Part shown: in pieces, positions 1 through 64,000 of the stretch
Layout of the letters: the number at the start of each line of letters is the position of its first letter
Position numbering within the stretch: position 1 is the stretch's first letter
DNA from: Reyranella sp. CPCC 100927
Lineage (GTDB): Bacteria > Pseudomonadota > Alphaproteobacteria > Reyranellales > Reyranellaceae
Direction: 5' to 3'
Assembly: GCF_007859315.1 (NCBI RefSeq)
Contig: NZ_VOHA01000002.1
Location: 186,001-250,000 of the forward strand
DNA: 64,000 nt
Program-made: the position numbers and the translations under genes
The notes under the pieces: generated by a model
Seen by the model: the letters and a program-made list of their open reading frames with translations, nothing else
The model's database searches: none
Told to the model about the DNA's origin: nothing

Positions 1-777
1 CGGCACATCGGCCTTCGACAGTCGGAATGTCGGCGCCGATGCGCTGACTGCGGCGATGATCGCTCCGCTATGGTCGCGAATAGGCGCGCCGACTGTCCGC
101 ATGCCGATATCGGACTCCTCGTCATTCAGCGTCCAGCCCTGGCGACGGTCGCGATTCAGCTGCTGCACGAACAGCTTCGGATCCGTGATCGTGTTTTCCG
201 TCAGCGCTCGCATGTCCGACCGCGCGAGCAGATCATAAACCTGTTCGTCCGTGTGATCGAGAATGAGCGCTTTCCCGCTGCTGCTGCAATACACGGGAAT
301 ACGCGAGCTCAATCGTGAGACGAGTTGCGGCGTCTTGCTGCCGCGCACCTGGCTGATGCTGATCGAGTCGAGGCCATCGAGGATCGCCAGAGTGACGCTT
401 TCGCCGGACTGCATGGCAAAGGCCTGCAGGAACGGACGAGCGTCGCCTCCCAGGTCGACGGTGGAGAGGAAACAGTTTGCCAGGTCGAGCACGGCAGGTC
501 CCAGCTTGTAACTGCCGCTGTCATCCTCGCGCCGCACCAGATTGGCGGCCCCCAGCGCCTGCAGCAGCCGATACACCGTGCTCTTGTTAAGGCCGAGCGC
601 CTCCGTGAGTTCGGGAACGCGGCGGATCGGCTGGTCTGCCGTAAAGGAAAAGAGCACCGCCAAGGCACGATCGATTGCCTGGGTGCCGCCGGGTTCGGAC
701 TTGAGATCGTCGACAACAGCCGGCGACTTCGCAGCTTTCGCGCGCGACTTGCGCGCGCGTACTTCAGGTTGGGACAT
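1..777 (-). CDS. IclR-family transcriptional regulator, C-terminus cut by window edge
   Basis: The reading frame is open from an ATG at 777 to base 1, giving 259 codons without a stop, so the end lies outside the window. The N-terminus is basic. A winged helix follows at about residues 35-85, with ALGLNKSTVYRLLQALG as the recognition helix, then the IclR effector domain (SGKALILD, GWTLNDEESDIG, VGAPIRD). IclR proteins bind small aromatic or organic acids through this domain and usually control adjacent catabolic genes. The gene diverges from the esterase/amidase group, with a large dyad in the intergenic region. The family is clear; the ligand is unknown. Confidence 0.9.
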   Translation of the reverse strand, partial: MSQPEVRARKSRAKAAKSPAVVDDLKSEPGGTQAIDRALAVLFSFTADQPIRRVPELTEALGLNKSTVYRLLQALGAANLVRREDDSGSYKLGPAVLDLANCFLSTVDLGGDARPFLQAFAMQSGESVTLAILDGLDSISISQVRGSKTPQLVSRLSSRIPVYCSSSGKALILDHTDEQVYDLLARSDMRALTENTITDPKLFVQQLNRDRRQGWTLNDEESDIGMRTVGAPIRDHSGAIIAAVSASAPTFRLSKADVP

Positions 778-912
778 TCATTTCACTCTGTTCGACGAAC
801 CCTATTTGCACGGTGAACTCGTGGGCACAACACGTCCGCCCACCTCTGCATGGCCTGCGCGCGGACGTCATCCCGTCATCGCTACACGCACTTCACACGC
901 CAGCAAATACGC

Positions 913-974
913 TTGACAGCCGACCCTGGCTAACTCTATTTCCATTATATGGACTAATAACCATAATATGGAAA
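913..974 (+). promoter_or_regulatory. Promoter and candidate IclR operator between the divergent genes
   Basis: A TTGACA hexamer lies at 913-918. Just downstream are two 14-base arms, 939-952 (TTTCCATTATATGG) and 961-974 (CCATAATATGGAAA). They form a near-perfect inverted repeat with an 8-base spacer, and each arm holds its own smaller CCAT..ATGG dyad. Such A/T-rich dyads are unusual in this G/C-rich DNA and resemble IclR-type operators. Assignment to the regulator at 1-777 is an inference from position. Confidence 0.5.
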
Positions 975-1020
975 TCATGACAAACCGTCCCGACTCCCGC
1001 CAGAGAACCAGGCATAGGAC

Positions 1021-1896
1021 ATGACATTCGAATTCCTGCCGGAGCAGCCGCCGATCTACCCTCCGGAAGCAGAAGATTATTCCCGGCGCGCCCTTCAGCT
1101 GTCGTTCGACGCCATCGGAAAATGCGACGTCCGAACCGACATCGCCTATGGCGCTGACGCGCGACAGATTCTGGATGTCTATCGACCGAGGGCAGATCCC
1201 CGAGAGGCCCTACCCGTTCTTTTGTTTATTCACGGCGGTGGCTGGACGAATGGATACAAGGAATGGGTGGGCTTGCTGGCGCCGGCGATCACGGCGTTCC
1301 CTGCGGTGTTTGTGTCCGTCTCGTGCCGGCTGGCGCCCGTCCATCGTTTCCCGGCACCCTTCGATGACTGCGTCGCTGCGATCAGGTGGACCTACGATCA
1401 TATCGCCGGGTTCGGCGGCGATCCGGAGAAGCTGTTCGTCGGCGGCCATTCATCCGGCGGGCATCTGACGGCGCTGGCGACACTTCGCGTCGACGCACTG
1501 GCCGCCGCAGGTGTGCCGCAGACGGCAATACAAGCGTGCTTTCCCGTCAGCAGCCGCTTCAACATGGTCTTCGGCGACCCGCCACCCGGCAGCATCGAGC
1601 ATCGCCATCAGTCGGTGCTGTTCGTGCCGGGCCAGGATGCTGTTCCCGCAAGTCCGTTCCATCAGATCGGCGCCAGCAAGACACCGTTCCTGCTCGCCTA
1701 CGGCAGCCGGGACATACCCTCGATCATCGACAACAACGAGCAGATGTCTGCCGCCCTCAGCGCCCGCGGTGTTCCCGTGGAGCGCCTGGTTCTGGAGGGA
1801 CACGATCATTTCGATACGGCGATAGAAACGCGCCATGCCGACAGCCTGTGGATACAGGCGATTCGGCGCCGGATGCGCAACGAGGTTCCAGGCTAG
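1021..1896 (+). CDS. Alpha/beta-hydrolase, arylformamidase/esterase type
   Basis: This 291-residue cytoplasmic hydrolase has an oxyanion-hole motif HGGGWTNG at about residues 70-77 and a nucleophile elbow GHSSGGH at about 141-147. The C-terminal acid/His part includes EGHDHFD. This layout is that of the kynurenine formamidase/BD-FAE esterase group, which cleaves N-formyl amides or carboxyl esters. It heads a plus-strand group with a SnoaL-like protein and an amidase, opposite an IclR gene, which suggests breakdown of an amide- or ester-containing compound. The substrate cannot be read from the sequence. Confidence 0.8.
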   Translation: MTFEFLPEQPPIYPPEAEDYSRRALQLSFDAIGKCDVRTDIAYGADARQILDVYRPRADPREALPVLLFIHGGGWTNGYKEWVGLLAPAITAFPAVFVSVSCRLAPVHRFPAPFDDCVAAIRWTYDHIAGFGGDPEKLFVGGHSSGGHLTALATLRVDALAAAGVPQTAIQACFPVSSRFNMVFGDPPPGSIEHRHQSVLFVPGQDAVPASPFHQIGASKTPFLLAYGSRDIPSIIDNNEQMSAALSARGVPVERLVLEGHDHFDTAIETRHADSLWIQAIRRRMRNEVPG

Positions 1897-1948
1897 CCAG
1901 GCCGAAGAGCAGTGGAACAGGTGACAACCAACTGAAAAGGAGACAGAC

Positions 1949-2512
1949 GTGACGAGCACCGTGAAAGATCTTGAAGCGGCCGTTGAGCGGCTGCTGGCCA
2001 TCGAAGACATCAAGCAACTGAAGGCCCGCTACTTTCGCTTGATGGATCAGAAGAACTGGGATGCTTTCGAAAAGCTCTTCACGCCTGACGTGGTTTTCGA
2101 CCTGCGCGAGGCAATCTTCGCGCGCGATCAGGTGACAAAGGAAATCCTGAAGAGCGGCGATCTCCTTGTTCGTGCCGAACAGATTGTCGACAAGGACTGG
2201 ATGCAACGAGGCGCCGCCAACGTCAGGCGTTGGGAGGAGACCATCCTGACCGGCGTCGTCACCGCCCATCAGGGGCATATGCCTGAGATCGAAATCACAT
2301 CTCCCACGACGGCACGTGGATACTGGCACCTCGAGCACCTGCTCCAGTTCCCGCGGAAAAATCCCTACGCCGATGTCTGGTGGTTTCCCGACAGTTCGAA
2401 GCATCCCGAGTTGCACGGTTATGGCCTCTATGACGAAACCTACGAAAAGCAGAGCGGGAGCTGGTTGATCAAAACCTTGAAGCTCACGCACTTCCGTATC
2501 GACTTGAAGTAA
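1949..2512 (+). CDS. SnoaL-like / NTF2-fold protein
   Basis: This 187-residue protein starts with the typical SnoaL_4 opening IEDIKQLKARYFRLMDQKNWDAFEKLF, followed by PDVVFDLRE, and has the alpha+beta cone length of the family. Members include small dehydratases, isomerases and ring-cleaving enzymes, and many have no known activity. It lies 52 bases after the hydrolase and before the amidase on the same strand, so co-transcription is likely. The fold call is good; a catalytic role is unproven. Confidence 0.75.
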   Translation: MTSTVKDLEAAVERLLAIEDIKQLKARYFRLMDQKNWDAFEKLFTPDVVFDLREAIFARDQVTKEILKSGDLLVRAEQIVDKDWMQRGAANVRRWEETILTGVVTAHQGHMPEIEITSPTTARGYWHLEHLLQFPRKNPYADVWWFPDSSKHPELHGYGLYDETYEKQSGSWLIKTLKLTHFRIDLK

Positions 2513-2592
2513 GCACCATACAGTCGTCGCGATCGTGCCCGGCGGTGTCGGATGCCGTCCCGCCGGGCCTTGACTCAGAGCGAGATAACAGC

Positions 2593-4008
2593 GTGACCGA
2601 AGCGACCGTACAGCCCAGCCCCCAGCGGAAACAGCCGTCGGCAGCGGAACTGCTGCGACAACTGGATAGACGCGAGATTTCCGCAGTTGAGCTCATGACC
2701 AAGGTTGCCGAGCGCATGCAGTCGGCAAACCGAAGACTGAACGCGCTGGTCGCCGAAAACTGGACACGCTCCCTTGAGCAGGCAGGCCGCGCGGATGCGT
2801 TGCGCAGAAGCGGTTCCGCCCTTCCCCTGCTGGGTTTGCCGGTAACGGTCAAGGATTCGATTGAGACCTGTGACTACCCATGCACTGGCGGCTCACACGC
2901 ACGGGCGCATTTCATCCCCGAGCGTGATGCCCCGAGCGTCGCCCGACTGCGCGCCGCCGGCGCGATCATCGTCGGCAAGACGAATGTCCCCGAGTATTCC
3001 TCCTCCTATGAGACCGACAACCTGCTCTTTGGCCGTACGCGCCATCCCCATGACCCGGAACGAACGGCGGGAGGTTCCAGCGGCGGCGAAGGTGCCTTGC
3101 TGGGCGCGGATGCATCGATCGTCGGATTGGGGCTCGACGGCGGCGGATCGATCCGCGTGCCCAGCCATTACTGCGGCACGGTGGGGATCCGGCCGACCGT
3201 CGGCCGGGTTCCGGACACGGGCAGCTGGCCCCGCACCCGGGAGACTGGTTATCGGGACCTGATGTGCATCGGGCCGATGGCACGGTATGTCGAAGACCTG
3301 ATCCTGCTGTTGCCCGTGATCTCCGGTCCCGATGGGATGGATCCCTACGCGGTTCCCGCCCCGCTCGGCGATCCGCACGGGGTCGATGTGCGTTCCCTTC
3401 GCATCGGGTTCTACGATCACGATGGTCTTGCACGCGTGAGCCCACAAACGGCCGCGGCGGTCGAGCGCGCTGCTGCTCTGCTCGCGGAACGGGGGGCGCG
3501 CGTCGAGCGCGTCACGCCACCGGATTTGTCCGAGGCCACAGCGCTCTTTCTGATGGCCGCCGGAGCCGACGGTGGCGATCGCATGCGGCACGATCTCGCG
3601 CCGGCCGGCGGCAAGCACAACGCACAGCTCCAGGCATTGCTCGATGCCTTCGGCAGCTCATTGCACTTGACCGACTTCTTCGATCTGCAAGAGAGGCTCT
3701 TTGACTTCCGGCGCCGCTACCGTGCCTTCGCGCATGATTACGACATCCTGATCTGCCCTGTCACAACGGGACCGGCACCGCGGCATGGGCAGCCGCCGTG
3801 GGGAATCGCTCCTGGCGACTACGATCGCTATGAGGGCTTCAATCACAGCCACGCGCTCAGTCTTGCCGGCATGCCGGTTGTCGCCGTGCCGGCGGGCAAT
3901 CAGGATGGCCTGCCCATCGGCGTTCAGGTCATCGCCCGCCCCTATGAAGAGCACATCGCCCTGGTGGCCGCTCTTGCCGTCGAGGCCGATCTCAGAAACG
4001 CGCTGTGA
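2593..4008 (+). CDS. Amidase-signature family hydrolase
   Basis: The Ser-cisSer-Lys triad of amidase-signature enzymes is visible: Lys in VTVKDSIE (about residue 86), cis-Ser in GGSSGGEGALLGA (about 162) and nucleophile Ser in GGGSIRVPS (about 185). The length is normal. The product should hydrolyse a carboxamide to acid and ammonia. The GTG at 2593 was chosen because a purine-rich stretch precedes it; an in-frame GTG at 2545 would add 16 residues. The stop codon directly abuts the stop of the convergent gene at 4009. Substrate unknown; an aromatic or amino-acid amide would suit the neighbours. Confidence 0.85.
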   Translation: MTEATVQPSPQRKQPSAAELLRQLDRREISAVELMTKVAERMQSANRRLNALVAENWTRSLEQAGRADALRRSGSALPLLGLPVTVKDSIETCDYPCTGGSHARAHFIPERDAPSVARLRAAGAIIVGKTNVPEYSSSYETDNLLFGRTRHPHDPERTAGGSSGGEGALLGADASIVGLGLDGGGSIRVPSHYCGTVGIRPTVGRVPDTGSWPRTRETGYRDLMCIGPMARYVEDLILLLPVISGPDGMDPYAVPAPLGDPHGVDVRSLRIGFYDHDGLARVSPQTAAAVERAAALLAERGARVERVTPPDLSEATALFLMAAGADGGDRMRHDLAPAGGKHNAQLQALLDAFGSSLHLTDFFDLQERLFDFRRRYRAFAHDYDILICPVTTGPAPRHGQPPWGIAPGDYDRYEGFNHSHALSLAGMPVVAVPAGNQDGLPIGVQVIARPYEEHIALVAALAVEADLRNAL

Positions 4009-4758
4009 TCACGCAACCGCCTCCGCGTGAACCGCACGGCAATCCATCTCGTACTCCAGCCCGATCACCGGCGGCCGGCAATAGTGCCAGTCGATCCCGG
4101 CATGTGCCGCGCCGCGCCGGATGACTTCGGTCTCCATGAAGGGATGCGGGTCGTGCACCGTGTAGACGTGCGTTGCGGTGGTGTCGGGCCAGTGGAAGTC
4201 AAACAGGCCGAGCCGGCGCTCCATTTCGTCCAGCACGAAGCTGGCCTTCTCCCGGAGCGCCGCAGGGCTGGTGTCGCCGTAGGCAACGATGCGCTCGCGA
4301 TAGGGCGCAGACCCGCCGCGTGCCTCGGCGCTGCCGGCGATCACGAACGAGGCCGCGGCCGCGGCATCCGCGACGGTGTATGAGAAAGCATGAAACGACG
4401 GCGTCGCCGGCGCATCGCGTTCAGGACAGACGTTGCTGCGCGCCACGGGATTGATCGTCCCATCGAACAGGCCCCACGTCCCCAGCGTGACCACATACTG
4501 CTCGTTGAAGGCTTTGAAGCCTGCATCGGAAACCGGGCTTGGTGATCGCAACTCGCAGGCACAGAAGGCCGTGAGCGGTCGGCCGGCGCGGCGAATGATC
4601 TGCTCGACTGCCGCGAAGCCCTGCGCCATGGCCATCGGCCTCTTGAACCGCACGCGCCGGATCGCAAAGCCGGGAAGCGCGGCGACACCGCTCGAATACT
4701 GGAAAACCGCGGGTATGAAACGATAACCGCCGGGTTCGAATGGCTGCGTGCCGGACAT
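4009..4758 (-). CDS. CnbZ-like (2-aminomuconate-type) deaminase candidate
   Basis: This 249-residue protein opens with EPGGYRFIPAVFQYS and contains RPLTAFCACELRSP, NPVARSNVCPE and FHAFSYTV. From memory these resemble proteins annotated as 2-amino-5-chloromuconate deaminase CnbZ, which have a RidA-like fold. No signal peptide or membrane segment is seen. It is convergent with the amidase (stop to stop, no gap) and divergent from the secreted hydrolase at 4982. The family match is from recall of motifs, so the enzymatic name is tentative; it may deaminate an enamine or imine intermediate. Confidence 0.5.
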   Translation of the reverse strand: MSGTQPFEPGGYRFIPAVFQYSSGVAALPGFAIRRVRFKRPMAMAQGFAAVEQIIRRAGRPLTAFCACELRSPSPVSDAGFKAFNEQYVVTLGTWGLFDGTINPVARSNVCPERDAPATPSFHAFSYTVADAAAAASFVIAGSAEARGGSAPYRERIVAYGDTSPAALREKASFVLDEMERRLGLFDFHWPDTTATHVYTVHDPHPFMETEVIRRGAAHAGIDWHYCRPPVIGLEYEMDCRAVHAEAVA

Positions 4759-4834
4759 CTTGGGTCAATCCTCTGTGTCGATGGCGTTCACGGAGAATAG
4801 CTGATGGTGAAATCGCTTGATGCAGTTCATTCCA

Positions 4835-4957
4835 ATGGAAACGTTTGCATGCAAAGGGGCCTCTCAAGCTCCCTTTAGTTATCTATCTAAAGCACTTTTC
4901 CATCCGCCGATCCAAGAATTCGTTGATCAATGCAAATTTTTATGCAAACGTTTGCAT
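4835..4957. promoter_or_regulatory. Two LacI/GalR-type operator palindromes
   Basis: A perfect 16-base palindrome ATGCAAACGTTTGCAT lies at 4942-4957. A one-mismatch copy, ATGGAAACGTTTGCAT, lies at 4835-4850. The centres are 107 bases apart, close to ten helical turns, an arrangement that permits a repression loop. The core AAACGTTT with flanking GC matches the general LacI/PurR-family operator form. The sites lie between a divergent pair, the CnbZ-like gene and the secreted hydrolase. No LacI-family regulator gene is in this window, so the binding protein must be encoded elsewhere. Confidence 0.6.
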
Positions 4958-4981
4958 CCACTGACTTCGAGGGAGGCAACG

Positions 4982-6331
4982 TTGAACGGGTGGCAATCCA
5001 CACGCACGCGGCGCGTCACGCTCGCCGCCATGCTGAGCGTGGCGACGGTTCTCATTGCGCCGCAGGTCGGGCACGCCGACAACGGACAGGACCTGGCGAA
5101 GGCACCGCCGGAGCAGGTCGGCATGTCGACGCAGCGCCTGGCGCGCATCAGCGCGATCTTCAAGCGCGATGTCGACCAGGGAAAGCTACCGGGTGCCGTC
5201 ATGATGGTCGCGCGCAAGGGGAAACTGGTGTTCGCCGAGGCGGTTGGTTTCCAGGACAAGAACGCCGCGCGGCCGATGTCCCTGAATTCGATCTTCCGCG
5301 TCTACTCGATGTCGAAGTCGCTGACATCGGTCGCGGCCATGACGTTGGTCGAGGATGGCACCATCCAGCTGGCTGATCCGATATCGAAGTACCTGCCGGC
5401 CTTCAAAAGAATGGTCGTCAGCGTGCCGAAGATCGACCCTGCCCTCGTCCGGCTCACCTACACGATGGTGCCGGCCGAACGCGAAATCACCATTCAGGAC
5501 CTGCTGCGTCACACGGCGGGACTTGCCTATGGCGAGCTGACCACCAACACGCCTGTCAGGGATGCCTATGTGAAGGCCGGGTTTGTCGCGCAGAGCGGCC
5601 CCGACTTCGACATCCGCGGCATGACCGCTGACGAGCAGGTCGAGCGCCTGTCCAAGGCACCACTGGCCACGCAGCCCGGCGCCATGTGGGAATACAGCAT
5701 CGCCGTCGACGTCCTCGGACGCGTTCTCGAAGCTGCCACCGGCAAGCGCCTGTCCGAGGTTCTCGACGAGCGCCTGTTCAAGCCGCTCAAGATGGCTGAC
5801 ACCAGCTTCTGGGTGCCGAAGAACAAGATCGACCAGCTGGCGCAGCCCCTGCCCGTCGATCCGATCACCGGACTGCCCAACATCCTGTTCGACATGTCGA
5901 CGCCGCCGAAGAACGACTCCGGCGGAGCCGGCATCGCGTCGACCGCCACCGACTATCTGCGTTTCGCCCAGATGCTGTTGAACAAAGGCCAGCTTGACGG
6001 CATGCGCCTGCTCAGCCCGACGACCGTTCGCTTGATGACCGCCGATCACCTGGGCACCCGCATCGACGACATGGTGGCGCCGGTCACGGCCCTGCTCGGC
6101 ACGCCCGGCTACACGTTCGGCCTCGGCTTCGCCGTCCGGCGATCGGATGGCATCGTCGGCGAACCGGGATCATCAGGCGAATTCCTGTGGACCAGCTTCG
6201 CCGGCTCCTTCTTCTGGATCGACCCCAAGGAGCAGATCGCCGCCGTCTACATGACCCAGTCGCCGGGGCCCTTGCGCGGCCACTACCGGCGTCTGTTCAA
6301 GCAGCTCGTCTACCAGGCGGTCGTTGACTGA
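4982..6331 (+). CDS. Secreted beta-lactamase-fold serine hydrolase
   Basis: The TTG at 4982 is chosen because GAGGGAGG stands just upstream and the product then begins with a clear signal peptide (RRVTLAAMLSVATVLIAP...GHA). Longer in-frame starts would run through the operator palindromes. The 449-residue protein has class C beta-lactamase/esterase features: SMSKSLTS (the SxxK, about residue 100), a YSIAVDVLG stretch in the Tyr-x-Asn position, and a C-terminal GSSGEFLWTSFAGSFF. It should act in the periplasm on esters, amides or peptides. Beta-lactam resistance is not implied. Confidence 0.85.
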   Translation: MNGWQSTRTRRVTLAAMLSVATVLIAPQVGHADNGQDLAKAPPEQVGMSTQRLARISAIFKRDVDQGKLPGAVMMVARKGKLVFAEAVGFQDKNAARPMSLNSIFRVYSMSKSLTSVAAMTLVEDGTIQLADPISKYLPAFKRMVVSVPKIDPALVRLTYTMVPAEREITIQDLLRHTAGLAYGELTTNTPVRDAYVKAGFVAQSGPDFDIRGMTADEQVERLSKAPLATQPGAMWEYSIAVDVLGRVLEAATGKRLSEVLDERLFKPLKMADTSFWVPKNKIDQLAQPLPVDPITGLPNILFDMSTPPKNDSGGAGIASTATDYLRFAQMLLNKGQLDGMRLLSPTTVRLMTADHLGTRIDDMVAPVTALLGTPGYTFGLGFAVRRSDGIVGEPGSSGEFLWTSFAGSFFWIDPKEQIAAVYMTQSPGPLRGHYRRLFKQLVYQAVVD

Positions 6332-6347
6332 AGCACCGCTGTTTTCC

Positions 6348-6373
6348 CTTCTCCCCGCCTGTGCGGGGAGAAG
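6348..6373. terminator. Hairpin between convergent genes
   Basis: An 11-base-pair perfect stem (6348-6358 with 6363-6373) with a CTGT loop lies between the stops of the serine hydrolase (6331) and the DRE-TIM synthase (6398). Both transcripts read into it, so it may work as a bidirectional terminator. The T-run is weak, so Rho-independent strength is uncertain. Confidence 0.55.
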
Positions 6374-6397
6374 TCACCATGCAAGAGGTGTCGTGCC

Positions 6398-7621
6398 TCA
6401 GGCGCGCGCCGCCGGAACCTCTCTGGCGACATCCTTCGCCAGCGCCGCGAACTCCTGGTCCGTCAGGGAGCGACGCTTCACGACCGCTTCCCGCTTCACG
6501 GCGTTCAGAAGGTCAGGAAAGCGGCCCTCGCCAAGATCCAGGCCCAATTCCTTCACCTTGTAGGCTACGGACACCAACCCGCTCTTTTTGCCCAGGAGAA
6601 TACCGCGACGCTGTCCGACGATTTCCGGTTGATAGGCCTCGGCGGTGAACGGATCCTCGAGCAGCCCGGCAACGACCATGCCGGCCTCGTGGCGAAAAGC
6701 GTTTTCTCCGACAACTGCCTTGTTCACCTGCACGTTAATGCCGCTCAAGCCCGACACCAGCCGCGAGATCGCCGTGAGTTGCCGCAGGTCGAGTCCGGTG
6801 CGGACTCCGTAGAGCACCTCCAGGGCCATGACGATCTCTTCGATCGCGGCGTTACCGCAGCGTTCCCCCAGACCGTTGATGGTTGCCGACACATAGTCGG
6901 CACCCGCCTCGATTCCCGCCAGCGTGTTGGCGCACGCCAGGCCGAAATCGTTATGGCAGTGGATTTCCAGATCCATGCCAGGCGCTGCCATACGGATCTC
7001 CGTGGTCAGGAAACCGATGGCAGCCGGCGTGGCACACCCCGTCGTGTCGACGATGCGCAGGCGATCGACAGTCCCGGCGCGCTGCAGTTCGCCGACAAGG
7101 CGCAAGAGGAACGGATGCTCCGCCCGTGTCGTATCGTACGGACTGAAAACCACGTACAGGCCGCGTTGGCGCGCGTAGGCGGTCAGCTCGAGGGCACGGC
7201 CGATGTAGTCGTCGTCACTGATGCCCTTCAGCTTGTGCTTGCGCTCCAGGACACTGATGGGAAAGCTGAGGCGCACGCCCCACACGCCCAAGGCGGCAGC
7301 AAGGTCCATATCGGCAACCAGGCCGCGGCACAGAACGCTGATCTTGGCGTTCAGCTTCATGCCCACCATGTCGGCGATCGCCTCGCGGTCGGCCTCGCTG
7401 CTGGCGACCGTCCCGGCCTCGATCTCGTAGAGGCCGATGGCATCGAGCGCCCGCGCGATCTGCACCTTCGCGTCCTTGTCGAACACGACGCCGGCCTGCT
7501 GTTCGCCATCGCGCAGCGTGCAATCGGCAAAGCGAATCTGGCGGCCCGACGCACCCAGCGCGCTGCTGAAGCGCTGATTGAAGGGGCTCGGCCACATGCC
7601 GTTGCTGGGTCCATCCGTCAT
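6398..7621 (-). CDS. DRE-TIM metallolyase-like acyl synthase (homocitrate/isopropylmalate synthase family)
   Basis: The N-terminal half is a DRE-TIM barrel with the signature FADCTLRDGEQ (about residues 31-41), the metal ligands HCHNDFG (about 221) and ATINGLGERCGNAAIEE. The enzyme should condense acetyl-CoA (or another acyl-CoA) with a 2-oxo acid. At 407 residues it lacks the LeuA regulatory domain and is nearer in size to NifV-type homocitrate synthase. GAGGAG precedes the ATG. It is the last gene of an operon after the TauD and 2-hydroxy-acid oxidase genes (15-base gaps), which suggests that the oxidase product is the oxo-acid acceptor. No nif genes are near. Confidence 0.85.
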   Translation of the reverse strand: MTDGPSNGMWPSPFNQRFSSALGASGRQIRFADCTLRDGEQQAGVVFDKDAKVQIARALDAIGLYEIEAGTVASSEADREAIADMVGMKLNAKISVLCRGLVADMDLAAALGVWGVRLSFPISVLERKHKLKGISDDDYIGRALELTAYARQRGLYVVFSPYDTTRAEHPFLLRLVGELQRAGTVDRLRIVDTTGCATPAAIGFLTTEIRMAAPGMDLEIHCHNDFGLACANTLAGIEAGADYVSATINGLGERCGNAAIEEIVMALEVLYGVRTGLDLRQLTAISRLVSGLSGINVQVNKAVVGENAFRHEAGMVVAGLLEDPFTAEAYQPEIVGQRRGILLGKKSGLVSVAYKVKELGLDLGEGRFPDLLNAVKREAVVKRRSLTDQEFAALAKDVAREVPAARA

Positions 7622-7636
7622 CGTATGCTCCTCGCG

Positions 7637-8881
7637 CTATGGGCTCAGCCCGCCTGGGCCTGTTTGCGATCGCACCAGAAGGTCCGGGCCGATCGAACCG
7701 ACATCCCGGACGCCACACAGCTGCATGGTGCGCTTGAATTCATCGAGCAGGATGTCGAGCGCGCGACGCGCGCCCGGCTCTCCCGCCGCGGCCACACCAT
7801 AGAGGGTTGGCCGTCCGATCATCACGGCACGCGCACCCAGCGCGAGTGCTTTCACGATGCTGGCGCCGCGCCGGATGCCGCCATCGACCATGACCTCCAT
7901 CGTCGTCCCGACGGCCGCCACCACTGCGGGCAGCGCCTCGGCAGTAGCGATACCGCCATCGAGCTGTCGGCCACCATGGTTGGAGACGACGATGGCGTCA
8001 CATCCCAGTGCCGCCGCCTTCGTCGCGTCCTCGGGATGGACGACGCCCTTGACCACAAGCTTGCGCGGCCAGGCATCGCGGATCGCCTTTAGTCCATCCC
8101 AGTCGAAGGCCGGGTCATAGTTTCGCCCGACCGACGAGGCCACGGCCACCGCGCCGGCGGCCGCCGGCACCAGGCCGACGAGGTTCTCCATCACCGGTAT
8201 CCCGTGACGCAGAGCGCTCAAGGCCCAACCCGGCCGTGACGCGAAATCAAGGAGATTGCGCGGCGTGAAGCGGAACGGGATGGAGAAGTCGTTACGGAAG
8301 TCGCGCTCACGCTTGCCGCCGACCGGCAGGTCGACCGTGATCACCAGCGCATCATATCCGGCCACGCGCGCCCGTTCGATGAGCTTCATCGTGTTGGCGC
8401 GTTCCCGCAGGATGTAGGCCTGGAACCACAGGTGCCCTGGCGCTTCACGGGCCACCCGTTCGATGGACGCCGTGGCCGTGGTCGACAGCGCGTACGGAAT
8501 GCCGGCGGCCGCCGCCGCACGCGCGATCGCGACGTCACCGCCGGGCCAACCGAAGCCCGCCGCACCGGTGGGCGCGATCACGACGGGCATGCTGACGGGC
8601 GTATCAAGGACGGTCGTTGTCATATCGATGCGCGAGACGTCAACCAGCGTGCGCGGCAGAAGGCGCAGCCGCTCGAAGACGGCGCGGTTTTCCTGCATCG
8701 TCGATTCGGTTTCCGCACCACCGTCGAAGAAGTCGAACACGGCACGCGGCAGGCGGCGTTGCGCCAGCGCACGCACGTCGTCGATGGAACGCGCCCTGGC
8801 CAAACGGGCCGGCATCGCACTGGCGGCCGATGGGCCGGCGCCGACGCGATCACCCACGGCGCTGCGATCAGCGATCGCCAT
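7637..8881 (-). CDS. FMN-dependent alpha-hydroxy-acid oxidase/dehydrogenase
   Basis: This 414-residue TIM-barrel flavoenzyme of the LldD/mandelate dehydrogenase/glycolate oxidase family has PVVIAPTGAAGF (FMN loop), the catalytic VVSNHGGRQLDGG, and the phosphate-binding DGGIRRGASIVKALALGA followed by IGRPTLYG. It oxidises an (S)-2-hydroxy acid to the 2-oxo acid. It sits in the middle of a three-gene operon, between an upstream TauD oxygenase and a downstream acyl synthase that uses 2-oxo acids. The family is very clear; the side chain of its substrate is not. Confidence 0.9.
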   Translation of the reverse strand: MAIADRSAVGDRVGAGPSAASAMPARLARARSIDDVRALAQRRLPRAVFDFFDGGAETESTMQENRAVFERLRLLPRTLVDVSRIDMTTTVLDTPVSMPVVIAPTGAAGFGWPGGDVAIARAAAAAGIPYALSTTATASIERVAREAPGHLWFQAYILRERANTMKLIERARVAGYDALVITVDLPVGGKRERDFRNDFSIPFRFTPRNLLDFASRPGWALSALRHGIPVMENLVGLVPAAAGAVAVASSVGRNYDPAFDWDGLKAIRDAWPRKLVVKGVVHPEDATKAAALGCDAIVVSNHGGRQLDGGIATAEALPAVVAAVGTTMEVMVDGGIRRGASIVKALALGARAVMIGRPTLYGVAAAGEPGARRALDILLDEFKRTMQLCGVRDVGSIGPDLLVRSQTGPGGLSP

Positions 8882-8896
8882 GCGACCATCCCGCCG

Positions 8897-9817
8897 TCAA
8901 TGCGGCACGGCCGACCCGGCGCGCTCGAACGCGGTGCGCACGAAGGCCGGATTGAGGATCTTGTCTGCCATCACCTGGCACCGCTTGATGAGGCGGTGCT
9001 CGTCGGGCCCGTAGTCGGGCCGCGCATTGTGAAGCGTGCACAAATTGTCCCACATCAGCACATCGCCTTCCGTCCACTCATGTGCATGGACGAACTTCGC
9101 TTGCAGCTGATGTCGGAACAGGAAATCGAGAATCTCGTCACTCTCCTGAGATGAGAGTTCGTTGATGCGAATCGAGTAACCGGGGTTGGCATAGAGCGTT
9201 TTACGACCGGTGACCGGATGCGTCAGAAACACGGGGTGCGACACGGGTGGCTTGCGGCGACGCTGCTCCTCGGTGAGCGGCGGACGCCGGCTGCCGGGTT
9301 GGCTGCGCATGTGCTCCCAGAACTTGTTGAAGTCGTGGGTAATGGTCTTGTCGGCAAGCCTGGTCTTCAGGTCACCAGGCAGTTCATCGTAAGCCGCACG
9401 CATGTCGGCAAATTCGGTCCTGCCCAACGCCTTGCCATCGCGACGCGGCACCTTGATGGCGTACAGCACGTTGGCGTAGGCGATCTCGCGGCTGTAGGAC
9501 ATGTCGGTATGCCAGTCCTGACCGGCGTCTGCGAGGCCGATCGGCTTGCCGTCCTCGACGATGTTGGACAGCACCATGACCTCGGGGTGGCCGGGTTCAT
9601 AAAAGGCGTTCGCGACGTTGATCTCGAGGGTACCGAAGCGGCCCGCGAAGGCTTTGAGTTGCGCCGCCTCGATCACCTGCTGCGGAAAGCAGACGACACC
9701 CGAATTCCCCAGCGCGCTCAGGATCGCGGCGAAGTCCTGGTCGCTGACGGGTTTCGCGATGTCGATCCCCTTGATTTGCGCACCGAGGCCGCTGGGATTG
9801 CGTTCAATATCGAGCAT
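8897..9817 (-). CDS. TauD/TfdA-family Fe(II)/2-oxoglutarate dioxygenase
   Basis: This 306-residue oxygenase has the iron-binding WHTDMSYS (His-x-Asp, about residue 103) and a distal His in DNLCTLHNARPDY (about 268). The 2-oxoglutarate-binding Arg is in HRLIKRCQV (about 280). The family hydroxylates carbons next to sulfonate, phosphonate, ether or ammonium groups. It is the first gene of the operon that continues to 6398 and diverges from the LysR gene at 10075. A role in the same pathway as the aminophosphonate-type importer downstream of that LysR is plausible but inferred. Confidence 0.88.
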   Translation of the reverse strand: MLDIERNPSGLGAQIKGIDIAKPVSDQDFAAILSALGNSGVVCFPQQVIEAAQLKAFAGRFGTLEINVANAFYEPGHPEVMVLSNIVEDGKPIGLADAGQDWHTDMSYSREIAYANVLYAIKVPRRDGKALGRTEFADMRAAYDELPGDLKTRLADKTITHDFNKFWEHMRSQPGSRRPPLTEEQRRRKPPVSHPVFLTHPVTGRKTLYANPGYSIRINELSSQESDEILDFLFRHQLQAKFVHAHEWTEGDVLMWDNLCTLHNARPDYGPDEHRLIKRCQVMADKILNPAFVRTAFERAGSAVPH

Positions 9818-10074
9818 TTCTGTCTCTTCATACCGCTTAAAGTGGTGAAGTAAACCCGATGCTGAGTACTATCGGCTCGCTTTGCAGCCGTCGAATAAAA
9901 GTTGTTGATAGTGCTTATTGTTGATTCCTTGGACGTACGCATCGCGGCGCCCGGCGATCATCCGTCACCGACAGCACAGAGCTTTTTGCTCCTCCATGCC
10001 GATTGGCGCGGCATGGCGTGGACTGCTAGTGTCTCGTCGAGAAAAACAAGGAACGACCGGGCCGGAGTGAATTG

Positions 10075-11004
10075 ATGGATTTTCGGCAGATGCAGTATTT
10101 CGTGGCGCTCGTTGAAGAGAAGAGCATCACGAAGGCGGCACGGCGGCTCAACGTCGTACAGCCCGCCGTCAGCATTCAGATCAGGAAAATCGAAACCGAC
10201 TTCGGTGTGTCCTTGTTCGAACGCCGCTCAGGCGGCGTCTATCCCAACGGCATCGCCAAGCGCCTCTATCCGCATTGTCTGGACATCCTGGAGCGCATGG
10301 CCAACGTGCGCAAACTGCTGGTCGAAGCGTCGGGGCGCTTCGTCGGCAAGGTATCGATCGGCATCCCGCCATCGGCGGCGCACGACATCGTGCCGCGTGT
10401 CCTGATCGACTACCATAAAGCGCATCCCGAGATGCAGATCCTCGCCCATGAAGGATACACGGCCAACCTTGTCGAATGGCTGGTCCGCGGCGTGCTCGAT
10501 CTGGCCATCATCAGCTTCATCGAGGGCGATCGGCGCCTGAAGTTGCAACCGCTTATCGCCGAAGAGCTGGTTCTGGTCGCGTCGGGCGACACGAAGGTGC
10601 GCGGCAATGTCGTGCCCTGCGCCAACCTCGACAAGTTCAAGCTCGTGCTGCCCTCGTCGCAGAACCTGACACGGATCCTGATGGAGACTGAGCTTGAACG
10701 TGCCGGCCTCACACTGTCTTCCGCGATGGAAACCGATTCCCTGACCACGGTCTTTGCGCTGCTGCGCAACCCCGGCTGGGCGACGATCCTGCCGGCATCG
10801 GCCGTCAGCACGCCCAACGTGCGACGCGGCTTGAAGGTCATGCGTCTTGTCGAGCCCGTGTTGCGCCGGACGCTTGTCATCGCCACGCTGCCGAACAAGG
10901 TCATGTCGGACGCCGAAAACGTCTTCATCGACCGGCTCAAAGCAGCCTTTGCTGAAGCATCAGAGCAAGGGCACGCAGCCGGCCGCTCCGCCGCCAAGCC
11001 ATAG
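10075..11004 (+). CDS. LysR-family transcriptional regulator (Nac/CynR-like group)
   Basis: The N-terminal winged helix reads MDFRQMQYFVALVEEKSITKAARRLNVVQPAVSIQIRK in pieces typical of LysR, followed by a two-lobe effector domain up to about residue 295. The ATG at 10075 has GGAG seven bases upstream; a TTG one codon before it is too close to that site. It is divergent from the TauD operon across about 257 bases and heads the aminotransferase and transporter genes, so it is the obvious candidate regulator for both. The inducer is unknown. Confidence 0.9.
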   Translation: MDFRQMQYFVALVEEKSITKAARRLNVVQPAVSIQIRKIETDFGVSLFERRSGGVYPNGIAKRLYPHCLDILERMANVRKLLVEASGRFVGKVSIGIPPSAAHDIVPRVLIDYHKAHPEMQILAHEGYTANLVEWLVRGVLDLAIISFIEGDRRLKLQPLIAEELVLVASGDTKVRGNVVPCANLDKFKLVLPSSQNLTRILMETELERAGLTLSSAMETDSLTTVFALLRNPGWATILPASAVSTPNVRRGLKVMRLVEPVLRRTLVIATLPNKVMSDAENVFIDRLKAAFAEASEQGHAAGRSAAKP

Positions 11005-11133
11005 CGGCGCATAATTCGCGTCATAACGAAAATTTAATGTACCATTGAGAGAGGCAGTGCGACTGTTCGCAGTATTGAGCGTACGCTGCGATGCATCCCA
11101 CCGCGACACAGTCGATATCGAGGCCACCACGGC

Positions 11134-12072
11134 ATGTCTTCAGCGCTCGAAATATTTCTGAATGGCAGTTTTGTCCCCGAGGCTGAAGCCAAGGTCTCCG
11201 TATTTGACCGCTGCTTCCTCTATGGCGATGGTGTGTTCGAAGGCATTGCCGTCTGGGATCGCGCGCCGTTCCGGTTCGACGCGCACATGGCCCGGCTCAA
11301 GCATGGGCTGGCCTATCTGCGGATCGAGAATCCCTACACCGACGATGAGTGGGCGCAGATCGTCGAGGATGCCATCGCACGCAACCGGATGGCGGACGGC
11401 TATCTGCGCATCCAGATCAGTCGCGGCGAGGGAATATCGTCGATCAAGTGGGAGCCGCGTCTGCTGAGAAAGCCGCAGCCCAACGTGACGATCCTGCCGA
11501 TCCCCGGTTTCCGCGACTACTACAAGGGGCTGCTGGCCGAGAAGATCGAAGCCGGCCTGCGCGGCATCATGCTGTCGCGGCCGCGCATGGCGTCTGCGGC
11601 GGTGCCGTCCGGCATCAAGCATTGCAACTACCTGAACAGCGTGCTGGGTGCGATCGAAGTGACCTCGGCGCAGGCCGACGTGGGCATTGCAATCGACCAG
11701 CAGGGCTTCGTGACCGAGGGCATCGCTTACAACGTCTTTGCCGTGAAGGGACGCCGCCTGTCGACGGCACCGCTGAACCGCGACATCCTGCCGGGCATCA
11801 CCCGCGACGTCGTGATCGAGGTTGCCCGGGCGCAGGGCTTCGAGGTCGTCGAAGAACTCTTCGATTCCTTCACGCTGTCGGCAGCCGACGAAGTGTTCAT
11901 CTGCTCGACCCTGGAGCTGGCGGTTCCGGTGGTGGAAATTTCCGGGCGCAAGATCGGTGACGGCAAGCCCGGACCAGTGTCCAAACAGCTCGGCCACCTG
12001 CTGCTGGAGACGATGGAACGCGAAGCCCAGGACTGGCGCACGCGGCGGGCGGCGCGCGTGGCGGCGCAATGA
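11134..12072 (+). CDS. Class IV PLP aminotransferase (branched-chain/D-amino-acid type)
   Basis: This fold-type IV aminotransferase of 312 residues carries FDRCFLYGDGVFEGI near the start, the Schiff-base Lys in PSGIKHCNYLNSVLG (about residue 163) and the PLP-binding EGIAYNVFAV (about 197). It interconverts an amino acid and its 2-oxo acid. It lacks enough hallmarks to separate BCAT, D-amino-acid transaminase and aminodeoxychorismate lyase. Its stop overlaps the start of the next aminotransferase by four bases (ATGA), so translation of the two is coupled. Confidence 0.85.
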   Translation: MSSALEIFLNGSFVPEAEAKVSVFDRCFLYGDGVFEGIAVWDRAPFRFDAHMARLKHGLAYLRIENPYTDDEWAQIVEDAIARNRMADGYLRIQISRGEGISSIKWEPRLLRKPQPNVTILPIPGFRDYYKGLLAEKIEAGLRGIMLSRPRMASAAVPSGIKHCNYLNSVLGAIEVTSAQADVGIAIDQQGFVTEGIAYNVFAVKGRRLSTAPLNRDILPGITRDVVIEVARAQGFEVVEELFDSFTLSAADEVFICSTLELAVPVVEISGRKIGDGKPGPVSKQLGHLLLETMEREAQDWRTRRAARVAAQ

Positions 12073-13415
12073 CGGCGGACGCTTCTTCCCCGTCCGGCAT
12101 CCAGGCTGCTACCCGATCCTCTCCCATCGCGTCACGCACACGCTCCGCCGACGCGGCACAGCAGATCGCCCGCTCGCGTGCGCTGCTGCCCAACGGAGTC
12201 AGCGGCCGCAGCGCCTTGTCACCCGATCAGACCTTCATGGCTGCCCGCGGTGCGGGTGCACGCATCTACGACTCGGATGGTGCCAACCTCGTCGACTATC
12301 ACGCCGGTGCGGGTGCTTTGATCCTGGGGCACTGCGCCCCCTCCGTCGTCGCGGCCGTGCAGGCACAGGTCGCGCTGGGATCGGTGTTCTTCGGATCGAC
12401 GGCACCGGCGACACTGAGCCTAGCCGAACGCCTGGTCGCGGCGAGCCCGTGCGCCGAGAAGGTAGCGTTTGCCACCGCGGGCTCGGAGGCCACCGCGTAT
12501 GCGTTGCGGATCGCCCGGGCCGCCACCGGCCGCAAGCTCTTCCTCAAGTTCGACGGCGCCTATCACGGCAACCAGGATCTGACGCAGGCCAAGGCGGCCT
12601 CCAATGACGGCCTCGGCATGCCGGAAACCGGCGGCGTGCCGTCCGAGACGGCGCGCCTTGCGCTGGTCGCGCCGTACAACGACATCGACGCCGTCCGCAC
12701 GCTGGCCCATCGGCACGCGCAGGAACTCGCCACCATCATCGTCGAGCCGGTGCAGAAGCACATCTTTCCACGCCCCGGCTTCCTGGAAGGCCTGCGCCAG
12801 ATCGCCCGCGATATCGGTGCGCTGTTGATCTTCGACGAGGTGGTGACCGGATTTCGGCTCGCCTACGGCGGAGCACAGAGCTATTTCGGAGTCACGCCCG
12901 ACCTCGCCTGCTATGGCAAGATCATCGGCGGCGGCTATCCGCTCGGCGCCGTGGCCGGTCCATCGGCCCTGATCGATCTTGTCTCGGGTACCCGCCGGAA
13001 CGAGCCGGGCTATGTGCTGTTCAACGGCACGCATCACGGCATGCCGGTGGCGGCCGCGGCCGGCCTGGCGACCTTGGAACAGGTCGGCAAGACCGGTTTC
13101 CACGACGCACTCAATGCCTGGACCGCCAACCTGCGGCGCGAACTTCAGAAGATCGCCGACCGCCACGCAACCGCGGTTCGAATCGACGGGGACGCATCCA
13201 TGTGGGCCGTCACCACGCTGCCTCACCCGCCGACCTGCAATGCCGATCTCGCCCGCGAAGACAATGCCCTGCTGGGCGCCATCGATCGTGGCCTTGTTGC
13301 CGGTGGTTGCTACGTGCTGCCGGGCAATCGGCGGCTCGCGACGTCGGCACACGGCGACAGCGAACTCGAGAATACGCTGTGTGCGTTCGACAGTGCTTGC
13401 CGCGGATTGCGTTGA
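12069..13415 (+). CDS. Class III aminotransferase, glutamate-1-semialdehyde aminomutase-like
   Basis: This 448-residue fold-type I enzyme has FATAGSEATAYALRIARAATGR for the cofactor phosphate, IFDEVVTGFR (PLP Asp, about residue 256) and the Lys in CYGKIIGGGYPLGAV (about 288). The sequence is closest in style to HemL-like proteins found outside haem operons, which act as omega- or beta-amino-acid transaminases. The ATG overlaps the upstream stop. Together with the ABC importer just downstream it suggests uptake and transamination of an amino compound. Confidence 0.85.
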   Translation: MTADASSPSGIQAATRSSPIASRTRSADAAQQIARSRALLPNGVSGRSALSPDQTFMAARGAGARIYDSDGANLVDYHAGAGALILGHCAPSVVAAVQAQVALGSVFFGSTAPATLSLAERLVAASPCAEKVAFATAGSEATAYALRIARAATGRKLFLKFDGAYHGNQDLTQAKAASNDGLGMPETGGVPSETARLALVAPYNDIDAVRTLAHRHAQELATIIVEPVQKHIFPRPGFLEGLRQIARDIGALLIFDEVVTGFRLAYGGAQSYFGVTPDLACYGKIIGGGYPLGAVAGPSALIDLVSGTRRNEPGYVLFNGTHHGMPVAAAAGLATLEQVGKTGFHDALNAWTANLRRELQKIADRHATAVRIDGDASMWAVTTLPHPPTCNADLAREDNALLGAIDRGLVAGGCYVLPGNRRLATSAHGDSELENTLCAFDSACRGLR

Positions 13416-13450
13416 TTGATCGCGCTGCCACAATAACAAAGGGGATCGAC

Positions 13451-14503
13451 ATGAGCACTGCATTATGGCGCACCATGCGAGGTGCATTGCTGGCTCTCGG
13501 GCTCACAGCGGCATCCGTGTGCGCCGGCCAGACTGACGCGCTGGCCCAGGGCAAGACCCGGTTGACGGTGTACACGGCGTTGGACACCGATCAGCTCGCC
13601 GCGTTCAAGAAGGCGGCCGAAGCCGACGTCCCCAACATCGATATCGTCTGGGTGCGCGAAGGCACCGGCGTCGTGGCGTCTCGCATCATCGCCGAGCGGA
13701 ACAATCCACGTGCCGACCTGATCTGGGGACTGGCCGTCACCAGCGTGATCATGCTGGAGGAGCGTGGCCTCATCGAGCCCTATACGCCCAAGGATGCGTC
13801 GGAACTCGATCCCGCCTTCGTCGATGACAAGAAGCCGATGGCCTGGACCGGGATGGATGCCTACCTGTCCGTGATCTGCTTCAACACCATCGAAGCGGCC
13901 AAGAAGAACATCCCTGCGCCGAAGACCTGGGACGACCTGCTCAAGCCGGTCTATCAGAACGAAATCGTGATGCCGAACCCGGCCTCCTCCGGCGCCGGAT
14001 ACCTCGCTGTATCGGCATGGCTGCAGAAGCGCGGCAATGACGCCGGCTGGGCCTATCTCGATGCACTCCACAAGAACATCGCGGTCTACACTCACTCCGG
14101 CTCCGCCTCGTGCGTGCAGGCCGCCCGCGGCGAGCGCGTGGTCGGCATCGGTTTCGACATGCGTGCCGCTTCGGAAAAGACCAAGGGCGCACCGATCGAC
14201 ATCATTATCCCCACCGACGGCATCGGCTGGGAGATGGAAGCGACCGCCATCGTGAAAGGCACGAAGAACCTGGACGCCGCCAAGGCGCTGGCGGACTGGA
14301 CGGTGTCGAAAAAGGCCAACGAACTCTATTCGAAGTACTTCCCGATCGTGGCCCGGTCGGATGTCAAGAACCTGCCGAAGAACTATCCGCAGGAAGCCCG
14401 CGGCGCGATGATCAAGAACGATCTCAGGTGGGCGGCAACCAACAACCAGGCAATCATTGCCGAATGGACCAAGCGCTACGACGGCAAGTCGGCGCCCAAG
14501 TAG
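13451..14503 (+). CDS. Periplasmic binding protein, 2-aminoethylphosphonate (PhnS2) type
   Basis: A signal peptide (ALLALGLTAASVCAGQTDALAQ) precedes a type 2 periplasmic binding fold that begins TRLTVYTALDTDQLAAFKKA. Phrases such as DLIWGLAVTSVIMLEERGLI and NPASSGAGYLAVSAWL match, from memory, the putative 2-aminoethylphosphonate-binding family rather than ferric-ion binders. It should capture the substrate and deliver it to the permease encoded at 15655. It lies 35 bases after the class III aminotransferase. The specificity is a family inference and could be another small zwitterion. Confidence 0.75.
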   Translation: MSTALWRTMRGALLALGLTAASVCAGQTDALAQGKTRLTVYTALDTDQLAAFKKAAEADVPNIDIVWVREGTGVVASRIIAERNNPRADLIWGLAVTSVIMLEERGLIEPYTPKDASELDPAFVDDKKPMAWTGMDAYLSVICFNTIEAAKKNIPAPKTWDDLLKPVYQNEIVMPNPASSGAGYLAVSAWLQKRGNDAGWAYLDALHKNIAVYTHSGSASCVQAARGERVVGIGFDMRAASEKTKGAPIDIIIPTDGIGWEMEATAIVKGTKNLDAAKALADWTVSKKANELYSKYFPIVARSDVKNLPKNYPQEARGAMIKNDLRWAATNNQAIIAEWTKRYDGKSAPK

Positions 14504-14526
14504 CCCGCTGTCATTTGAGGCAACGA

Positions 14527-14559
14527 CACCGGCTCCCTTTGATCTTCCGGGAGCCGGTG
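14527..14559 (+). terminator. Stem-loop between binding protein and ATPase genes
   Basis: An 11-base-pair perfect stem (14527-14537 with 14549-14559, CACCGGCTCCC and its complement) lies 24 bases after the binding-protein stop and 25 bases before the ATPase start. Hairpins here in importer operons commonly stabilise the upstream message or end part of the transcripts, so that the binding protein is made in excess. There is no T-run, so partial attenuation or RNA protection is more likely than full termination. Confidence 0.5.
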
Positions 14560-14584
14560 AGCATGAAGCAGCGCTGGAACGACA

Positions 14585-15655
14585 ATGGCCGCACCCTATC
14601 TTGAAATTTCACATCTCTCGAAGGTCTTCAGCAGCTTCCGTGCGGTGAACGACTTTTCCCTCAACGTCAACAAGGGTGAGCTTGTTTCGCTGCTGGGCCC
14701 GTCGGGTTGCGGCAAGACCACCTTGCTGCGGGCCGTCGCTGGGTTGGATCGCCAGACGAGCGGCGAAATCCGGATTGCCGGCCGCGACGTGTCGAACACG
14801 CCCGCGTCGAAGCGCAACTTCGGCATTCTCTTTCAGTCCTACGCGCTGTTTCCCAATCTGTCGGCCGCCGACAACATCGCCTACGGCCTGGTGGCGCGAC
14901 GTACGCCGCGCACCGCCATCGAAAAACGCGTTTCGGAGCTGCTCGATCTGGTCGACCTCCAAAGCCAGCGCAACAAGTATCCCGCCCAGCTTTCCGGCGG
15001 CCAACAGCAGCGGGTCGCGCTGGCGCGCGCGCTGGCCACATCACCGGAGCTGCTGCTTCTTGACGAACCGCTGTCGGCGCTCGACGCTCAGGTCCGCGTC
15101 TATCTGCGGGACGAGATTCGCAGCCTCCAGCGGCGGCTCGACATCACCACGGTCCTGGTAACGCACGACCAGGAGGAAGCGCTGGCGATTTCCGACACGG
15201 TCGTCCTCATGAACAAGGGCTCGATCGAGCAAATCGGCGCGCCGGACACGCTTTACGCCCAGCCCGCCAGCCGCTTTGCCGCCACGTTCATCGGCACGTC
15301 GTCGGCCCTGCCGGCAACGGCGCTGGGTTCCGGCACGGTTCGTCTGGGTGAGCACGTCCTGAAGACCAGGCCCTACGACGCACCATCAGCGTCATCCGTC
15401 ACAATCTGCTTTCGGCCCGAGGACGTACGGCTCGTCGATACAGCCGATGACGGCAACACGATCCAAACCCGCGTGGCGCGGTTGAGTTTTCACGGCGCCT
15501 CCTGGCGGTGCGGCCTGGCACTGACCGGCGTACCCGACGCCGTCGTGCACGCCGACTTCACAGCAGCCACCGTCCGCGACACGGCACTGGCCGAGGGGGC
15601 CGCCGTTCGCGTCGCCGTCGACCCGGATCGCATCAGCGTCTTCGCGGGTTCGTGA
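14585..15655 (+). CDS. ABC transporter ATP-binding protein, PhnT-like
   Basis: This 356-residue nucleotide-binding subunit has Walker A GPSGCGKTT (about residues 38-46), Q-loop FQSYALFPN, signature LSGGQQQR (about 138), Walker B LLLLDEPLSALD (about 157) and H-loop VLVTHDQEEA. A C-terminal TOBE-like regulatory domain follows (FRPEDVRL). It powers the importer together with the binding protein and the fused permease. The stop overlaps the permease start by one base. The sequence agrees with the putative 2-aminoethylphosphonate ATPase group. Confidence 0.88.
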   Translation: MAAPYLEISHLSKVFSSFRAVNDFSLNVNKGELVSLLGPSGCGKTTLLRAVAGLDRQTSGEIRIAGRDVSNTPASKRNFGILFQSYALFPNLSAADNIAYGLVARRTPRTAIEKRVSELLDLVDLQSQRNKYPAQLSGGQQQRVALARALATSPELLLLDEPLSALDAQVRVYLRDEIRSLQRRLDITTVLVTHDQEEALAISDTVVLMNKGSIEQIGAPDTLYAQPASRFAATFIGTSSALPATALGSGTVRLGEHVLKTRPYDAPSASSVTICFRPEDVRLVDTADDGNTIQTRVARLSFHGASWRCGLALTGVPDAVVHADFTAATVRDTALAEGAAVRVAVDPDRISVFAGS

Positions 15656-17355
15656 TGCGCAGCGCCACGTTCCTGACCAGGATCGCCGGCCCGGATATCA
15701 ACGGCAGCCGGGTTGTCATCGGCACGACCGCGCGCCTGCTGCTGTTGGCGCTCGTCCTGTTCCTGGCCGCACCTATTCTGTCGGTCCTGGTCCGGAGCCT
15801 GCAGGACGACACCGGTCAGTATGTCGGTCTGGCCAACTATCTGCATTATCTACGGAACCCGTCGCTCAGCGTCTCGATCGGCAACACGATCCTGGTCGGT
15901 CTGCTCACGACAGTCATCTGCGTGCCGCTGAGCTTCGCTTTTGCCTATTGTCTCACGCATACCTGCATGCCGAGCAAGCGCCTGTTCGCCGCCGTGACCA
16001 TGCTGCCGCTGCTGGCACCGTCACTGCTGCCCGCCATGTCCTTCGTCTACATGTTCGGACGCCAGGGCATTCTGCGCGACTGGTTTCCGTTCGAAACGGT
16101 CTATGGCCCGCAAGGCATCTGCCTCACTCAGATCTTCTATTGCTTCCCCTCGGCCGTGATGATCCTGACGGTCGCGCTGGGCATGAATGACGGCCGCCTG
16201 TACGAGGCTTCGCAGGCTTTAGGCGCCTCGCCCTTGCGCACGTTCTGGCGTGTCACGTTGCCGGCAAGCCGCTTTGGTCTCGTCAATGCCTGCTTCGTCG
16301 TATTCACCCTGGTCACAACGGATTTCGGCGCGCCCAAGATCATCGGCGGTAACTTCAGCGTTCTGTCGACCGACATCTACAAGCAGGTTGTCGGCCAGCA
16401 GAATTTCGAGATGGGCGCCGTGATCGGCGTGCTGCTGTTGCTGCCGACGATTCTCGCTTTTGCCGTCACACGCTGGCTGGAAAAGCGGCATCGGTCCGTC
16501 TTCTCCAGTCGCTCGACCATCCACCGGCCGGCACGCTCCGCCCTCGATCCGATCGCCTTCGTCTTCTGCCTGGTGATATCGGCGCTGATCTGCCTGGTGA
16601 TCGGTATCGCCGGGTGGGCGTCATTCGTGAAGTTCTGGCCCTATGACCTGTCGCTGTCGCTCAATGGCTACATGTTCCAGGATGTCGACCTCAATGGCTG
16701 GAGCTCGTATGTCAACTCGCTGGAACTGTCGTTGCTTGTGACGGTCGTCGGCACGGTCGTGATCTTCATCGGCGCTTACATCGTCGAGAAGCACGAACAC
16801 GCATGGCTGACGCGGTTTGCTCTGCAATTCCTGGCGATGCTGCCGATCGCGACCCCTGGCCTGATCCTGGGCCTGGGTTACATCATCTTCTTCAACGATC
16901 CAGCCAACCCGCTGTCGGCGCTGTTCGGCGGCATCACGATCATGGCCGTGAACACCATCGTTCACTTCTATACGGTGCCTCACATCACCGCCGTCACGGC
17001 ACTCAAGAAGATCGATCGCGAATTCGACCTGGTCTCCGATTCGCTGCGAGCGTCCCGCCTGATGGCGTTCCGCCGGGTCACGGTACCGTTGAGCGGCTCG
17101 ACCATCGCCGATATCGCAAGCTTCCTGTTCGTCAACACCATGACGACCGTGGCCGCCCTGATCTTCCTCTACACCAGTGACACCAAGACGGCGGCGATCG
17201 CGGCGATCAACATGGACGATTCCGGCATGCCGGCGTCTGCCATCGCCATGGGCATGATGATCTTCTACACGTCGGCCATTGCCCGCCTCCTTCATCTGGG
17301 CGTCGTTCGCCTCCTCGATCGGCGCATTCAGCGCTGGCGCGACCCGTCGTCCTGA
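15655..17355 (+). CDS. Fused ABC transporter permease, PhnU2-like
   Basis: The ATG at 15655 overlaps the ATPase stop (TGATG), which decides this start; a longer frame upstream would overlap the ATPase gene by almost 150 bases. The 566-residue inner-membrane protein contains two tandem permease domains, each of about six helices. The coupling loops appear as EASQALGASPLRTFWRVTLPAS (first) and DSLRASRLMAFRRVTVPLS (second). Such fusions occur in ferric and aminoethylphosphonate importers. Its stop codon directly abuts that of the convergent LysR gene. Confidence 0.88.
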   Translation: MRSATFLTRIAGPDINGSRVVIGTTARLLLLALVLFLAAPILSVLVRSLQDDTGQYVGLANYLHYLRNPSLSVSIGNTILVGLLTTVICVPLSFAFAYCLTHTCMPSKRLFAAVTMLPLLAPSLLPAMSFVYMFGRQGILRDWFPFETVYGPQGICLTQIFYCFPSAVMILTVALGMNDGRLYEASQALGASPLRTFWRVTLPASRFGLVNACFVVFTLVTTDFGAPKIIGGNFSVLSTDIYKQVVGQQNFEMGAVIGVLLLLPTILAFAVTRWLEKRHRSVFSSRSTIHRPARSALDPIAFVFCLVISALICLVIGIAGWASFVKFWPYDLSLSLNGYMFQDVDLNGWSSYVNSLELSLLVTVVGTVVIFIGAYIVEKHEHAWLTRFALQFLAMLPIATPGLILGLGYIIFFNDPANPLSALFGGITIMAVNTIVHFYTVPHITAVTALKKIDREFDLVSDSLRASRLMAFRRVTVPLSGSTIADIASFLFVNTMTTVAALIFLYTSDTKTAAIAAINMDDSGMPASAIAMGMMIFYTSAIARLLHLGVVRLLDRRIQRWRDPSS

Positions 17356-18339
17356 TCATCGACGGCGCTTTGCTGTCACCGGGCGGCGCTTCGAGCGCTG
17401 CGGCGTGGCCACCTCCGCATCGCGTGTCATCTGCATGCCGGCTTCCTGGAAGCGACGCCGGAACGCCTGACGCAGGCAACTGGACGCGTCGGTGTGCGGC
17501 AGAAGGCGCAGCAATCCCACAGCGCTGATCTCCTGTTGCCAGCGATACGGCACCTTGGCGATCAGGCCGGTGCGCAGCTCGTTGTAGACATGATGAACCT
17601 GGAAGGCCGACAGGTGATCGGAGTGCATGACGAGCGATCGCCGCAGGGCAACGTCGTCGGCCTCAAGCGCGATCTGCGGCGGCCCCGCTCCCTGGCCCGC
17701 GAACAATTCCTCGATTCGCGTGCGAACCAGGGTTCCGGATCCGCCCAGCACCCATTTCTGCTGGCACAGCTGGTCGATCTCGACATGACGTGACCGGGTC
17801 AGCGGATGGCCGGTGCGGCCGTAGATCGCCATGGCATCGTAGTAGAGCAGTTCGCAATTGAACGCGTGCTGTTCCGCTTCGCCCAGGGGCAGCATCGCCA
17901 TTTCCACCGCACCTTTGCGCAGCAGTTCCAGTACCTCCGCCGGCTGCCCGATGGCGATGTGAACGCGCGCGGCGGGAAGCTCAGCCATCAGATCGAGGAT
18001 CGCCAGCGAACAGGCCGCGAGCGGCACCACGGGCGCCGCGGCAAAGTGGAAATGGATGTTCGGCTCGCGCTGCGTGGCGGATACGCTGCGCTGCAGGCGC
18101 ACGGCATGGGCCCGGATGGCGCGGGCGTGTTCCATGACCTGCATACCCAGCTCCGTCAGGCGCACGCCGCGGGCGCCGCGCTCGAACACCCGCCCGCCCA
18201 GCGTGCGCTCCAGCAGGGCAACGGCCCGGGTCAGGGACGGCTGCGAGATGTTGAGCGCCTTGGCGGCCTTGTTCATGCTGCCGGCCTCGGCGATGGACAG
18301 CGCCGTGAGAACGTCCGCCACCAGCCTCTCGTTATTCAT
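17356..18339 (-). CDS. LysR-family transcriptional regulator
   Basis: This 327-residue regulator has an N-terminal winged helix with GSMNKAAKALNISQPSLTRAVALLERTLG, a LysR effector-binding domain and a short basic C-terminal tail (PQRSKRRPVTAKRRR). It diverges from the binding-protein gene at 18449 across about 110 bases and probably controls the LivK/FAH/VOC/hydroxylase set. The basic tail is longer than usual and may add DNA contacts. It ends stop-to-stop with the permease gene. Confidence 0.9.
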   Translation of the reverse strand: MNNERLVADVLTALSIAEAGSMNKAAKALNISQPSLTRAVALLERTLGGRVFERGARGVRLTELGMQVMEHARAIRAHAVRLQRSVSATQREPNIHFHFAAAPVVPLAACSLAILDLMAELPAARVHIAIGQPAEVLELLRKGAVEMAMLPLGEAEQHAFNCELLYYDAMAIYGRTGHPLTRSRHVEIDQLCQQKWVLGGSGTLVRTRIEELFAGQGAGPPQIALEADDVALRRSLVMHSDHLSAFQVHHVYNELRTGLIAKVPYRWQQEISAVGLLRLLPHTDASSCLRQAFRRRFQEAGMQMTRDAEVATPQRSKRRPVTAKRRR

Positions 18340-18448
18340 ATCCGTATAACCCTCGGAAATTCATTCGATTGGATTCTATAACCGCGCGGTGACATCGTCG
18401 AGCAGTCAGGCACACAGCCGTCAAGGGAACAGACCGGGGGAGGAAGCG

Positions 18449-19681
18449 TTGGGACGCTGGATCGAGACACTGCGCGGTTCGCGCAAGGGCGCCATCGGAA
18501 CAGTCATCGCGATGACTGTCCTGACATGCGGCATTGCCGGCGCCCGGGCCCAGGATGAAATCCTGATCGGCCAGACCATTCCCTACAGCGGTCCGGTGTC
18601 TGCCCTGTCGGTCATCGGCAACACGCACCAGGCCTTCTTTACACGGCTGAACGAACAAGGCGGCATCAATGGTCGCAAGGTGAAGCTGCTGTCGGTCGAC
18701 GACGGCTACAGCCCGCCCAAGACCGTCGAGATGACGCGCCGGCTGGTCGAACAGGACAAGGTGTTCCTGATGTTCGCCAGCGTCGGCACGCCGACCAACG
18801 TCGCCGTCCACAAGTACCTCAACAGCCGCAAGGTGCCGCAGCTCTTCGTGACGACCGGCGCCACCCGTTGGGCCGACCCGGCGAACTACCCGTGGACCAT
18901 GGGCTGGCAGCAGTCCTACACCGGCGAAGCACGGGTGTTTGCAAAGTACATCCTCGGCAACATCAAGGATCCGAAGATCGCGATCCTGTCGCAGAACGAC
19001 GAGTCGGGCAAAGACATGCTCGCTGGCTTCATCGAGGGGCTTGGCGAAGGCGCATCCAAGATGATCGTGCGATCCGTCACCTACGAGGCCACCGACCCCA
19101 CCGTCGATTCGCAGATCATCGACCTGAAGGCTTCCGGCGCCAACGTCTTCATGAACTTCGCCACGCCGAAGTTCGCGGCCCAGGCGATCCGGCGCGCCCG
19201 CGATCTCGGCTGGCGCCCCACGCAGTTCGTCAGCAGCGTGTCGGCCACCATCGCGTCCGTTCTGAAGCCGGCCGGCGCCGATGCCGACAGCAACATCATC
19301 GTCACCCAGTACGTAAAGGACACGACCGACGCGACATGGAAGGACGACCCGGCCATGAAGGAATACCTTGCCTTCATGAGCAAGTACTACCCGCAGGGCA
19401 ATGCCGCCGATCAGTTCGGTGTTCTCGCCTACAGCATCGCCCAGACCCTGGTTCAGGTGTTGGTCCAATGCGGCAACGACGTCACGCGCGAGCGCATCAT
19501 GCGCGAAGCCGCCAACCTGCGCCAACTCAAGCTGCCGCTGTTGCTGCCGGGGATCGAGATCAACACCAGCCCGACCAACTTCCAGCCCATCCAGCAGGCG
19601 CGGCTGGCGCGCTTTGATGGTACAACCTATGTACTGTTCGGCGACGTGATCGACGTCGACCAGCCGGCACGCGCCAAGTAA
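18449..19681 (+). CDS. Branched-chain amino-acid/aromatic-type ABC binding protein (LivK family)
   Basis: The TTG at 18449 follows GGGGGAGGA at ideal spacing and gives a signal peptide that ends near GARAQDE; an ATG 20 codons earlier has no such site. The mature protein is a type 1 periplasmic binding fold (ILIGQTIPYSGPVSALS, GGINGRKVKLLSVDDGYSPPKTVEMTRRLVEQDKV in family style). No permease or ATPase genes of the Liv type follow, so it must dock with a transporter encoded elsewhere. The neighbours suggest an aromatic acid as ligand. Confidence 0.85.
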   Translation: MGRWIETLRGSRKGAIGTVIAMTVLTCGIAGARAQDEILIGQTIPYSGPVSALSVIGNTHQAFFTRLNEQGGINGRKVKLLSVDDGYSPPKTVEMTRRLVEQDKVFLMFASVGTPTNVAVHKYLNSRKVPQLFVTTGATRWADPANYPWTMGWQQSYTGEARVFAKYILGNIKDPKIAILSQNDESGKDMLAGFIEGLGEGASKMIVRSVTYEATDPTVDSQIIDLKASGANVFMNFATPKFAAQAIRRARDLGWRPTQFVSSVSATIASVLKPAGADADSNIIVTQYVKDTTDATWKDDPAMKEYLAFMSKYYPQGNAADQFGVLAYSIAQTLVQVLVQCGNDVTRERIMREAANLRQLKLPLLLPGIEINTSPTNFQPIQQARLARFDGTTYVLFGDVIDVDQPARAK

Positions 19682-19705
19682 GGGATCGATCTGAGGAACG
19701 TGCAG

Positions 19706-20548
19706 ATGCGCCTCGTTTCTTTCCGCGACGCCAAGGGCGACAGCTTCGGTATCGTCGACGGTGAATCGATCACCGATCTGGGGCGACGCCTGAGCCTTCC
19801 GAGCCTCAGGGCGGCGCTGGCCGGCAACGCGCTGCCGCCGCAACGCGGCACGCAGGCCGACTACCGGCTCGCCGACGTGGAATTGCTGCCGCCGGTGCCC
19901 GACGCCGGCAAGATCATCTGTGTCGGCCTGAACTACAAATCGCACGTCGCCGAGGCCGGCCGCAGCGTTCCGCAGCAACCCAGCGTGTTCCTGCGCGCCA
20001 ACAGTACCGTCGTCGGCCACGGCAGTGCGATGATCAGGCCCACGGCCTCCGATCACTACGACTACGAGGGCGAGTTGGCGCTCGTCATCGGCCGCCACGC
20101 TCGGCATGTTCCCGAAGACAAGGCCCTGGACTGCATCTTCGGCTACACCTGCTTCAATGATGGATCGCTGCGCGACTTCCAGAAGCACTCGATCACCGCC
20201 GGCAAGAATTTCCAGTCCAGCGGCGCCTGCGGGCCGTGGCTGGTGACGACGGCCGACGTACCCAAACCGACCGGCCTGACCCTGACCACCCGTCTCAACG
20301 GCCAGCAGGTCCAGCACGCCGACACCTCCGACATGATCTACTCGGTACCGGCGATCATCGCCTACGTATCGACGTTCATTGCACTGGAGCCTGGCGACAT
20401 CATCGCCACCGGCACGCCCGAGGGTGTGGCGCTGGGGCGCACACCGCCGCTGTGGATGAAGCCCGGCGATCGCATCGAGGTGGAGATCAGCGGCATCGGC
20501 ACCCTGGCCAATCCTGTCGTGGCCGAAGCGCCGGACAACACCCTGTAG
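19706..20548 (+). CDS. Fumarylacetoacetate-hydrolase-family protein
   Basis: GAGGA eight bases upstream supports the ATG at 19706; the product has 280 residues. The FAH C-terminal domain is complete. IICVGLNYKSHVAEA is followed by the metal-binding residues in YEGELALVIGRHAR, by CFNDGSLRDFQ and by GDIIATGTPEGVALG. Members hydrolyse or decarboxylate 2,4-diketo acids after ring cleavage. It sits between a binding-protein gene and a VOC dioxygenase gene, which fits a lower meta-cleavage step. A paralogue lies at 29094. Confidence 0.88.
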   Translation: MRLVSFRDAKGDSFGIVDGESITDLGRRLSLPSLRAALAGNALPPQRGTQADYRLADVELLPPVPDAGKIICVGLNYKSHVAEAGRSVPQQPSVFLRANSTVVGHGSAMIRPTASDHYDYEGELALVIGRHARHVPEDKALDCIFGYTCFNDGSLRDFQKHSITAGKNFQSSGACGPWLVTTADVPKPTGLTLTTRLNGQQVQHADTSDMIYSVPAIIAYVSTFIALEPGDIIATGTPEGVALGRTPPLWMKPGDRIEVEISGIGTLANPVVAEAPDNTL

Positions 20549-20601
20549 TCGAACCGCGTACTGCGTGCAGGCGCTCATCAGAGCGATCATGGGAGGAAGA
20601 C

Positions 20602-21195
20602 ATGGTCCTTGAAGATACCGCGGTAAGAGAAACCGTGGCGGAGCGGCGCAAAGTGGCGCCGACCAAGCTTGCCCACATCGTGTTCCGAACCGCCGCCAAG
20701 CAACCGATGCTCGACTGGTACCGCGAGGTACTGGATGGCGAGATCGTGTTCGACAACGCGTTCATCGGGTTCATCACCTACGACGATGAACACCACCGCG
20801 TGGCCGTCATCCAGATGCCGGACATCGCGACGCCGGAACGCGTCGGTCCCGGTCTGCACCATATCGCGTTCACTTACGCCAACCTGGACGATCTGCTGCA
20901 CACCTACGAGCGGCTCCGGGAGTCGGGCATCAAGCCCGCCTGGTGCATCAACCACGGCCCGACGACGTCGATGTATTACAGCGATCCCGACGACAACAAG
21001 GTCGAGCTGCAGATCGACAACTTCCCCTCCATGGCCGAGGCCACGGCGTGGCTCCATTCGCCTGCATTCGCCGAGAACCCTATCGGGGTCGACTTCGATC
21101 CCGAGAAGCTCCTCGCTGACTACCGGCGCGGCGTGCCGGAGGCCGAGCTCAAGAAACGTCCCAACATCGGCCCTCGCGGCCTGCCCCCGCGCTGA
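20602..21195 (+). CDS. VOC-superfamily extradiol-dioxygenase-like protein
   Basis: This 197-residue protein has the VOC metal triad: His in LAHIVFRT (about residue 27), His in LHHIAFTYA (about 88) and Glu in NKVELQID (about 135). It is a single VOC module pair with a long C-terminal tail. The context, a flavin hydroxylase directly downstream and an FAH protein upstream, supports an aromatic ring-cleavage role. Glyoxalase or fosfomycin-type functions cannot be excluded from sequence. GGGAGGAAG precedes the ATG. Confidence 0.8.
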   Translation: MVLEDTAVRETVAERRKVAPTKLAHIVFRTAAKQPMLDWYREVLDGEIVFDNAFIGFITYDDEHHRVAVIQMPDIATPERVGPGLHHIAFTYANLDDLLHTYERLRESGIKPAWCINHGPTTSMYYSDPDDNKVELQIDNFPSMAEATAWLHSPAFAENPIGVDFDPEKLLADYRRGVPEAELKKRPNIGPRGLPPR

Positions 21196-21230
21196 GCGCG
21201 GTCCGACAGCGATCGCGTCCTCAGTCGTGC

Positions 21231-21251
21231 CGGCGACGACAAGTGTCGCCG
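21231..21251 (+). terminator. Weak hairpin before the hydroxylase gene
   Basis: A seven-base-pair stem (21231-21237 with 21245-21251) lies between the VOC and hydroxylase genes. It has no T-run and may be only an RNA processing structure. Confidence 0.3.
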
Positions 21252-21297
21252 CCGGTCGGTAGTCCTTGTGCCCATGCCATTGCAGTCAGGCTCGTAT

Positions 21298-22971
21298 ATG
21301 TCCCCTTCTCTCGCTTCGCCTTCTCGAGCCGGTAGCGCGCACGATCGACCGATCCTGATCGTCGGCGCCGGCCCGGTCGGCCTGATGATGGCCATCTTGC
21401 TGGCCCGGCTTGGCCTGCGCTCGGTGGTCGTGGAGCGGCGCCTGCCGCGCCAGAGCAGCGCGCCGAAGGCGCATGTCATCAATCCGCGCAGCCTCGAGAT
21501 CTGCCGTGCCGCCGGTCTCGACGTCGAAGAGATGTACGCGCGCGGCACACCGCGCGGCGAAGGACAGCACGTCCGGTTCGTGGAAACACTGGTCGGTTAC
21601 GAGTTCGGCGTCCTGCCGCTTGATGTATACGACGCGGCATCCCTCGACCTGACCCCGACTCCTCTGCTCAATCTGGCACAGCCGCAGTTCGAGGCGATCC
21701 TGGAGCAAGCGGCAGCCCGAATGCCCGAGATCGAGATCCGGCGCGGACACACATGGTCGGCCTGCGACATGATGGAGGGCGCCGTCGAGTCGACGATCCA
21801 GACCGAGCAATCCACCTATCGTTTCACGAGTGCGTACCTGATCGCGGCGGATGGCGCCGGCAGCGCCGTGCGCGATCGGCTGGGCTTCGAGATGGACGGT
21901 GATCCCGCCGTGCGGGCGCGCGTTACGATCCACTTCGAGGCGGATCTCCGCCCCATCGTCCGCAATCGCCCCGGTATCCTCTACTGGATTTTCGATCAGG
22001 CGGCGGCGGGGACGTTCATCGCCTACGACGCCGCCTCGACATGGGTCTATTCGCCGCGCGCCATCCCGGCGACCTTCGAGCGGGAGGCCTATTCCGACGA
22101 TCACTGCCAGGCGTTGATCAAGCGCGCCATTGGTACTGACGACGTCGACTTGGCCATCCGGCACGTCGTGCCCTGGATGATGGCGGCTCAGGTGGCCAAG
22201 ACCTATCGCAAGGGCAACTGCTTTCTGATCGGCGATGCCGCCCATCGCTTTCCGCCCACGGGCGGGCTCGGCCTGAACACCGGCCTGCAGGACGCGCACA
22301 ACCTGGCCTGGAAGATCGCCGCCGTGGAACGTGGCCTGTCCACCGATGCGCTGCTGGACACCTATGAAGCGGAGCGCCAGCCGATCGCCCGCATCAACAC
22401 GGCGCAGAGCCTGAACAACTCAACCCGATTGCCGCATCTCTTCAAGATGGCGCAATCCGCACTGGAGAAGGGCGACATCCCGGCAACGACGGCCGACGCG
22501 ATCCGCGCCGAGATCGATACGCATCGCGACCACTTCCTGAGCACCGGCCTGCAGCTCGGCTTTTCCTACGGACCACCCGTACAGGGGCCGGCGGATCCCT
22601 CCCGCTACGAGCCCTCCGTGCAGCCCGGCGCGCGCCTGCCGCATGCCTGGCTGCGCCATCAGGGCAAACGCCTGTCCACGCTGGACCTGCTGGACCTCAC
22701 GCGCTTCACCTTGCTGACCGGCGCCAACAGCTCGACATGGCGTGCGTTTGCAGCGCAAGCCAAGAACACGCAACTCGTCGTCCTGGACGCGGACTGTCAG
22801 TTCGAGTCGCCGTGGCCGGCGGCATCCGTTCTGCACGGCACCGGCGCGATCCTCGTCCGGCCGGATGGCCATATCGGTATTGCCGTTCTCGACGACAGCG
22901 GCGAATCGCAGCAGCATGCCCGCAGCGTCCTTGAACGCTTCATGCCGGATCAGCGCCTGACCGCGGCCTAA
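21298..22971 (+). CDS. FAD-binding aromatic hydroxylase (PheA/MhpA-like)
   Basis: The start at 21298 is chosen for an AGG seven bases upstream; a GTG at 21268 and an ATG at 21274 are alternatives. The protein has an N-terminal Rossmann motif ILIVGAGPVGLMMAI with VVVERR, a middle DG motif (LIAADGAGSAVRDRLGF) and the GD motif FLIGDAAHRFPPTGGLGLNTGLQDAHNLAWKI in family form. The C-terminal thioredoxin-like domain is also present. It should hydroxylate a phenolic ring with NAD(P)H and O2, just before the VOC/FAH ring-cleavage steps. Its last bases overlap the stop of the convergent gene. Confidence 0.88.
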   Translation: MSPSLASPSRAGSAHDRPILIVGAGPVGLMMAILLARLGLRSVVVERRLPRQSSAPKAHVINPRSLEICRAAGLDVEEMYARGTPRGEGQHVRFVETLVGYEFGVLPLDVYDAASLDLTPTPLLNLAQPQFEAILEQAAARMPEIEIRRGHTWSACDMMEGAVESTIQTEQSTYRFTSAYLIAADGAGSAVRDRLGFEMDGDPAVRARVTIHFEADLRPIVRNRPGILYWIFDQAAAGTFIAYDAASTWVYSPRAIPATFEREAYSDDHCQALIKRAIGTDDVDLAIRHVVPWMMAAQVAKTYRKGNCFLIGDAAHRFPPTGGLGLNTGLQDAHNLAWKIAAVERGLSTDALLDTYEAERQPIARINTAQSLNNSTRLPHLFKMAQSALEKGDIPATTADAIRAEIDTHRDHFLSTGLQLGFSYGPPVQGPADPSRYEPSVQPGARLPHAWLRHQGKRLSTLDLLDLTRFTLLTGANSSTWRAFAAQAKNTQLVVLDADCQFESPWPAASVLHGTGAILVRPDGHIGIAVLDDSGESQQHARSVLERFMPDQRLTAA

Positions 22972-24137
22972 AGGGTGCGTGCGATCAGCAGCTTCATGAT
23001 CTCGTTGGTGCCGGCGTAGATCTTCTGCACCCGCGCGTCGGCATACAGCCGGGCGATGGGATACTCGGTCATGTAGCCGTAGCCCCCGAAGAGCTGCAGG
23101 CACTCGTCGATGACGCGGCACTGCGTTTCGGTGGTCCACCATTTGGCCATGGCCGCCGTCGTCGGATCGAGCGACCCGGCCAGCAAGCGCACCATCAGGT
23201 CGTCGACGAAAGTGCGTGCGATCACCGCATGCGTCTTGGCTTCCGCAAGCTTGAACTGCGTGTTCTGGAAGGTCAGCAGCGGGGCGCCGAACGCCTTGCG
23301 CTCCTTGACGTAGGCCGCCGTCAGCTCGACCGCCATTTCCATGGCGACCACCGCGCCGGAGGCGCAGATCAGTCGTTCCCAGGCGAGCTGCACCATCAAC
23401 TGCACGAAGCCCTGTCCCTCGACATCGCCCAGCAGGTTCGCGCGCGGCACACGCACGTCGTCGAAAAACAGTTCCGACGTGTCCTGGGCGTGCATGCCGA
23501 TCTTTTCGAGATTGCGGCCGCGGCGAAAGCCCGGCGCGTTTGCCGTTTCGACCACCAGCAGCGATACGCCCTTGGCGCCGCCCGTCGAATCGGTCTTGGC
23601 CACCACGACGATCAGGTCGGCGTTCTGGCCGTTGGTGATGAAGGTCTTCTGACCATTGAGGATGTAGGCATCCCCGTCGCGGCGCGCCGTGGTCCTCACC
23701 GACTTGAGGTCGGACCCCGTGTTGGGCTCCGTCATGGCGATGGCACCGACGAGGTCGCCCGTGGCCATGCCGGGCAGCCAGCGTTGTTTCTGCGCCTCGG
23801 TGCCATAGGCCAGGAGGTAGTGGGCCACGATGTTGGAGTGGACGCCGGCGCCGGCTCCGAAACCGCCGCCCAGCCCGGCCCGCCCGATCTCTTCGCTGAT
23901 CACCAGGTCATGCGCGCGGGTCCCACCGCCCCCGCCGTAGGCCTCCGGAATGCTGGCGCACAAGAGCCCCGCGGCACCCGCCGCGCGCCAGGCGTCGCGA
24001 TCGACGACGCCGGCTTTGTCCCACCGCTCGCGATGCGGCACGAACTGCCGCTCGAGAAAGCGCTTAGCTTGCTCCCGCAGGATGCTGAGTTCCTCCGTCA
24101 TCCACGGCGATACGCGTGCGTCCACCGTTCCCTCCAT
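22968..24137 (-). CDS. Acyl-CoA dehydrogenase
   Basis: This 389-residue flavoenzyme has MTEPNTGSDLKSVRTTA, the FITNGQNADL signature and the C-terminal QLFGGYGYMTEYPIARLYADARVQKIYAGTNEIMK. The Glu-region of the active site is in family position, which matches short- to medium-chain or citronellyl-type dehydrogenases. A TetR-style palindrome touches the proposed start at 24137, leaving no room for a ribosome site, so the message may be leaderless or the ATG at 24101 may be used. The gene is convergent with the hydroxylase. Confidence 0.9.
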   Translation of the reverse strand: MEGTVDARVSPWMTEELSILREQAKRFLERQFVPHRERWDKAGVVDRDAWRAAGAAGLLCASIPEAYGGGGGTRAHDLVISEEIGRAGLGGGFGAGAGVHSNIVAHYLLAYGTEAQKQRWLPGMATGDLVGAIAMTEPNTGSDLKSVRTTARRDGDAYILNGQKTFITNGQNADLIVVVAKTDSTGGAKGVSLLVVETANAPGFRRGRNLEKIGMHAQDTSELFFDDVRVPRANLLGDVEGQGFVQLMVQLAWERLICASGAVVAMEMAVELTAAYVKERKAFGAPLLTFQNTQFKLAEAKTHAVIARTFVDDLMVRLLAGSLDPTTAAMAKWWTTETQCRVIDECLQLFGGYGYMTEYPIARLYADARVQKIYAGTNEIMKLLIARTL

Positions 24138-24139
24138 TA

Positions 24140-24157
24140 TTACCTACTAGTCGGTAA
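24140..24157. promoter_or_regulatory. Candidate TetR-type operator
   Basis: The 18-base near-palindrome TTACCTACTAGTCGGTAA lies three bases upstream of the acyl-CoA dehydrogenase start. Half-sites ACC(T/G)ACT face each other about a central TA. Operators of this form occur before fatty-acid and acyl-CoA genes controlled by TetR proteins. A TetR gene lies at 28408, but no link to this site can be shown. Confidence 0.45.
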
Positions 24158-24258
24158 AATTATGGAGATGAACCGGCGAGTCAAGCCCTGCCCACTCGGG
24201 CAGTAGCTAGAACGCCGGCCCGTTCCCACATGGGGGCTCCATCCCATCGGAGACCGCC

Positions 24259-25146
24259 ATGGCCGACGCCCTTTCCCCCAATCCCATCGAGGGCTTTTCC
24301 GCCGCGCTGGCTGGCATGGTGGCGACGGTCGCCTCTGGCATCGTTGCCGTCCGCGCCAAAGGCTCGGTGTCGAGCGGCTTTGTGTGGCAGCCGGGCTTTG
24401 TCGTGACCGCCGACGATGCACTGGCGGACGAAGGCCCGTTCGCCGTCACGCCCGCGGGCGGCGAGTCCATCCAGGCCCAGCTCGTCGGGCGGGATCCCAC
24501 CACCGACATCGCCCTGCTGCGCGTCGATGGTGCTGCCGCCCCGCAATCCGTCGCGCTCACCGACGCCACCGTTCCACCGGGCGCTGTGGTACTCGCTGTC
24601 GGTGCTGACAACGGCGCGCCGACGGTCGCGCTGGGCGTGGTGTCGCGCGCCGGCGGCCCCTGGCGCTCGCTGCGCGGCGGCGAGATCGACGCCCGCATCG
24701 AGCTTGACCTTAGGATGCGGCGCAGCGCCGAGGGTGGCGTGGCGCTGGGTGCGTCCGGCCAGGCGATCGGCATGACCGTGTTCGGACCGCACCGGCGCGT
24801 CCTGGTCATCCCAGCCGCCACGATCGAGCGCGTCGCATCGACTCTGCAGCGCCATGGGCGCATCGCGCGCGGCTATCTTGGCCTCGGGCTGCAGCCGGTG
24901 GCGCTCGACGGTGGCGGCAGCGGCGCCATGGTGATCAGCGTCGATCCGCAGGGGCCGGGTGCGCGGGCCGGCCTGCACCAGGGCGACATCGTCGTGGCCT
25001 GGAACGGCGAGGTGGTCCGGCACCTGCAGACGCTCCTGCGGGCACTCGGTCCCGGCAGCGTCGGCCAGACCGTCACGCTGGGCACCCGGCGCGCCGGCGA
25101 GGCACGGCAGGTATCGCTGACCATCGCCGAAAGACCTACGACTTGA
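24259..25146 (+). CDS. HtrA-like pseudoprotease with PDZ domain
   Basis: This 295-residue protein has the trypsin-fold plan of HtrA/DegP followed by a PDZ domain at about 205-290 (RGYLGLGLQPV, GPGARAGLHQGDIVVAWNG). The catalytic Asp context (TTDIALLRV) is kept. The His position reads VVTADDALAD and the usual GNSGGP is replaced by RSAEGGVALG, so it should be proteolytically dead. It has no signal peptide. The gene is translationally coupled to a LuxR-type regulator (TTGA overlap) and then an active HtrA. It may bind or regulate the active partner. Confidence 0.75.
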   Translation: MADALSPNPIEGFSAALAGMVATVASGIVAVRAKGSVSSGFVWQPGFVVTADDALADEGPFAVTPAGGESIQAQLVGRDPTTDIALLRVDGAAAPQSVALTDATVPPGAVVLAVGADNGAPTVALGVVSRAGGPWRSLRGGEIDARIELDLRMRRSAEGGVALGASGQAIGMTVFGPHRRVLVIPAATIERVASTLQRHGRIARGYLGLGLQPVALDGGGSGAMVISVDPQGPGARAGLHQGDIVVAWNGEVVRHLQTLLRALGPGSVGQTVTLGTRRAGEARQVSLTIAERPTT

Positions 25147-25493
25147 TCCGGCTGGCGCTCGACATCGCCGATCCGGCGCTGGCCGACCGGCTGGCGGCGG
25201 CTCTCGCGGACGTGCCGGGCGTGCAGCTGGTCGGCCCCGGTGTCGCCGCCGATGCGTCGATCGTGGCCGCGGCGGCGGCACCATCCGAGGTCGACGTGCC
25301 CCTGACGCCGCGCGAGCTCGAGGTGTTGGCGCTGCTCGCCGAGGGTGCGTCGAACAAGACCATCGCCCGCCGGCTGGGCATCTCGGTGCACACCGCGAAG
25401 TTTCACGTCGGCTCCCTGCTCGACAAGCTCGATGCCGTCGGCCGCACCGATGCGGTCGCGCACGCCGCCCGCCGCGGCGTCATTCATCTCTGA
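25143..25493 (+). CDS. Short LuxR/NarL-type DNA-binding regulator with vestigial receiver
   Basis: The TTG start overlaps the upstream stop. The 116-residue protein ends in a full LuxR-type helix-turn-helix (LTPRELEVLALLAEGASNKTIARRLGISVHTAKFHVGSLLDKL, given here in family terms). The N-terminal about 50 residues look like the start of a receiver domain (LALDIADPALADRLAAAL) but lack the phospho-acceptor region. Phosphorylation control therefore looks lost. It lies between the two HtrA-like genes and might report protease state to transcription; that role is inferred. Confidence 0.8.
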   Translation: MIRLALDIADPALADRLAAALADVPGVQLVGPGVAADASIVAAAAAPSEVDVPLTPRELEVLALLAEGASNKTIARRLGISVHTAKFHVGSLLDKLDAVGRTDAVAHAARRGVIHL

Positions 25494-25501
25494 GGTTCCT
25501 C

Positions 25502-26464
25502 ATGTTCGATGCTGCCGCCGCACCACAGGACGGCTCGGTGCTGGATGCCTATTCGCGCGCCGTCACCCAGGTGGTCGACAGGGTCGGCCCGGCCGTCGTG
25601 CGCGTCCAGAGCCTGGCCCACGGCCGCCCGCGCGGCATCGGATCGGGCGTAGTGATCGCCGGCGACGGCCTGGTGCTGACCAACAGCCACGTCGTGGCCG
25701 GCGCCCCGCGCGTGCGCCTGGCGTTCGCCGAGGACGGCGAGGCCGAAGCACAGGTGCTGGGCGACGATCCCGACACCGACCTCGCCCTGCTGCGCACGGC
25801 GCTGCCCGACGGCACGCCGGCTGCTGTGCTGGGCGACTCCAAGCGCCTGCGGCGCGGCCAACTGGTCGTTGCGATCGGCAATCCGCTGGGCTTCGAATCG
25901 ACGGTGACCGCGGGCGTCGTGTCGGCGCTGGGTCGGTCGCTGCGGGCGCGCAGCGGCCGGCTGATCGACGACATCATCCAGACCGACGCCGCGCTCAACC
26001 CCGGCAACTCGGGCGGCCCGCTGGTGGCGGCCAGCGGCGAGGTGGTCGGCATCAACACCGCGATGATCAACGGCGCGCAAGGCATCTGCTTCGCCGTCGC
26101 CAGCAACACGGCGGTGTTTGTCGTCAGCGAATTCATCAGCCACGGGCGCGTGCGGCGCGCCCACATCGGCATCGCGGCCCAGACGGTGCCCTTGCCGCGC
26201 CGCCTGGCGCTGGCCCTGGGATTGGCCCCCCGCGCCGTACGGGTCGGCGAGGTCGAGCCGGGCGGCCCGGCGGCGCGCGCCGGGCTGCAGGAAGGCGACA
26301 TGCTGTTGTCGCTCGACGGACTGCCCGTCACCGGCACCGACGACCTGATCAAGCTGCTGGGCGCCGAGCGCATCGGCCGCGAGACGACGGTGAGCTTCCT
26401 GCGCGACAACCAGATCCAGCGCCGTTCACTGCATCCGATCGAGCGCGGCCGGCCGTCGACCTAA
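25502..26464 (+). CDS. HtrA/DegP-like S1C serine protease, catalytically complete
   Basis: The catalytic triad is visible: His in LTNSHVVAG (about residue 63), Asp in DPDTDLALLR (about 92) and Ser in NPGNSGGPLV (about 170). One PDZ domain follows (RRAHIGIAAQTV, GGPAARAGLQEGDMLLSLDG). It is 320 residues long, with no clear signal peptide or transmembrane segment, so it may act in the cytoplasm or leave by another route. It starts eight bases after the LuxR-type gene, completing a three-gene operon with a pseudoprotease. Confidence 0.88.
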   Translation: MFDAAAAPQDGSVLDAYSRAVTQVVDRVGPAVVRVQSLAHGRPRGIGSGVVIAGDGLVLTNSHVVAGAPRVRLAFAEDGEAEAQVLGDDPDTDLALLRTALPDGTPAAVLGDSKRLRRGQLVVAIGNPLGFESTVTAGVVSALGRSLRARSGRLIDDIIQTDAALNPGNSGGPLVAASGEVVGINTAMINGAQGICFAVASNTAVFVVSEFISHGRVRRAHIGIAAQTVPLPRRLALALGLAPRAVRVGEVEPGGPAARAGLQEGDMLLSLDGLPVTGTDDLIKLLGAERIGRETTVSFLRDNQIQRRSLHPIERGRPST

Positions 26465-26466
26465 CG

Positions 26467-26649
26467 TCAGTTGCCGCCCATCAGGGCCTCGCCGACCAGC
26501 GCCACCAGGACGATCGCGGCGGCCACGGCAACGCCGCCGATCGGCACGCGCCAGCGATCGTGCCGGTGGCCGAAGCGGGCCCACCACCAGATGGCCCCGG
26601 CGACCAGGGTGGCGTTGGCGATCAGGGCAACGAGCGTGAAATCATTCAT
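26467..26649 (-). CDS. Small two-helix membrane protein
   Basis: This 60-residue frame begins MNDFTLVALIANATLVAGAIWWW and ends with VAVAAAIVLVALVGEALMGGN. Two hydrophobic segments are separated by a charged turn (RFGHRHDRWR). It is convergent with the HtrA gene and divergent from the VOC gene at 26739. No ribosome site is obvious, so expression is uncertain; the hydrophobic pattern argues for a real membrane peptide. No family was recognised. Confidence 0.45.
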   Translation of the reverse strand: MNDFTLVALIANATLVAGAIWWWARFGHRHDRWRVPIGGVAVAAAIVLVALVGEALMGGN

Positions 26650-26738
26650 GGCTGCATACCAGGGCGCGATTCCAGGCACTTTGACAGGGACCTGCACGCT
26701 CCTTAGGCTAATCCCGAAAGCCTGTACAGGAGGGCCCT

Positions 26739-27179
26739 ATGCCCGCGACCTTGCTCGAGCATTACAACGTGTTTTGCAAGGACCTGAAGAAGACGGTCGA
26801 TTTCTACGAAAAATACGTCGGCCTGCGCGACGGCGACCGGCCGCCGTTCCCGTTCCCCGGCGCCTGGATGTACGCCGGCGAGCAGGCGGTGCTGCACCTC
26901 GTCTCGGAGAGCGGCCGCAGCGACCACGGCAGCGGCGCCATCGATCACATTGCGCTGCGCTGCACCGATATCCGCGCCACGCTGGACCTGCTGAAGAAGG
27001 ACGGCGTCGACTACATGCTGCGCAAGGTGCCGGCACGTCCGCTGCAGCAAGTCTTCGTCCACGATCCGGACGGCATCCAGATCGAGATGAACTTCTGGGA
27101 CGAGGAATTGGTCGAGGGCGTGACGGAGCATCGCGACAGCACGGCGCCCACGTTCCGTCCTGAAAAAGTGCCGGCCTGA
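26739..27179 (+). CDS. VOC-family (glyoxalase/dioxygenase superfamily) protein
   Basis: A strong AGGAGG five bases upstream fixes the start. The 146-residue protein carries VOC metal-site residues: His in LLEHYNVFCKDL (about residue 6), His in IDHIALRCTDI (about 70) and Glu in IQIEMNFWD (about 118). It is a single-module pair as in glyoxalase I and fosfomycin-resistance-type proteins. It stands alone, followed by a hydrolase gene 52 bases on. The reaction is unknown. Confidence 0.82.
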   Translation: MPATLLEHYNVFCKDLKKTVDFYEKYVGLRDGDRPPFPFPGAWMYAGEQAVLHLVSESGRSDHGSGAIDHIALRCTDIRATLDLLKKDGVDYMLRKVPARPLQQVFVHDPDGIQIEMNFWDEELVEGVTEHRDSTAPTFRPEKVPA

Positions 27180-27231
27180 GTCGCCTGCATCCATCCTCCC
27201 CGTCGCGGCGCGGGGATGCTAGAGTCGGGCC

Positions 27232-28314
27232 ATGCTCGACTCGCCGGCCCTCGCCGCCTTGTTCCGTACCCGCGCCGCGCTGCTGGCGCTGCGCGTGCCT
27301 TTGTCGTGGGTGAACGTCGCCACCGGTGCGCCCATCACGATCGACGGCCAGACGCTGGATGCCCGCACCCAATGGCTGCTGACGGTGTTCGAGAAGAGCC
27401 AGCGGCCCGAGATCCACAGCCTGTCGCTGCCCGCCGCGCGCACCCAGTTCGATACCTACATGCAGGCACTCTCGGCCTCGCTGCTGCCGCTGGGCATGGG
27501 CGACCCGCCGATCGGCGAGATCGTCGACCGCTCGATCCCCGGCCCGGCGGGCATGCTGCCGATCCGGATCTATCGTCCGGCCGGTGCGGCCACCGGCCAG
27601 CTGCCGGCGATGCTGTTCCTGCACGGCGGCAGCTGGTCGCTGGGCAGCCTGGATGCCTACGACCTGCCCTGCCGCTTCCTCGCCACCAGCGCCGGCTGCC
27701 TGGTGATGGCGGTCGACTACCGCCTGGCGCCCGAGCACAAGTTCCCGGCCGCGGTCGAGGACAGCCTGGCGGCGTGGCGCTGGCTTGCCGACAACGCCGA
27801 GGCGATCGGCGCCCACGCGGGGCGACTGGTGGTCGCCGGCGACGCCGCCGGCGGCAACCTCGCGGCCGTGGTGGCGCAGCAGACGCGCCACGATGCGGTG
27901 CGGCCGGCGCTGCAGCTGCTGATCTACCCGATCCTCGACCTCGGCATGACCGCGCGCTCCTACGATCTTTTCGGCGAGCGCTTCCTGACGACGCGGCGCA
28001 GCATGGAGTGGAGCCGCGATCTTTATCTCGACGATCCGGCGCAGGTCGACGACCCGCGCGTCTCGCCCCTGCGCGCGACGGATCTGTCGGACCTGCCGCC
28101 GGCGCTGATCTTCACGGCCGGCTTCGACATGGTGCGCGACGACGGCACGGCCTACGCCGAGAAGCTGCGGGCTGCGGGCGTGCGGGTCGTCTACCGCAAC
28201 TTCGACAGCCTGATCCATGGCTTCATCGGCATGCGCGGTGTCCTGCAGGCCGCTGCGCGGGCCCTGGACGACATCGCCGCCGGCGTACGCCACGAACTGA
28301 CGCAGTTGGGCTGA
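27232..28314 (+). CDS. Hormone-sensitive-lipase-type alpha/beta-hydrolase
   Basis: This 360-residue hydrolase has the oxyanion motif FLHGGSWSLGS (about residues 126-136), VDYRLAPEHKFPAA and the nucleophile motif GDAAGGN (about 200). The catalytic acid and His fit GFDMVRDDG and SLIHGFIGM. The elbow has Ala where most family members have Ser (GDSAGG). No other nucleophile is evident, so it may be an inactive or altered member. An N-terminal cap of about 90 residues is present. Confidence 0.8.
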   Translation: MLDSPALAALFRTRAALLALRVPLSWVNVATGAPITIDGQTLDARTQWLLTVFEKSQRPEIHSLSLPAARTQFDTYMQALSASLLPLGMGDPPIGEIVDRSIPGPAGMLPIRIYRPAGAATGQLPAMLFLHGGSWSLGSLDAYDLPCRFLATSAGCLVMAVDYRLAPEHKFPAAVEDSLAAWRWLADNAEAIGAHAGRLVVAGDAAGGNLAAVVAQQTRHDAVRPALQLLIYPILDLGMTARSYDLFGERFLTTRRSMEWSRDLYLDDPAQVDDPRVSPLRATDLSDLPPALIFTAGFDMVRDDGTAYAEKLRAAGVRVVYRNFDSLIHGFIGMRGVLQAAARALDDIAAGVRHELTQLG

Positions 28315-28407
28315 CGTGCGGCAAAGCCTGAGCGTGGCTGTCACATTTTCTTGCCCCGGCGGCGCTATGCAGCCTAAACCTTTCCTATCAAGACCCTGGC
28401 ATCCGGC

Positions 28408-29046
28408 ATGAGCACATCCGACACCCTGGACCGCCCTGAAACGCCTTCCGCCGCCGACTCGCGGCGCGAACGCAAAAAACAGGAGAACCGCACCCAGCTG
28501 CTGGCGGCGGCGCGGGCCGTGTTCGCCGAGATGGGCTTCGGCGCCGCCAGCGTGCGCGACATCGTGCGCCGCACCGACCTGGCGACCGGCACGTTCTACA
28601 ACTACTTCGAAGACAAGGACGCGATCTTCGCCGCCGTGGTCGGCGAGTTGACCGACGAGCTGGTGCGCCGCCACAGCGCCGGCCGCGCCAAGGCCAGCAC
28701 CGCCGAAGCGTTCCTGCGCGAGCACTTCACGGTCTATTTCCGTTTCATCGTCGACGATCCCGAGCTGCTGGCGCTGGCCCGCAAGAACGTCACCGCGATC
28801 CGCACCCTGCTCGACAAGCCCGACGTGCGCACCCTGGCGCGCTGCCTGTACGACCATCTGAAGGACGCCATGGCCCGCGGCACGCTGCCGACGATGGACG
28901 CGGCGCTGTTTGCAGCAGCCCTGTCAGGAATCGCCTTCGAGGTGTCGGTACTGATGATCGCCCGCGACCCGGTCGACGCCGAGGGTGCCGCCGACTTCGC
29001 CACCCGCCTGATGCTGGGCGGCCTGCAGGGCATGGGGCCGAAGTAG
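28408..29046 (+). CDS. TetR-family transcriptional regulator
   Basis: This 212-residue protein has a charged N-terminus (RRERKKQENR) and a TetR helix-turn-helix with AARAVFAEMGFGAASVRDIVRRTDLATGTFYNYFEDKDAIF in the normal place. A helical ligand domain follows. The gene is convergent with the FAH gene at 29094. The upstream neighbours are hydrolase and VOC genes, which it may regulate. Ligand unknown. Confidence 0.9.
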   Translation: MSTSDTLDRPETPSAADSRRERKKQENRTQLLAAARAVFAEMGFGAASVRDIVRRTDLATGTFYNYFEDKDAIFAAVVGELTDELVRRHSAGRAKASTAEAFLREHFTVYFRFIVDDPELLALARKNVTAIRTLLDKPDVRTLARCLYDHLKDAMARGTLPTMDAALFAAALSGIAFEVSVLMIARDPVDAEGAADFATRLMLGGLQGMGPK

Positions 29047-29049
29047 CCG

Positions 29050-29077
29050 CTCTCCGCCCGCGTCAACGGACGGAGAG
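29050..29077. terminator. Hairpin between convergent TetR and FAH genes
   Basis: CTCTCCG at 29050-29056 pairs with CGGAGAG at 29071-29077, just after the TetR stop and before the FAH stop. It can serve both transcripts; no long T-run follows. Confidence 0.45.
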
Positions 29078-29093
29078 GTTCATCGTTTCTAGA

Positions 29094-29963
29094 CTAAGCG
29101 CCCTGCGTGATGACGTTGCGCAGCACGCCGATCCCTTCGATCTCGATCTCGCAGACGTCGCCTGGCTTGAGCCAGGGCTGCGGGCTGCGCGCCATCGCCA
29201 CGCCCGAGGGCGTGCCGGTGATGATGACGTCACCCGGCTCGAGCGTCATGGCCTTGCTGAGCTCGCTCACCAGGGTCGGCACGTCGAAGATCAGGTCGCC
29301 GGTGTCGCTGTCCTGCATCGTCTCGCCATTGACCCGGGTCATGATGCGCAGCGGAGCAGCGCCCTTGGGCAGCTCGTCCGGGGTGACGATGTCGGGGCCG
29401 AAGCCGCCGGTGCCGTCGAAGTTCTTGCCCAGGGTGAACTGACCACCCGACTTGCGCTGCCAGTCGCGCACCGAGCCGTCGTTGAAGCAGGCGTAGCCGC
29501 CGATGACGCCCAGTGCCTTCTCCTTGGCGACGTTGCGCGCCTTGCGGCCGATGATCACGGCCAGTTCGGCTTCCCAGTCGAGCTGCTCGGAGTGGCTGGG
29601 CCGCGGCATCTTGCCGTTGTGCGGCGTCAGCGTGTTGTTGAAGCGGCAGAACACCACCGGGTAGTCCGGGATCGGGTTCTTGGTCTCCTCGGCGTGCTTG
29701 CGATAGTTCAGGCCGATGCAGAGGATCTTGCCGGGATTGGGGATCGGTGGCAGGTACTTGGCCGACTTCTCCGACACCAGCGCGGCCGGCTTGGGCTTGG
29801 CGCAGGCCTTGGCGACAGCGTCCTGCAGCTTCTTGCCGCCGGCCAGGATTTCGACCACGGACTTGGGGCCGCGCGGCATCTGCTTGCTGAGATCGATCAC
29901 CTTGCCGTCGACCTTGACGCCCACGACGGCCTTGCCATCACGCTGGATGGTACACAGACGCAT
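29094..29963 (-). CDS. Fumarylacetoacetate-hydrolase-family protein
   Basis: GGGGAGAAG precedes the ATG at 29963, so the longer frame reaching 30104 is not used; the product has 289 residues. It has an N-terminal FAH cap (MRLCTIQRDGKAVVGVKVDG) and the catalytic domain with ILCIGLNYRKHAEET, DWEAELAVIIGRKARN, CFNDGSVRDWQ and GDVIITGTPSGVAMA. It should act on a 2,4-diketo or enol acid. It is downstream of glcF on the same strand, separated by a palindromic repeat. It is a paralogue of the protein at 19706. Confidence 0.88.
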   Translation of the reverse strand: MRLCTIQRDGKAVVGVKVDGKVIDLSKQMPRGPKSVVEILAGGKKLQDAVAKACAKPKPAALVSEKSAKYLPPIPNPGKILCIGLNYRKHAEETKNPIPDYPVVFCRFNNTLTPHNGKMPRPSHSEQLDWEAELAVIIGRKARNVAKEKALGVIGGYACFNDGSVRDWQRKSGGQFTLGKNFDGTGGFGPDIVTPDELPKGAAPLRIMTRVNGETMQDSDTGDLIFDVPTLVSELSKAMTLEPGDVIITGTPSGVAMARSPQPWLKPGDVCEIEIEGIGVLRNVITQGA

Positions 29964-30067
29964 GCTCTTCTCCCCTGAGGTTCCGGTGCGCGAACGCGCG
30001 GGCCGCACCATCGCGCGCGGCCGATAGGCGGTCAAGCGCGCGACTGAAAAACGAAGACGATGCCACG

Positions 30068-30200
30068 TCCTTCCTCCCCCAACGCAGTTGGGGGAGGTGC
30101 CCAAAGGGCGGAGGGGGAGCCGACGTGGTCTCAGTTACAGAGATCTCGTCGGGTCCCCTCCGCCCCTTCGGGGCACCTCCCCACTGCGTGGGGAGGAAGA
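30068..30200. repeat. REPIN-like composite palindrome
   Basis: Two roughly 55-base arms (30068-30123 and 30145-30200) are imperfect inverted copies about a short centre. Each arm also forms its own small hairpin (CCTCCCCCAACGCAGTTGGG and a matching CTCCCCACTGCGTGGGGAGG). The layout of paired inverted REP units is that of REPIN-type elements. The right arm overlaps the 3' end of glcF and supplies its last about 20 codons. Confidence 0.7.
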
Positions 30201-31550
30201 TAATGCGAAGCCCTTGCCCTCCAGCGCCGCCGGTAATGGCCCGCCGGTGACCCAGTCCAGCAGCTCGACGGTGTGGGCGATGGGGATCGCGGTGCCACCG
30301 CCGATCTGGCCGATGCAGCCGAAATTGCCGGCGGCGATCAGGTCGGGCGCGGTGCGAGCGATGTTGGCGACCTTGCGTTGGCGCAGCGTCAGGGAAAGAT
30401 CGGGCTGCAGGACCTGATAGGTGCCGGCCCAGCCGCAGCACAGGTGGCCCTCCGGCACGTCCTTCACCACGAAGCCGGCCGCCCGCAGCAACGCCTTGGG
30501 CGGCTCGGTGAGCTTCTGACCGTGCTGCATCGAACAGGCGGCATGATAGGCCACCACCAGCGGCGTGCCGTCGGCGCGCACCGGCTGCCCGACCGGCCGC
30601 AGCCCGGCCGGCGCCAGCACCTCGCTGACATCCTTGGCCAGTGTCGCCACCGTGGCCGCGGACTGGCGCCACTGCGGGTCCTCGGCCAGCAGGTGGCCGT
30701 AGTCCTTCAAGGTCGTGCCGCAGCCCGACGCGTTGGCAACCACGGCATCGAGCGGCCCCTCGAGGTCGTCGACCCAGGCGGCGATGTTTTCCCGCGCCAG
30801 GTCACGGGCCTGCTCGCGCGCGCCGACATGCAGGACCGACGACCCGCAGCACCCCGCGCCGGCAGCGATCACCACCTCGATCCCGTGCCGGGTCAACAAC
30901 CGCACCGTGGCTTCGTTGACCTGGGGCGCCAGCACCTGCTGGCCGCAGCCGTTCATCAGCGCCACGCGCTTGTGGCGCGTGCCCTCGGCCGCGAAGGTCT
31001 GCGGCCGGTCCACCGGCGATGGCGGCGGCAGCGGCACCGGCACCGCGTCCAGCATGGCGCGCAGCCGGCGGCCCACCGTGGCGCCGCCGACATCGCGGCT
31101 GGTATCGGGCAGCAGCCGCGCCAGCGGCTTGGCCAGTTGGCCCAGCACCAGCGACCAGCGGAACAGGCGCGGGCTGGGCATCAGCACGCCCAGCAACCGG
31201 CGCAGCAGGCGATCGCCCAGGGGCCGGCGATAGGTGTCCTCGATATGCGTGCGCGCGTGATCGACCAGGTGCATGTAGTTCACGCCCGACGGGCACGTGG
31301 TCATGCAGGCCAGGCACGACAGGCAGCGGTCGACATGGCGCGCGTCCTCGGCGGTGGCGGCGCGGCCCTCCTCCAGCATGCGCTTGATGATGTAGATGCG
31401 CCCGCGCGGGCTGTCGCGCTCGTCGCCCAGGGTCACGTAGGTCGGGCAGGTCGCGGTGCAGAAGCCGCAATGCACGCACTTGCGCAGGATCGTGTTGGCC
31501 GTCGCGATATCGGGTTCGGCGAGCTGGGCCGGGGTGAAGGCGGTTTGCAT
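30135..31550 (-). CDS. glcF: Glycolate oxidase iron-sulfur subunit GlcF
   Basis: Two 4Fe-4S motifs lie in the N-terminal part (CVHCGFCTATCPTY about residue 26; CLSCLACMTTCPSGV about 77), followed by two CCG domains (GCCGSSVLHVG; HLCCGWAGTYQ). This is the electron-transfer subunit of the membrane-associated glycolate dehydrogenase, working with GlcD and GlcE. The natural end would fall near ALEGKG. The last about 22 residues (SSSPRSGEVPRRGGGDP..) are the translation of a palindromic repeat. Confidence 0.93.
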   Translation of the reverse strand: MQTAFTPAQLAEPDIATANTILRKCVHCGFCTATCPTYVTLGDERDSPRGRIYIIKRMLEEGRAATAEDARHVDRCLSCLACMTTCPSGVNYMHLVDHARTHIEDTYRRPLGDRLLRRLLGVLMPSPRLFRWSLVLGQLAKPLARLLPDTSRDVGGATVGRRLRAMLDAVPVPLPPPSPVDRPQTFAAEGTRHKRVALMNGCGQQVLAPQVNEATVRLLTRHGIEVVIAAGAGCCGSSVLHVGAREQARDLARENIAAWVDDLEGPLDAVVANASGCGTTLKDYGHLLAEDPQWRQSAATVATLAKDVSEVLAPAGLRPVGQPVRADGTPLVVAYHAACSMQHGQKLTEPPKALLRAAGFVVKDVPEGHLCCGWAGTYQVLQPDLSLTLRQRKVANIARTAPDLIAAGNFGCIGQIGGGTAIPIAHTVELLDWVTGGPLPAALEGKGFALSSSPRSGEVPRRGGGDPTRSL

Positions 31551-31582
31551 GTTGATCTATGCCAATAGCGAGCGAAGCGAGC

Positions 31583-31668
31583 CCTGGGAGCGCGGGCGTC
31601 CCGCCCGCATCAAGGCGAACGCTTTGCTCTTGCCTGACTTGAGCGGGCGGGACGCCCGCGCTCCCAGG
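31583..31668. repeat. Long inverted repeat in the glcE-glcF gap
   Basis: Arms 31583-31608 and 31643-31668 are 26-base perfect inverted copies, rich in GCGGGCG, separated by 34 bases. They would form a very stable RNA hairpin between glcE and glcF. The sequence differs from the other palindrome families in the window. Confidence 0.75.
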
Positions 31669-31675
31669 ATGAAGA

Positions 31676-33022
31676 TCACGCCAGCCTCCCGCGGCTGAAG
31701 ATGCCGGTGGGATCGAAGCTCTCCTTCACGCGGTGGCTGAGCGCCACCAGCGCCGGCGAGCGCGGCTGGAACACCGGCACACGCGCCCGCACCGCCTCGG
31801 GTGCCCGCACCAGGGTGGCATGCCCGCCGGCCAGCGCCGCGCGCACCACGACATGGGCGCCATCGTCGCTGCCGGCCGCGTCGAGCGACAGCCAGACCAG
31901 GCCGCCCGACCAGTCGTACAACGCCTGCGCATCGGGCCGTCGCTCACGAATGGCGGCGACGACCCGGGCGCCGTCGGTCGGCGGACAGGAGATCTTCCAC
32001 AGCAGGGTTGCCTCTGACGATCGTGCGTCGGAGCCCCCCTCCCGTCGGCGCTGCGCGCCGCCGACCTCCCCCACAAGGGGGGAGGTGGATGACTCATGCC
32101 CCCTCCCCCCTTGTGGGGGAGGGTTGGGGTGGGGGGTTCCGGTGGGAGGCATGAGACCCACGTTGCGCACCTCGTCCCAGAAGGCGCGCGAGCGCATGGT
32201 GTGCAGCTCTTCCAGCGCCGGCGCCGACGCCGCGAATTGCGCGCGCAGCGCCTGCAGGCGGGCGGCGACCGAGGGTGCCACGCCCTCGACGCGGATCGCG
32301 GTCACGCTGCCGCCCTGCTGCGCCACCAGGTCGACGCCGCTGCGCGCGGCGAGCGACGCCGGCAGGTGCGCCGCCCCGCTCACCTCGTGCGGGCTGCCCA
32401 TGGCATCGCACAGCGCGGCGACGGCGGCCTGATCGTCGAGCCCGACCAACAGCAGGGTGTGCACCTTCTCCGGCGCCGGCACGACCTTCACCGTGATCTC
32501 ATCGAGTGCCGCCAGCGTACCCAGCGAGCCCGCCATCAGCTTGGAGAGGTCGTAGCCGGTGACGTTCTTCACCATCTTGCCGCCGGCCTTGAAGGGCTCG
32601 GCGCGGCCGTTGACGCCCTGGAAGCCCAGGAAGTGATCGCGCGCGGCGCCGGCGGCGATGCGGCGCGGGCCGGCGAGATTGCACATCAGCACGCCCGCCA
32701 GGCTGCCCTCGCCCGGCGCGCCGCCCAGGATGGCGCCGAGGTCGGGCGGCTCGAAGGCCAGCATTTGGCGGCGCTGCGCCAGCAGCGCCTCGACCTCGCG
32801 CAGCGCCGTGCCGGCCCGCACGGTGATCACCAGCTCCTCGGGCTGGTAGTCGACCACGCCCTCGATGCCGGCCAGCGACAGGGTGTGCGCGGCGGTATGC
32901 GGCGGACCATAGGCGCGCTTGCTGCCGCGCCCTTCGATGTCGAGCGCCACGGCATCGTTCAGCGCCCATGCCACGGTGCGCTGCAGCTCGCCGGCGTCGC
33001 GCGGTTTCAGAAGGACAGTCAT
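31676..33022 (-). CDS. glcE: Glycolate oxidase FAD-binding subunit GlcE with in-frame repeat insert
   Basis: The PCMH-type FAD domain is complete: VTVRAGTALREVEALLAQ, FEPPD, the motif GSLAGVLMCNLAGPRR and MVKNVTGYDLSKLMAGSLGTLA. GlcE supports flavin and electron transfer for GlcD. At 448 residues it is longer than usual because about 45 extra residues (PHPNPPPQGGRGHES..SPLVGEVGGAQRRREGG, about 295-340) interrupt the C-terminal part between NVGL and LLWKISCPP. The insert is two palindromic repeats translated in frame (32033-32137). Flanking family sequence resumes without frameshift, so the protein is probably functional. Confidence 0.9.
   Translation of the reverse strand: MTVLLKPRDAGELQRTVAWALNDAVALDIEGRGSKRAYGPPHTAAHTLSLAGIEGVVDYQPEELVITVRAGTALREVEALLAQRRQMLAFEPPDLGAILGGAPGEGSLAGVLMCNLAGPRRIAAGAARDHFLGFQGVNGRAEPFKAGGKMVKNVTGYDLSKLMAGSLGTLAALDEITVKVVPAPEKVHTLLLVGLDDQAAVAALCDAMGSPHEVSGAAHLPASLAARSGVDLVAQQGGSVTAIRVEGVAPSVAARLQALRAQFAASAPALEELHTMRSRAFWDEVRNVGLMPPTGTPHPNPPPQGGRGHESSTSPLVGEVGGAQRRREGGSDARSSEATLLWKISCPPTDGARVVAAIRERRPDAQALYDWSGGLVWLSLDAAGSDDGAHVVVRAALAGGHATLVRAPEAVRARVPVFQPRSPALVALSHRVKESFDPTGIFSRGRLA
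32033..32137. repeat. Two palindromic repeats inside glcE
   Basis: Unit 32033-32087 and unit 32097-32137 are back to back. The second is base-for-base identical over 41 bases to the repeat at 33576-33616 (core CCCCCCTTGTGGGGGAGGG). Together they keep the glcE frame open and add about 45 codons. Confidence 0.85.
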
Positions 33023-33246
33023 ATGGAGAAGATTTTACCGTGAATGGACTGGAACATCGTTGACCGGCGCCGGCTGATCATCGACGGTGCGCGCCGAGGG
33101 AAATCGGACGCGCCTGCGAGCTTGCCGTTGTTGGGGACGACGGCGCGGGCGTGCGGGGCGGTGGTTCCCATCGTCGCCCCGGGCCGCTGCTGAACGGGCA
33201 GCCGTGCCGCCACGACGTGGGGCAATGACGAAATGGGGAGTCCCCG

Positions 33247-33543
33247 ATGCGCAAAGTCCTGATCGCCGCCCTTCTGGCGGCGACCACCGCCGTGCCGTTC
33301 ACCGCCAGCGTGCGGGCGGAAGTCATCAACATGGCGGCCATCACCTGCAAGGAGCTGCTGGAGGGCAAGGAAGACGATATCGGCACCATCCTGATGTGGC
33401 TGCACGGCTACTACGCCGGCCGCAGCAACACCACGACCTTGGACACCGACGGCCTGACCAAGGACAGCGAGAAGATCGGCAAATACTGCGCCGAGAACCC
33501 GACCATCACCGTGATGCAGGCAATCGAGCGGATCTTCCGGTAG
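33247..33543 (+). CDS. HdeA/HdeB-family small periplasmic protein
   Basis: This 98-residue protein has a signal peptide (IAALLAATTAVPFTASVRA) and a mature part with two Cys (ITCKELL and KYCAEN) that can form the single HdeA disulfide. ILMWLHGYYAGR is typical of the family. HdeA proteins are acid-activated periplasmic chaperones; in this group acid protection is not proven. It is divergent from glcE and faces the repeat-bracketed DUF559 gene. Confidence 0.82.
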   Translation: MRKVLIAALLAATTAVPFTASVRAEVINMAAITCKELLEGKEDDIGTILMWLHGYYAGRSNTTTLDTDGLTKDSEKIGKYCAENPTITVMQAIERIFR

Positions 33544-33572
33544 GGATTCGATCGTTATCATTCCACGCCGCC

Positions 33573-33968
33573 TCATGCCCCCTCCCCCCTTGTGGGGGAG
33601 GGTTGGGGTGGGGGGTCTGCCGGCAGGGCCTTGGCGATCTCCTCAAGAACGAAATCGGTGCGCTGGAAGACATCAGCGTTCCAGAACCGCATCACGCTGA
33701 AGCCCTGCGAGATAAGCCACGCGGTCCGACGTTCGTCATAGTCGTGGCGATCCTCGGCGTGCTGCCCGCCGTCGAGTTCGACAACGAGCTTCGCACCCAG
33801 GCAGACGAAATCGACAATGTAGCGCCCGATGGGCGCCTGTCGTCGAAACCGCCAGCCGTTGAGGGTGCGCCGCCTGAGCGCGTACCAGAGATGCCGCTCG
33901 GCATCCGTCATGTCTCGACGGAGGCGTTTGGCGCGCGTGATGGAAATCGAAGGCGTGGACGTGGGCAT
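33573..33968 (-). CDS. DUF559 endonuclease-like (Vsr/PD-(D/E)XK fold) protein
   Basis: This 131-residue protein contains TRAKRLRRDMTDAERHLWYALR, RRQAPIGRYIVDFVC and LVVELDGGQH, then RTAWLISQGFSVMRFWNADV. These are DUF559 hallmarks; the D...ELDGGQH part is the PD-(D/E)XK-like core. The last residues (PPPQPSPTRGEG) come from the palindromic repeat that also forms the left end of the flanking element. An ATG at 34001 would add 11 residues. The gene is bracketed by inverted copies of the repeat, which makes a mobility role attractive but unproven. Confidence 0.85.
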   Translation of the reverse strand: MPTSTPSISITRAKRLRRDMTDAERHLWYALRRRTLNGWRFRRQAPIGRYIVDFVCLGAKLVVELDGGQHAEDRHDYDERRTAWLISQGFSVMRFWNADVFQRTDFVLEEIAKALPADPPPQPSPTRGEGA

Positions 33969-34051
33969 AGGCGACCTACCGCTTTGCGCAACCAGCAGCA
34001 TCGTCTGTGGAGGCCCCCCTCCCCAACCCTCCCCCACAAGGGGGGAGGGGG
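33576..34051. mobile_element. Candidate mobile unit: DUF559 gene between inverted palindromic repeats
   Basis: The left repeat 33576-33616 and the right repeat 34013-34051 are inverted near-copies (about 39-41 bases, core CCCTCCCCCACAAGGGGGGA on the right). They enclose only the DUF559 gene. The unit lies between the divergent hdeA-like gene and the end of glcD and separates glcD from glcE. No target-site duplication could be recognised. The same repeat, without the gene, is inserted in glcE. Confidence 0.5.
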
Positions 34052-34069
34052 AAGACCGGAAAGCACCCA

Positions 34070-35557
34070 TCAGAATCTCGGGATGTCGGGGAATGGGACC
34101 TTGCCGTGGTGGACGACCAAGCGGCCCAGTTCGGCGCAGCGGCGCAGTTGCGGGAAGACCTTGCCCGGGTTCAGCAGGTGGTCGGGGTCGAAGGCGCATT
34201 TCAGCCGCATCTGCTGGTCGAGGTCGACCTCGCTGAACTGCACGCCCATCAGGTCGCGCTTCTCGATGCCGACGCCGTGCTCGCCGGTCAGCACGCCGCC
34301 GACCTCGACGCACAGCCGCAGGATGTCGGCGCCGAAGGCCTCGGCGCGCTGCAGCTCGTCGGCGTCGTTGGCGTCGAACAGGATCAGCGGGTGCAGGTTG
34401 CCGTCGCCGGCGTGGAAGACGTTGACGACGCGCAGGCGATGCTGCTTGGAGAGCTCGCGCATGCGCGACAGCACCTCGGTCAGCCGATGGCGCGGCACCG
34501 AGCCGTCGAGGCACATGTAGTCGGGCGTGATCTGCCCCACCGCCGGGAAGGCGGCCTTGCGGCCGGCCCAGAACAGCAGGCGCTCCTGCTCGTCGTTGCT
34601 GACCCGCACCGTGGAGGCGCCCTTGTCGCGCGCGATGGCGGCGACGCGCTCGATCAGGTGGTCGACCTCGACCGGCGGCCCGTCGAGCTCGACGATCAGC
34701 AACGCCTCGACGTCCATCGGATAGCCGGCGCCGACATAGGCCTCGGCGCAGTGCACGGCGTCCTTGTCCATCATCTCCATGCCGCCGGGAATGATGCCGG
34801 CGCCGATCACGGCGGCGACGCAATCGGCGGCGCCCGCCTCGCTGGGGAAGCCCAGCAGCACGGCACGCGCCGTGGTGGGCTTGCGCAGCAGGCGCACCGT
34901 GACCTCGGTGACGACGCCCAGCAGGCCCTCGCTGCCGGTCATGACGCCCATCAGGTCGTAGCCTTCCGAATCGAGGTGCTTGCCGCCCAGCCGCACCACC
35001 TCGCCGTTCATCAGCACCACCTCCAGGCCCAGCAGGTTGTTGGTGGTGAGGCCGTACTTCAGGCAATGCACGCCGCCGGAGTTCTCCGCCACGTTGCCGC
35101 CGATCGAGCAGGCGATCTGCGAGCTGGGATCGGGCGCGTAGTAGAAGCCCTCGTGCTGCACGGCGGTGGTGATGCCGAGGTTGGTGACGCCCGGCTGCAC
35201 GCGCGCGCAGCGGTTGGGGAAGTCGACTTCCAGGATGCGATTGAACTTGGCCATGCCCAGCAGGATGGCGTCGCCCACCGGCATCGAGCCGCCCGACAGC
35301 GACGTGCCGGCGCCGCGCGGCACGACCTTCACGCCGTGGTCCTGGCAGTAGCGCAGGATCTGCGACACCTGCGCCACCGTTTCGGGCAGCACCACGACCA
35401 GCGGCATCTGGCGATAGGCCGACAGCGCATCGCATTCGAAGGGCCGCATGCCGATCTCGTCGGCGATCACGCCCTCGCCCGGCACGATGGTGCGCAACGC
35501 AGCCACGATCTCGGCGCGGCGCGCCAGGATGGCCGGATCCAGCGGCGGCATCTGCAT
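34070..35557 (-). CDS. glcD: Glycolate oxidase FAD-linked catalytic subunit GlcD
   Basis: GGAGAGGAAG just upstream supports the ATG at 35557 (495 residues). The FAD PCMH domain has VVPRGAGTSLSGGSMP, SIGGNVAENSGGVHCLKYG and MTGSEGLLGVVTEVTVRLL. The C-terminal FAD-oxidase domain ends with TGEHGVGIEKRD and NPGKVFP. GlcD oxidises glycolate (or D-lactate) to the oxo acid, passing electrons through GlcE and GlcF to quinone. It is first in the glc set, but the DUF559 unit and a plus-strand gene interrupt the order before glcE. Confidence 0.92.
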   Translation of the reverse strand: MQMPPLDPAILARRAEIVAALRTIVPGEGVIADEIGMRPFECDALSAYRQMPLVVVLPETVAQVSQILRYCQDHGVKVVPRGAGTSLSGGSMPVGDAILLGMAKFNRILEVDFPNRCARVQPGVTNLGITTAVQHEGFYYAPDPSSQIACSIGGNVAENSGGVHCLKYGLTTNNLLGLEVVLMNGEVVRLGGKHLDSEGYDLMGVMTGSEGLLGVVTEVTVRLLRKPTTARAVLLGFPSEAGAADCVAAVIGAGIIPGGMEMMDKDAVHCAEAYVGAGYPMDVEALLIVELDGPPVEVDHLIERVAAIARDKGASTVRVSNDEQERLLFWAGRKAAFPAVGQITPDYMCLDGSVPRHRLTEVLSRMRELSKQHRLRVVNVFHAGDGNLHPLILFDANDADELQRAEAFGADILRLCVEVGGVLTGEHGVGIEKRDLMGVQFSEVDLDQQMRLKCAFDPDHLLNPGKVFPQLRRCAELGRLVVHHGKVPFPDIPRF

Positions 35558-36127
35558 GCTGTCTTCCTCTCCAATCGCTGCGGAGTTTCCCTCAATCACG
35601 CGCGTCGCGCATCACCTCGCGACAGGCGAGCGGCGCGATGATCTGTGATCGGCAGGCACGGATCGGCAGGGATCTGCAAAAGCGCGGCAGAAAGGGCAGA
35701 TACGGCCAGAAAGTCATTTTCCCTCGCGGCTCCAAGTGCTTGCGACCCCTCGCCTGGCGCGGCCAACGGGTGGCCAAATGACGGTCAGAAACGGCCAGAA
35801 AGTCCGCCGGGTGCCGACTGTGTCTTGCCGTCGACCCGGTCAATTCATCGATCTTCGCTGTCGTCCCGAGCGCAGCGAGGGATAGGGACGGCGCCCGGAT
35901 TCCTCGCTGCGGATGACAGCGTCATTGCTTGCTTCACGTCGCGGCGTTGAGAGCGTCCTTTGTACTCCCATGAAGGTCAAATATCAAGAACAAACAGACA
36001 ACGCGCCACCTGAACGCACGCCGCCACGGGCTTCCTGTGTCATGTCACCGTCAAAAAATAGGTCTAGACAAGTTGTGTGCCGAGGGCGGCCCAAGGTGCC
36101 GCCTCTCCCCGTTGCCGAGGACGAACC
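35558..36127. other. Intergenic region with palindromic repeat; no gene seen
   Basis: No supported coding frame is present. Short recurring phrases such as CGGCCAGAAAGTC occur at two places. At 35858-35920 there is an inverted repeat (GCTGTCGTCCCGAGCGCAGC with its partial complement at 35902-35920). This family recurs four times at 54073-54243. Confidence 0.6.
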
Positions 36128-36529
36128 ATGCGCCCGATTTTCCACCTTTCCTTCCCCGTCACGAACATGGAGACCGCTATCCACTTCTACGTATCCCATC
36201 TTGGCGCCGAGGTCGGACGACAGGCCGAGACATTCACCGACATCCTGCTGTTCGGCGCTCAGATCACACTCCAGAACGACTCTGGAAACGTGACGGCGCC
36301 CATGCCGCGCTCACGGCACTTCGGCGCCACCATTGCCTGGGATCACTGGGAGCGGCTGGCACACGCATTCAAGGACGAAGCGTTCGTGGTCGAGCCGGCC
36401 AAAGTCTCGTACCAGGGACAGCCCATCGAACAAGGCAAGTTCATGCTGCGCGATCCCAGCAGCAACTTCATTGAAATCAAGGCTTACCGATCGCCGTCGG
36501 ACGTTCTGGGGGCTTTGGCCGATCAATGA
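36128..36529 (+). CDS. VOC-family protein, glyoxalase/dioxygenase superfamily
   Basis: GAGG seven bases upstream supports the ATG at 36128. This 133-residue protein has a VOC start (IFHLSFPVTNMETAIHFYVSHLGAEVGR), a mid His region (HFGATIAWDHWERL) and a C-terminal Glu in SNFIEIKAY. The metal triad is likely complete. It stands alone between the glc region and the left edge of the aryl polyene island. Function unknown. Confidence 0.8.
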   Translation: MRPIFHLSFPVTNMETAIHFYVSHLGAEVGRQAETFTDILLFGAQITLQNDSGNVTAPMPRSRHFGATIAWDHWERLAHAFKDEAFVVEPAKVSYQGQPIEQGKFMLRDPSSNFIEIKAYRSPSDVLGALADQ

Positions 36530-36622
36530 GAGGCGCCGCGTTCCTCTCCTCTGCCCGCGCGTGAGCAGAGGAGACGCCCATCTGCTGACACGATGGCCTC
36601 GTCCCTCCCCGCTCGCGCAGCT

Positions 36623-36780
36623 ATCCTCGCGGCGCCAGTCCAGCAAAGGCCGGTCCGGGTCGCCCGTACCACGCACGGCGACCAACAGCGCAGCGCTCGC
36701 GTCATCGGAGAGTGCATGGATCCAGCGGTGTCGGATTGAAAGTCGCCGGCGGTCCGCATCGCAGGCGATGTCCGGGCCAT
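36623..36780 (-). pseudogene. 5' fragment of a TauD/TfdA-like gene
   Basis: These 158 bases match 57865-58023, the first about 53 codons of the intact TauD gene, at high identity by eye (MARTSPAM.TA.DFQSDT and later DDASAALLVAVRGTGDPDRPLLDWRRED). A one-base length difference breaks the frame after about 20 codons. The rest of the gene is missing. It is the left flank of the island; its partner DUF4291 fragment is the right flank. Confidence 0.8.
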
Positions 36781-36851
36781 GATACCCTCCGTGAGGATCG
36801 CCGATGGCTTTGTCCATGCTAGACTGCTGTCTACTAACGCAGTGAGCAATA

Positions 36852-37172
36852 ATGAAATACAGAGTGCTTTGTATCGCGCTGGTCGTGTCAGCTTGCACCA
36901 CGCCAATGACACCAGCTGGCATGCAGGTCCGCTTTGCGAAGAAAGAAGAGGTCGCCGGTTGTACGTTCCTAGGCCAAGTCACCGGAACATCGACACAGGC
37001 AGGCGTCCAGCGATCACAAGGGTACGAGAACGCTACCAATGATTTGCTCAACAACGCCGGCGCTCTTGGCGCGACGCATGTGGTCATGACGGACAATCGC
37101 GGTCCGCGCTATTGGTCGTTCGGTCAGAACGTGCGCGGTGATGCCATGCGATGTGGATCGCCGCCTAAGTGA
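36852..37172 (+). CDS. DUF4156-type lipoprotein
   Basis: This 106-residue product has a lipobox LVVSAC (Cys about residue 15) and the DUF4156 pattern: VRFAKKEEVAGCTFLGQVTG, NATNDLLNNAGALGATHVVMTDN. It should be anchored in a membrane by lipidation. Base composition is lower in GC than the region to the left, like the island that follows. Function unknown. Confidence 0.8.
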   Translation: MKYRVLCIALVVSACTTPMTPAGMQVRFAKKEEVAGCTFLGQVTGTSTQAGVQRSQGYENATNDLLNNAGALGATHVVMTDNRGPRYWSFGQNVRGDAMRCGSPPK

Positions 37173-37367
37173 CTTCGTTGTCCTCCTGGAGTTTGTGATG
37201 TGATTGCAAACTCGGGACCGGGAACGAGACAGGGAAGAGCCGTTAGATTAGACGTGGGATGCAATGGGTCGCTTTCGCGCCAATGACGGCATCGCGTGAT
37301 TTGCCGCCTGGCACGCCCCAGTAGCGTCACGGCGCTTCCCTACTCCTCGCCTGCGCTGCAGCTCCGC

Positions 37368-38591
37368 TTACAGACGCGCAAAAATCAACGATGTGTTGAT
37401 GCCGCCGAAGGCAAAGTTGTTGCTCATAAACCGTTCGCAAGCGATGCGCCGTGGATTGCCAGCAAGGTAGTCGAGATCCCCGCACCGGGGGTCGATGTTC
37501 TTGAGATTGGCGGTTGGCACGAACCAGCCTTCGCGCAGCATCTCGATCCCAAGCCACGCTTCCAGCGCACCGCAGGCGCCAAGCGTGTGGCCGAAGTAGC
37601 TCTTCAGCGAATGGATTGGCGCGGCGAGTCCGAACACCGCGGCCGTCGCCGTCGTCTCGGCGATGTCACCAGCATCCGTCGCCGTGCCGTGGCCGTTAAC
37701 CATGCCGATTGCCTCAGGCGACAGGTCAGCATCGCGCAACGCAAGCCGCATGGCGACTTCCATGGTCTCAGCCCGCGGCTGGGTCACGTGACTGCCGTCG
37801 GTGTTGGTGCCGTAGCCCACCACTTCGGCAAAAATCGGCGCTCCCCTGCCAAGCGCACGGTCATAGTCCTCGAGAATGAGCGTCGTGGCACCTTCACCAA
37901 TGACCAGGCCGTCTCGGTCGCGGTCATAAGGCTTGGGCGTTGTTGATGGCGCATCGTTGCGGGTAGATGTCGCGAACAATGTGTCGAACACAGCTGCCTC
38001 GGTGATGTCGAGTTCCTCGGCACCACCAGCGATCATGACATCGGCCTTGCCCCACCCAATGGCTTCGTAAGCATAGCCGATTGCCTGGCTTCCCGACGTG
38101 CAGGCGCTCGATGTCGTAATAACGCGACCGGTTACGCCGAAGAACAGCCCGATATTCACAGCGGCAGTATGGCTCATCATCTGGATGTAGCTGGTGGCGT
38201 TCAGCGTCTTCGACTTGCCGTGCTGCATCAGTTCAGCAAATCCGAGAACGGGCGCCGGACTGCCGAACGATGATCCATAGGCAATCCCGGTGGTACCCGA
38301 ACGAACGACAGGATCGTCCAAAAGGCCAGCCGTGGCCAGTGCCCGCTCGGTCGCTTGAACCGCCATTAGCGACACTGGTCCCATCGTCCGTGTTTTCTTG
38401 CGCGGATAGCGTTCACCACCGGAAAAGTTCGGCACAGGCGCCGCCAGACGCGTGTTGACACCCTCGAAACGATCCCATTCTGGCATCACGCGCACGGCGG
38501 TACGTCCAGCTGCGAGCGCTTCACGAATTACGGGCCAGTCATCGCCCAACGCTGTGACGCCGCCCATGCCAGTGACCACAACCCGCCGCAT
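37368..38591 (-). CDS. Beta-ketoacyl-ACP synthase, ApeR-like
   Basis: This 407-residue FabF-type synthase has the nucleophile Cys in TSSACTSGSQAIGYAYE (about residue 165), His in NGHGTATDAGD (about 302) and His in SYFGHTLGACGALE (about 335). It extends an acyl-ACP by two carbons. It is the last gene of the ape-type operon, starting one base into the stop of the reductase gene (TGATG). With the synthases at 39782 and 50375 it makes the three-ketosynthase set known from aryl polyene clusters. Confidence 0.88.
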   Translation of the reverse strand: MRRVVVTGMGGVTALGDDWPVIREALAAGRTAVRVMPEWDRFEGVNTRLAAPVPNFSGGERYPRKKTRTMGPVSLMAVQATERALATAGLLDDPVVRSGTTGIAYGSSFGSPAPVLGFAELMQHGKSKTLNATSYIQMMSHTAAVNIGLFFGVTGRVITTSSACTSGSQAIGYAYEAIGWGKADVMIAGGAEELDITEAAVFDTLFATSTRNDAPSTTPKPYDRDRDGLVIGEGATTLILEDYDRALGRGAPIFAEVVGYGTNTDGSHVTQPRAETMEVAMRLALRDADLSPEAIGMVNGHGTATDAGDIAETTATAAVFGLAAPIHSLKSYFGHTLGACGALEAWLGIEMLREGWFVPTANLKNIDPRCGDLDYLAGNPRRIACERFMSNNFAFGGINTSLIFARL

Positions 38592-39316
38592 CAGATCATA
38601 CCTCCGTTCACGGAGATCACCTGCCGCGTGATATAGCTGGCCTCGTCCGACATCAGAAATGCCACCAAACCTGCCACCTCGGCGGGCTTCCCGAACCGGC
38701 GCATCGGCACCAAAGCGCGCAGTTCATCGACCGGCAGTTCCTGCGTCATCTGGGTTTCGATCACGCCTGGGGCGACACAATTAACGGTGATGTTGCGCTT
38801 AGCGAGTTCGATCGCCAATGCTTTGGTGGCACCGATGATCCCAGCTTTCGTAGCGCTATAGTTGACCTGACCCCGGTTGCCGATCAACCCAGCGACGGAT
38901 GACAGGGTGACAATGCGACCGCCTTGGCGGGCGGACACCATCGGCATGACGATCGGCTTCAGCACGTTGTAGAAACCGTCTAGATTAGTCTCCAGGACAT
39001 TGTCCCAATCTGCATCCTCCATCGCTGGAAATGCGTTGTCCCGCGCAATTCCTGCATTGAGCACAACACCCCAGTAGGCGCCATGGTCTGCCATATCGGC
39101 CTCAAGCATCGCGCGACAGCGGTCCCGATCTGCGATATCGAAGGACAGTAAGCGGCCCTCAACTCCTGCTCTACGCACACCAGCCAACGCCTCATCCGCG
39201 CCCGCCAGGTCTGTGTGATAGTGAAGCACAATCGAGAAGCCGCCTCGTGCCAATCGTTCAGCAATCGCCCGCCCAATGCCCTTGCTGGCGCCGGTGACCA
39301 ATACAGTCCTAGCCAT
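38591..39316 (-). CDS. 3-ketoacyl-ACP reductase, ApeQ-like
   Basis: This short-chain dehydrogenase of 241 residues has TGASKGIGRAIAERL (NADPH site), NAGIARDN, catalytic Ser in TLSSVAGLIGN, and Tyr/Lys in VNYSATKAG. The ATG at 39316 is preferred; 39322 is two codons earlier. It reduces 3-oxoacyl-ACP in each elongation cycle of the polyene. It overlaps the dehydratase gene end by eight bases. Confidence 0.88.
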   Translation of the reverse strand: MARTVLVTGASKGIGRAIAERLARGGFSIVLHYHTDLAGADEALAGVRRAGVEGRLLSFDIADRDRCRAMLEADMADHGAYWGVVLNAGIARDNAFPAMEDADWDNVLETNLDGFYNVLKPIVMPMVSARQGGRIVTLSSVAGLIGNRGQVNYSATKAGIIGATKALAIELAKRNITVNCVAPGVIETQMTQELPVDELRALVPMRRFGKPAEVAGLVAFLMSDEASYITRQVISVNGGMI

Positions 39317-39785
39317 CGCCATCCCCAAGTTGTCCGGCCAAGAGGGCCTCGGCATTCGCTGGCTGAAACACCGTCAAGCGGGCCATCACAGGCACTTCCT
39401 CGCCCGACCGAACGTCACAGTCGAAGACACCGACCTGCTCGTCACGAAATACCAAGTTGGACTCAACGGTCAATCGTTCACCCTCAACGAACCTTGGTCG
39501 TACTGCCCGAAAGCCACGTGCCCCCAGCAGCAAGCCTATTCGTGGCGGCACACCAGCCAACATCGCCTCGACGCCGACAAATGCTGCACATGCCTGTGCC
39601 ATGTACTCAATGGCCACGTGCGTGGGGATACCACCGTCACGGAAGAACGGTGAGTCACGCCGGATCGTCAAATGTGCCGAGAGACTTCTGCCGGTAAACA
39701 TATCCACCGCATCCAGCAGGATCGCCCGCCCGGCATGAGGCAGCAGCTGGTCGATCGACCAGGGCGGACGCAGCGAGTCGGTCAT
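39309..39785 (-). CDS. 3-hydroxyacyl-ACP dehydratase, ApeP-like hotdog protein
   Basis: This 158-residue hotdog-fold protein has PHAGRAILLDAV near the N-terminus and a helix IEYMAQACAAFVGVEAMLAG that carries the catalytic acid. It should dehydrate 3-hydroxyacyl-ACP to build the conjugated chain, together with the ApeI-like protein at 46637. The start overlaps the ketosynthase stop by four bases. Confidence 0.83.
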   Translation of the reverse strand: MTDSLRPPWSIDQLLPHAGRAILLDAVDMFTGRSLSAHLTIRRDSPFFRDGGIPTHVAIEYMAQACAAFVGVEAMLAGVPPRIGLLLGARGFRAVRPRFVEGERLTVESNLVFRDEQVGVFDCDVRSGEEVPVMARLTVFQPANAEALLAGQLGDGDG

Positions 39786-40972
39786 GCGTGGCCCATCACG
39801 AGAGCCATGTTACTCCCGCCGAACGCGAAGGAGCTTGTCAGCATCGACACACCGCGATTAGGCGGTAACCGCGAGTCCGGTGTAACCAAATTCAGTGATG
39901 GCAATTCGGGATCGGGAACACCATCCCACACATGCGGTGGCAAAAGGCAGCCCGGATTATATGCATGGGTCAACGCCAACCACAGGAACGCGGCTTCACA
40001 ACCACCAGCCGCGCCCAGCATATGGCCCGTCAGCGGTTTGGTAGAACTCGCCGGCACCTGCCCGCCTAAGACCGCGGCGACGGCCTTACTTTCCATGGCA
40101 TCGTTCAATGGCGTGGCGGTTCCATGGAGATTCACGTACGCGATGGCACTGCCGGGCAACCCAGCATCGGCAAGTGCCCTGCGCATGGCGCTTGCCGCTC
40201 CCAGTCCCGTCGGATCGGGTGCGCTCGCGTGGTAGGCATCCGAGCTTTCGCCTATGCCCTTCAGCATCACCTCGGCCTCGGTAGGCTCGACCAGAAACGC
40301 CGATGCACCCTCACCGATCGTGATACCGTCACGGTTGGCACTAAACGGGTTGCAATGCGTGGGCGAGAGCGCCTCAAGCGTGGCAAATCCATTGAGTGTC
40401 ATACGCGAGAGCGTATCAGCGCCACCGACCACGGCTGCATCCACCACTCCCGATCGGATCAGCCGCCGCGCGGAGGCAAAAACCTTGGCGCTGGAAGAAC
40501 ACGCTACTGCAACCGTGTAGGCAGGCCCGCGCAAACCGAGATAGCGGACCGCATACTGCGATAGGCCACCGATTTCCTGCTGCTGGTAGTCGAACGTCGA
40601 CGGCCAAACCCCTGTCCGTTTGCGCTCTGCAAACGCGGCTTCAGCATCGGCAATCCCCGACGTGCTGGTGCCCAGCACCACCGCAATCCGGTCGGGTCCA
40701 TAGCGCCGTGCCGCGTCGGCGATCGGATCTCTGATCTCGTCCAAGACGACCTGCATCAGTCGATTATTGCGGCAGTCGAGTTCGGGAAATGGCGTCCGTG
40801 GCAGATCGCCAGCGACGGTACCTACCAGCACCCGTCTTTCCGGCACGAGGTCGTCGCGCGCCGCGAATGTGCCGCGGGTCCCGGAAAACAGCCCAGCGCT
40901 GTTGTCGGCCTTGCCGCGACCCAGCGGGGTCGCGATCCCCATCGCCGTCAATCCTAGCGGCCGCATCGTCAT
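39782..40972 (-). CDS. Beta-ketoacyl-ACP synthase, ApeO-like
   Basis: This 396-residue condensing enzyme has the Cys in AVACSSSAKVFASARRL (about residue 160), His in NLHGTATPLND and His in LTGHMLGAAGG. The triad is complete. In aryl polyene systems two active synthases elongate the chain and a third subunit without Cys acts as chain-length partner. Its ATG overlaps the DUF3261 gene's stop. Confidence 0.87.
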   Translation of the reverse strand: MTMRPLGLTAMGIATPLGRGKADNSAGLFSGTRGTFAARDDLVPERRVLVGTVAGDLPRTPFPELDCRNNRLMQVVLDEIRDPIADAARRYGPDRIAVVLGTSTSGIADAEAAFAERKRTGVWPSTFDYQQQEIGGLSQYAVRYLGLRGPAYTVAVACSSSAKVFASARRLIRSGVVDAAVVGGADTLSRMTLNGFATLEALSPTHCNPFSANRDGITIGEGASAFLVEPTEAEVMLKGIGESSDAYHASAPDPTGLGAASAMRRALADAGLPGSAIAYVNLHGTATPLNDAMESKAVAAVLGGQVPASSTKPLTGHMLGAAGGCEAAFLWLALTHAYNPGCLLPPHVWDGVPDPELPSLNLVTPDSRLPPNRGVSMLTSSFAFGGSNMALVMGHA

Positions 40973-41559
40973 GGCGTGACCTCCGCGGACTTGATCATCA
41001 GTTCATAGCCCCACGCCAGATTCCGATAGTGCGACGACCGCGGCCAGCCCGCCAGTCGTTCCAGCGTGTGCTCGGCCCAGATTAGCTCGCGACCCTCCTG
41101 GTACAGCGCGCGGCGCCCGGGACTGACCATCAGAGTCACGGGCGATCCGCTGAAGGCGGCACGCAGGACGGTTTCGGGCCAGTAGAGAAAGACCAGATCG
41201 GCGAGCACATTGACCGGACGCAGCTGCCGTGGCACCCAGGGCGCGATGTCGGCTTCGATGCCGCGTGCCGACCATTCGATGGTCATCGCCCGGCGACCAG
41301 CACTATCGGTGCTGACCATCAGCACGCGCTGCGGTGTCACGCTGAGACGGCTTTCGAACGTCACCGACCGCTCGCCGTAGCGGGCGATGATCATCTGAGC
41401 GACGTCAACGCTGCGGCCAAGGTCGGCCGGACCGGGCAAGGTCATGATGACGCCTGGAGAAACCGCCACTACGCCATCCGGCGCGCGCCCTATCTGGCGG
41501 TCCACCGGTGTGCAGGCGACGATCAGAACGCTTAGTGCAACGAAGAGAAATCCACGCAT
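40969..41559 (-). CDS. DUF3261 lipoprotein, ApeN-like
   Basis: The ATG at 41559 gives a short lipoprotein signal (RGFLFVALSVLIVAC, Cys about 16); a longer TTG start exists at 41595. The remainder (196 residues in all) has the DUF3261 pattern with VTLMVSPGRRALYQEGRELIW near the C-terminus. DUF3261 proteins accompany the MMPL exporter and LolA-like protein in ape clusters and are thought to help place the polyene lipid in the outer membrane. Confidence 0.78.
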   Translation of the reverse strand: MRGFLFVALSVLIVACTPVDRQIGRAPDGVVAVSPGVIMTLPGPADLGRSVDVAQMIIARYGERSVTFESRLSVTPQRVLMVSTDSAGRRAMTIEWSARGIEADIAPWVPRQLRPVNVLADLVFLYWPETVLRAAFSGSPVTLMVSPGRRALYQEGRELIWAEHTLERLAGWPRSSHYRNLAWGYELMIKSAEVTP

Positions 41560-41607
41560 CAAGCGAGCCCAGGACAGACGGAACCACAATCTCAAGACGT
41601 ATCGTTT

Positions 41608-43953
41608 CTACGCCTCGCCACCGCCATTGTCATGGCCGGTTGCAGGCCTCTGCGCTGGCGCTGCCAGCGGCGCCAGAACGAACGCCAGCGCGACCCCCAG
41701 CAGCATCGTCATACCGAACGCATGAACCGCCATCGTGTCGCTCAGAGCCAGCAATCCGAACGACAACAAGGTCGACACCATCGTCAACCACACCGCCAAC
41801 AGCGTCACCGGCCGGTGCTCGAATGTACTTTCAGCACAGAAGATGGCGTAGTCGACGCTGATCGAGAGCACCAGGACCAACGCCATTGCGTCAAAGAACG
41901 TGAATGGCGAACCCCAGATAGCCTTCAGCAACGGCGCCAGGACCAGGGCCATGAGCGACGGAAGCATGACGCGCAGGCCTCCAATCAGTCCAAACCGGGC
42001 CATCACCAGACCGACGACCACGACAGCGGACACGCCAGTGAGGACGAGGGCGCGGTGACGGTAGCGTGCCAGTAAGCTGCTGAAATCCGAGGCCGGATCG
42101 ACAAGGCGAACCCCATCTATGTCGGCAACAGCTGCGCGAACCATGTCGACGTTGCGGACCCCTTCAAGTAGCACGATATGGACAGCACCATTGTTCATGT
42201 CCGGAAGCACAAGATCGCCTATGAAATCCGATAGGACGGGGATCGATGTGGCATCAGGAATAGTGAGCGTGCGATCGTCCGCGAGGCGCAACTCCGATTC
42301 AGGTAGTCCCAGCGCAGCAAGGTGACTGGCGAGTAGCGGTGTCTCCAGCCGCTCGCGCAGCAGCGCGCGATTAGCATGCTGCCGCTGAGCCGAAGGCACG
42401 AAGCTAGCCGGCGCCCGGTACGCGACGAGGGCCCCTTCTTTGCGCAGCACGCTCAGGCGGTCGAGGAGTTCCTCCTCCTGTCTCAGCGCCGCTTCATGAT
42501 CGGCTCCCTTGACAACGAAAAACTGCGCTCCGGCCGTCAGTCCCACCAGCTGCTGAAAGCGCATTTGCTCGGACACCAAACGTGGCGACACCGCTTGCAT
42601 GCGCCGGATATCATCCTCGACCGTCAGTCGCATTGCACCGAGGATTCCAAGTGCGATCAGAATGGCGAAACTGATGCGCCGCACGCTTCGCCAGCGCGGC
42701 GCATCCCAGAACCGCCACAGCATCATGGCCAGTGCCAACATGCGCGCTCCATGGGCGGCCGGCCGGCTGCGGTCAAGCAGCGGTAACCAAAGCACGACGG
42801 TTAGGTAACACGCGACAAGGCCGACGACGGAAAACACGGCAACCTGCTTCAAGCCCGGAAACGGCGCCAACAGCAGCATGGCGTAACCGACAACGGTTGT
42901 GATCAGTCCCATAGTGATGCCGGGCATGATACGCGCAAGTCGGACCTGGGGCGGTCCGGCATCTGCGGCAAACACTTCGGCAGAGTAATAAAGCGTGTAG
43001 TCAGCCGCCACGCCAATGAGGCTAACGCCGAACAACAGGGAAGCGACATGCAACTCGCCGAACATCAGCAGTGTCGCCGACAAGCCGGCGCCTACGCCGA
43101 TGCCGATGGCCAGCACGCTCAGCATCAGTGGAGTCAGCGCCCGGAAGACGACCAGGATCAGCACGACGGTACCCACCGTAGACGCAAGACCCAACGTCGC
43201 TGTCTCTTCCAACGAGACCTGAGCACCGGCATGGGCGAAGAAAACCGCGCCGAGACGTAGGACCTCCAGACCCGGCGCCTTGTTCCGCTGCGTCCCTATC
43301 GCCGCGGACAGGGTAGCATCCAGGCGATCCTGAAGATCGAGTTCCATCGGCTCGCCGTTGAGGCGGCCCACAACCAGGATCCACACGGAATCGTCGTCGA
43401 CCACAGTGAGCAAGCCGTCGTCGACGACAACGCGGCTGGTCGGCAACGGTAGGCTGGCTAGAAATGCCGGCATCAACAGGAACGGATCCGCGCGCAGCAG
43501 GGCCGAATCGGCCAACGAAATGAACCCGAAGATCTGAGCCTGAGCTCGGGCAGCAATGGTTTCCGGCCGTCCTTCGAGAAGGCGCTGCCGATCCGCATTC
43601 GATAGCAAACCGCGGCGATATGCAAAGAATGCGGCACCGAACTCCTGAAACCGCTCTCGACTGGCATTCGGCAGGATATCGATCGCCTTCGACGACTGCA
43701 GCGACTGGGTAATCGCGACCGCGGCCTGGCGCGCGGTGTCGCGATCCTTGTGGCCCACCAGAACGAACACACGCCGCGACAGGCTGCGGGTGACGGCCTC
43801 ATTTGCACGCCGCAGCGCCGGATCGTTTTCGTCACGCGGCAGCAGCGACGCCAGATCGGTGCGCAAAGGAAGCCCGTGGTGCAGGCGCAACGCAAGGTGA
43901 ACCCCGGCGGCCAGCACCACCGCCAGCCAAGCCAGCGCCAGGACACGCTTCAT
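41608..43953 (-). CDS. MMPL/RND-family exporter, ApeM-like
   Basis: This 781-residue inner-membrane protein has about 12 helices in two halves. Each half has a large periplasmic loop and an SSD/MMPL core (LIGVAADYTLYYSAE; VLVLSISVDYAIFCAES). Such proteins move lipids or lipid-linked products across the inner membrane with proton drive. It lies between the LolA-like and DUF3261 genes, the standard export module of aryl polyene clusters. The start overlaps the upstream stop (ATGA). Confidence 0.88.
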   Translation of the reverse strand: MKRVLALAWLAVVLAAGVHLALRLHHGLPLRTDLASLLPRDENDPALRRANEAVTRSLSRRVFVLVGHKDRDTARQAAVAITQSLQSSKAIDILPNASRERFQEFGAAFFAYRRGLLSNADRQRLLEGRPETIAARAQAQIFGFISLADSALLRADPFLLMPAFLASLPLPTSRVVVDDGLLTVVDDDSVWILVVGRLNGEPMELDLQDRLDATLSAAIGTQRNKAPGLEVLRLGAVFFAHAGAQVSLEETATLGLASTVGTVVLILVVFRALTPLMLSVLAIGIGVGAGLSATLLMFGELHVASLLFGVSLIGVAADYTLYYSAEVFAADAGPPQVRLARIMPGITMGLITTVVGYAMLLLAPFPGLKQVAVFSVVGLVACYLTVVLWLPLLDRSRPAAHGARMLALAMMLWRFWDAPRWRSVRRISFAILIALGILGAMRLTVEDDIRRMQAVSPRLVSEQMRFQQLVGLTAGAQFFVVKGADHEAALRQEEELLDRLSVLRKEGALVAYRAPASFVPSAQRQHANRALLRERLETPLLASHLAALGLPESELRLADDRTLTIPDATSIPVLSDFIGDLVLPDMNNGAVHIVLLEGVRNVDMVRAAVADIDGVRLVDPASDFSSLLARYRHRALVLTGVSAVVVVGLVMARFGLIGGLRVMLPSLMALVLAPLLKAIWGSPFTFFDAMALVLVLSISVDYAIFCAESTFEHRPVTLLAVWLTMVSTLLSFGLLALSDTMAVHAFGMTMLLGVALAFVLAPLAAPAQRPATGHDNGGGEA

Positions 43954-44567
43954 TTGGCAGCATGGGCGAGCAGACCAGCTTCAGCTGGCGACAGCGGGCC
44001 GCGGCTCAACACCTGGTTCGCAAAGACGATCACGTCGGTATCGCCATCAGGTTTCTCGAGGCGCACGTCGTCGACAAACTGCCGCCCCCGGACAACGATC
44101 GACTTCAGCGGCAAGGTCGCTGTACTGGCGTCCGCACGTGGTGCCAAAACAACATGCCACGAGCCCGTGTCATTGCGGCGCTGTACCAAGAACTGGCTTT
44201 CCAGCGCCCGCCAGTCGCCTGTGAGCGCACCACCCAGCATGTCGTAAAGCCTCGCCAACCCCGGCACCCGCGTCGCCGATAGGCGGGTCGTCTCACTACC
44301 ATTCACCTCCTGAACCAGCCCAGCGGCTGTAATGACCGTGGTCACCTCGAACGGACGCTCAACGCGCCAGATCAGACCGCGGCCGGCAACCAGCACAAAG
44401 GCGCCCTCGGACTTCAGCGGCTGATTAAAGCCTTTCAGGTGCCGTTCCTGAACGAAGCGACCACGCATCACATCGCCTGCGGCCATGCCCGGACTCTGGG
44501 CCGGTGCCGGCCCGTCGCCGCCGAGCACCAGAACCAGCGCCGCCACAACATAAGACAACCATCTCAC
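43950..44567 (-). CDS. LolA-like outer-membrane lipoprotein carrier, ApeL-like
   Basis: This 205-residue protein has a signal peptide (LSYVVAALVLVLGGDGPAPAQ) and a LolA fold start, MRGRFVQERHLKGFNQPLKSEGAF, with GLIWRVERPFE. LolA proteins carry acylated cargo across the periplasm. It is coupled to the thioesterase gene upstream and the exporter gene downstream by four-base overlaps. Confidence 0.82.
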   Translation of the reverse strand: MRWLSYVVAALVLVLGGDGPAPAQSPGMAAGDVMRGRFVQERHLKGFNQPLKSEGAFVLVAGRGLIWRVERPFEVTTVITAAGLVQEVNGSETTRLSATRVPGLARLYDMLGGALTGDWRALESQFLVQRRNDTGSWHVVLAPRADASTATLPLKSIVVRGRQFVDDVRLEKPDGDTDVIVFANQVLSRGPLSPAEAGLLAHAAK

Positions 44568-44974
44568 GACAGGTGCCTCCTGATCCGTTCAACGAAGACG
44601 CTCGGGCACTCCAGGCACAGTTCGCCGGTATCGATCTTGACGGCGACCTGAACGGTCTGGGCCTTGGTCAGCACCAGACCCGAGTCCTTATCCTTGAGGC
44701 GGTAGTCGATCTTAAGGCGGTTTTCGTACTCGGCGAGAGTAGACGTCACAACGACTTCCTGTGCCATCCGGATCGGACGCACGTACTTCACGTTCAGATG
44801 TACGATCGGAAAGACATATCCCTCCTCCTTCATCTGCCGGTAGTTGCACTGCAGGCGATCGAGCAGATCACAGCGCGCCTGTTCAAGGAACCGCGCGTAG
44901 TTGCCGTGCCACACCACGTCCATCGGGTCGAGGTCGTAGAACTGTGCCTTGACGATCGTGTCAACCGACAGCAT
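44564..44974 (-). CDS. 4-hydroxybenzoyl-CoA-type thioesterase, ApeK-like
   Basis: The ATG at 44974 has AGGACAGG just before it. This 136-residue hotdog thioesterase has the catalytic Asp in DPMDVVWHGNYARFLEQARCDLL. It may release or edit aryl-polyenoyl thioesters; its exact role in known clusters is not settled. It overlaps the glycosyltransferase gene by 14 bases. Confidence 0.83.
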   Translation of the reverse strand: MLSVDTIVKAQFYDLDPMDVVWHGNYARFLEQARCDLLDRLQCNYRQMKEEGYVFPIVHLNVKYVRPIRMAQEVVVTSTLAEYENRLKIDYRLKDKDSGLVLTKAQTVQVAVKIDTGELCLECPSVFVERIRRHLS

Positions 44975-46640
44975 GTCCTGTCCTGTCCGCCCAGAAGTCG
45001 AAGAAGTTGAACCATTGATACGGGTCACCCAGCGCGTGCGCCTGCAGGCGCCGCGCATACTGCTCGGCGTAGGCTGCCAGCGCCTGCGTGCGCTGGCCAC
45101 GCGGCAGCACGACGCGATCAGTAAACCGTTCTACATGCAGCACGTAGCGCCCACCCTCACGTTGGCAGAACAACAGCCAGACAGGGCAATCCAGCAACGC
45201 TGCCAGGATGTACGGGCCTTGCGAGAAGCCGGCCGGCGCACCCAAAAAAGGAACCCGCGATGTCCGGTCCGCGCTCTGGATTGGCACACGGTCACCGGCA
45301 ATGACCACTCGGCGACCCGCCTCGACATGCTCTTTCAAGGCGATTGCCGTGTCGGGACCGATCTGGGTCACTTCAACCGTGTTAACGGCAGCATCAGGTC
45401 GGAATTCGCGCAGGACCCGGTTGTAGTTCTGCGCGTGCCAAGTATGCACCAGGATCACGAGCCGATCCCGGGTTGGCTTATCCAGCAGAGCACGAGACAA
45501 CTCGGCGTTGCCGAAATGAGAGACGATCACCAGCCCGCCGCTGGGATCATCGGTGAAGCGCGCCACAGCATCGCGGTCAGCCCACGTGATGGCATCCGGC
45601 GACAAACCGCCGGTCCAGCCAATGAAGGTGTCGAGCGCACGAGCGGCAAATGCCGAGAAATGGCGATAGCTATCCTTTAAACCTGGACGGCGCGCAGTCC
45701 CCTTGACCGTAAACGCCCGTGTGAGAAACGCGTGCGACGCCCGACGCTGCTCGCGGCCGGTCGCCAGGAAGTACAGCACGGCCGGCGCCATCATGACCAG
45801 GCACCCGCGACGGCCCAGCAACCGGTAGGCGACTGCGCACAGTCGTAGGCCCCAGTAAAGCCCCCGCTCACCCAGCGACGCCCAGTGCGTCGCTGTCCCC
45901 ACGCGCGGTGGACGATGGGCGAGAATCCTCGGCAGGCGCAGCAGCATGGTCCCCACCAAGCGCGTATGCATGATGCTAATACGGACGTTGTCGCGCCACA
46001 GGTCAAAGTTCGACGTATTGCCGACAGGGTATACAACCCTAACCGGCACCATCAGAGGGGGTGTGCCACGCCAGAAGAGCCGCACCATAATGTCGGTGTC
46101 GAAATCCATGTAACGACCCGTCGACTCCTCACGCAGCAATTTCTCGACGGCCGCCAAGGGGTAGATGCGAAACCCGCACATGCTGTCGGTGATACGAAAC
46201 GACAGCGTCTCGATGAAAACCCAGATATGGGTAAACCATCGCCCGATGCGCCGTCCCATGGGTGCCGAACCGTCGAAAACAGGCGCGCCGCTTACGAGTG
46301 CTGTCGGATGTTCCGTCGCCAATTCAATCATACGCGATACGGCACCGAGGTCATGCTGGCCGTCGGCGTCGACCTGCAGGGCATGCGAGAAGCCAGCGGC
46401 AATGGCCGCCCGAAAGCCCTCGACAACCGCGACACCTTTGCCGCGATTGTCGGGCAGTCGGATCACTGTCACGCCCCCAGTGGGGTCATGTAAAGCAGCC
46501 AGCACGGACGCTGCGGGCTCCGCACTGCCATCATCGATCACGTAGACCGGCAGGCCAATCTGACGCAGGACGTCGACGATACCGCGCATAGCGGCATGGT
46601 GATTGTGACTGGGGATAATGGCACAGCAATGGATCGTCAT
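44961..46640 (-). CDS. Glycosyltransferase-acyltransferase fusion, ApeJ-like
   Basis: This 559-residue fusion has an N-terminal GT2 domain (about 1-240: AIIPSHNH, YVIDDGS, LQVDADGQHD) and a C-terminal lipid acyltransferase domain (about 310-555: VIVSHFGNAELSR, AGDRVPIQ, VPFLGAPAGFSQGP). Linking both activities in one chain is a hallmark of ape clusters and should join the polyene carboxylate to a sugar or glycerolipid anchor. The ATG overlaps the upstream stop by four bases. Confidence 0.87.
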   Translation of the reverse strand: MTIHCCAIIPSHNHHAAMRGIVDVLRQIGLPVYVIDDGSAEPAASVLAALHDPTGGVTVIRLPDNRGKGVAVVEGFRAAIAAGFSHALQVDADGQHDLGAVSRMIELATEHPTALVSGAPVFDGSAPMGRRIGRWFTHIWVFIETLSFRITDSMCGFRIYPLAAVEKLLREESTGRYMDFDTDIMVRLFWRGTPPLMVPVRVVYPVGNTSNFDLWRDNVRISIMHTRLVGTMLLRLPRILAHRPPRVGTATHWASLGERGLYWGLRLCAVAYRLLGRRGCLVMMAPAVLYFLATGREQRRASHAFLTRAFTVKGTARRPGLKDSYRHFSAFAARALDTFIGWTGGLSPDAITWADRDAVARFTDDPSGGLVIVSHFGNAELSRALLDKPTRDRLVILVHTWHAQNYNRVLREFRPDAAVNTVEVTQIGPDTAIALKEHVEAGRRVVIAGDRVPIQSADRTSRVPFLGAPAGFSQGPYILAALLDCPVWLLFCQREGGRYVLHVERFTDRVVLPRGQRTQALAAYAEQYARRLQAHALGDPYQWFNFFDFWADRTGHAVG

Positions 46641-46981
46641 AGCCCAACCAGCACCACGCTTCCTTCGGTAACCAAGACGTCCGCCGACCGGTATGAGAAC
46701 CGCAGCCTTCCCGGCTGATCGACGCGCAATTCGAGCGTCAGCGGAGAGGACGGCAGGACGATGCGCTTGTGCTTGACCTGAAGTCGGATCCCGCCATCGG
46801 CCGTCACGCCGAGATAAGTGGTCGCCAGTTGCAATGCCCAATCCACCTGGACGACTCCTGGCAGCACAGGAAAATCGGGGAAGTGGCCGGCAAAGCAAGC
46901 GAGGTCCGGCGACAGTTGCAACTGCAGCGTCACAGACTGAGCATCGCGGCAGATGATCTGCGCCAAGGGAGCGGTATCCAT
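46637..46981 (-). CDS. ApeI-like hotdog dehydratase/isomerase
   Basis: This 114-residue protein has CFAGHFPDFPVLPGVVQVDWALQLA, the FabA/FabZ-type catalytic His and following helix, and ends soon after the last strand. It is about the size of characterised ApeI dehydratases. It should work with the ApeP-like protein. A palindromic repeat separates it from the upstream ligase gene. Confidence 0.83.
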   Translation of the reverse strand: MDTAPLAQIICRDAQSVTLQLQLSPDLACFAGHFPDFPVLPGVVQVDWALQLATTYLGVTADGGIRLQVKHKRIVLPSSPLTLELRVDQPGRLRFSYRSADVLVTEGSVVLVGL

Positions 46982-46985
46982 ATTC

Positions 46986-47165
46986 AGTGCCCTCCCTCAC
47001 TCTCCCCCAGCGCAGCTGAGGGGACATGGCCGAAGGCCAGAAGGAAAGCCCGCGTGGCTCTCGTTGTCGACACTACGTCGGCTCTCTCCGCCCACCGGCG
47101 TTTCGACGCTTCGTGCCGAAACGCCGTGTCAGGGCGCCTCCCCACCGCATAGGGAGGTGGAACAA
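46986..47165. repeat. Degenerate composite palindrome inside the ape operon
   Basis: The ends of the 190-base gap between ligase and dehydratase genes are imperfect inverted copies. CCTCCCTCACTCTCCCCCAG..GCTGAGGGG near 46990 faces CGCCTCCCCACCGCATAGGG near 47140. It resembles the REPIN-like element at 30068. An internal hairpin of GGCGTTTCGACG..CGAAACGCC lies at about 47097-47135. It is the only sizeable gap in the operon. Confidence 0.55.
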
Positions 47166-47170
47166 GGAGG

Positions 47171-48544
47171 TCACGCCGGATCATCGAACAGCGCCCGCAG
47201 AGCTACATCCTGTCGTTTGCCCAGAGGGCCCGACGGGATCGAGTCGACGAATCGCCACCGCCGCGGCTGGCAGCTAGGCTCCAGGGTCGACGCCAGATCC
47301 CGGCGCAGCCGGCGCCCGAGGCGAAATGCACCCATGGCCTGCAGTTGGCGTCGACCGTCGGCCGTCAACTCGACAATCGCAGCCAGCGCCATCGTCGCGC
47401 CGTCCAGGGTGACAACAGCGGCCGCGGCAATCAGTGGTAAGCGCCGCAGCGCCAGCTCCACCTCCGGTAGGCTGATACGTTTACCCTCGATCTTCACGAC
47501 GTGATCGGCCCTACCGTGGAAGCGAAACGCATTATCCGGTAGCACCTCCACAAGATCGCTCGACTGGAAGCGTCCGCCTAAAACATAGGGTGACGACACA
47601 TTCAGGCAGCCTCCCGCATTGACGTCGATCGCGATTCCGGGCAACGGCTGCCAGGGCTCGTTGCCTTCGCGCTGCACCCGCGTGGCGATCGTGCCGGTCT
47701 CAGTGCTACCAAAGATTTCCGTCGGGCGAACGCCCAATATCGCCTCGGCTTGGTCGGCAGCGTCGCGCGGTAACGGCGCCCCCGCCGTAAAGACCTGCGC
47801 AAACCGGCGATCTGCGGATAGCGGCGCAATCCCTTTCAGGCGCGTCAGATGCGCCGGACTGGTTACGAGCACCGACTGCGGTGACGCGCGAGCCAGCAGT
47901 CCGTCCCAGAGGATGTCTGTTTCAACTGCGAATGGCCGGCCGGCAGCCAACGGCCACAGCAACCTAAAGACTAGTCCGAAGTAGTGCTGGTGCGGGACAG
48001 TGGCGTACGTCGGTGGGATAGTCGCGGCGTGGTTCCACAGGGAGTCAAGAACATCGGTCTCGATATCCATTTCGGCCAGCATCTTATTGATCCGCTTGGG
48101 CTCGCCCGTGGACCCTGATGTGTAGAACTCGAAAACGGCAATGTCCGCATTGATGCTGGCGGCCACCAGATCGCGCCCGTTGTTTCCTCGCGAGTCTCGG
48201 TCGATGCGAAACGTCGGCACGACCACCGGCAGCGCCTCGTCCACCAGCAAAAGATCGAACTGGTCCGCTAGAAGATGCATCGTATCCGGCAGGACGTTCG
48301 GTGGTACAACGACGCGGCTGCCGGCATGCAGCAAGGCGAATAGGCCGACCGCGAACCAATATGCATCGGTCGCCACGACGGCGCCGCGGCGGCAACCGCA
48401 GTCGTGGAGCGCGCCAGCCACACGCGCAACATCGGCCAAAAAGTCGCGACGCCGCAACACGGTCGCGCCGCGCCAAGCGACGGCAACGTCAAGGTCGCGC
48501 CAGCCTTGCGCCAGCCAATGCAGTCGTCCGCTCACGAGGCCCAT
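47171..48544 (-). CDS. AMP-forming acyl/aryl-ACP ligase, ApeH-like
   Basis: The start at 48544 overlaps the ApeG-like gene by 13 bases. This 457-residue ANL-superfamily ligase has the P-loop FYTSGSTGEPKRI, IFGSTETGTIATR, and FRFHGRADHVVKIEGKRISLPEVE with the C-terminal Lys (PSGPLGKRQD). It should activate an aromatic starter acid such as a hydroxybenzoate and load it onto an ACP. It lies next to the two ACP genes. The substrate is inferred from known ape systems. Confidence 0.86.
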   Translation of the reverse strand: MGLVSGRLHWLAQGWRDLDVAVAWRGATVLRRRDFLADVARVAGALHDCGCRRGAVVATDAYWFAVGLFALLHAGSRVVVPPNVLPDTMHLLADQFDLLLVDEALPVVVPTFRIDRDSRGNNGRDLVAASINADIAVFEFYTSGSTGEPKRINKMLAEMDIETDVLDSLWNHAATIPPTYATVPHQHYFGLVFRLLWPLAAGRPFAVETDILWDGLLARASPQSVLVTSPAHLTRLKGIAPLSADRRFAQVFTAGAPLPRDAADQAEAILGVRPTEIFGSTETGTIATRVQREGNEPWQPLPGIAIDVNAGGCLNVSSPYVLGGRFQSSDLVEVLPDNAFRFHGRADHVVKIEGKRISLPEVELALRRLPLIAAAAVVTLDGATMALAAIVELTADGRRQLQAMGAFRLGRRLRRDLASTLEPSCQPRRWRFVDSIPSGPLGKRQDVALRALFDDPA

Positions 48545-49110
48545 CGCCGCAGGAGTACCTGTCGGATACTCCACTCGATGGCGAAAATAACGCCGGTGGC
48601 AAGGTAGGCTCCCAGGCTGGTCCACAGTGTCCACTGCTCCAGGCTGCCCCACACCGCGAGGCCGGCGGCCAGTGCGCCATTGCCCAGTAGGAACACGGTC
48701 CACACCCACGTCACGATCCGTGTGTAACCGATGGCCGGCGCTGGCAGAGCCGGATGCTGCAGCCGCGCCAGACGTTCGATCAGGGTCGGTGGACGCACCA
48801 GCGAGGCGGCGAACGTAACTGCCAGCGCCAGGCTCAACACTACCGGATACGCCTTGGCTGCCAGCAGCGGCGCGATCAGCAACAGCAACGCCAACACGCC
48901 GCCGCACCATACCATGCCCCATGGCCCGATCGCCGGCAGCCGGTCCGAGCGGGCGAACAAGGCACGCCCGGCCATCAGCAGCAGCGCCAGCACCACCAGC
49001 ACATAGGGCGGCAGGTGGGGCAATCCCAGGTACACGATGATCGGATATGCGAGTGTGCCGACGCCGACGACGATCAACCAAGGATCAGACCACTTGCCTG
49101 ACTCTGGCAT
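48532..49110 (-). CDS. COG4648-type membrane protein, ApeG-like
   Basis: This 192-residue integral membrane protein has about six helices (LIVVGVGTLAYPIIVYLG, VLVVLALLLMAGRALF, VLALLLLIAPLLAA and others) and a basic C-terminus. COG4648 proteins of unknown role are conserved in aryl polyene clusters at this position between the ACP and ligase genes. The start at 49110 overlaps the ACP gene by 26 bases. Confidence 0.78.
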   Translation of the reverse strand: MPESGKWSDPWLIVVGVGTLAYPIIVYLGLPHLPPYVLVVLALLLMAGRALFARSDRLPAIGPWGMVWCGGVLALLLLIAPLLAAKAYPVVLSLALAVTFAASLVRPPTLIERLARLQHPALPAPAIGYTRIVTWVWTVFLLGNGALAAGLAVWGSLEQWTLWTSLGAYLATGVIFAIEWSIRQVLLRRWAS

Positions 49111-49366
49111 CGGATCCCTCAGGCGACAACAAGGCTTCGACACAGTTAACCACATCACCCACGGTACGCACGTTCTTGAACATATCGGGTTTAATCTTTT
49201 GTCCGGTCACCTCCTGCAAGCGGACAACAAGATCAACGGCGTCGATGCTATCGAGGTCGAGATCTTCGTACAGCTTGGCATCAAGCGAAACCCGCGCCGG
49301 CGCTACCTCGAACATCTCGTCAAGATACGCACGCAGCATATCGAGGATATCGGAACGCGATAGCAT
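49085..49366 (-). CDS. Acyl carrier protein, ApeF-like
   Basis: This 93-residue ACP has the phosphopantetheine Ser in EDLDLDSIDAVDL (about residue 40). It carries the growing aryl-polyenoyl chain. It is activated by a phosphopantetheinyl transferase, most likely the one encoded at 51769. It starts seven bases after the other ACP gene ends. Confidence 0.88.
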   Translation of the reverse strand: MLSRSDILDMLRAYLDEMFEVAPARVSLDAKLYEDLDLDSIDAVDLVVRLQEVTGQKIKPDMFKNVRTVGDVVNCVEALLSPEGSDARVRQVV

Positions 49367-49373
49367 GGCGGAC

Positions 49374-49634
49374 CTATCTTTCCCTCTGAGACTGGACGAA
49401 ACGGGCCAGGCTTCGCACGCTGGCGAAGTGCGCCTTGATCGTCTTGTCTACAGTCGCGATCTTGATGCCGTATGTTTGACGAAGCGCAACCCCAAGCTCC
49501 AGCGCATCAATCGAATCGAGGCCCAACCCTTCGACAAAGATCGACTCGTCGCTGTCAATGTCGTCAGGCGACAGATCCTCGAGCTTCAGCGAAGTCACGA
49601 TCAACGTCTTTAGTTCGCGTTCGAGTTCTTCCAT
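49374..49634 (-). CDS. Acyl carrier protein, ApeE-like
   Basis: This 86-residue ACP has the attachment site GLGLDSIDALEL (Ser about residue 40). It is one of two ACPs, as in characterised ape clusters. Its first 71 bases lie inside the 3' end of the acyltransferase gene, in another frame, an unusually long overlap that should couple their translation. Confidence 0.87.
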   Translation of the reverse strand: MEELERELKTLIVTSLKLEDLSPDDIDSDESIFVEGLGLDSIDALELGVALRQTYGIKIATVDKTIKAHFASVRSLARFVQSQRER

Positions 49635-50391
49635 CGTCAAACCTGCTTTCGTAAAGAGATTCAAGCTCGCCCACCAAGCGCCGGGCGCCAACACCGCGAT
49701 GCGGGTATTGCTTGAAGCGGTCGATGCCGACATCGCCACGGTCTTCCACATGAAACACCGGACGGTCGGCAGGAATGCGGTACCAGGGCTCGCCCTTGAT
49801 CAGAGTGAGCGGCGTGCAGGTGATCGCGACCATGCGCACATCGACATCGGCGAGCAGCGCGATGTTGGCGAAGCCCCGCTTGAAACGCAGAGGTCTCCCA
49901 GGCCGCGACCGCGTTCCTTCCGGGAACACGATCAGGTTGCCGCCCCGCTCGAACGCTCGGCGACAGGCCGCGATCAGCTGGTCCGCAGGCAGGTCGCTGC
50001 GAACATAGCCCGCGGCCTTCATGACGCCCCGCAGGAAGAAACTGTGCCACAGTTCGGGTTTGACGATGCAGAAGGCTCGCGGGCTGTACGCCATCAGGAG
50101 CACCACGTCGAGCAACGTGGGATGGTTGGCGATGATCAACCGGCCACGGCAGGCCGCCAGCTGATGCCGACCAGTGATCTCGATCCGGAGCAGGCCGATG
50201 AGTCGCAGGACGAGCAGGTAAAGTTGAAACGTGCGACGAATGACGGCCTGTGTTCGCGGCACAGCGTGCATCGGCCACAGGGCAAGAACTGGAAACACGG
50301 TGGCTGCCAGCAAGCACCCGCCCACGAAGAACACGGCAAGAGCAGGTCCGGTGCACAGCGCGCGCCAGTAGAAGCTAATGAACCTGAACAT
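49564..50391 (-). CDS. PlsC-like acyltransferase, ApeD-like
   Basis: This 275-residue LPLAT-family enzyme has the catalytic NHPTLLDVVLL (HX4D, about residue 91) and FPEGTRSRPGRPLRFKRGFA. An N-terminal hydrophobic segment (ALAVFFVGGCLLAATVF) anchors it to the inner membrane. It may transfer the polyene chain to a lipid acceptor. The charged C-terminal tail, rich in Arg/Asp, is encoded in the overlap with the ACP gene. Confidence 0.83.
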   Translation of the reverse strand: MFRFISFYWRALCTGPALAVFFVGGCLLAATVFPVLALWPMHAVPRTQAVIRRTFQLYLLVLRLIGLLRIEITGRHQLAACRGRLIIANHPTLLDVVLLMAYSPRAFCIVKPELWHSFFLRGVMKAAGYVRSDLPADQLIAACRRAFERGGNLIVFPEGTRSRPGRPLRFKRGFANIALLADVDVRMVAITCTPLTLIKGEPWYRIPADRPVFHVEDRGDVGIDRFKQYPHRGVGARRLVGELESLYESRFDDGRTRTRTKDVDRDFAEARGSVA

Positions 50392-51109
50392 GACGCCAGT
50401 GCCAGCGTTCCCGCTGGCCCAAGTAGTCGCCGCCAGGGGCGCCTGACAGCATGAAGTCAAGGAAGGACCGGGCTGCCCCCTGCGCCTGCCCGCCGCTCTC
50501 AGTGGCTTCCAGCGACAGCGCGATAGCTGGAGCACCGGCGGTCTCGGCTGCGCTCAGCAGCAGCGCCAGCACCATGGCCGGCTCCGCCGAAAGCGCCGCG
50601 AACTCGTCATAAGGCGCCGGCGTCGGGGCATCATAGGCCACCAGCAGAACCGGCTCATCCGGCGCCTCGGCAAGGCACCCGACGGCTTCGAGCAGGCCAT
50701 AGCAGAAGCTGTCAACCCCAGCCGCCAGCGCCGTGTGGCCGCGATGGTTCCGGCTGGCGACCGACAACAAGCCGGCCAGAGCATTATGGACCGACAGGCT
50801 GAATGACGCCGGTGACGGCAGGTCGCCTGATGTCAGCGCTTGCAGGATTTCGACCGTGCGATCGGGTTCCCCGTGACGCGAGGCAAACACAAAGCGGGCG
50901 TCACCCACCTTCGGCAATCCCCACGCCGCACGCAGCGCGTTGCGGCCGATCTCTCCGATCCGCCGACGCAGTATAACGGGCGCGTCAGAGGCCGGTGCTG
51001 CCGCTATGCCACTGGCGCCGGACGGGCCGCCATGCCAGCGACCCTCCGCCCCCTCCTCCCAGGCGGCCCATGCTTCGATGCGGAAGGCGAGTTCGGCCAC
51101 CGACATCAT
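50375..51109 (-). CDS. Ketosynthase-like chain-length-factor subunit, ApeC-like
   Basis: This 244-residue protein corresponds only to the N-terminal thiolase-fold half (Ketoacyl-synt_2 type): ILRRRIGEIGRNALRAAWG, FVFASRHGEPDRTVEIL, FSLSVHNALAGLLSV. The usual active Cys is absent (LAAGVDSFCYGLLEA lies nearby, but not in a nucleophile motif). In ape systems such a subunit pairs with an active ketosynthase and sets chain length. Confidence 0.8.
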   Translation of the reverse strand: MMSVAELAFRIEAWAAWEEGAEGRWHGGPSGASGIAAAPASDAPVILRRRIGEIGRNALRAAWGLPKVGDARFVFASRHGEPDRTVEILQALTSGDLPSPASFSLSVHNALAGLLSVASRNHRGHTALAAGVDSFCYGLLEAVGCLAEAPDEPVLLVAYDAPTPAPYDEFAALSAEPAMVLALLLSAAETAGAPAIALSLEATESGGQAQGAARSFLDFMLSGAPGGDYLGQRERWHWRHVQVH

Positions 51110-51507
51110 CCAAGTTTCGACAAACGCCTGTCGATTTCGTCTTCAAGCTCTCTGACCCGGGCATTGAAGCGGTTGTGAATGGTGCCGCCCGATTCCTTGA
51201 GGTTCGTCGAGGTCGCGTAGCGGATGTTGTATGTGGTATTGGTGTACTGGATGTTCACCGTGGCCGAATGCTGCCGCCAATCAATGGTTGCTCGCAGCTG
51301 CCCAGGGGCAACCCGCTCCACCCGCCACCCTTTGGCCTGTGCGGCCTCGATAATCCGCCGTTCTACCTGTACCGGACCTAGCGCTTGTGTAGAGGTTGCG
51401 ATCGGGCGGTCCTCGACGTTGTAAATGGGCTCAACGCGGCAACCAGTTACACTCGCAGCAATGACAAGAACTGATAACAAACCGAACGTCTTGGAAGTCC
51501 CCACCAT
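51106..51507 (-). CDS. Small lipoprotein at the head of the ape-type operon
   Basis: GGAGG five bases upstream fixes the ATG at 51507. This 133-residue protein has a lipobox (VIAASVTGC, Cys about residue 23) and a mature domain VERRIIEAAQAKGWRVERVAPGQLRATIDW with a C-terminal coiled stretch (RVRELEDEIDRRLS). It is the first gene of the operon, where small lipoprotein genes of unknown role are often found in ape clusters. Its stop overlaps the next start. Confidence 0.7.
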   Translation of the reverse strand: MVGTSKTFGLLSVLVIAASVTGCRVEPIYNVEDRPIATSTQALGPVQVERRIIEAAQAKGWRVERVAPGQLRATIDWRQHSATVNIQYTNTTYNIRYATSTNLKESGGTIHNRFNARVRELEDEIDRRLSKLG

Positions 51508-51768
51508 CTCCACCTCCCAACTACCACCCTTCAAACATCCTCATGGGGCCGCCGCCGCATGCAACGGCACAGCTGAAGGCAAACGAGTGCCTATCCGTTT
51601 TCGACTGGGGGCCGACAATCTGGCCCCATCCCCCCTTCATGCACCGAACCGGGTTGCTGGCGGTTGTTCGCCCCAAGCGCGACTAACCAGCCTTGGCGGT
51701 GCACACGTTTCACTCCCGTATCGCGTACGTTTCACGATGCCACATGTTTACCACAATTGCATACAGGA
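51508..51768. promoter_or_regulatory. Divergent promoter region of the island
   Basis: This 261-base gap separates the minus-strand ape-type operon from the plus-strand phosphopantetheinyl transferase gene, so promoters for both must lie here. ACGTTTCAC occurs at 51705-51713 and again at 51727-51735, a spacing of 22 bases or two helical turns. A weaker ACATGTTTA follows at 51742. The direct repeats look like a two-site activator target; no regulator gene is adjacent. Confidence 0.4.
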
Positions 51769-52461
51769 ATGAAACATCCATTGGTTTGTACAGTGGTGCA
51801 CCTACGCTCTCCGCTCGCGAGCGCGTTAGTCGGCCCCATGCGCCCCTTCGCCGATGCTCACCAACGACGCCAGGAGGCGAGGCGACGCCGAACCGCCCTG
51901 GGCAGGGCTCTCGTCCTCAGTTTGATCCGTCAATTCGGTGAGGAGGCTGCGCCGTCACTGGAGATCGACTCGCGCGGCAAGCCGTCGATTCAGCCGAGCG
52001 ACGGTACAAGGCCACCGGCGGTATCGATTACCCACACAATTGACATGGTTTCTGCCGCCGCCTGCGATTGGGGTCCGGTGGGAATCGACCTCGAAATGCA
52101 TGATCGGCGTCGTGACATTGCCCGGCTGGCGGCATTCGCCTTCGGCCCCTCGGAACAGGCTATGGTTCGAACGGGCGGCGCAGCAGCCTTCTACAGGATT
52201 TGGACATTGCGTGAAGCGATGGGGAAAGCGACGGGTGATGGACTATCGCTTGCTACCGACGGTATGGACCGGATCCAACCAGCCCCCTTCGAGGGCGCCT
52301 GGCGTTCGCCAGACGAAGCCTGGCAGTTTGCTCATTGCCTCATCCGACCTGATGTGAGCTTCGCTATGGCTATCCAGGCGCCCCCCGGGACGCGGCCCGA
52401 CTCCTGGTCCCTCAACTCGATCACCTGGTGGGCAAACGACGCGACATCTATCGAGCAATAG
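51769..52461 (+). CDS. 4'-phosphopantetheinyl transferase (Sfp type)
   Basis: CAGGA just before the ATG supports this start (230 residues). The Sfp-type motifs are SITHTIDMVSAAA, the Mg-binding GPVGIDLEMHD (about residue 103) and FYRIWTLREAMGKATGDGL (WxxxEAxxK, about 145). It transfers phosphopantetheine to a Ser of carrier proteins, and the two ACPs of the island are the likely targets. It diverges from the operon. Confidence 0.86.
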   Translation: MKHPLVCTVVHLRSPLASALVGPMRPFADAHQRRQEARRRRTALGRALVLSLIRQFGEEAAPSLEIDSRGKPSIQPSDGTRPPAVSITHTIDMVSAAACDWGPVGIDLEMHDRRRDIARLAAFAFGPSEQAMVRTGGAAAFYRIWTLREAMGKATGDGLSLATDGMDRIQPAPFEGAWRSPDEAWQFAHCLIRPDVSFAMAIQAPPGTRPDSWSLNSITWWANDATSIEQ

Positions 52462-52537
52462 CGTCGCCGCCGATCGTCCGCGCTTCCGCGGGACAACCGT
52501 TGCGATATGCGATAGCCTTGCACACAGAGGCTTGGCC

Positions 52538-53365
52538 ATGCACGTTCGTTGTCCGAGGATTGATTTTTCCAACCTGAATCCGCGCTGGTCCTGGCATCAC
52601 GAATTTGCCCAGCGTGCCAATGCCAACTCTGTTATCCCAGCCTACATTGAACCCTTCATCGTAAAGGTGATGCACCAGGCCAAAGCAAAGTTGGGGGCCG
52701 ATGACCGTCAGCTGCGCGACGACATCGACATCTTCATCAAACAAGAAGTGCAACACTACAAGCTGCACAATGCGTTCAATGCCCGCATCCGGGCTGCCGG
52801 ATATCCCGGTATCGCTGCTTTCGAGGACGCACTGCAAGCCCGTCTGCAACGCATCTTTGATACCAAGTCGTTGGCATTCAAGCTCGCCTATGCTGTCGGC
52901 TTTGAGTCATCGGCTCTGGTGTTTGCCCATGTCTGGTTCACGCGCTACGCCGAGTACCTCGACGGCGCTGACCCAGATGCTGTACGGCTCTGGAAATGGC
53001 ATTGGGCCGAAGAGTATGAACACAGGGATGTCGCGTTCCGAGTCTACAAGACTATTGTGGGCCGCAGGGGCTTATTTGGCGGCTACTTCTACCGGGTCTC
53101 CGCGTTCCTAGCCGTTAGTCTCGATCTGATGAAATGCGCCAATGCCATCGCTTCCCACCTGCTGGCCGTCGATCGCGCGACGATGACCCCCGAACATCGT
53201 CAGGCATCGGAAGCGCGTGACAAAGCCTTCATGGCACAGTTCCGGCGCGACGCAGGCCAAGCGCTCTTGAATGTGCTGCGGCCATCATACGATCCCGCCA
53301 CCGCCACACCGACGCCGCAAGCCGCGGCGTACCTCGCCAGCAACGAAATGACTGACGCACCGTAG
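52538..53365 (+). CDS. PF10118-type predicted metal-dependent hydrolase/diiron-like protein
   Basis: AGAGG seven bases upstream supports the ATG at 52538 (275 residues). The helical protein has two putative metal motifs, IKQEVQHYKLHNAFN (about residue 70) and WHWAEEYEHRDVAFRVYK (about 150), each with a Glu and His spacing like ferritin-type metal sites. The family is annotated as metal-dependent hydrolase without a proven reaction. It is the last gene inside the right edge of the island, 76 bases after the transferase gene, and may modify the aryl head or starter. Confidence 0.72.
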   Translation: MHVRCPRIDFSNLNPRWSWHHEFAQRANANSVIPAYIEPFIVKVMHQAKAKLGADDRQLRDDIDIFIKQEVQHYKLHNAFNARIRAAGYPGIAAFEDALQARLQRIFDTKSLAFKLAYAVGFESSALVFAHVWFTRYAEYLDGADPDAVRLWKWHWAEEYEHRDVAFRVYKTIVGRRGLFGGYFYRVSAFLAVSLDLMKCANAIASHLLAVDRATMTPEHRQASEARDKAFMAQFRRDAGQALLNVLRPSYDPATATPTPQAAAYLASNEMTDAP

Positions 53366-53389
53366 CATCAACGCCTGCGGAGACTGCGC

Positions 53390-53450
53390 CCGGCGTTGCC
53401 GTGCGACGACGAGCGCCCTTATCCGCTGGCGATATGGGCTTCCGGCTTGC
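53390..53450 (+). pseudogene. 3' fragment of a DUF4291 gene
   Basis: Fifty-seven of 61 bases match 58640-58700, the last codons of the intact DUF4291 gene (GACGACGAGCGC..TTATCCGCTGGC). Nothing else of that gene is present here. With the TauD fragment at 36623 it marks the two ends of the inserted island, in the same orientation as the intact pair. Confidence 0.8.
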
Positions 53451-53529
53451 CGTAACGTCTCATCGACCCGCGTGCGCCAGCACAGCGTCGCAACGTGGGG
53501 CCCCTCCCTCCCCGCTCGCGCGTGATGAG

Positions 53530-54054
53530 TCAGAACAGGCTGCTGAAGTTGGTCGACAGCAGGACGGTCTGATCGAGAAAGATGTGCCGTTCGACGATCT
53601 GGAAGCCATCGCCCACGCGCCGCAGGCGGTCGCGGCGCTTGCCGATCCAGTGGTCGATCTTGTCGTTGAGGCGGGATCGATAGAGATGGATGGCGGCTTC
53701 CAGCGCGATCTCCGGGCCCTTCACCTCCAGGATGCGCACGTTCGATACGAAATGGCGGGTGCGCGAGGGCGGGTTCTCGGACCACGCCGAATTCAGGCGC
53801 AGCCTGTCGACCCGCATCTTGAGGTCGCTCTTGTCGTCATCGAAATAGGCCATGCCGTCGGCCTTGGCATACTCCAGGTGCAGGTTTTCGACGGTGACGG
53901 TGCGGCGGATGGGCATCCAGTAGTGGATGTCGTCGGCGATCAACGCCAGCCAGTCGTCGAACCGCCGGTCGTCGAGCAACGCCGCTTCCCGGTAGAGGAA
54001 CTGCTCCACTGCGTACTGCAGGGCGATCTTTTCCGACAGGTCCGGGGACGTCAC
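53530..54054 (-). CDS. Ring-hydroxylating dioxygenase, small (beta) subunit
   Basis: The GTG at 54054 follows GGTGA and begins TSPDLSEKIALQYAVEQFLYREAALLDDRRFDDWLAL in family style. Longer upstream reading would translate palindromic repeats. This 174-residue protein has an NTF2-like fold with DDIHYWMPIRRTV and RHFVSNVRI. It supports the alpha subunit structurally. It is downstream of the alpha gene but separated by about 200 bases of repeats. Confidence 0.87.
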   Translation of the reverse strand: MTSPDLSEKIALQYAVEQFLYREAALLDDRRFDDWLALIADDIHYWMPIRRTVTVENLHLEYAKADGMAYFDDDKSDLKMRVDRLRLNSAWSENPPSRTRHFVSNVRILEVKGPEIALEAAIHLYRSRLNDKIDHWIGKRRDRLRRVGDGFQIVERHIFLDQTVLLSTNFSSLF

Positions 54055-54072
54055 GGCGTCACCACCATTTCC

Positions 54073-54243
54073 CGTCGTCCCGAGCGCAGCGAGGACCTTG
54101 CGGTGGTGCAGCCAGTCCGTCATGTCGAGCGCAGCGAGACATCTCCTGGTAACGGAGTGCCCTGTCGCGCGAGATCCCTCGCCGTGCTCGGGATGACCGT
54201 GTGGTCGGACCACTGCGAGATCCTTCGCTGCGCTCAGGATGAC
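54073..54243. repeat. Array of four palindromic half-elements between dioxygenase genes
   Basis: Four copies of a CGAGCGCAGCGAG-type unit lie at 54074-54095, 54122-54141, 54170-54196 and 54226-54243. The first two are in one direction and the last two inverted. The same family is at 35858-35920. They fill the space between the alpha and beta subunit genes. Confidence 0.75.
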
Positions 54244-54252
54244 GGCCAATCA

Positions 54253-55653
54253 TCAGATCCGCCCGGTGGGCGCGGGCGAGCGCGTCGCCAGCAGTTCCGG
54301 CCAGTCGCGCGCCCGCAGCCATTCGGCCCAGCAGCGATAGGTCCAACGTTGGGCATGCTCGTTGACGCGGGTTTCGATCCGCTTCTGGCCCGACGGATCG
54401 ACCAGCACCTCGTCCTGGCCCATCGCCATCTGCAGATTGTGCGGATAGCGGCGGCTGGCCACGCCGTGGCTCGACCGCGTGCTCTGGCTCCAGTTCTCGC
54501 CGTCGTCCTGCTCGAGCAGGCCGGCCGGTCCGAAGGCGTGCGTGATGAATTTTTTCGCCGCCCGCCGCTGAGTGTCGGTGAAGCTTTTGGGCATGACCGT
54601 GAACCACCAGATCTCGGTGCGGCCGGGCCCGCGCGGCAGGCGCAGGCTGAGCTGCAGGCCGCGCGTGGAGATCCACAGGTTGGGAAAGATGTTGGGATGC
54701 CCGATGGCGCGCACGCCGACCGGACCCATGGCCTCGCGTGTCGCCGTCGTGCGCAACGGCCGGCGTTCGACGGGCGTGGCCTTCGCGCGCTCCGCATCCG
54801 CCAGCCGGTCGATCGCCAGGCGCTCGGCGTCGCTCAGGGCGTCGAGCTTGGCCTGCTGTTCTGCCGTCACCATGGGGCCGCCGATAGCGTGACCCAGCTC
54901 GCCCAGCATCACCATCTGGGTCATGGGCATCATCAGGCGCTGGTTCAGGAAGCCGACGCTGGACGCCGAACTGTGGCTGACCTTGACGTGGTACCAGTCG
55001 AACAGATTGTCGACGGCGATCTTCCAGTTGCAGTCGATCACGTTCTTCTGGACGCCGTCGAGGCTCACGACATCGCCTTCGTTCAGCATGCTTTCGATGC
55101 CGACGCGACCGACGTCGCCGAGGTAGTCGAACAGGCAGGGCGCCGCCGGATCCAGGGTGGCGAAGTAGAACCCCTTGTAGTGGTCGACCTGGGCGGCCGG
55201 CGCCAGGCCCCATTTCGCCTGGTCGATGGCGTTGCGATAGAAGTCCGCCTTGCCCGGCACGCCGATCAAGGCCCCGTCCAGTCCATAGGTCCAACCATGG
55301 TAGCTGCAGACGAAGGTCTTCGTGTTCCCCAGCTCCGCCCGGCACAACGCGTTGCCGCGATGGCGGCAGGTGTTCAGCAGCACGCGGACCTTGTCGTCCG
55401 CGCCGCGCACGACGATGACCTGATCCTCGCCGATGTAGTTGATGAAGTAATCGCCGGCATGGGGGATCTGCGTCTCATGGCACATGAAATTCCAGGCCCG
55501 GGCGAAGATCCGCTGCAACTCCAGCTGATAGATGTCGGGATCGCTGTAGATGGACCGGTCGATCAGCCCCGCGGAAACATCCGGGATCGCGATCCCGCCC
55601 CCATCGCTCGCGCCCCTGTCGGTCGCATCCAGCCGGCGATCATCATCGCGCAT
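54253..55653 (-). CDS. Rieske-type ring-hydroxylating dioxygenase, large (alpha) subunit
   Basis: This 466-residue catalytic subunit has the Rieske motif CRHRGNALC..CSYHGWTYG (about residues 90-115) and the mononuclear iron site in DNLFDWYHVKVSH (about 205-217). GGAG upstream supports the ATG at 55653. It should add O2 to an aromatic or related substrate with the beta subunit. No ferredoxin or reductase gene is in the neighbourhood, so electrons must come from a partner encoded elsewhere. Substrate unknown. Confidence 0.9.
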   Translation of the reverse strand: MRDDDRRLDATDRGASDGGGIAIPDVSAGLIDRSIYSDPDIYQLELQRIFARAWNFMCHETQIPHAGDYFINYIGEDQVIVVRGADDKVRVLLNTCRHRGNALCRAELGNTKTFVCSYHGWTYGLDGALIGVPGKADFYRNAIDQAKWGLAPAAQVDHYKGFYFATLDPAAPCLFDYLGDVGRVGIESMLNEGDVVSLDGVQKNVIDCNWKIAVDNLFDWYHVKVSHSSASSVGFLNQRLMMPMTQMVMLGELGHAIGGPMVTAEQQAKLDALSDAERLAIDRLADAERAKATPVERRPLRTTATREAMGPVGVRAIGHPNIFPNLWISTRGLQLSLRLPRGPGRTEIWWFTVMPKSFTDTQRRAAKKFITHAFGPAGLLEQDDGENWSQSTRSSHGVASRRYPHNLQMAMGQDEVLVDPSGQKRIETRVNEHAQRWTYRCWAEWLRARDWPELLATRSPAPTGRI

Positions 55654-56016
55654 GACCTGGCTCCTGTTTCGGATCCGGCATTCTTGCCTCTCCTGGCGGC
55701 AGGCGCGAGCCGCAATGCGGGCGAAAGCCGCCTGTCGGTACGATTTCCATGACGCCAGAAGGCTGCCGTCGCCGACCACCGGCCGGCGGGAAGGCCGGCG
55801 CGCAACAATTCGATCCAGAGTGATCCCGACGGCCGCGGGCACGTGGCACGACAGGACGCATATGCCATTCTCTGCCCTCGCGAGACAGCGGGACAACGGG
55901 ATGCGTGGGGAGCGCATGCCGGCCGACGCAGGGGCACGCGCCGGCCAGCCCTGGCAGCAGCAAGACCGCCACCAGCCACCGACGCGTCGATGGAAAAGCA
56001 AGACAAGGGGGACGTC
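55654..56016. other. Divergent intergenic region; no gene seen
   Basis: This 363-base gap separates the dioxygenase alpha gene from the methyltransferase gene. Open frames exist on both strands but lack ribosome sites, family motifs and typical codon use. It presumably holds promoters for both genes; no clear operator was recognised. Confidence 0.5.
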
Positions 56017-56934
56017 GTGGACAACGCCATCAAGGGACTCGGCCTGACGCCGCAGGAGACGGCGGCTGCGTTCGAGCCGTGGGTGATCGACCGCATGCCG
56101 GTCGACTCGCCGCGCTGGCGCGGCATCGTCGCACGCGAGTTCGCGAAAAGCCGGCGGCGGCTGCTCAAACGCCGATTGCTGGGATGGTGGCCCGGCGTCA
56201 AGCGAACCCAGGACGTGGTGGACCAGCGCTATTCGCACTATTGGGCGCGACGCATCTACCCCAGTCTCGACGCGCCCTGCGGCAAGGGCGACACGTCGTG
56301 GATCGAATGGCGTCATGAGGGTTTCGTCGCGCGCCGCGGCGCGATTGCCCGCCCCCTTCTGACCTATGTGGGCAAGCTGTTCGATATCCTGAACCCGGCG
56401 TCGGTGCTGGAAGCGGGCGCCGGCAACGGGATCAACCTCTTCGTCCTGGCGTCCAGCTTTCCCGGCACGCGGTTCACGGGCCTTGAGCTCACGGCGCCGG
56501 GAGTCGCGCGGATGCGGCAGGTGATCGCCGAAGCCATGATCCCGGACGCCCTGGCCACGTACACGCCGTTGTCCCTGCGCGATCGCGCCGCGCCCGGCCG
56601 TGTCGCGGTGAGCCAAGGCTCCGCCGCGGCGATGCCCTACCCGGACAAGCATTTCGATGTCGCCCTGACCATCACGGCGCTGGAGCAGATGAACGCGATC
56701 TCGGCCCAGGCTTTGGCCGAGCTGCGCCGCGTGGCGCGCCGGTACGTCGTCATGGTCGAGCCGTTCCCCGACTTCAACACGACCACCCTGCGGACGACCT
56801 ACATCCGTTCCAAGGACTACTGGTCCGTGCCGGTGGCCCGTCTGGCGTCGCACGGCCTGCGGCCGGTCGCGGTCTACGATGACGTCCCGCACAAGCTGAG
56901 GCTGGGCGTCGGCATCGTCGTCGCGGCGGTGTAG
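56017..56934 (+). CDS. Class I SAM-dependent methyltransferase
   Basis: AAGGGGG before the GTG at 56017 supports this start; an ATG at 55990 without such a site would add nine residues. This 305-residue protein has motif I SVLEAGAGNGINLF (about residue 130), a following acidic GLELTAP, and SAAAMPYPDKHFDVALTITALEQM, the usual motif II/III region. An N-terminal helical domain of about 100 residues precedes it. Substrate unknown. It is convergent with the TauD gene. Confidence 0.8.
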   Translation: MDNAIKGLGLTPQETAAAFEPWVIDRMPVDSPRWRGIVAREFAKSRRRLLKRRLLGWWPGVKRTQDVVDQRYSHYWARRIYPSLDAPCGKGDTSWIEWRHEGFVARRGAIARPLLTYVGKLFDILNPASVLEAGAGNGINLFVLASSFPGTRFTGLELTAPGVARMRQVIAEAMIPDALATYTPLSLRDRAAPGRVAVSQGSAAAMPYPDKHFDVALTITALEQMNAISAQALAELRRVARRYVVMVEPFPDFNTTTLRTTYIRSKDYWSVPVARLASHGLRPVAVYDDVPHKLRLGVGIVVAAV

Positions 56935-56949
56935 CGACGGGGCGACCCG

Positions 56950-58023
56950 TTACGCCGCGGTCCTCATGCCCATGGCCGCGCCCTGCCGGGCATCGAATTG
57001 CTGCCGTTCCACGTCGTACTGATGCCCCCGGATCCCGCCGCGCACGGCGCCGGACTCCGCCGTGCCATAGAACGCGGCCCAGCCCTCGGGCAGCCGGCGC
57101 CAGTCGGGCGGCGCCAGCCACAGCCGGTAGAGCGTGCGCTTCCTGTCGGCCGCGGCATGGTCCTCGAAGCCGGTGCGGGAGTGCAGCATGGTGTGGTTGC
57201 ACAGCAGCTGGAGGTCGCCCGCTTCGAGGTGCATCGAGAACATGGTCTGCGGCCGACGCAGCACCGCATCGAAGTATTCCATGGCCGCGCGCTGCACGGC
57301 AGACAGGCGCGGCACGCCGTCGAGCTTCTGGGCATTCTCCAGGCGATTGCGGTTCCATTTGCAGAAGACGCGGCCGTCCTCGACCGTGCAGATCGGCGAC
57401 GGGTACCACGCCGCCTCGCCGTCGGCCTGCTCGCCGTTGCGGCTGAAGGTGTAGTCGCTCGCCAGCGCCGCGGCATAGTCCGGCCGTTCGGCCTGCACGA
57501 TGGCATAGGCCGTCGCCGCGCTCACGCACAGGCTCATGCCGCCGACCGGCGCCTGATTGTAGCAGGACAGCAGCACGACATCGGCGCTGTCGACATGGAA
57601 ATCGAGTTCGGCATTCGACGAATAGCCGCGGCCGGTCGGGCTGCGATAGGTGGTGCCGGCGTCCTGCACGGCGGTGATGTAGTCGCTGGCCCGGTTCTGC
57701 GGGCGCGCGACACCAAAATGCAGGCCGATCGCCCAGGTCATGAGCCTGAACTCGGCCGCCGTCACGCCGGCGCGCGGCAGGTTCTTCACCAGCGCCATGC
57801 CGCGGCCGTCGCGCACCTCGCGGAACGCCGCCGCCAGCGTGGGCAGGCATGGCCCCAGCGCAAAATCCTCGCGGCGCCAGTCCAGCAACGGCCGGTCCGG
57901 GTCGCCCGCGCCGCGCACGGCAGCCAGCAGCGCGGCGCTCGCGTCATCGGAGAGCCTGAGGATCCAGCCGGTGTCGGACTGAACGTCGGCGGCGGTCCAC
58001 ATCGCAGGCGAGGTCCGGGCCAT
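56950..58023 (-). CDS. TauD/TfdA-family Fe(II)/2-oxoglutarate dioxygenase, intact copy
   Basis: This 357-residue oxygenase has ILRLSDDASAALLAAVRGAG at the N-terminus, the iron motif DFHVDSADVVLL (about residue 145) and a distal His in LLCNHTMLHSRTGFED (about 272). The Arg expected for 2-oxoglutarate is in KRTLYRLWLAP. It diverges from DUF4291 by 100 bases. A broken copy of its first codons flanks the island at 36623. Substrate unknown; gamma-butyrobetaine-like or clavaminate-like roles are possible. Confidence 0.87.
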   Translation of the reverse strand: MARTSPAMWTAADVQSDTGWILRLSDDASAALLAAVRGAGDPDRPLLDWRREDFALGPCLPTLAAAFREVRDGRGMALVKNLPRAGVTAAEFRLMTWAIGLHFGVARPQNRASDYITAVQDAGTTYRSPTGRGYSSNAELDFHVDSADVVLLSCYNQAPVGGMSLCVSAATAYAIVQAERPDYAAALASDYTFSRNGEQADGEAAWYPSPICTVEDGRVFCKWNRNRLENAQKLDGVPRLSAVQRAAMEYFDAVLRRPQTMFSMHLEAGDLQLLCNHTMLHSRTGFEDHAAADRKRTLYRLWLAPPDWRRLPEGWAAFYGTAESGAVRGGIRGHQYDVERQQFDARQGAAMGMRTAA

Positions 58024-58123
58024 GATGTCCTCCGTCGTCGACCGTCGTGCCGGGCACCATCAGGTATCGCGTTCCCGATGCGTGTCCAGTAGGCTGCCCC
58101 GATGCCTTGTCTGCGAGCCGTGC

Positions 58124-58711
58124 ATGGATAGCCGTGCGGTCCGCGCCATCTTCGACGACGCGACCATCCGCGTCTACCAGGCCTACCCGGCAGAGATTGC
58201 GATCCCGGCACTGAGGCACGGGCGGTTCGTTGCGCCCTTCAAGATGGAACGGATGACGTGGATCAAGCCGTCGTTCAACTGGATGATGTATCGCTGCGGC
58301 TATGCCACGAAGCCGGGTCAGGACGTCGTGCTCGGCATCGACATCACGCGGGAGGGCTTCGAATGGGCGTTGCGCAACGCCGCCCTCTCCCACTTCACGC
58401 CTGCCGCCTACGACTCGCCTGAGGTTTGGCGCGCTGCCGTCGATCAGACGCCGGTGCGCATTCAGTGGGACCCGGAACGCGACTGGCGATTGAATCCGAT
58501 TGCGGGTGTGCGATCCCTCCAGGTTGGACTTTCAGCCGATGCCGTCAGCCGCTACGTCAACCGATGGATCGTCGGCATCGCGGACATAAACTCCGTTGGC
58601 CGGCTGGCAGCGCAAGCAGCCGCCTCCGGCGCGGCGCCGCCGGCGTTGCCGTGTGACGACGAACGCTCTTATCCGCTGGCGATACGGGCTTCCGGCTTGC
58701 TCCAACCGTGA
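58124..58711 (+). CDS. DUF4291 family protein, intact copy
   Basis: This 195-residue protein begins MDSRAVRAIFDDATIRVYQAY and contains RMTWIKPSFNWMMYRCGYATK, the most conserved DUF4291 stretch, and IQWDPERDWR. The family is widespread and uncharacterised. A longer in-frame ATG at 58022 would overlap the TauD start, so 58124 is preferred. A 61-base piece of its 3' end is repeated at the right edge of the island. Confidence 0.82.
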   Translation: MDSRAVRAIFDDATIRVYQAYPAEIAIPALRHGRFVAPFKMERMTWIKPSFNWMMYRCGYATKPGQDVVLGIDITREGFEWALRNAALSHFTPAAYDSPEVWRAAVDQTPVRIQWDPERDWRLNPIAGVRSLQVGLSADAVSRYVNRWIVGIADINSVGRLAAQAAASGAAPPALPCDDERSYPLAIRASGLLQP

Positions 58712-58778
58712 AGACGACCGCAGTGGTCCCGGCTATCCGCGCCAGTGCCGACCGGGACGGCCGATCCGTTATCCGAGA

Positions 58779-59105
58779 TCAGGCCGTCGAGCCGCCATCC
58801 TTGTCGGGGTTCCGCTTGCGCGGAACCGCGAATTTGGACGGTTTGCTCTCGCCGCGCGAGACGGCGACCGGAACGGGGTCGAGCGGCTGATCGACATCGC
58901 TGCCGGCGTCGGATGGGCGCTCCACGGGTGCCAATCGAAGCCACGCCTCGTCAAAGGTGGCTCCGCAACCCTCAACGGCGCTGTTTTCGACCTGCGGCAG
59001 CACGCATCGGATGACCCAGCGGCCGGCGCGACAATCAATGGACAGGATGAACTCCGACGCATCTTGACCGCGCACGAGTTCCAGCAATCGGGTCTCCGCA
59101 CTCAT
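58779..59105 (-). CDS. Hypothetical protein, 108 residues
   Basis: This short soluble protein has ETRLLELVRGQDASEFILSID near the start and a basic C-terminal tail (SKFAVPRKRNPDKDGG). No family is recognised. The purine-rich AAAGGA upstream is a possible ribosome site. The composition is plausible for a real gene, but the evidence is modest. Confidence 0.5.
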   Translation of the reverse strand: MSAETRLLELVRGQDASEFILSIDCRAGRWVIRCVLPQVENSAVEGCGATFDEAWLRLAPVERPSDAGSDVDQPLDPVPVAVSRGESKPSKFAVPRKRNPDKDGGSTA

Positions 59106-59310
59106 CGCCCATTGTCCTTTCCCTGGTTGCCGCCCGGGTGCGCGGTCGATCGCGCCACGCGATCGCGTTTCGGTCGGCCCATGGCAAAATCACCTGCTTG
59201 AGTTCGGTGGACGTGCGTGCCGTGGTCGTGTCCACGATCGGCGCACCAGCGCGGCGGCCGACTCCGATGTTCGTCATTCCAGGGCTGCCGGCGCCCACAG
59301 TGCACTGATA

Positions 59311-59448
59311 TCACGGCAGGAACCAGGCAAAATCCTTTGAACCGAGGACGTCTGCCGTCTCGCCCTCAATGACGTCGCCAATGAACGTGGCAACTGAGAG
59401 GCGCTCCTCCGGTGGACGTTCCAGCGACCACGCCCAGCATCGATACAC
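59311..59448 (-). CDS. 45-residue open frame abutting the Crp/Fnr gene
   Basis: A GTG directly follows the TAG stop of the Crp/Fnr gene (TAGGTG). It opens a frame VYRCWAWSLERPPEERLSVA..DVIEGETADVLGSKDFAWFLP ending at 59311. Codon choice is like real genes, and translation could be coupled by termination-reinitiation. No family is known; it may instead be a remnant of a longer gene. Confidence 0.4.
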   Translation of the reverse strand: MYRCWAWSLERPPEERLSVATFIGDVIEGETADVLGSKDFAWFLP

Positions 59449-60210
59449 CTAGTCGTGGATGACGACACGCAGCAGCGAGGAGTGCACCTTCAATCCGCCA
59501 TTGTACTCAATAAAGCCGAGCTTACGGAACTTGTTCATGAAGAAGTTGATGCGCGAGCGCGTCGTTCCGATGCGCGCCGCCAGCAGCTCCTGGCTGACTT
59601 TCGGTATGACGGTCTCCAGCGTCCCTGCTTTGCCAAAATTGGCCAGCAGCAGGAGAAGCCGCGCGAGACGCCTTTCGCTTGAATTGAACAGCTGGTCGAT
59701 CAGGTCAGCCTCGATCTGGATGTTGCGTGACAGAAGGAACGCCATGAACATTTCCGAAAGACCCGGCTGTTCATGAAGCACGCGGATCATGGTCTCCTTC
59801 TCGATCCTGATCACGCTCGCGGCAGTCATCGCGCTGGCAGACGATATGTGAAGCGGCTGGCCCGCGAGACACCCCTCACCAAAAAAATCTCCCGGACCGA
59901 GGATCGCGACGACCCCTTCCTTGCCGTGTTCGGAGACGACGGTGAGTTGAATCCGGCCCTTCTGGATGTAGAAGACAGCATCGGCGGGGCCGCCTTGCTG
60001 GAAGACGATGGCCTTCGCGCTATGATTCACGCTGGATCGTCCCGCCCCCACCGACGTCAGGAATCGGCGCGCATCAAAGCCATTAGCTGTTGCGTTGCGC
60101 CCACCAGCGGGACGTGTTTTCTCCTTTGTCGCCTTCGATGCCCTCGCCGCTGCGACCGCTTTCCCGGCTTTACGGATCGGCCTGACGGCGCCGGTTGCCT
60201 TGCGCGGCAT
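59449..60210 (-). CDS. Crp/Fnr-family transcriptional regulator
   Basis: GGGAG eight bases upstream supports the ATG at 60210 (253 residues). A Lys/Ala/Arg-rich N-terminal tail of about 50 residues precedes the cyclic-nucleotide-binding fold (GPADAVFYIQKGRIQLTVVSEHGKEGVVAILGPGDFFGE in family form). The C-terminal winged helix has VSQELLAARIGTTRSRINFFMNKFRKLGFI. The Cys cluster of Fnr is absent. The basic tail is unusual and may bind DNA or polyanions. Ligand unknown. Confidence 0.88.
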   Translation of the reverse strand: MPRKATGAVRPIRKAGKAVAAARASKATKEKTRPAGGRNATANGFDARRFLTSVGAGRSSVNHSAKAIVFQQGGPADAVFYIQKGRIQLTVVSEHGKEGVVAILGPGDFFGEGCLAGQPLHISSASAMTAASVIRIEKETMIRVLHEQPGLSEMFMAFLLSRNIQIEADLIDQLFNSSERRLARLLLLLANFGKAGTLETVIPKVSQELLAARIGTTRSRINFFMNKFRKLGFIEYNGGLKVHSSLLRVVIHD

Positions 60211-60783
60211 GATCGGTTCTCCCAAGTTCTGCCGAGCCCCGAGAACCTTCAGTAGAGTGACCTCGTGGTCGAGGATGTCTTGAGCGCAGCATTTTAGCTC
60301 GTTCGAAGACTGTCTTCCACCAGCCAAAGATTGCCGACACGGCCGCGCCAACGCCGTCGTTCGAACAGGAGACCGGACGGTTACAGCAGCCGGTCCGCAA
60401 ATCGTACCAAGTGTTCAAAATTGGACAGCGCGCGGGCACACGGTCTGCCATCGAGTATCGGCATCCACACGTTGTTCCATGTCGCCGACGCTGCGTCGAT
60501 GAGGATCGCGCTGCAGGCCCGGCACGCGCGTTGCGTGCCAGCACTATCGGTCGGGCTTGCGACTTGGGAGGCGTTTTCAACGTCGTACTGTCCGCTTCCG
60601 GACAGCGCCACCCATGGCAAGCGCCGCGGGTGCAGGCTCCCATCATGGGTCGCAGGGCACGACACCCGGGCCGATCTCGCGAAACGCCTCTCGCCCTCCC
60701 TCTTCATCGAGGCGCTCGAGGAGCGACAAGGCGATGCCCTCGAAACAAGCACCATGGTCGGTTGTATGGCCTGGAGGTAGATC
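60211..60783. other. Long region without a convincing gene
   Basis: Frames open on both strands over these 573 bases, but none has a good ribosome site, family motif or normal composition. It may contain the Crp/Fnr promoter or decayed coding DNA. Confidence 0.45.
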
Positions 60784-61095
60784 ATGAAGCGCATCTGTGT
60801 CGCCGCGATGCTGTCGGTAGCACTCATCGGTTCGGCCGCGTGCGACAGCGCCTCACGCGATGGTGCCCGGAGCGGGATCAGCACTGTCGGAAGTTCGCCC
60901 ATCGACGCCCTGACGGTCGGCATGCCTATCGACGGCGCGGCGACCAGTGCAATCCCGGGGGATGCACCCGATACACCCGCCAACAAGAACCGGATTCGTG
61001 TCGACAAATCGCTCCGGAAAGACTGCCCGGAGCCTGGCAAGGGGGACGGTCTTCGAACGGAATCACGCGCGTCCTGCGATCGCCGATCCGAGTGA
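60784..61095 (+). CDS. Small predicted lipoprotein
   Basis: GGAGG six bases upstream and a lipobox IGSAAC (Cys about residue 20) support this 103-residue product. The mature part is hydrophilic, rich in Ser/Asp/Gly, and low in secondary structure. No family is recognised. It is one of several small envelope proteins in this zone. Confidence 0.65.
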   Translation: MKRICVAAMLSVALIGSAACDSASRDGARSGISTVGSSPIDALTVGMPIDGAATSAIPGDAPDTPANKNRIRVDKSLRKDCPEPGKGDGLRTESRASCDRRSE

Positions 61096-61156
61096 CGTTC
61101 AATCGAATCGAAAAAGCATGCCGCTCCGTTGCGGTACGGGCTACCTGGAGAGTGTC

Positions 61157-61465
61157 ATGACAATCCGTACAAGCGAACATACCGTCCGTTTCGTCCATCC
61201 GTTCCGACTGACCGGCATGGATCACCCTCAACCGGCGGGCACGTACCTGCTGGAGACGGACGAGGAACTCATCGAGGAGCTGTCGTTTCCGGTCTATCGG
61301 CGCCTCGCGACGCGGATCTTCGTTCCCGCCGGGTCAGGCAGCGTGATCGTTGAAGAAGTCATCGACGTCGACCCACGCGAACTCCAGGCGGCGCTGGAAA
61401 ACGATTCTGGCGTGTCCGATACAGGCGCAGCACCCACCCCCCGGGCCGACGGCGAAGCGGGTTGA
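61157..61465 (+). CDS. Hypothetical protein, 102 residues
   Basis: This soluble protein starts MTIRTSEHTVRFVHPFRLTGMDHPQPAGTYLLETDEELIE and has the compact beta-rich look of small conserved alphaproteobacterial hypotheticals. GGAGAG precedes the ATG. It lies 61 bases after the lipoprotein gene on the same strand. The function cannot be assigned. Confidence 0.65.
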   Translation: MTIRTSEHTVRFVHPFRLTGMDHPQPAGTYLLETDEELIEELSFPVYRRLATRIFVPAGSGSVIVEEVIDVDPRELQAALENDSGVSDTGAAPTPRADGEAG

Positions 61466-61594
61466 TGGGGGACATACCGCACGGTAGCGCTTCATCTGTC
61501 GGAATCCGCGCTGCGTGCCGTCGACCGATCTTTATTGCTGTTGTGTTCTCCCCATTCGTCACCACGTTACGGATGAACGAGGGAGCACATTAGT

Positions 61595-62068
61595 ATGACC
61601 CCATATCTGGCGGTTCAGACGCCGAGACCCGATTTCGAGGCCTTCCTGTTCGCGCCCATCGGCGAGGAACGCAACGGTATGACGTTGAGCGTGCTCTCGG
61701 GCCTCAGCCGCCTCGAAGTCAATCCCTGGGATGAGGCAGCAGAGCTGTCGCAGTTGCCCAAGGACCGCGCCATCGCCGCGCTGGACAGGCGCATCGCTCA
61801 GCTGCCGCTCGGCACGTGGCTGCTGTCGGATACGGCCGCCATCGCCACCCGCCTCGTCAACCTGCTGCCGAAACACGATCCTCATCCGCGGGTCCATCCG
61901 ACGGCTGCGCCGGCCGATGACAAGAGATCCTCCGCGTCGCTGACGCTATGGCTGATCGCGGCCGGCATCGCTGTGCTTCTGGTGCTCGGCATACCCGGGC
62001 GCGTGGAGCATATGCTGACCGGAGACGGTGCCGTTGCGCCGATCCACACGCCATCGTCGCAGCCGTGA
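61595..62068 (+). CDS. Hypothetical single-pass membrane protein
   Basis: This 157-residue protein has a cytoplasmic N-terminal part (FEAFLFAPIGEERNGMTLSVLSGLSRL), a helix LTLWLIAAGIAVLLVLGIPG (about 115-134) and a short tail. A second, broken copy with its upstream sequence starts at 63686, so the gene was duplicated. Function unknown. Confidence 0.68.
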   Translation: MTPYLAVQTPRPDFEAFLFAPIGEERNGMTLSVLSGLSRLEVNPWDEAAELSQLPKDRAIAALDRRIAQLPLGTWLLSDTAAIATRLVNLLPKHDPHPRVHPTAAPADDKRSSASLTLWLIAAGIAVLLVLGIPGRVEHMLTGDGAVAPIHTPSSQP

Positions 62069-62129
62069 GCCGATCGATCGGCCGCACTGTGCCGATCACC
62101 GCGGTTCTCGTCTCCGCGCGCGCGGCAGG

Positions 62130-62387
62130 CTACCCCCGCTGACACGAAGGGCCATCCCGCGTGTCGACGCAGCACCGGTTCTTTCCCGTGGGCTTATATC
62201 CCACCATCGATCCGCGCCTGGTCTGGAACGTGCACTGATCGCTGGAGTCGTAGCGTGACGACGGGTCAAACCGCGACGATGACGGATAGTAATGGCCGTC
62301 GTCCGGTTGAAGCGGATGATAGGACTCGGACACCGGCTGGCAGCCGACGAATCCGAGAAGGAGAAGGAACGACAGAGCCTTGCGCAT
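62130..62387 (-). CDS. Small predicted lipoprotein, YHPL-rich
   Basis: GAGG eight bases before the ATG at 62387 and a lipobox LLGFVGC (Cys about 16) define this 85-residue product. The mature part is Ser/Tyr/Asp-rich (HYYPSSSRFDPSSRYDSS) and ends with several Cys (NRCCVDTRDGPSC). No family is recognised. Confidence 0.6.
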   Translation of the reverse strand: MRKALSFLLLLGFVGCQPVSESYHPLQPDDGHYYPSSSRFDPSSRYDSSDQCTFQTRRGSMVGYKPTGKNRCCVDTRDGPSCQRG

Positions 62388-62548
62388 GGTCGAAACCTCG
62401 CAGATCAGCCGGAGATCTTCAGGCAATCCCGTACACCTACCGGACCTGACCGCCCCATACAGTTCAATATGAGACAACCGGCTTGAAGATGCGGGCGCCC
62501 CTGCGTCGAGGTGAGACCGATCGCGATCTTGCCGATCATTCGTCCTGT

Positions 62549-62785
62549 CTAGACATCGCCATAGCTGGCGTCCCCGGGATCAGCCGCGAACGGACCCAAT
62601 CGCGAATCAAAGCGAAACGAGGTCCCGCAATAGGGGCATAGGATCACGTCCTGCTCGCCCATGTTGATATAGACATGCGGATGATCGTGAGGCGGGGTCA
62701 CGCCGATGCAGTGAAACGCGCGCGCACCGATACGGATCTCAGCCGCCGCATTGTCGTTGCGAAACTTCGGATAGGGGCTCGCCAT
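62549..62785 (-). CDS. zf-CHCC zinc-finger protein
   Basis: This 78-residue protein has the zinc-binding set Cys-His-Cys-Cys: FHCIGVTPPHDHPHVYINMG and ILCPYCGTSFRFD. This is the PF10276 domain shared with the mitochondrial complex I subunit NDUFS6. The ATG at 62785 is used; a TTG precedes it. In alphaproteobacteria these proteins are linked to complex I assembly by homology. Confidence 0.8.
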   Translation of the reverse strand: MASPYPKFRNDNAAAEIRIGARAFHCIGVTPPHDHPHVYINMGEQDVILCPYCGTSFRFDSRLGPFAADPGDASYGDV

Positions 62786-62797
62786 CAATCGAGTCCT

Positions 62798-62887
62798 TTA
62801 TGCGTACGCGCGATAGAGCGCGTACACCACGATCGCGACGGCGAGACAAACGGGAAGGACGATGGGTGGAACGAACCACGAAGCCAT
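62798..62887 (-). CDS. 29-residue membrane peptide
   Basis: The frame MASWFVPPIVLPVCLAVAIV..YALYRAYA is almost entirely one transmembrane helix with a short basic-aromatic end. TAGGAGG eight bases before the ATG is one of the best ribosome sites in this zone. It lies just upstream of the zf-CHCC gene on the same strand, so both may be on one transcript. It is too short for usual gene finders. Confidence 0.6.
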   Translation of the reverse strand: MASWFVPPIVLPVCLAVAIVVYALYRAYA

Positions 62888-63402
62888 GGCGCACACCTCC
62901 TACTGCTAGGCCCTGCTCTCTCGGCCGTCGATGTCCACAACAGGGATCCGCAACGATGCTGGCGCGACGGCGCAGCTGATCGTCCAGCGCTCGGCTCAGT
63001 GCCGATGGCGTTGACGAGCGACCCAGGTCCAGTCGTAGCGGATCGAGACACCACGCACTGTCCAATTCAGGACACTCGGCGTATCGCTCACGCCCAGGAC
63101 TGAACGTCCGTCCGTCGTGATGGCGGGATCATCGAGCGTCCCGGTACGCGGAACCAGGCAAATCCTCAGAAGGATTGCGGTCGTGGGTCCCTTTTGACTT
63201 TCTGGCGTCTGTTGGGCATGTCGAGTGCCACTTGTTTACAATGTTCGAGCCGCGCGGCCCCTTCCAAGACGGCGGAATGAGGACTGGCAACCCGCGCGCT
63301 ATGGTGCACGTAATATCCCTATCACCGGCAACGTGCTTTGCCACAGGCGCCGGTGGCTGAGAGACGGTTTTGCGCTCCCGCCTGTCGTGCACGGAGCGCC
63401 CC
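62888..63402. other. Region without a supported gene
   Basis: No frame here has both a ribosome site and recognisable composition. The phrase GGAACCAGGCAAATCCT at about 63149-63166 resembles GGAACCAGGCAAAATCCT at 59319-59336 in the small frame beside Crp/Fnr, which hints at shared decayed sequence. Confidence 0.45.
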
Positions 63403-63621
63403 ATGCCGTTCGATCCCAGCGCACGCAGCGACAATGCCTCATTGCTTGCTCGCAGCAAGGCCCTTTGCCGCGAAAGCGCCGAGCTGTGCCGGCATTCGCA
63501 TATCCTGATAAAGACGATCCGTCGTGAGCAGCGCGCCCGCGACCGTCCCGAGCTATGGTCGCTGTACTACGATGAGCCACTGCCGAAACGGCCAGGTCAT
63601 GAGCCGGAAAATTCGAACTGA
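63403..63621 (+). CDS. Hypothetical protein, 72 residues
   Basis: GGAG seven bases before the ATG at 63403 supports this small charged, mostly helical protein (NASLLARSKALCRESAELCRHSHILIKTIRREQRARD). It has two Cys and a Pro-rich end. No family is recognised. It precedes the decayed duplicate at 63686. Confidence 0.58.
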   Translation: MPFDPSARSDNASLLARSKALCRESAELCRHSHILIKTIRREQRARDRPELWSLYYDEPLPKRPGHEPENSN

Positions 63622-63685
63622 CCATTACTGTCGTGTTCTCCCCCTTCGTCACCACCTTATGGATGAATGAGGGAGCACCATCAGG

Positions 63686-64000
63686 ATGATTCCATATCTG
63701 GCGGCTCAGGCGCCGAGACCCGATTTCGAGGCCTTCCTGTTCGCGCCCACTGGCGAGAATGCAACGGTATGACGTTGAGCGTGCTGTCGGGCCTCAGCCG
63801 CCTCTAAGTCAATCCGTGGGATGAGGCAGCAGAGCTGTCGCAGTTGCCCAAGGATCGTGCCATCGCCGCGCTGGACAGGCGCATTGCTCAGCTGCCGCTC
63901 GGCACGTGGTTGCTGTCGGATACGGCCGCCATCGCCACCCGCCTCGTGGACCTGTTGCCGAAGCACGATCCCCATCCGCGATCCGACCCTACGCCGGCGC
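63686..64000 (+). pseudogene. Decayed, truncated duplicate of the gene at 61595
   Basis: The sequence follows the gene at 61595 closely, including about 60 bases upstream. One base is lost at about 63753 (GAGAATGC for GAGGAACGC), which shifts the frame to an early stop. An independent TAA replaces GAA at about 63806. The window ends before the membrane helix. It is a pseudogene unless recoding occurs. Confidence 0.85.

Follow-up and report, generated by a model that had tools for sequence, protein, structure and literature searches.

The window, a stretch of 64,000 nucleotides from Reyranella sp. CPCC 100927, contains a DUF559 gene that lies between two inverted near-copies of a palindrome. 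This cassette is probably a REPtron-like unit, in which inverted cognate palindromes of the BoxC type flank the gene of a small nuclease, the Vsr-like PD-(D/E)XK protein DUF559, which would spread pairs of these palindromes in trans by cutting their hairpins.

The DUF559 cassette and other palindromes of the window

The cassette is located on contig C12 of the 9.08-Mb genome. The features of the window are:

33573..33968, minus strand: DUF559 (PF04480) nuclease gene, 131 codons from the ATG at 33968
33572..33618, plus strand: left palindrome arm, C-rich hairpin outside, G-rich box inside
34011..34051, minus strand: right palindrome arm, inverted, 95% complementary to the left arm
32093..32137, plus strand: palindrome copy inside glcE, 45 nt identical to the left arm (33572-33616); the ORF stays open
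32034..32086, minus strand: second inverted palindrome in glcE, the other half of an inside-out pair
about 30073..30196, no strand assigned: inverted pair of a second palindrome family, resembling the family around the DUF559 gene at C28; second half recognised by eye

In a profile search the window protein matches PF04480 with an E value of 1.1e-43; a further match, to MTES_1575, lies under the cut-off of that model. The upstream ATG at 34001 is a possible alternative start. The gene has glcD on one side and a small ORF on the other; the names glcD, glcE and glcF are those that we presume for these window genes. The two arms that bracket the gene (33578-33618 and 34011-34051) are 41 nt each, 95% complementary and 392 nt apart, in agreement with the preliminary description, which had the gene enclosed by inverted near-copies of a palindrome. 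In both arms the outer part is a C-rich hairpin and the inner part a G-rich box. The left arm encodes the last codons and the stop of the DUF559 ORF, the stop codon being supplied by the CTCATG of this arm, which is also present in the glcE copy. The palindromes of the window give seven overlapping matches at four places, against 0.09 expected, and a search of the whole genome for the 21-nt core of this family (family 1), with at most 3 mismatches, finds 28 sites against 0 for the reversed pattern. A chance origin of the window palindromes is therefore excluded.

The copy inside glcE had been described as identical and alone. The identity extends over 45 nt, but a solitary copy is rejected, as a second palindrome lies only 16 nt away: the cores at 32065-32085 and 32102-32122 form an inside-out pair, with the hairpins facing each other. 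This arrangement (32034-32137) differs from the other family-1 pairs that were printed, and it keeps the glcE frame. The congeners G290 and G155 do not have the inside-out pair in their glcE, and by pattern none of 29 relatives, these two included (L176-L204), has a palindrome inside glcE. The glcD-glcE gap of four relatives (L178, L179, L180 and L182) holds other palindromes, as if it were a recurrent landing site. Elsewhere in the window, the pair at 30073..30196 overlaps the 3' end of ORF 30135-31550.

Three DUF559 genes and three palindrome families in one genome

The genome contains three DUF559 genes, none of which lacks bracketing palindromes, and the palindrome family differs from gene to gene. 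The 28 sites of family 1 form 13 pairs, one round the gene and one inside-out, and two singles; the 12 gene-less pairs have the same ends as the cassette. Family 3 is larger, with 44 sites (reversed pattern 0) that form 21 pairs and two singles. Its 20 gene-less pairs are spaced 152-159 nt and the gene-enclosing pair 477 nt, and in six pairs that were printed the spacers vary from copy to copy while the spacing barely changes. A pattern that covers both family 1 and family 2 occurs at 92 sites in the genome, against 0 for the reversed pattern; 12 of the 92, which are family-2-like, cluster within 31 kb of contig C11 (G000, 3.1-33.8 kb). Each repeat family has one gene and many repeats, a relation to be read with the proviso that drafts may collapse identical copies.

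The hairpins of family 3 retain a G-G mismatch in 42 of 44 cases, and one pair of the stem is A-T in 22, G-C in 18 and broken in 4. Because the conserved mismatch is unforced and the stem pair alternates between A-T and G-C, a compensatory change, the folded form of the family-3 palindrome seems to be under selection. Neither GTAG nor GTGG is present within 12 nt outside the core at any of the 24 ends of 11 family-1 pairs and the cassette. Just outside this core TCAT is found at 11 of the 24 ends and TTC at 16, perhaps as a guide or target motif; it is the TCAT beside the core that provides the stop codon of the window gene.

Bracketing of DUF559 genes across bacteria

Bracketing by inverted palindromes is more widespread than the preliminary description saw. 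In a class-wide set of 289 genomes, 84 of 122 usable DUF559 genes are bracketed, against 4 of 372 control intervals, and a hairpin stem of at least 9 on at least one side is present at 111 of the 122 loci, against 38 of 372 controls. These genes derive from 124 listed places with E <= 1e-20, two of which were dropped for short flanks. The other 38 loci stay under the bracketing threshold; at some of them there is an inverted pair, but to one side of the gene only. A second set of named genomes from several phyla, comprising the best 80 of 549 protein-search matches with three dropped for short flanks, gives bracketing at 53 of 77 loci and, for control intervals taken from these loci, at 1 of 240. 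The palindromes are therefore enriched beside DUF559 genes in both sets, which overlap slightly (L071/L146 and L066/L156 bear the same arms). In this final census the genes were re-placed and N was counted as a mismatch. A first pass on the second set, with three of the 80 loci too near a contig edge, had given 55 of 77 against 6 of 1155, an N-run artefact (L116) being among the 55, and an earlier count of 19 of 32 against 3 of 336 includes three mis-framed edge loci.

The arms of the 137 bracketed DUF559 loci have a common polarity, the outer third being mostly C/T in 114 and the inner third in 2. Their box variants are CCCTCNCCC (69 loci), CCTCCCCC (16), CCTTCYCC (11) and others (41); the window arms belong to the CCTCCCCC variant. 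Across ten named genomes, all of them DUF559 carriers, matches of the palindrome pattern number 9 to 365 per genome and those of the reversed pattern 0 to 2. Among named plasmids, with 12 of 45 listed, the palindrome was seen beside DUF559 in all four that were read by eye, the hosts being Azospirillum, Synechocystis, Deinococcus and Sphingomonas. At a Xanthomonas locus (L137:9850-9980) the left palindrome beside DUF559 appears to be interrupted by an unrelated GC-rich stretch.

Co-occurrence of DUF559 and palindromes in genomes

At the level of whole genomes, at least three palindromes are present in 67 of 72 genomes with a strong DUF559 match and in 27 of 217 others (p 4e-37), where a strong match is one with E <= 1e-20, a cut chosen after the list was seen. 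If instead any match up to E 1e-3 is accepted, at least three palindromes occur in 72 of 97 carriers and in 22 of 192 other genomes (p 6e-27). Of the 3670 palindrome copies that a single pattern finds in the 289 genomes, 3314 fall in the 72 genomes with strong DUF559. The reversed pattern and a within-family comparison served as controls. The former gives 100 matches across the 124 genomes with at least one forward match, a single genome accounting for 68; in the latter, copy number is higher in carriers than in non-carriers in 25 of 29 mixed taxonomic families, lower in 3 and equal in 1 (CMH p 1e-6). Repeat number thus tracks DUF559 both across and within families, a favourable outcome of a test named in the preliminary description. 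It had also named abundant repeats in genomes without DUF559 as evidence against itself. Such genomes form a minority, at least seven palindromes being present in 16 of the 217 without strong DUF559; conversely, 5 of the 72 with strong DUF559 have fewer than three.

Y1_Tnp is the transposase family of RAYT, the spreader of REP palindromes, and of IS200/IS605. In the same genomes it shows no association with the palindromes (21 of 60 against 73 of 229, p 0.65), and RAYT was for this reason rejected as their spreader. The three Y1_Tnp genes of the window genome (L140, L141 and L142) lie elsewhere than the DUF559 cassette. By eye they have GC-rich inverted repeats of their own, GCGGGCGTCCCGCCCGC-like in L140 and L141 and CGCCGCTCCAGCGGCGC in L142, which look like a separate REP-like system.

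Empty sites and mobility

In one genus with four genomes, three could be matched at the flank of a cassette. In G263 two genes are separated by 707 nt, taken up by the cassette and its palindrome doublets; the spacing of these genes is 26 nt in the other two genomes, which have neither DUF559 nor, by pattern, palindromes. At the site of the window cassette, glcD directly adjoins glcE in the congener G155, and the congener G290 has the small ORF there, together with a repeat pair of another, CGTC-like kind. The empty sites that the preliminary description had proposed to look for are thus found at both loci. Insertion of the cassette is the simplest reading of these alignments. No target duplication was found in them, as the flanks have diverged too far to reveal one.

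Several vehicles and related readings were rejected. In the 31 genomes that hold several strong DUF559 genes, no two of these exceed 88% identity, which argues against recent multicopy transposition of the gene, although drafts may collapse near-identical copies. A phage or plasmid vehicle is disfavoured by the rarity of relatives of the window protein in plasmid records (45 of 72,556) and phage records (3 of 50,697). A reading as a defence system was likewise discarded, since the PADLOC and NCBIfam models concerned are far longer and match weakly, over part of their length only.

GIY-YIG genes as a second nuclease-palindrome pairing

Because the congener G290 has a CGTC-like repeat at the window site, GIY-YIG genes were examined in the same way. 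A GIY-YIG gene (PF01541) is present in 186 of 192 genomes. Seventy loci (L350-L419) were taken, 30 of them the best-ranked and 40 from the next-ranked, with five near-edge places passed over; six were dropped as cut by an edge. Inverted palindromes bracket the small GIY-YIG gene at 34 of the 64 usable loci, against 1 of 492 controls. These palindromes, for example at L356, L361, L362, L368 and L401, are mostly of the CGTC type (GTCAT...) or resemble TTCATCCTGAGC...GTCGAAGG. According to the part of survey PMC3733652 that is available, CGTC repeats seem to be without a dedicated transposase.

Sorted by type, the palindromes at the 34 bracketed GIY-YIG loci are GTCAT in 18, TTCAT/TCGA in 9, other in 6 and BoxC in 1, and those at the 137 bracketed DUF559 loci are BoxC in 122, other in 8, TTCAT/TCGA in 6 and GTCAT in 1. 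With the 'other' class left out (6 GIY-YIG and 8 DUF559 loci), this amounts to 27:1 for GIY-YIG against 7:122 for DUF559 (Fisher p 9e-23), under a sorting rule that was written after the first 24 GIY-YIG loci had been seen. The 15 odd DUF559 arms are by eye still mostly C-rich, and the sorting is therefore conservative. These counts mean that the nuclease fold predicts the palindrome type, unlike what is expected if the nuclease gene were a passenger.

In the passenger view, the spreading is the work of a different enzyme (RAYT or a host process), with DUF559 as cargo between two copies. This view would fit the presence of Y1_Tnp genes in the same genome, the large excess of gene-less pairs over cassettes, and the genomes that have palindromes without DUF559. 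We consider it unlikely, since it is DUF559 and not Y1_Tnp that follows the palindromes, also within families, and since the Y1_Tnp genes of the window genome are without the DUF559-type palindrome. Moreover, DUF559 lies beside the same palindrome type in unrelated phyla, and GIY-YIG genes carry other types.

Relation to BoxC repeats and E. coli ycjD

The DUF559 member of E. coli K-12 is ycjD (PF04480, E 1.4e-49). Two palindromes lie beside it, CCCTCACCCTAACCCTCTCCCC...GGGGCGAGGG and a second one, and the first of these is number 9 of the TMECO sites among the BoxC/PIT/TMECO repeats in the available text of PMC4666352. In that text the BoxC pattern is given as CCCTCNCCCN3-6GGGNGAGGGN3GGGNGAGGG, and the repeat is described as found in E. 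coli in the 1990s, with 23 copies in K-12 and 3610 in 262 proteobacterial genomes; no activity that could provide mobility was found round the repeats, and the same text contains neither the word ycjD nor any word starting with "nuclease" (PMC4666352). The copy beside ycjD has the box layout CCCTCNCCC-loop-GGGNGAGGG-N3-GGGNGAGGG, from which the window arms differ (CCTCCCCC). The palindrome type appears to be the known BoxC/PIT/TMECO repeat, and the DUF559 partner is the new part. The preliminary description, which knew of no account of such a system, had not recognised the palindrome type as a described repeat. In the parts available of the full-text literature, with subscription papers and preprints outside it, no paper was found that ties DUF559/YcjD or GIY-YIG nucleases to repeats.

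At least 80% of the ycjD stretch is present in 3364 of 5426 E. coli genomes. Sixty matches were sampled evenly down the match list and one plasmid-sized row was dropped, which left 59 chromosomes. The 37 with ycjD have a median of 22 palindrome places (14-30) and the 22 without it a median of 7.5 (2-23; p 2e-8), a comparison that is confounded by lineage; some of the latter keep 11-23 places. K-12 itself scores 22 places, near the published 23. A clean empty site at ycjD was sought in E. coli and rejected, as an efflux operon fills the slot in two ycjD-less chromosomes that were read. In the fabI-sapF interval (L327, L348 and L349) ycjD and this operon appear as alternative occupants of one slot, and the available part of a 2026 paper (PMC12817139) also has an efflux operon there.

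The DUF559 protein

Among 57 DUF559 sequences the invariant residues include E29, D58, E69 and D71. The nearest solved chains are 3hrl, an "Endonuclease-Like Protein" (E 8e-41), and 3r3p, a "Mobile intron protein" (E 9e-4), which we take to be I-Bth0305I, a homing endonuclease with a Vsr-like fold. PDB matches with E >= 0.3, to enterotoxin B chains and PvuRts1I, were taken as chance. Because of the homology to a solved nuclease and the conserved acidic core, DUF559 is assigned by sequence to the PD-(D/E)XK nuclease superfamily. A 2005 study, whose first author is reportedly Kosinski, linked YcjD with Vsr (PMC1189080, accessible part). The Vsr model TIGR00632 itself, with a cut-off of 97.85 bits, gives 13.9 and 29.2 bits for two of the three proteins and no match for the window protein.

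DUF559 evolves under purifying selection, as judged from a median dN/dS of 0.16 over 39 pairs, which are non-independent and from which five saturated pairs were dropped. Arm likeness follows protein likeness (Mantel rho 0.23, p 0.001, 133 loci), a correlation in which common descent and co-evolution are mixed. Below 50% protein identity the arms of paralogues in one genome resemble each other no more than do those of equally similar proteins from different genomes, the values being 0.360/0.360, 0.405/0.389 and 0.383/0.409, respectively, and above 50% identity pairs from the same genome have more similar arms. In a paired test of paralogue arms, 23 fit better elsewhere and 29 worse (p 0.28).

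The kinship with 3r3p raises the possibility that DUF559 is itself a homing endonuclease, which cuts palindromes or the spacers of pairs and has its own gene inserted by repair, so that the palindromes would be targets and not cargo. The cassette does resemble a pair whose spacer contains the gene. However, with a maximum identity of 88% in the 31 multi-DUF559 genomes, where drafts may have collapsed copies, the gene seems not to multiply at palindromes, and homing appears distinctly unlikely to us. Very unlikely, in our view, is a role of DUF559 as a Vsr-type repair nuclease that is kept since palindrome hairpins or G-rich folds cause mismatches and breaks: the conserved mismatch of family 3, the reported tie of TMECO sites to instability (PMC4666352, available text) and the proposal of Caulobacter VsrA, a DUF559 protein, as a Vsr repair enzyme (PMC12907096, available text) would suit it, but it leaves unexplained why the gene sits between inverted copies and why the arms track the protein.

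Proposed mechanism and comparison with known systems

That DUF559 genes of very different bacteria mostly have such palindromes at their side, with more of them dispersed over the genome, makes DUF559 a strong candidate for the agent that spreads BoxC repeats. Gene-less inverted pairs would spread in the same genome in dependence on the DUF559 nuclease, acting in trans. Most likely DUF559 would recognise the folded hairpin, either in single-stranded DNA at replication or as a cruciform, and would nick it at the hairpin base or at a bulge. The broken hairpin could then serve as the start of repair or replication by which the pair is copied elsewhere. HUH enzymes cut and rejoin DNA via a tyrosine, whereas PD-(D/E)XK enzymes only cut; to our knowledge the latter hydrolyse DNA and do not join ends. 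A repair step or a helper would therefore be needed, and it is for this reason that we propose nicking of the hairpin, with the host completing the process by repair or replication.

RAYT with its REP/REPIN repeats has a characteristic anatomy, comprising a single-copy gene, cognate hairpins and gene-less pairs. The DUF559 cassette shares with it the small single-gene unit within inverted palindromes, the recurrence of these palindromes as gene-less inverted pairs, and the presence of one gene per repeat family. The REP/RAYT-like logic with a different nuclease, as proposed in the preliminary description, is thus borne out in layout by the bracketed gene and the gene-less pairs; that DUF559 is the spreader we infer, as it did. 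In contrast to RAYT, DUF559 is a Vsr-like PD-(D/E)XK protein and not an HUH tyrosine enzyme, so that the cassette gene falls outside the HUH/Y1 class. Its palindrome is of the BoxC type, with GTAG at 0 of 24 family-1 ends and no link to Y1_Tnp. A further likeness is the stem mismatch, which is conserved in some families, as the bulge of the E. coli REP matters according to the available part of PMC8266576.

As regards BoxC/PIT/TMECO, the K-12 copy number 9 adjoins ycjD, and the repeat as published was described without a mobility partner in the available text of PMC4666352. Vsr, VsrA and Vsr-like homing endonucleases are assigned to the same superfamily as DUF559, and bracketing by palindromes is unmentioned in the available parts of PMC1189080 and PMC12907096. 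The cassette is also comparable to MITEs, in that gene-less derivatives share the ends of the gene-bearing element. It differs from the MITEs of insertion sequences in that a transposase was not identified and near-identical gene copies were not seen among the 31 genomes.

Implications

A broader generalisation, to which we give somewhat less than even chances, is that palindrome superfamilies are each spread by a nuclease of their own: GTAG REPs by the HUH enzyme RAYT, BoxC repeats by DUF559 and CGTC repeats by GIY-YIG proteins. Three unrelated folds, two of them hydrolytic and dependent on the host to finish the reaction, would then have converged on the copying of hairpins. If DUF559 is the agent of BoxC, a repeat and a protein family, both orphans so far, would account for each other, and E. 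coli K-12, which has ycjD and some 23 copies, would allow a test. It would also follow that ordinary hydrolytic nucleases, and not HUH transposases alone, can spread short palindromes.
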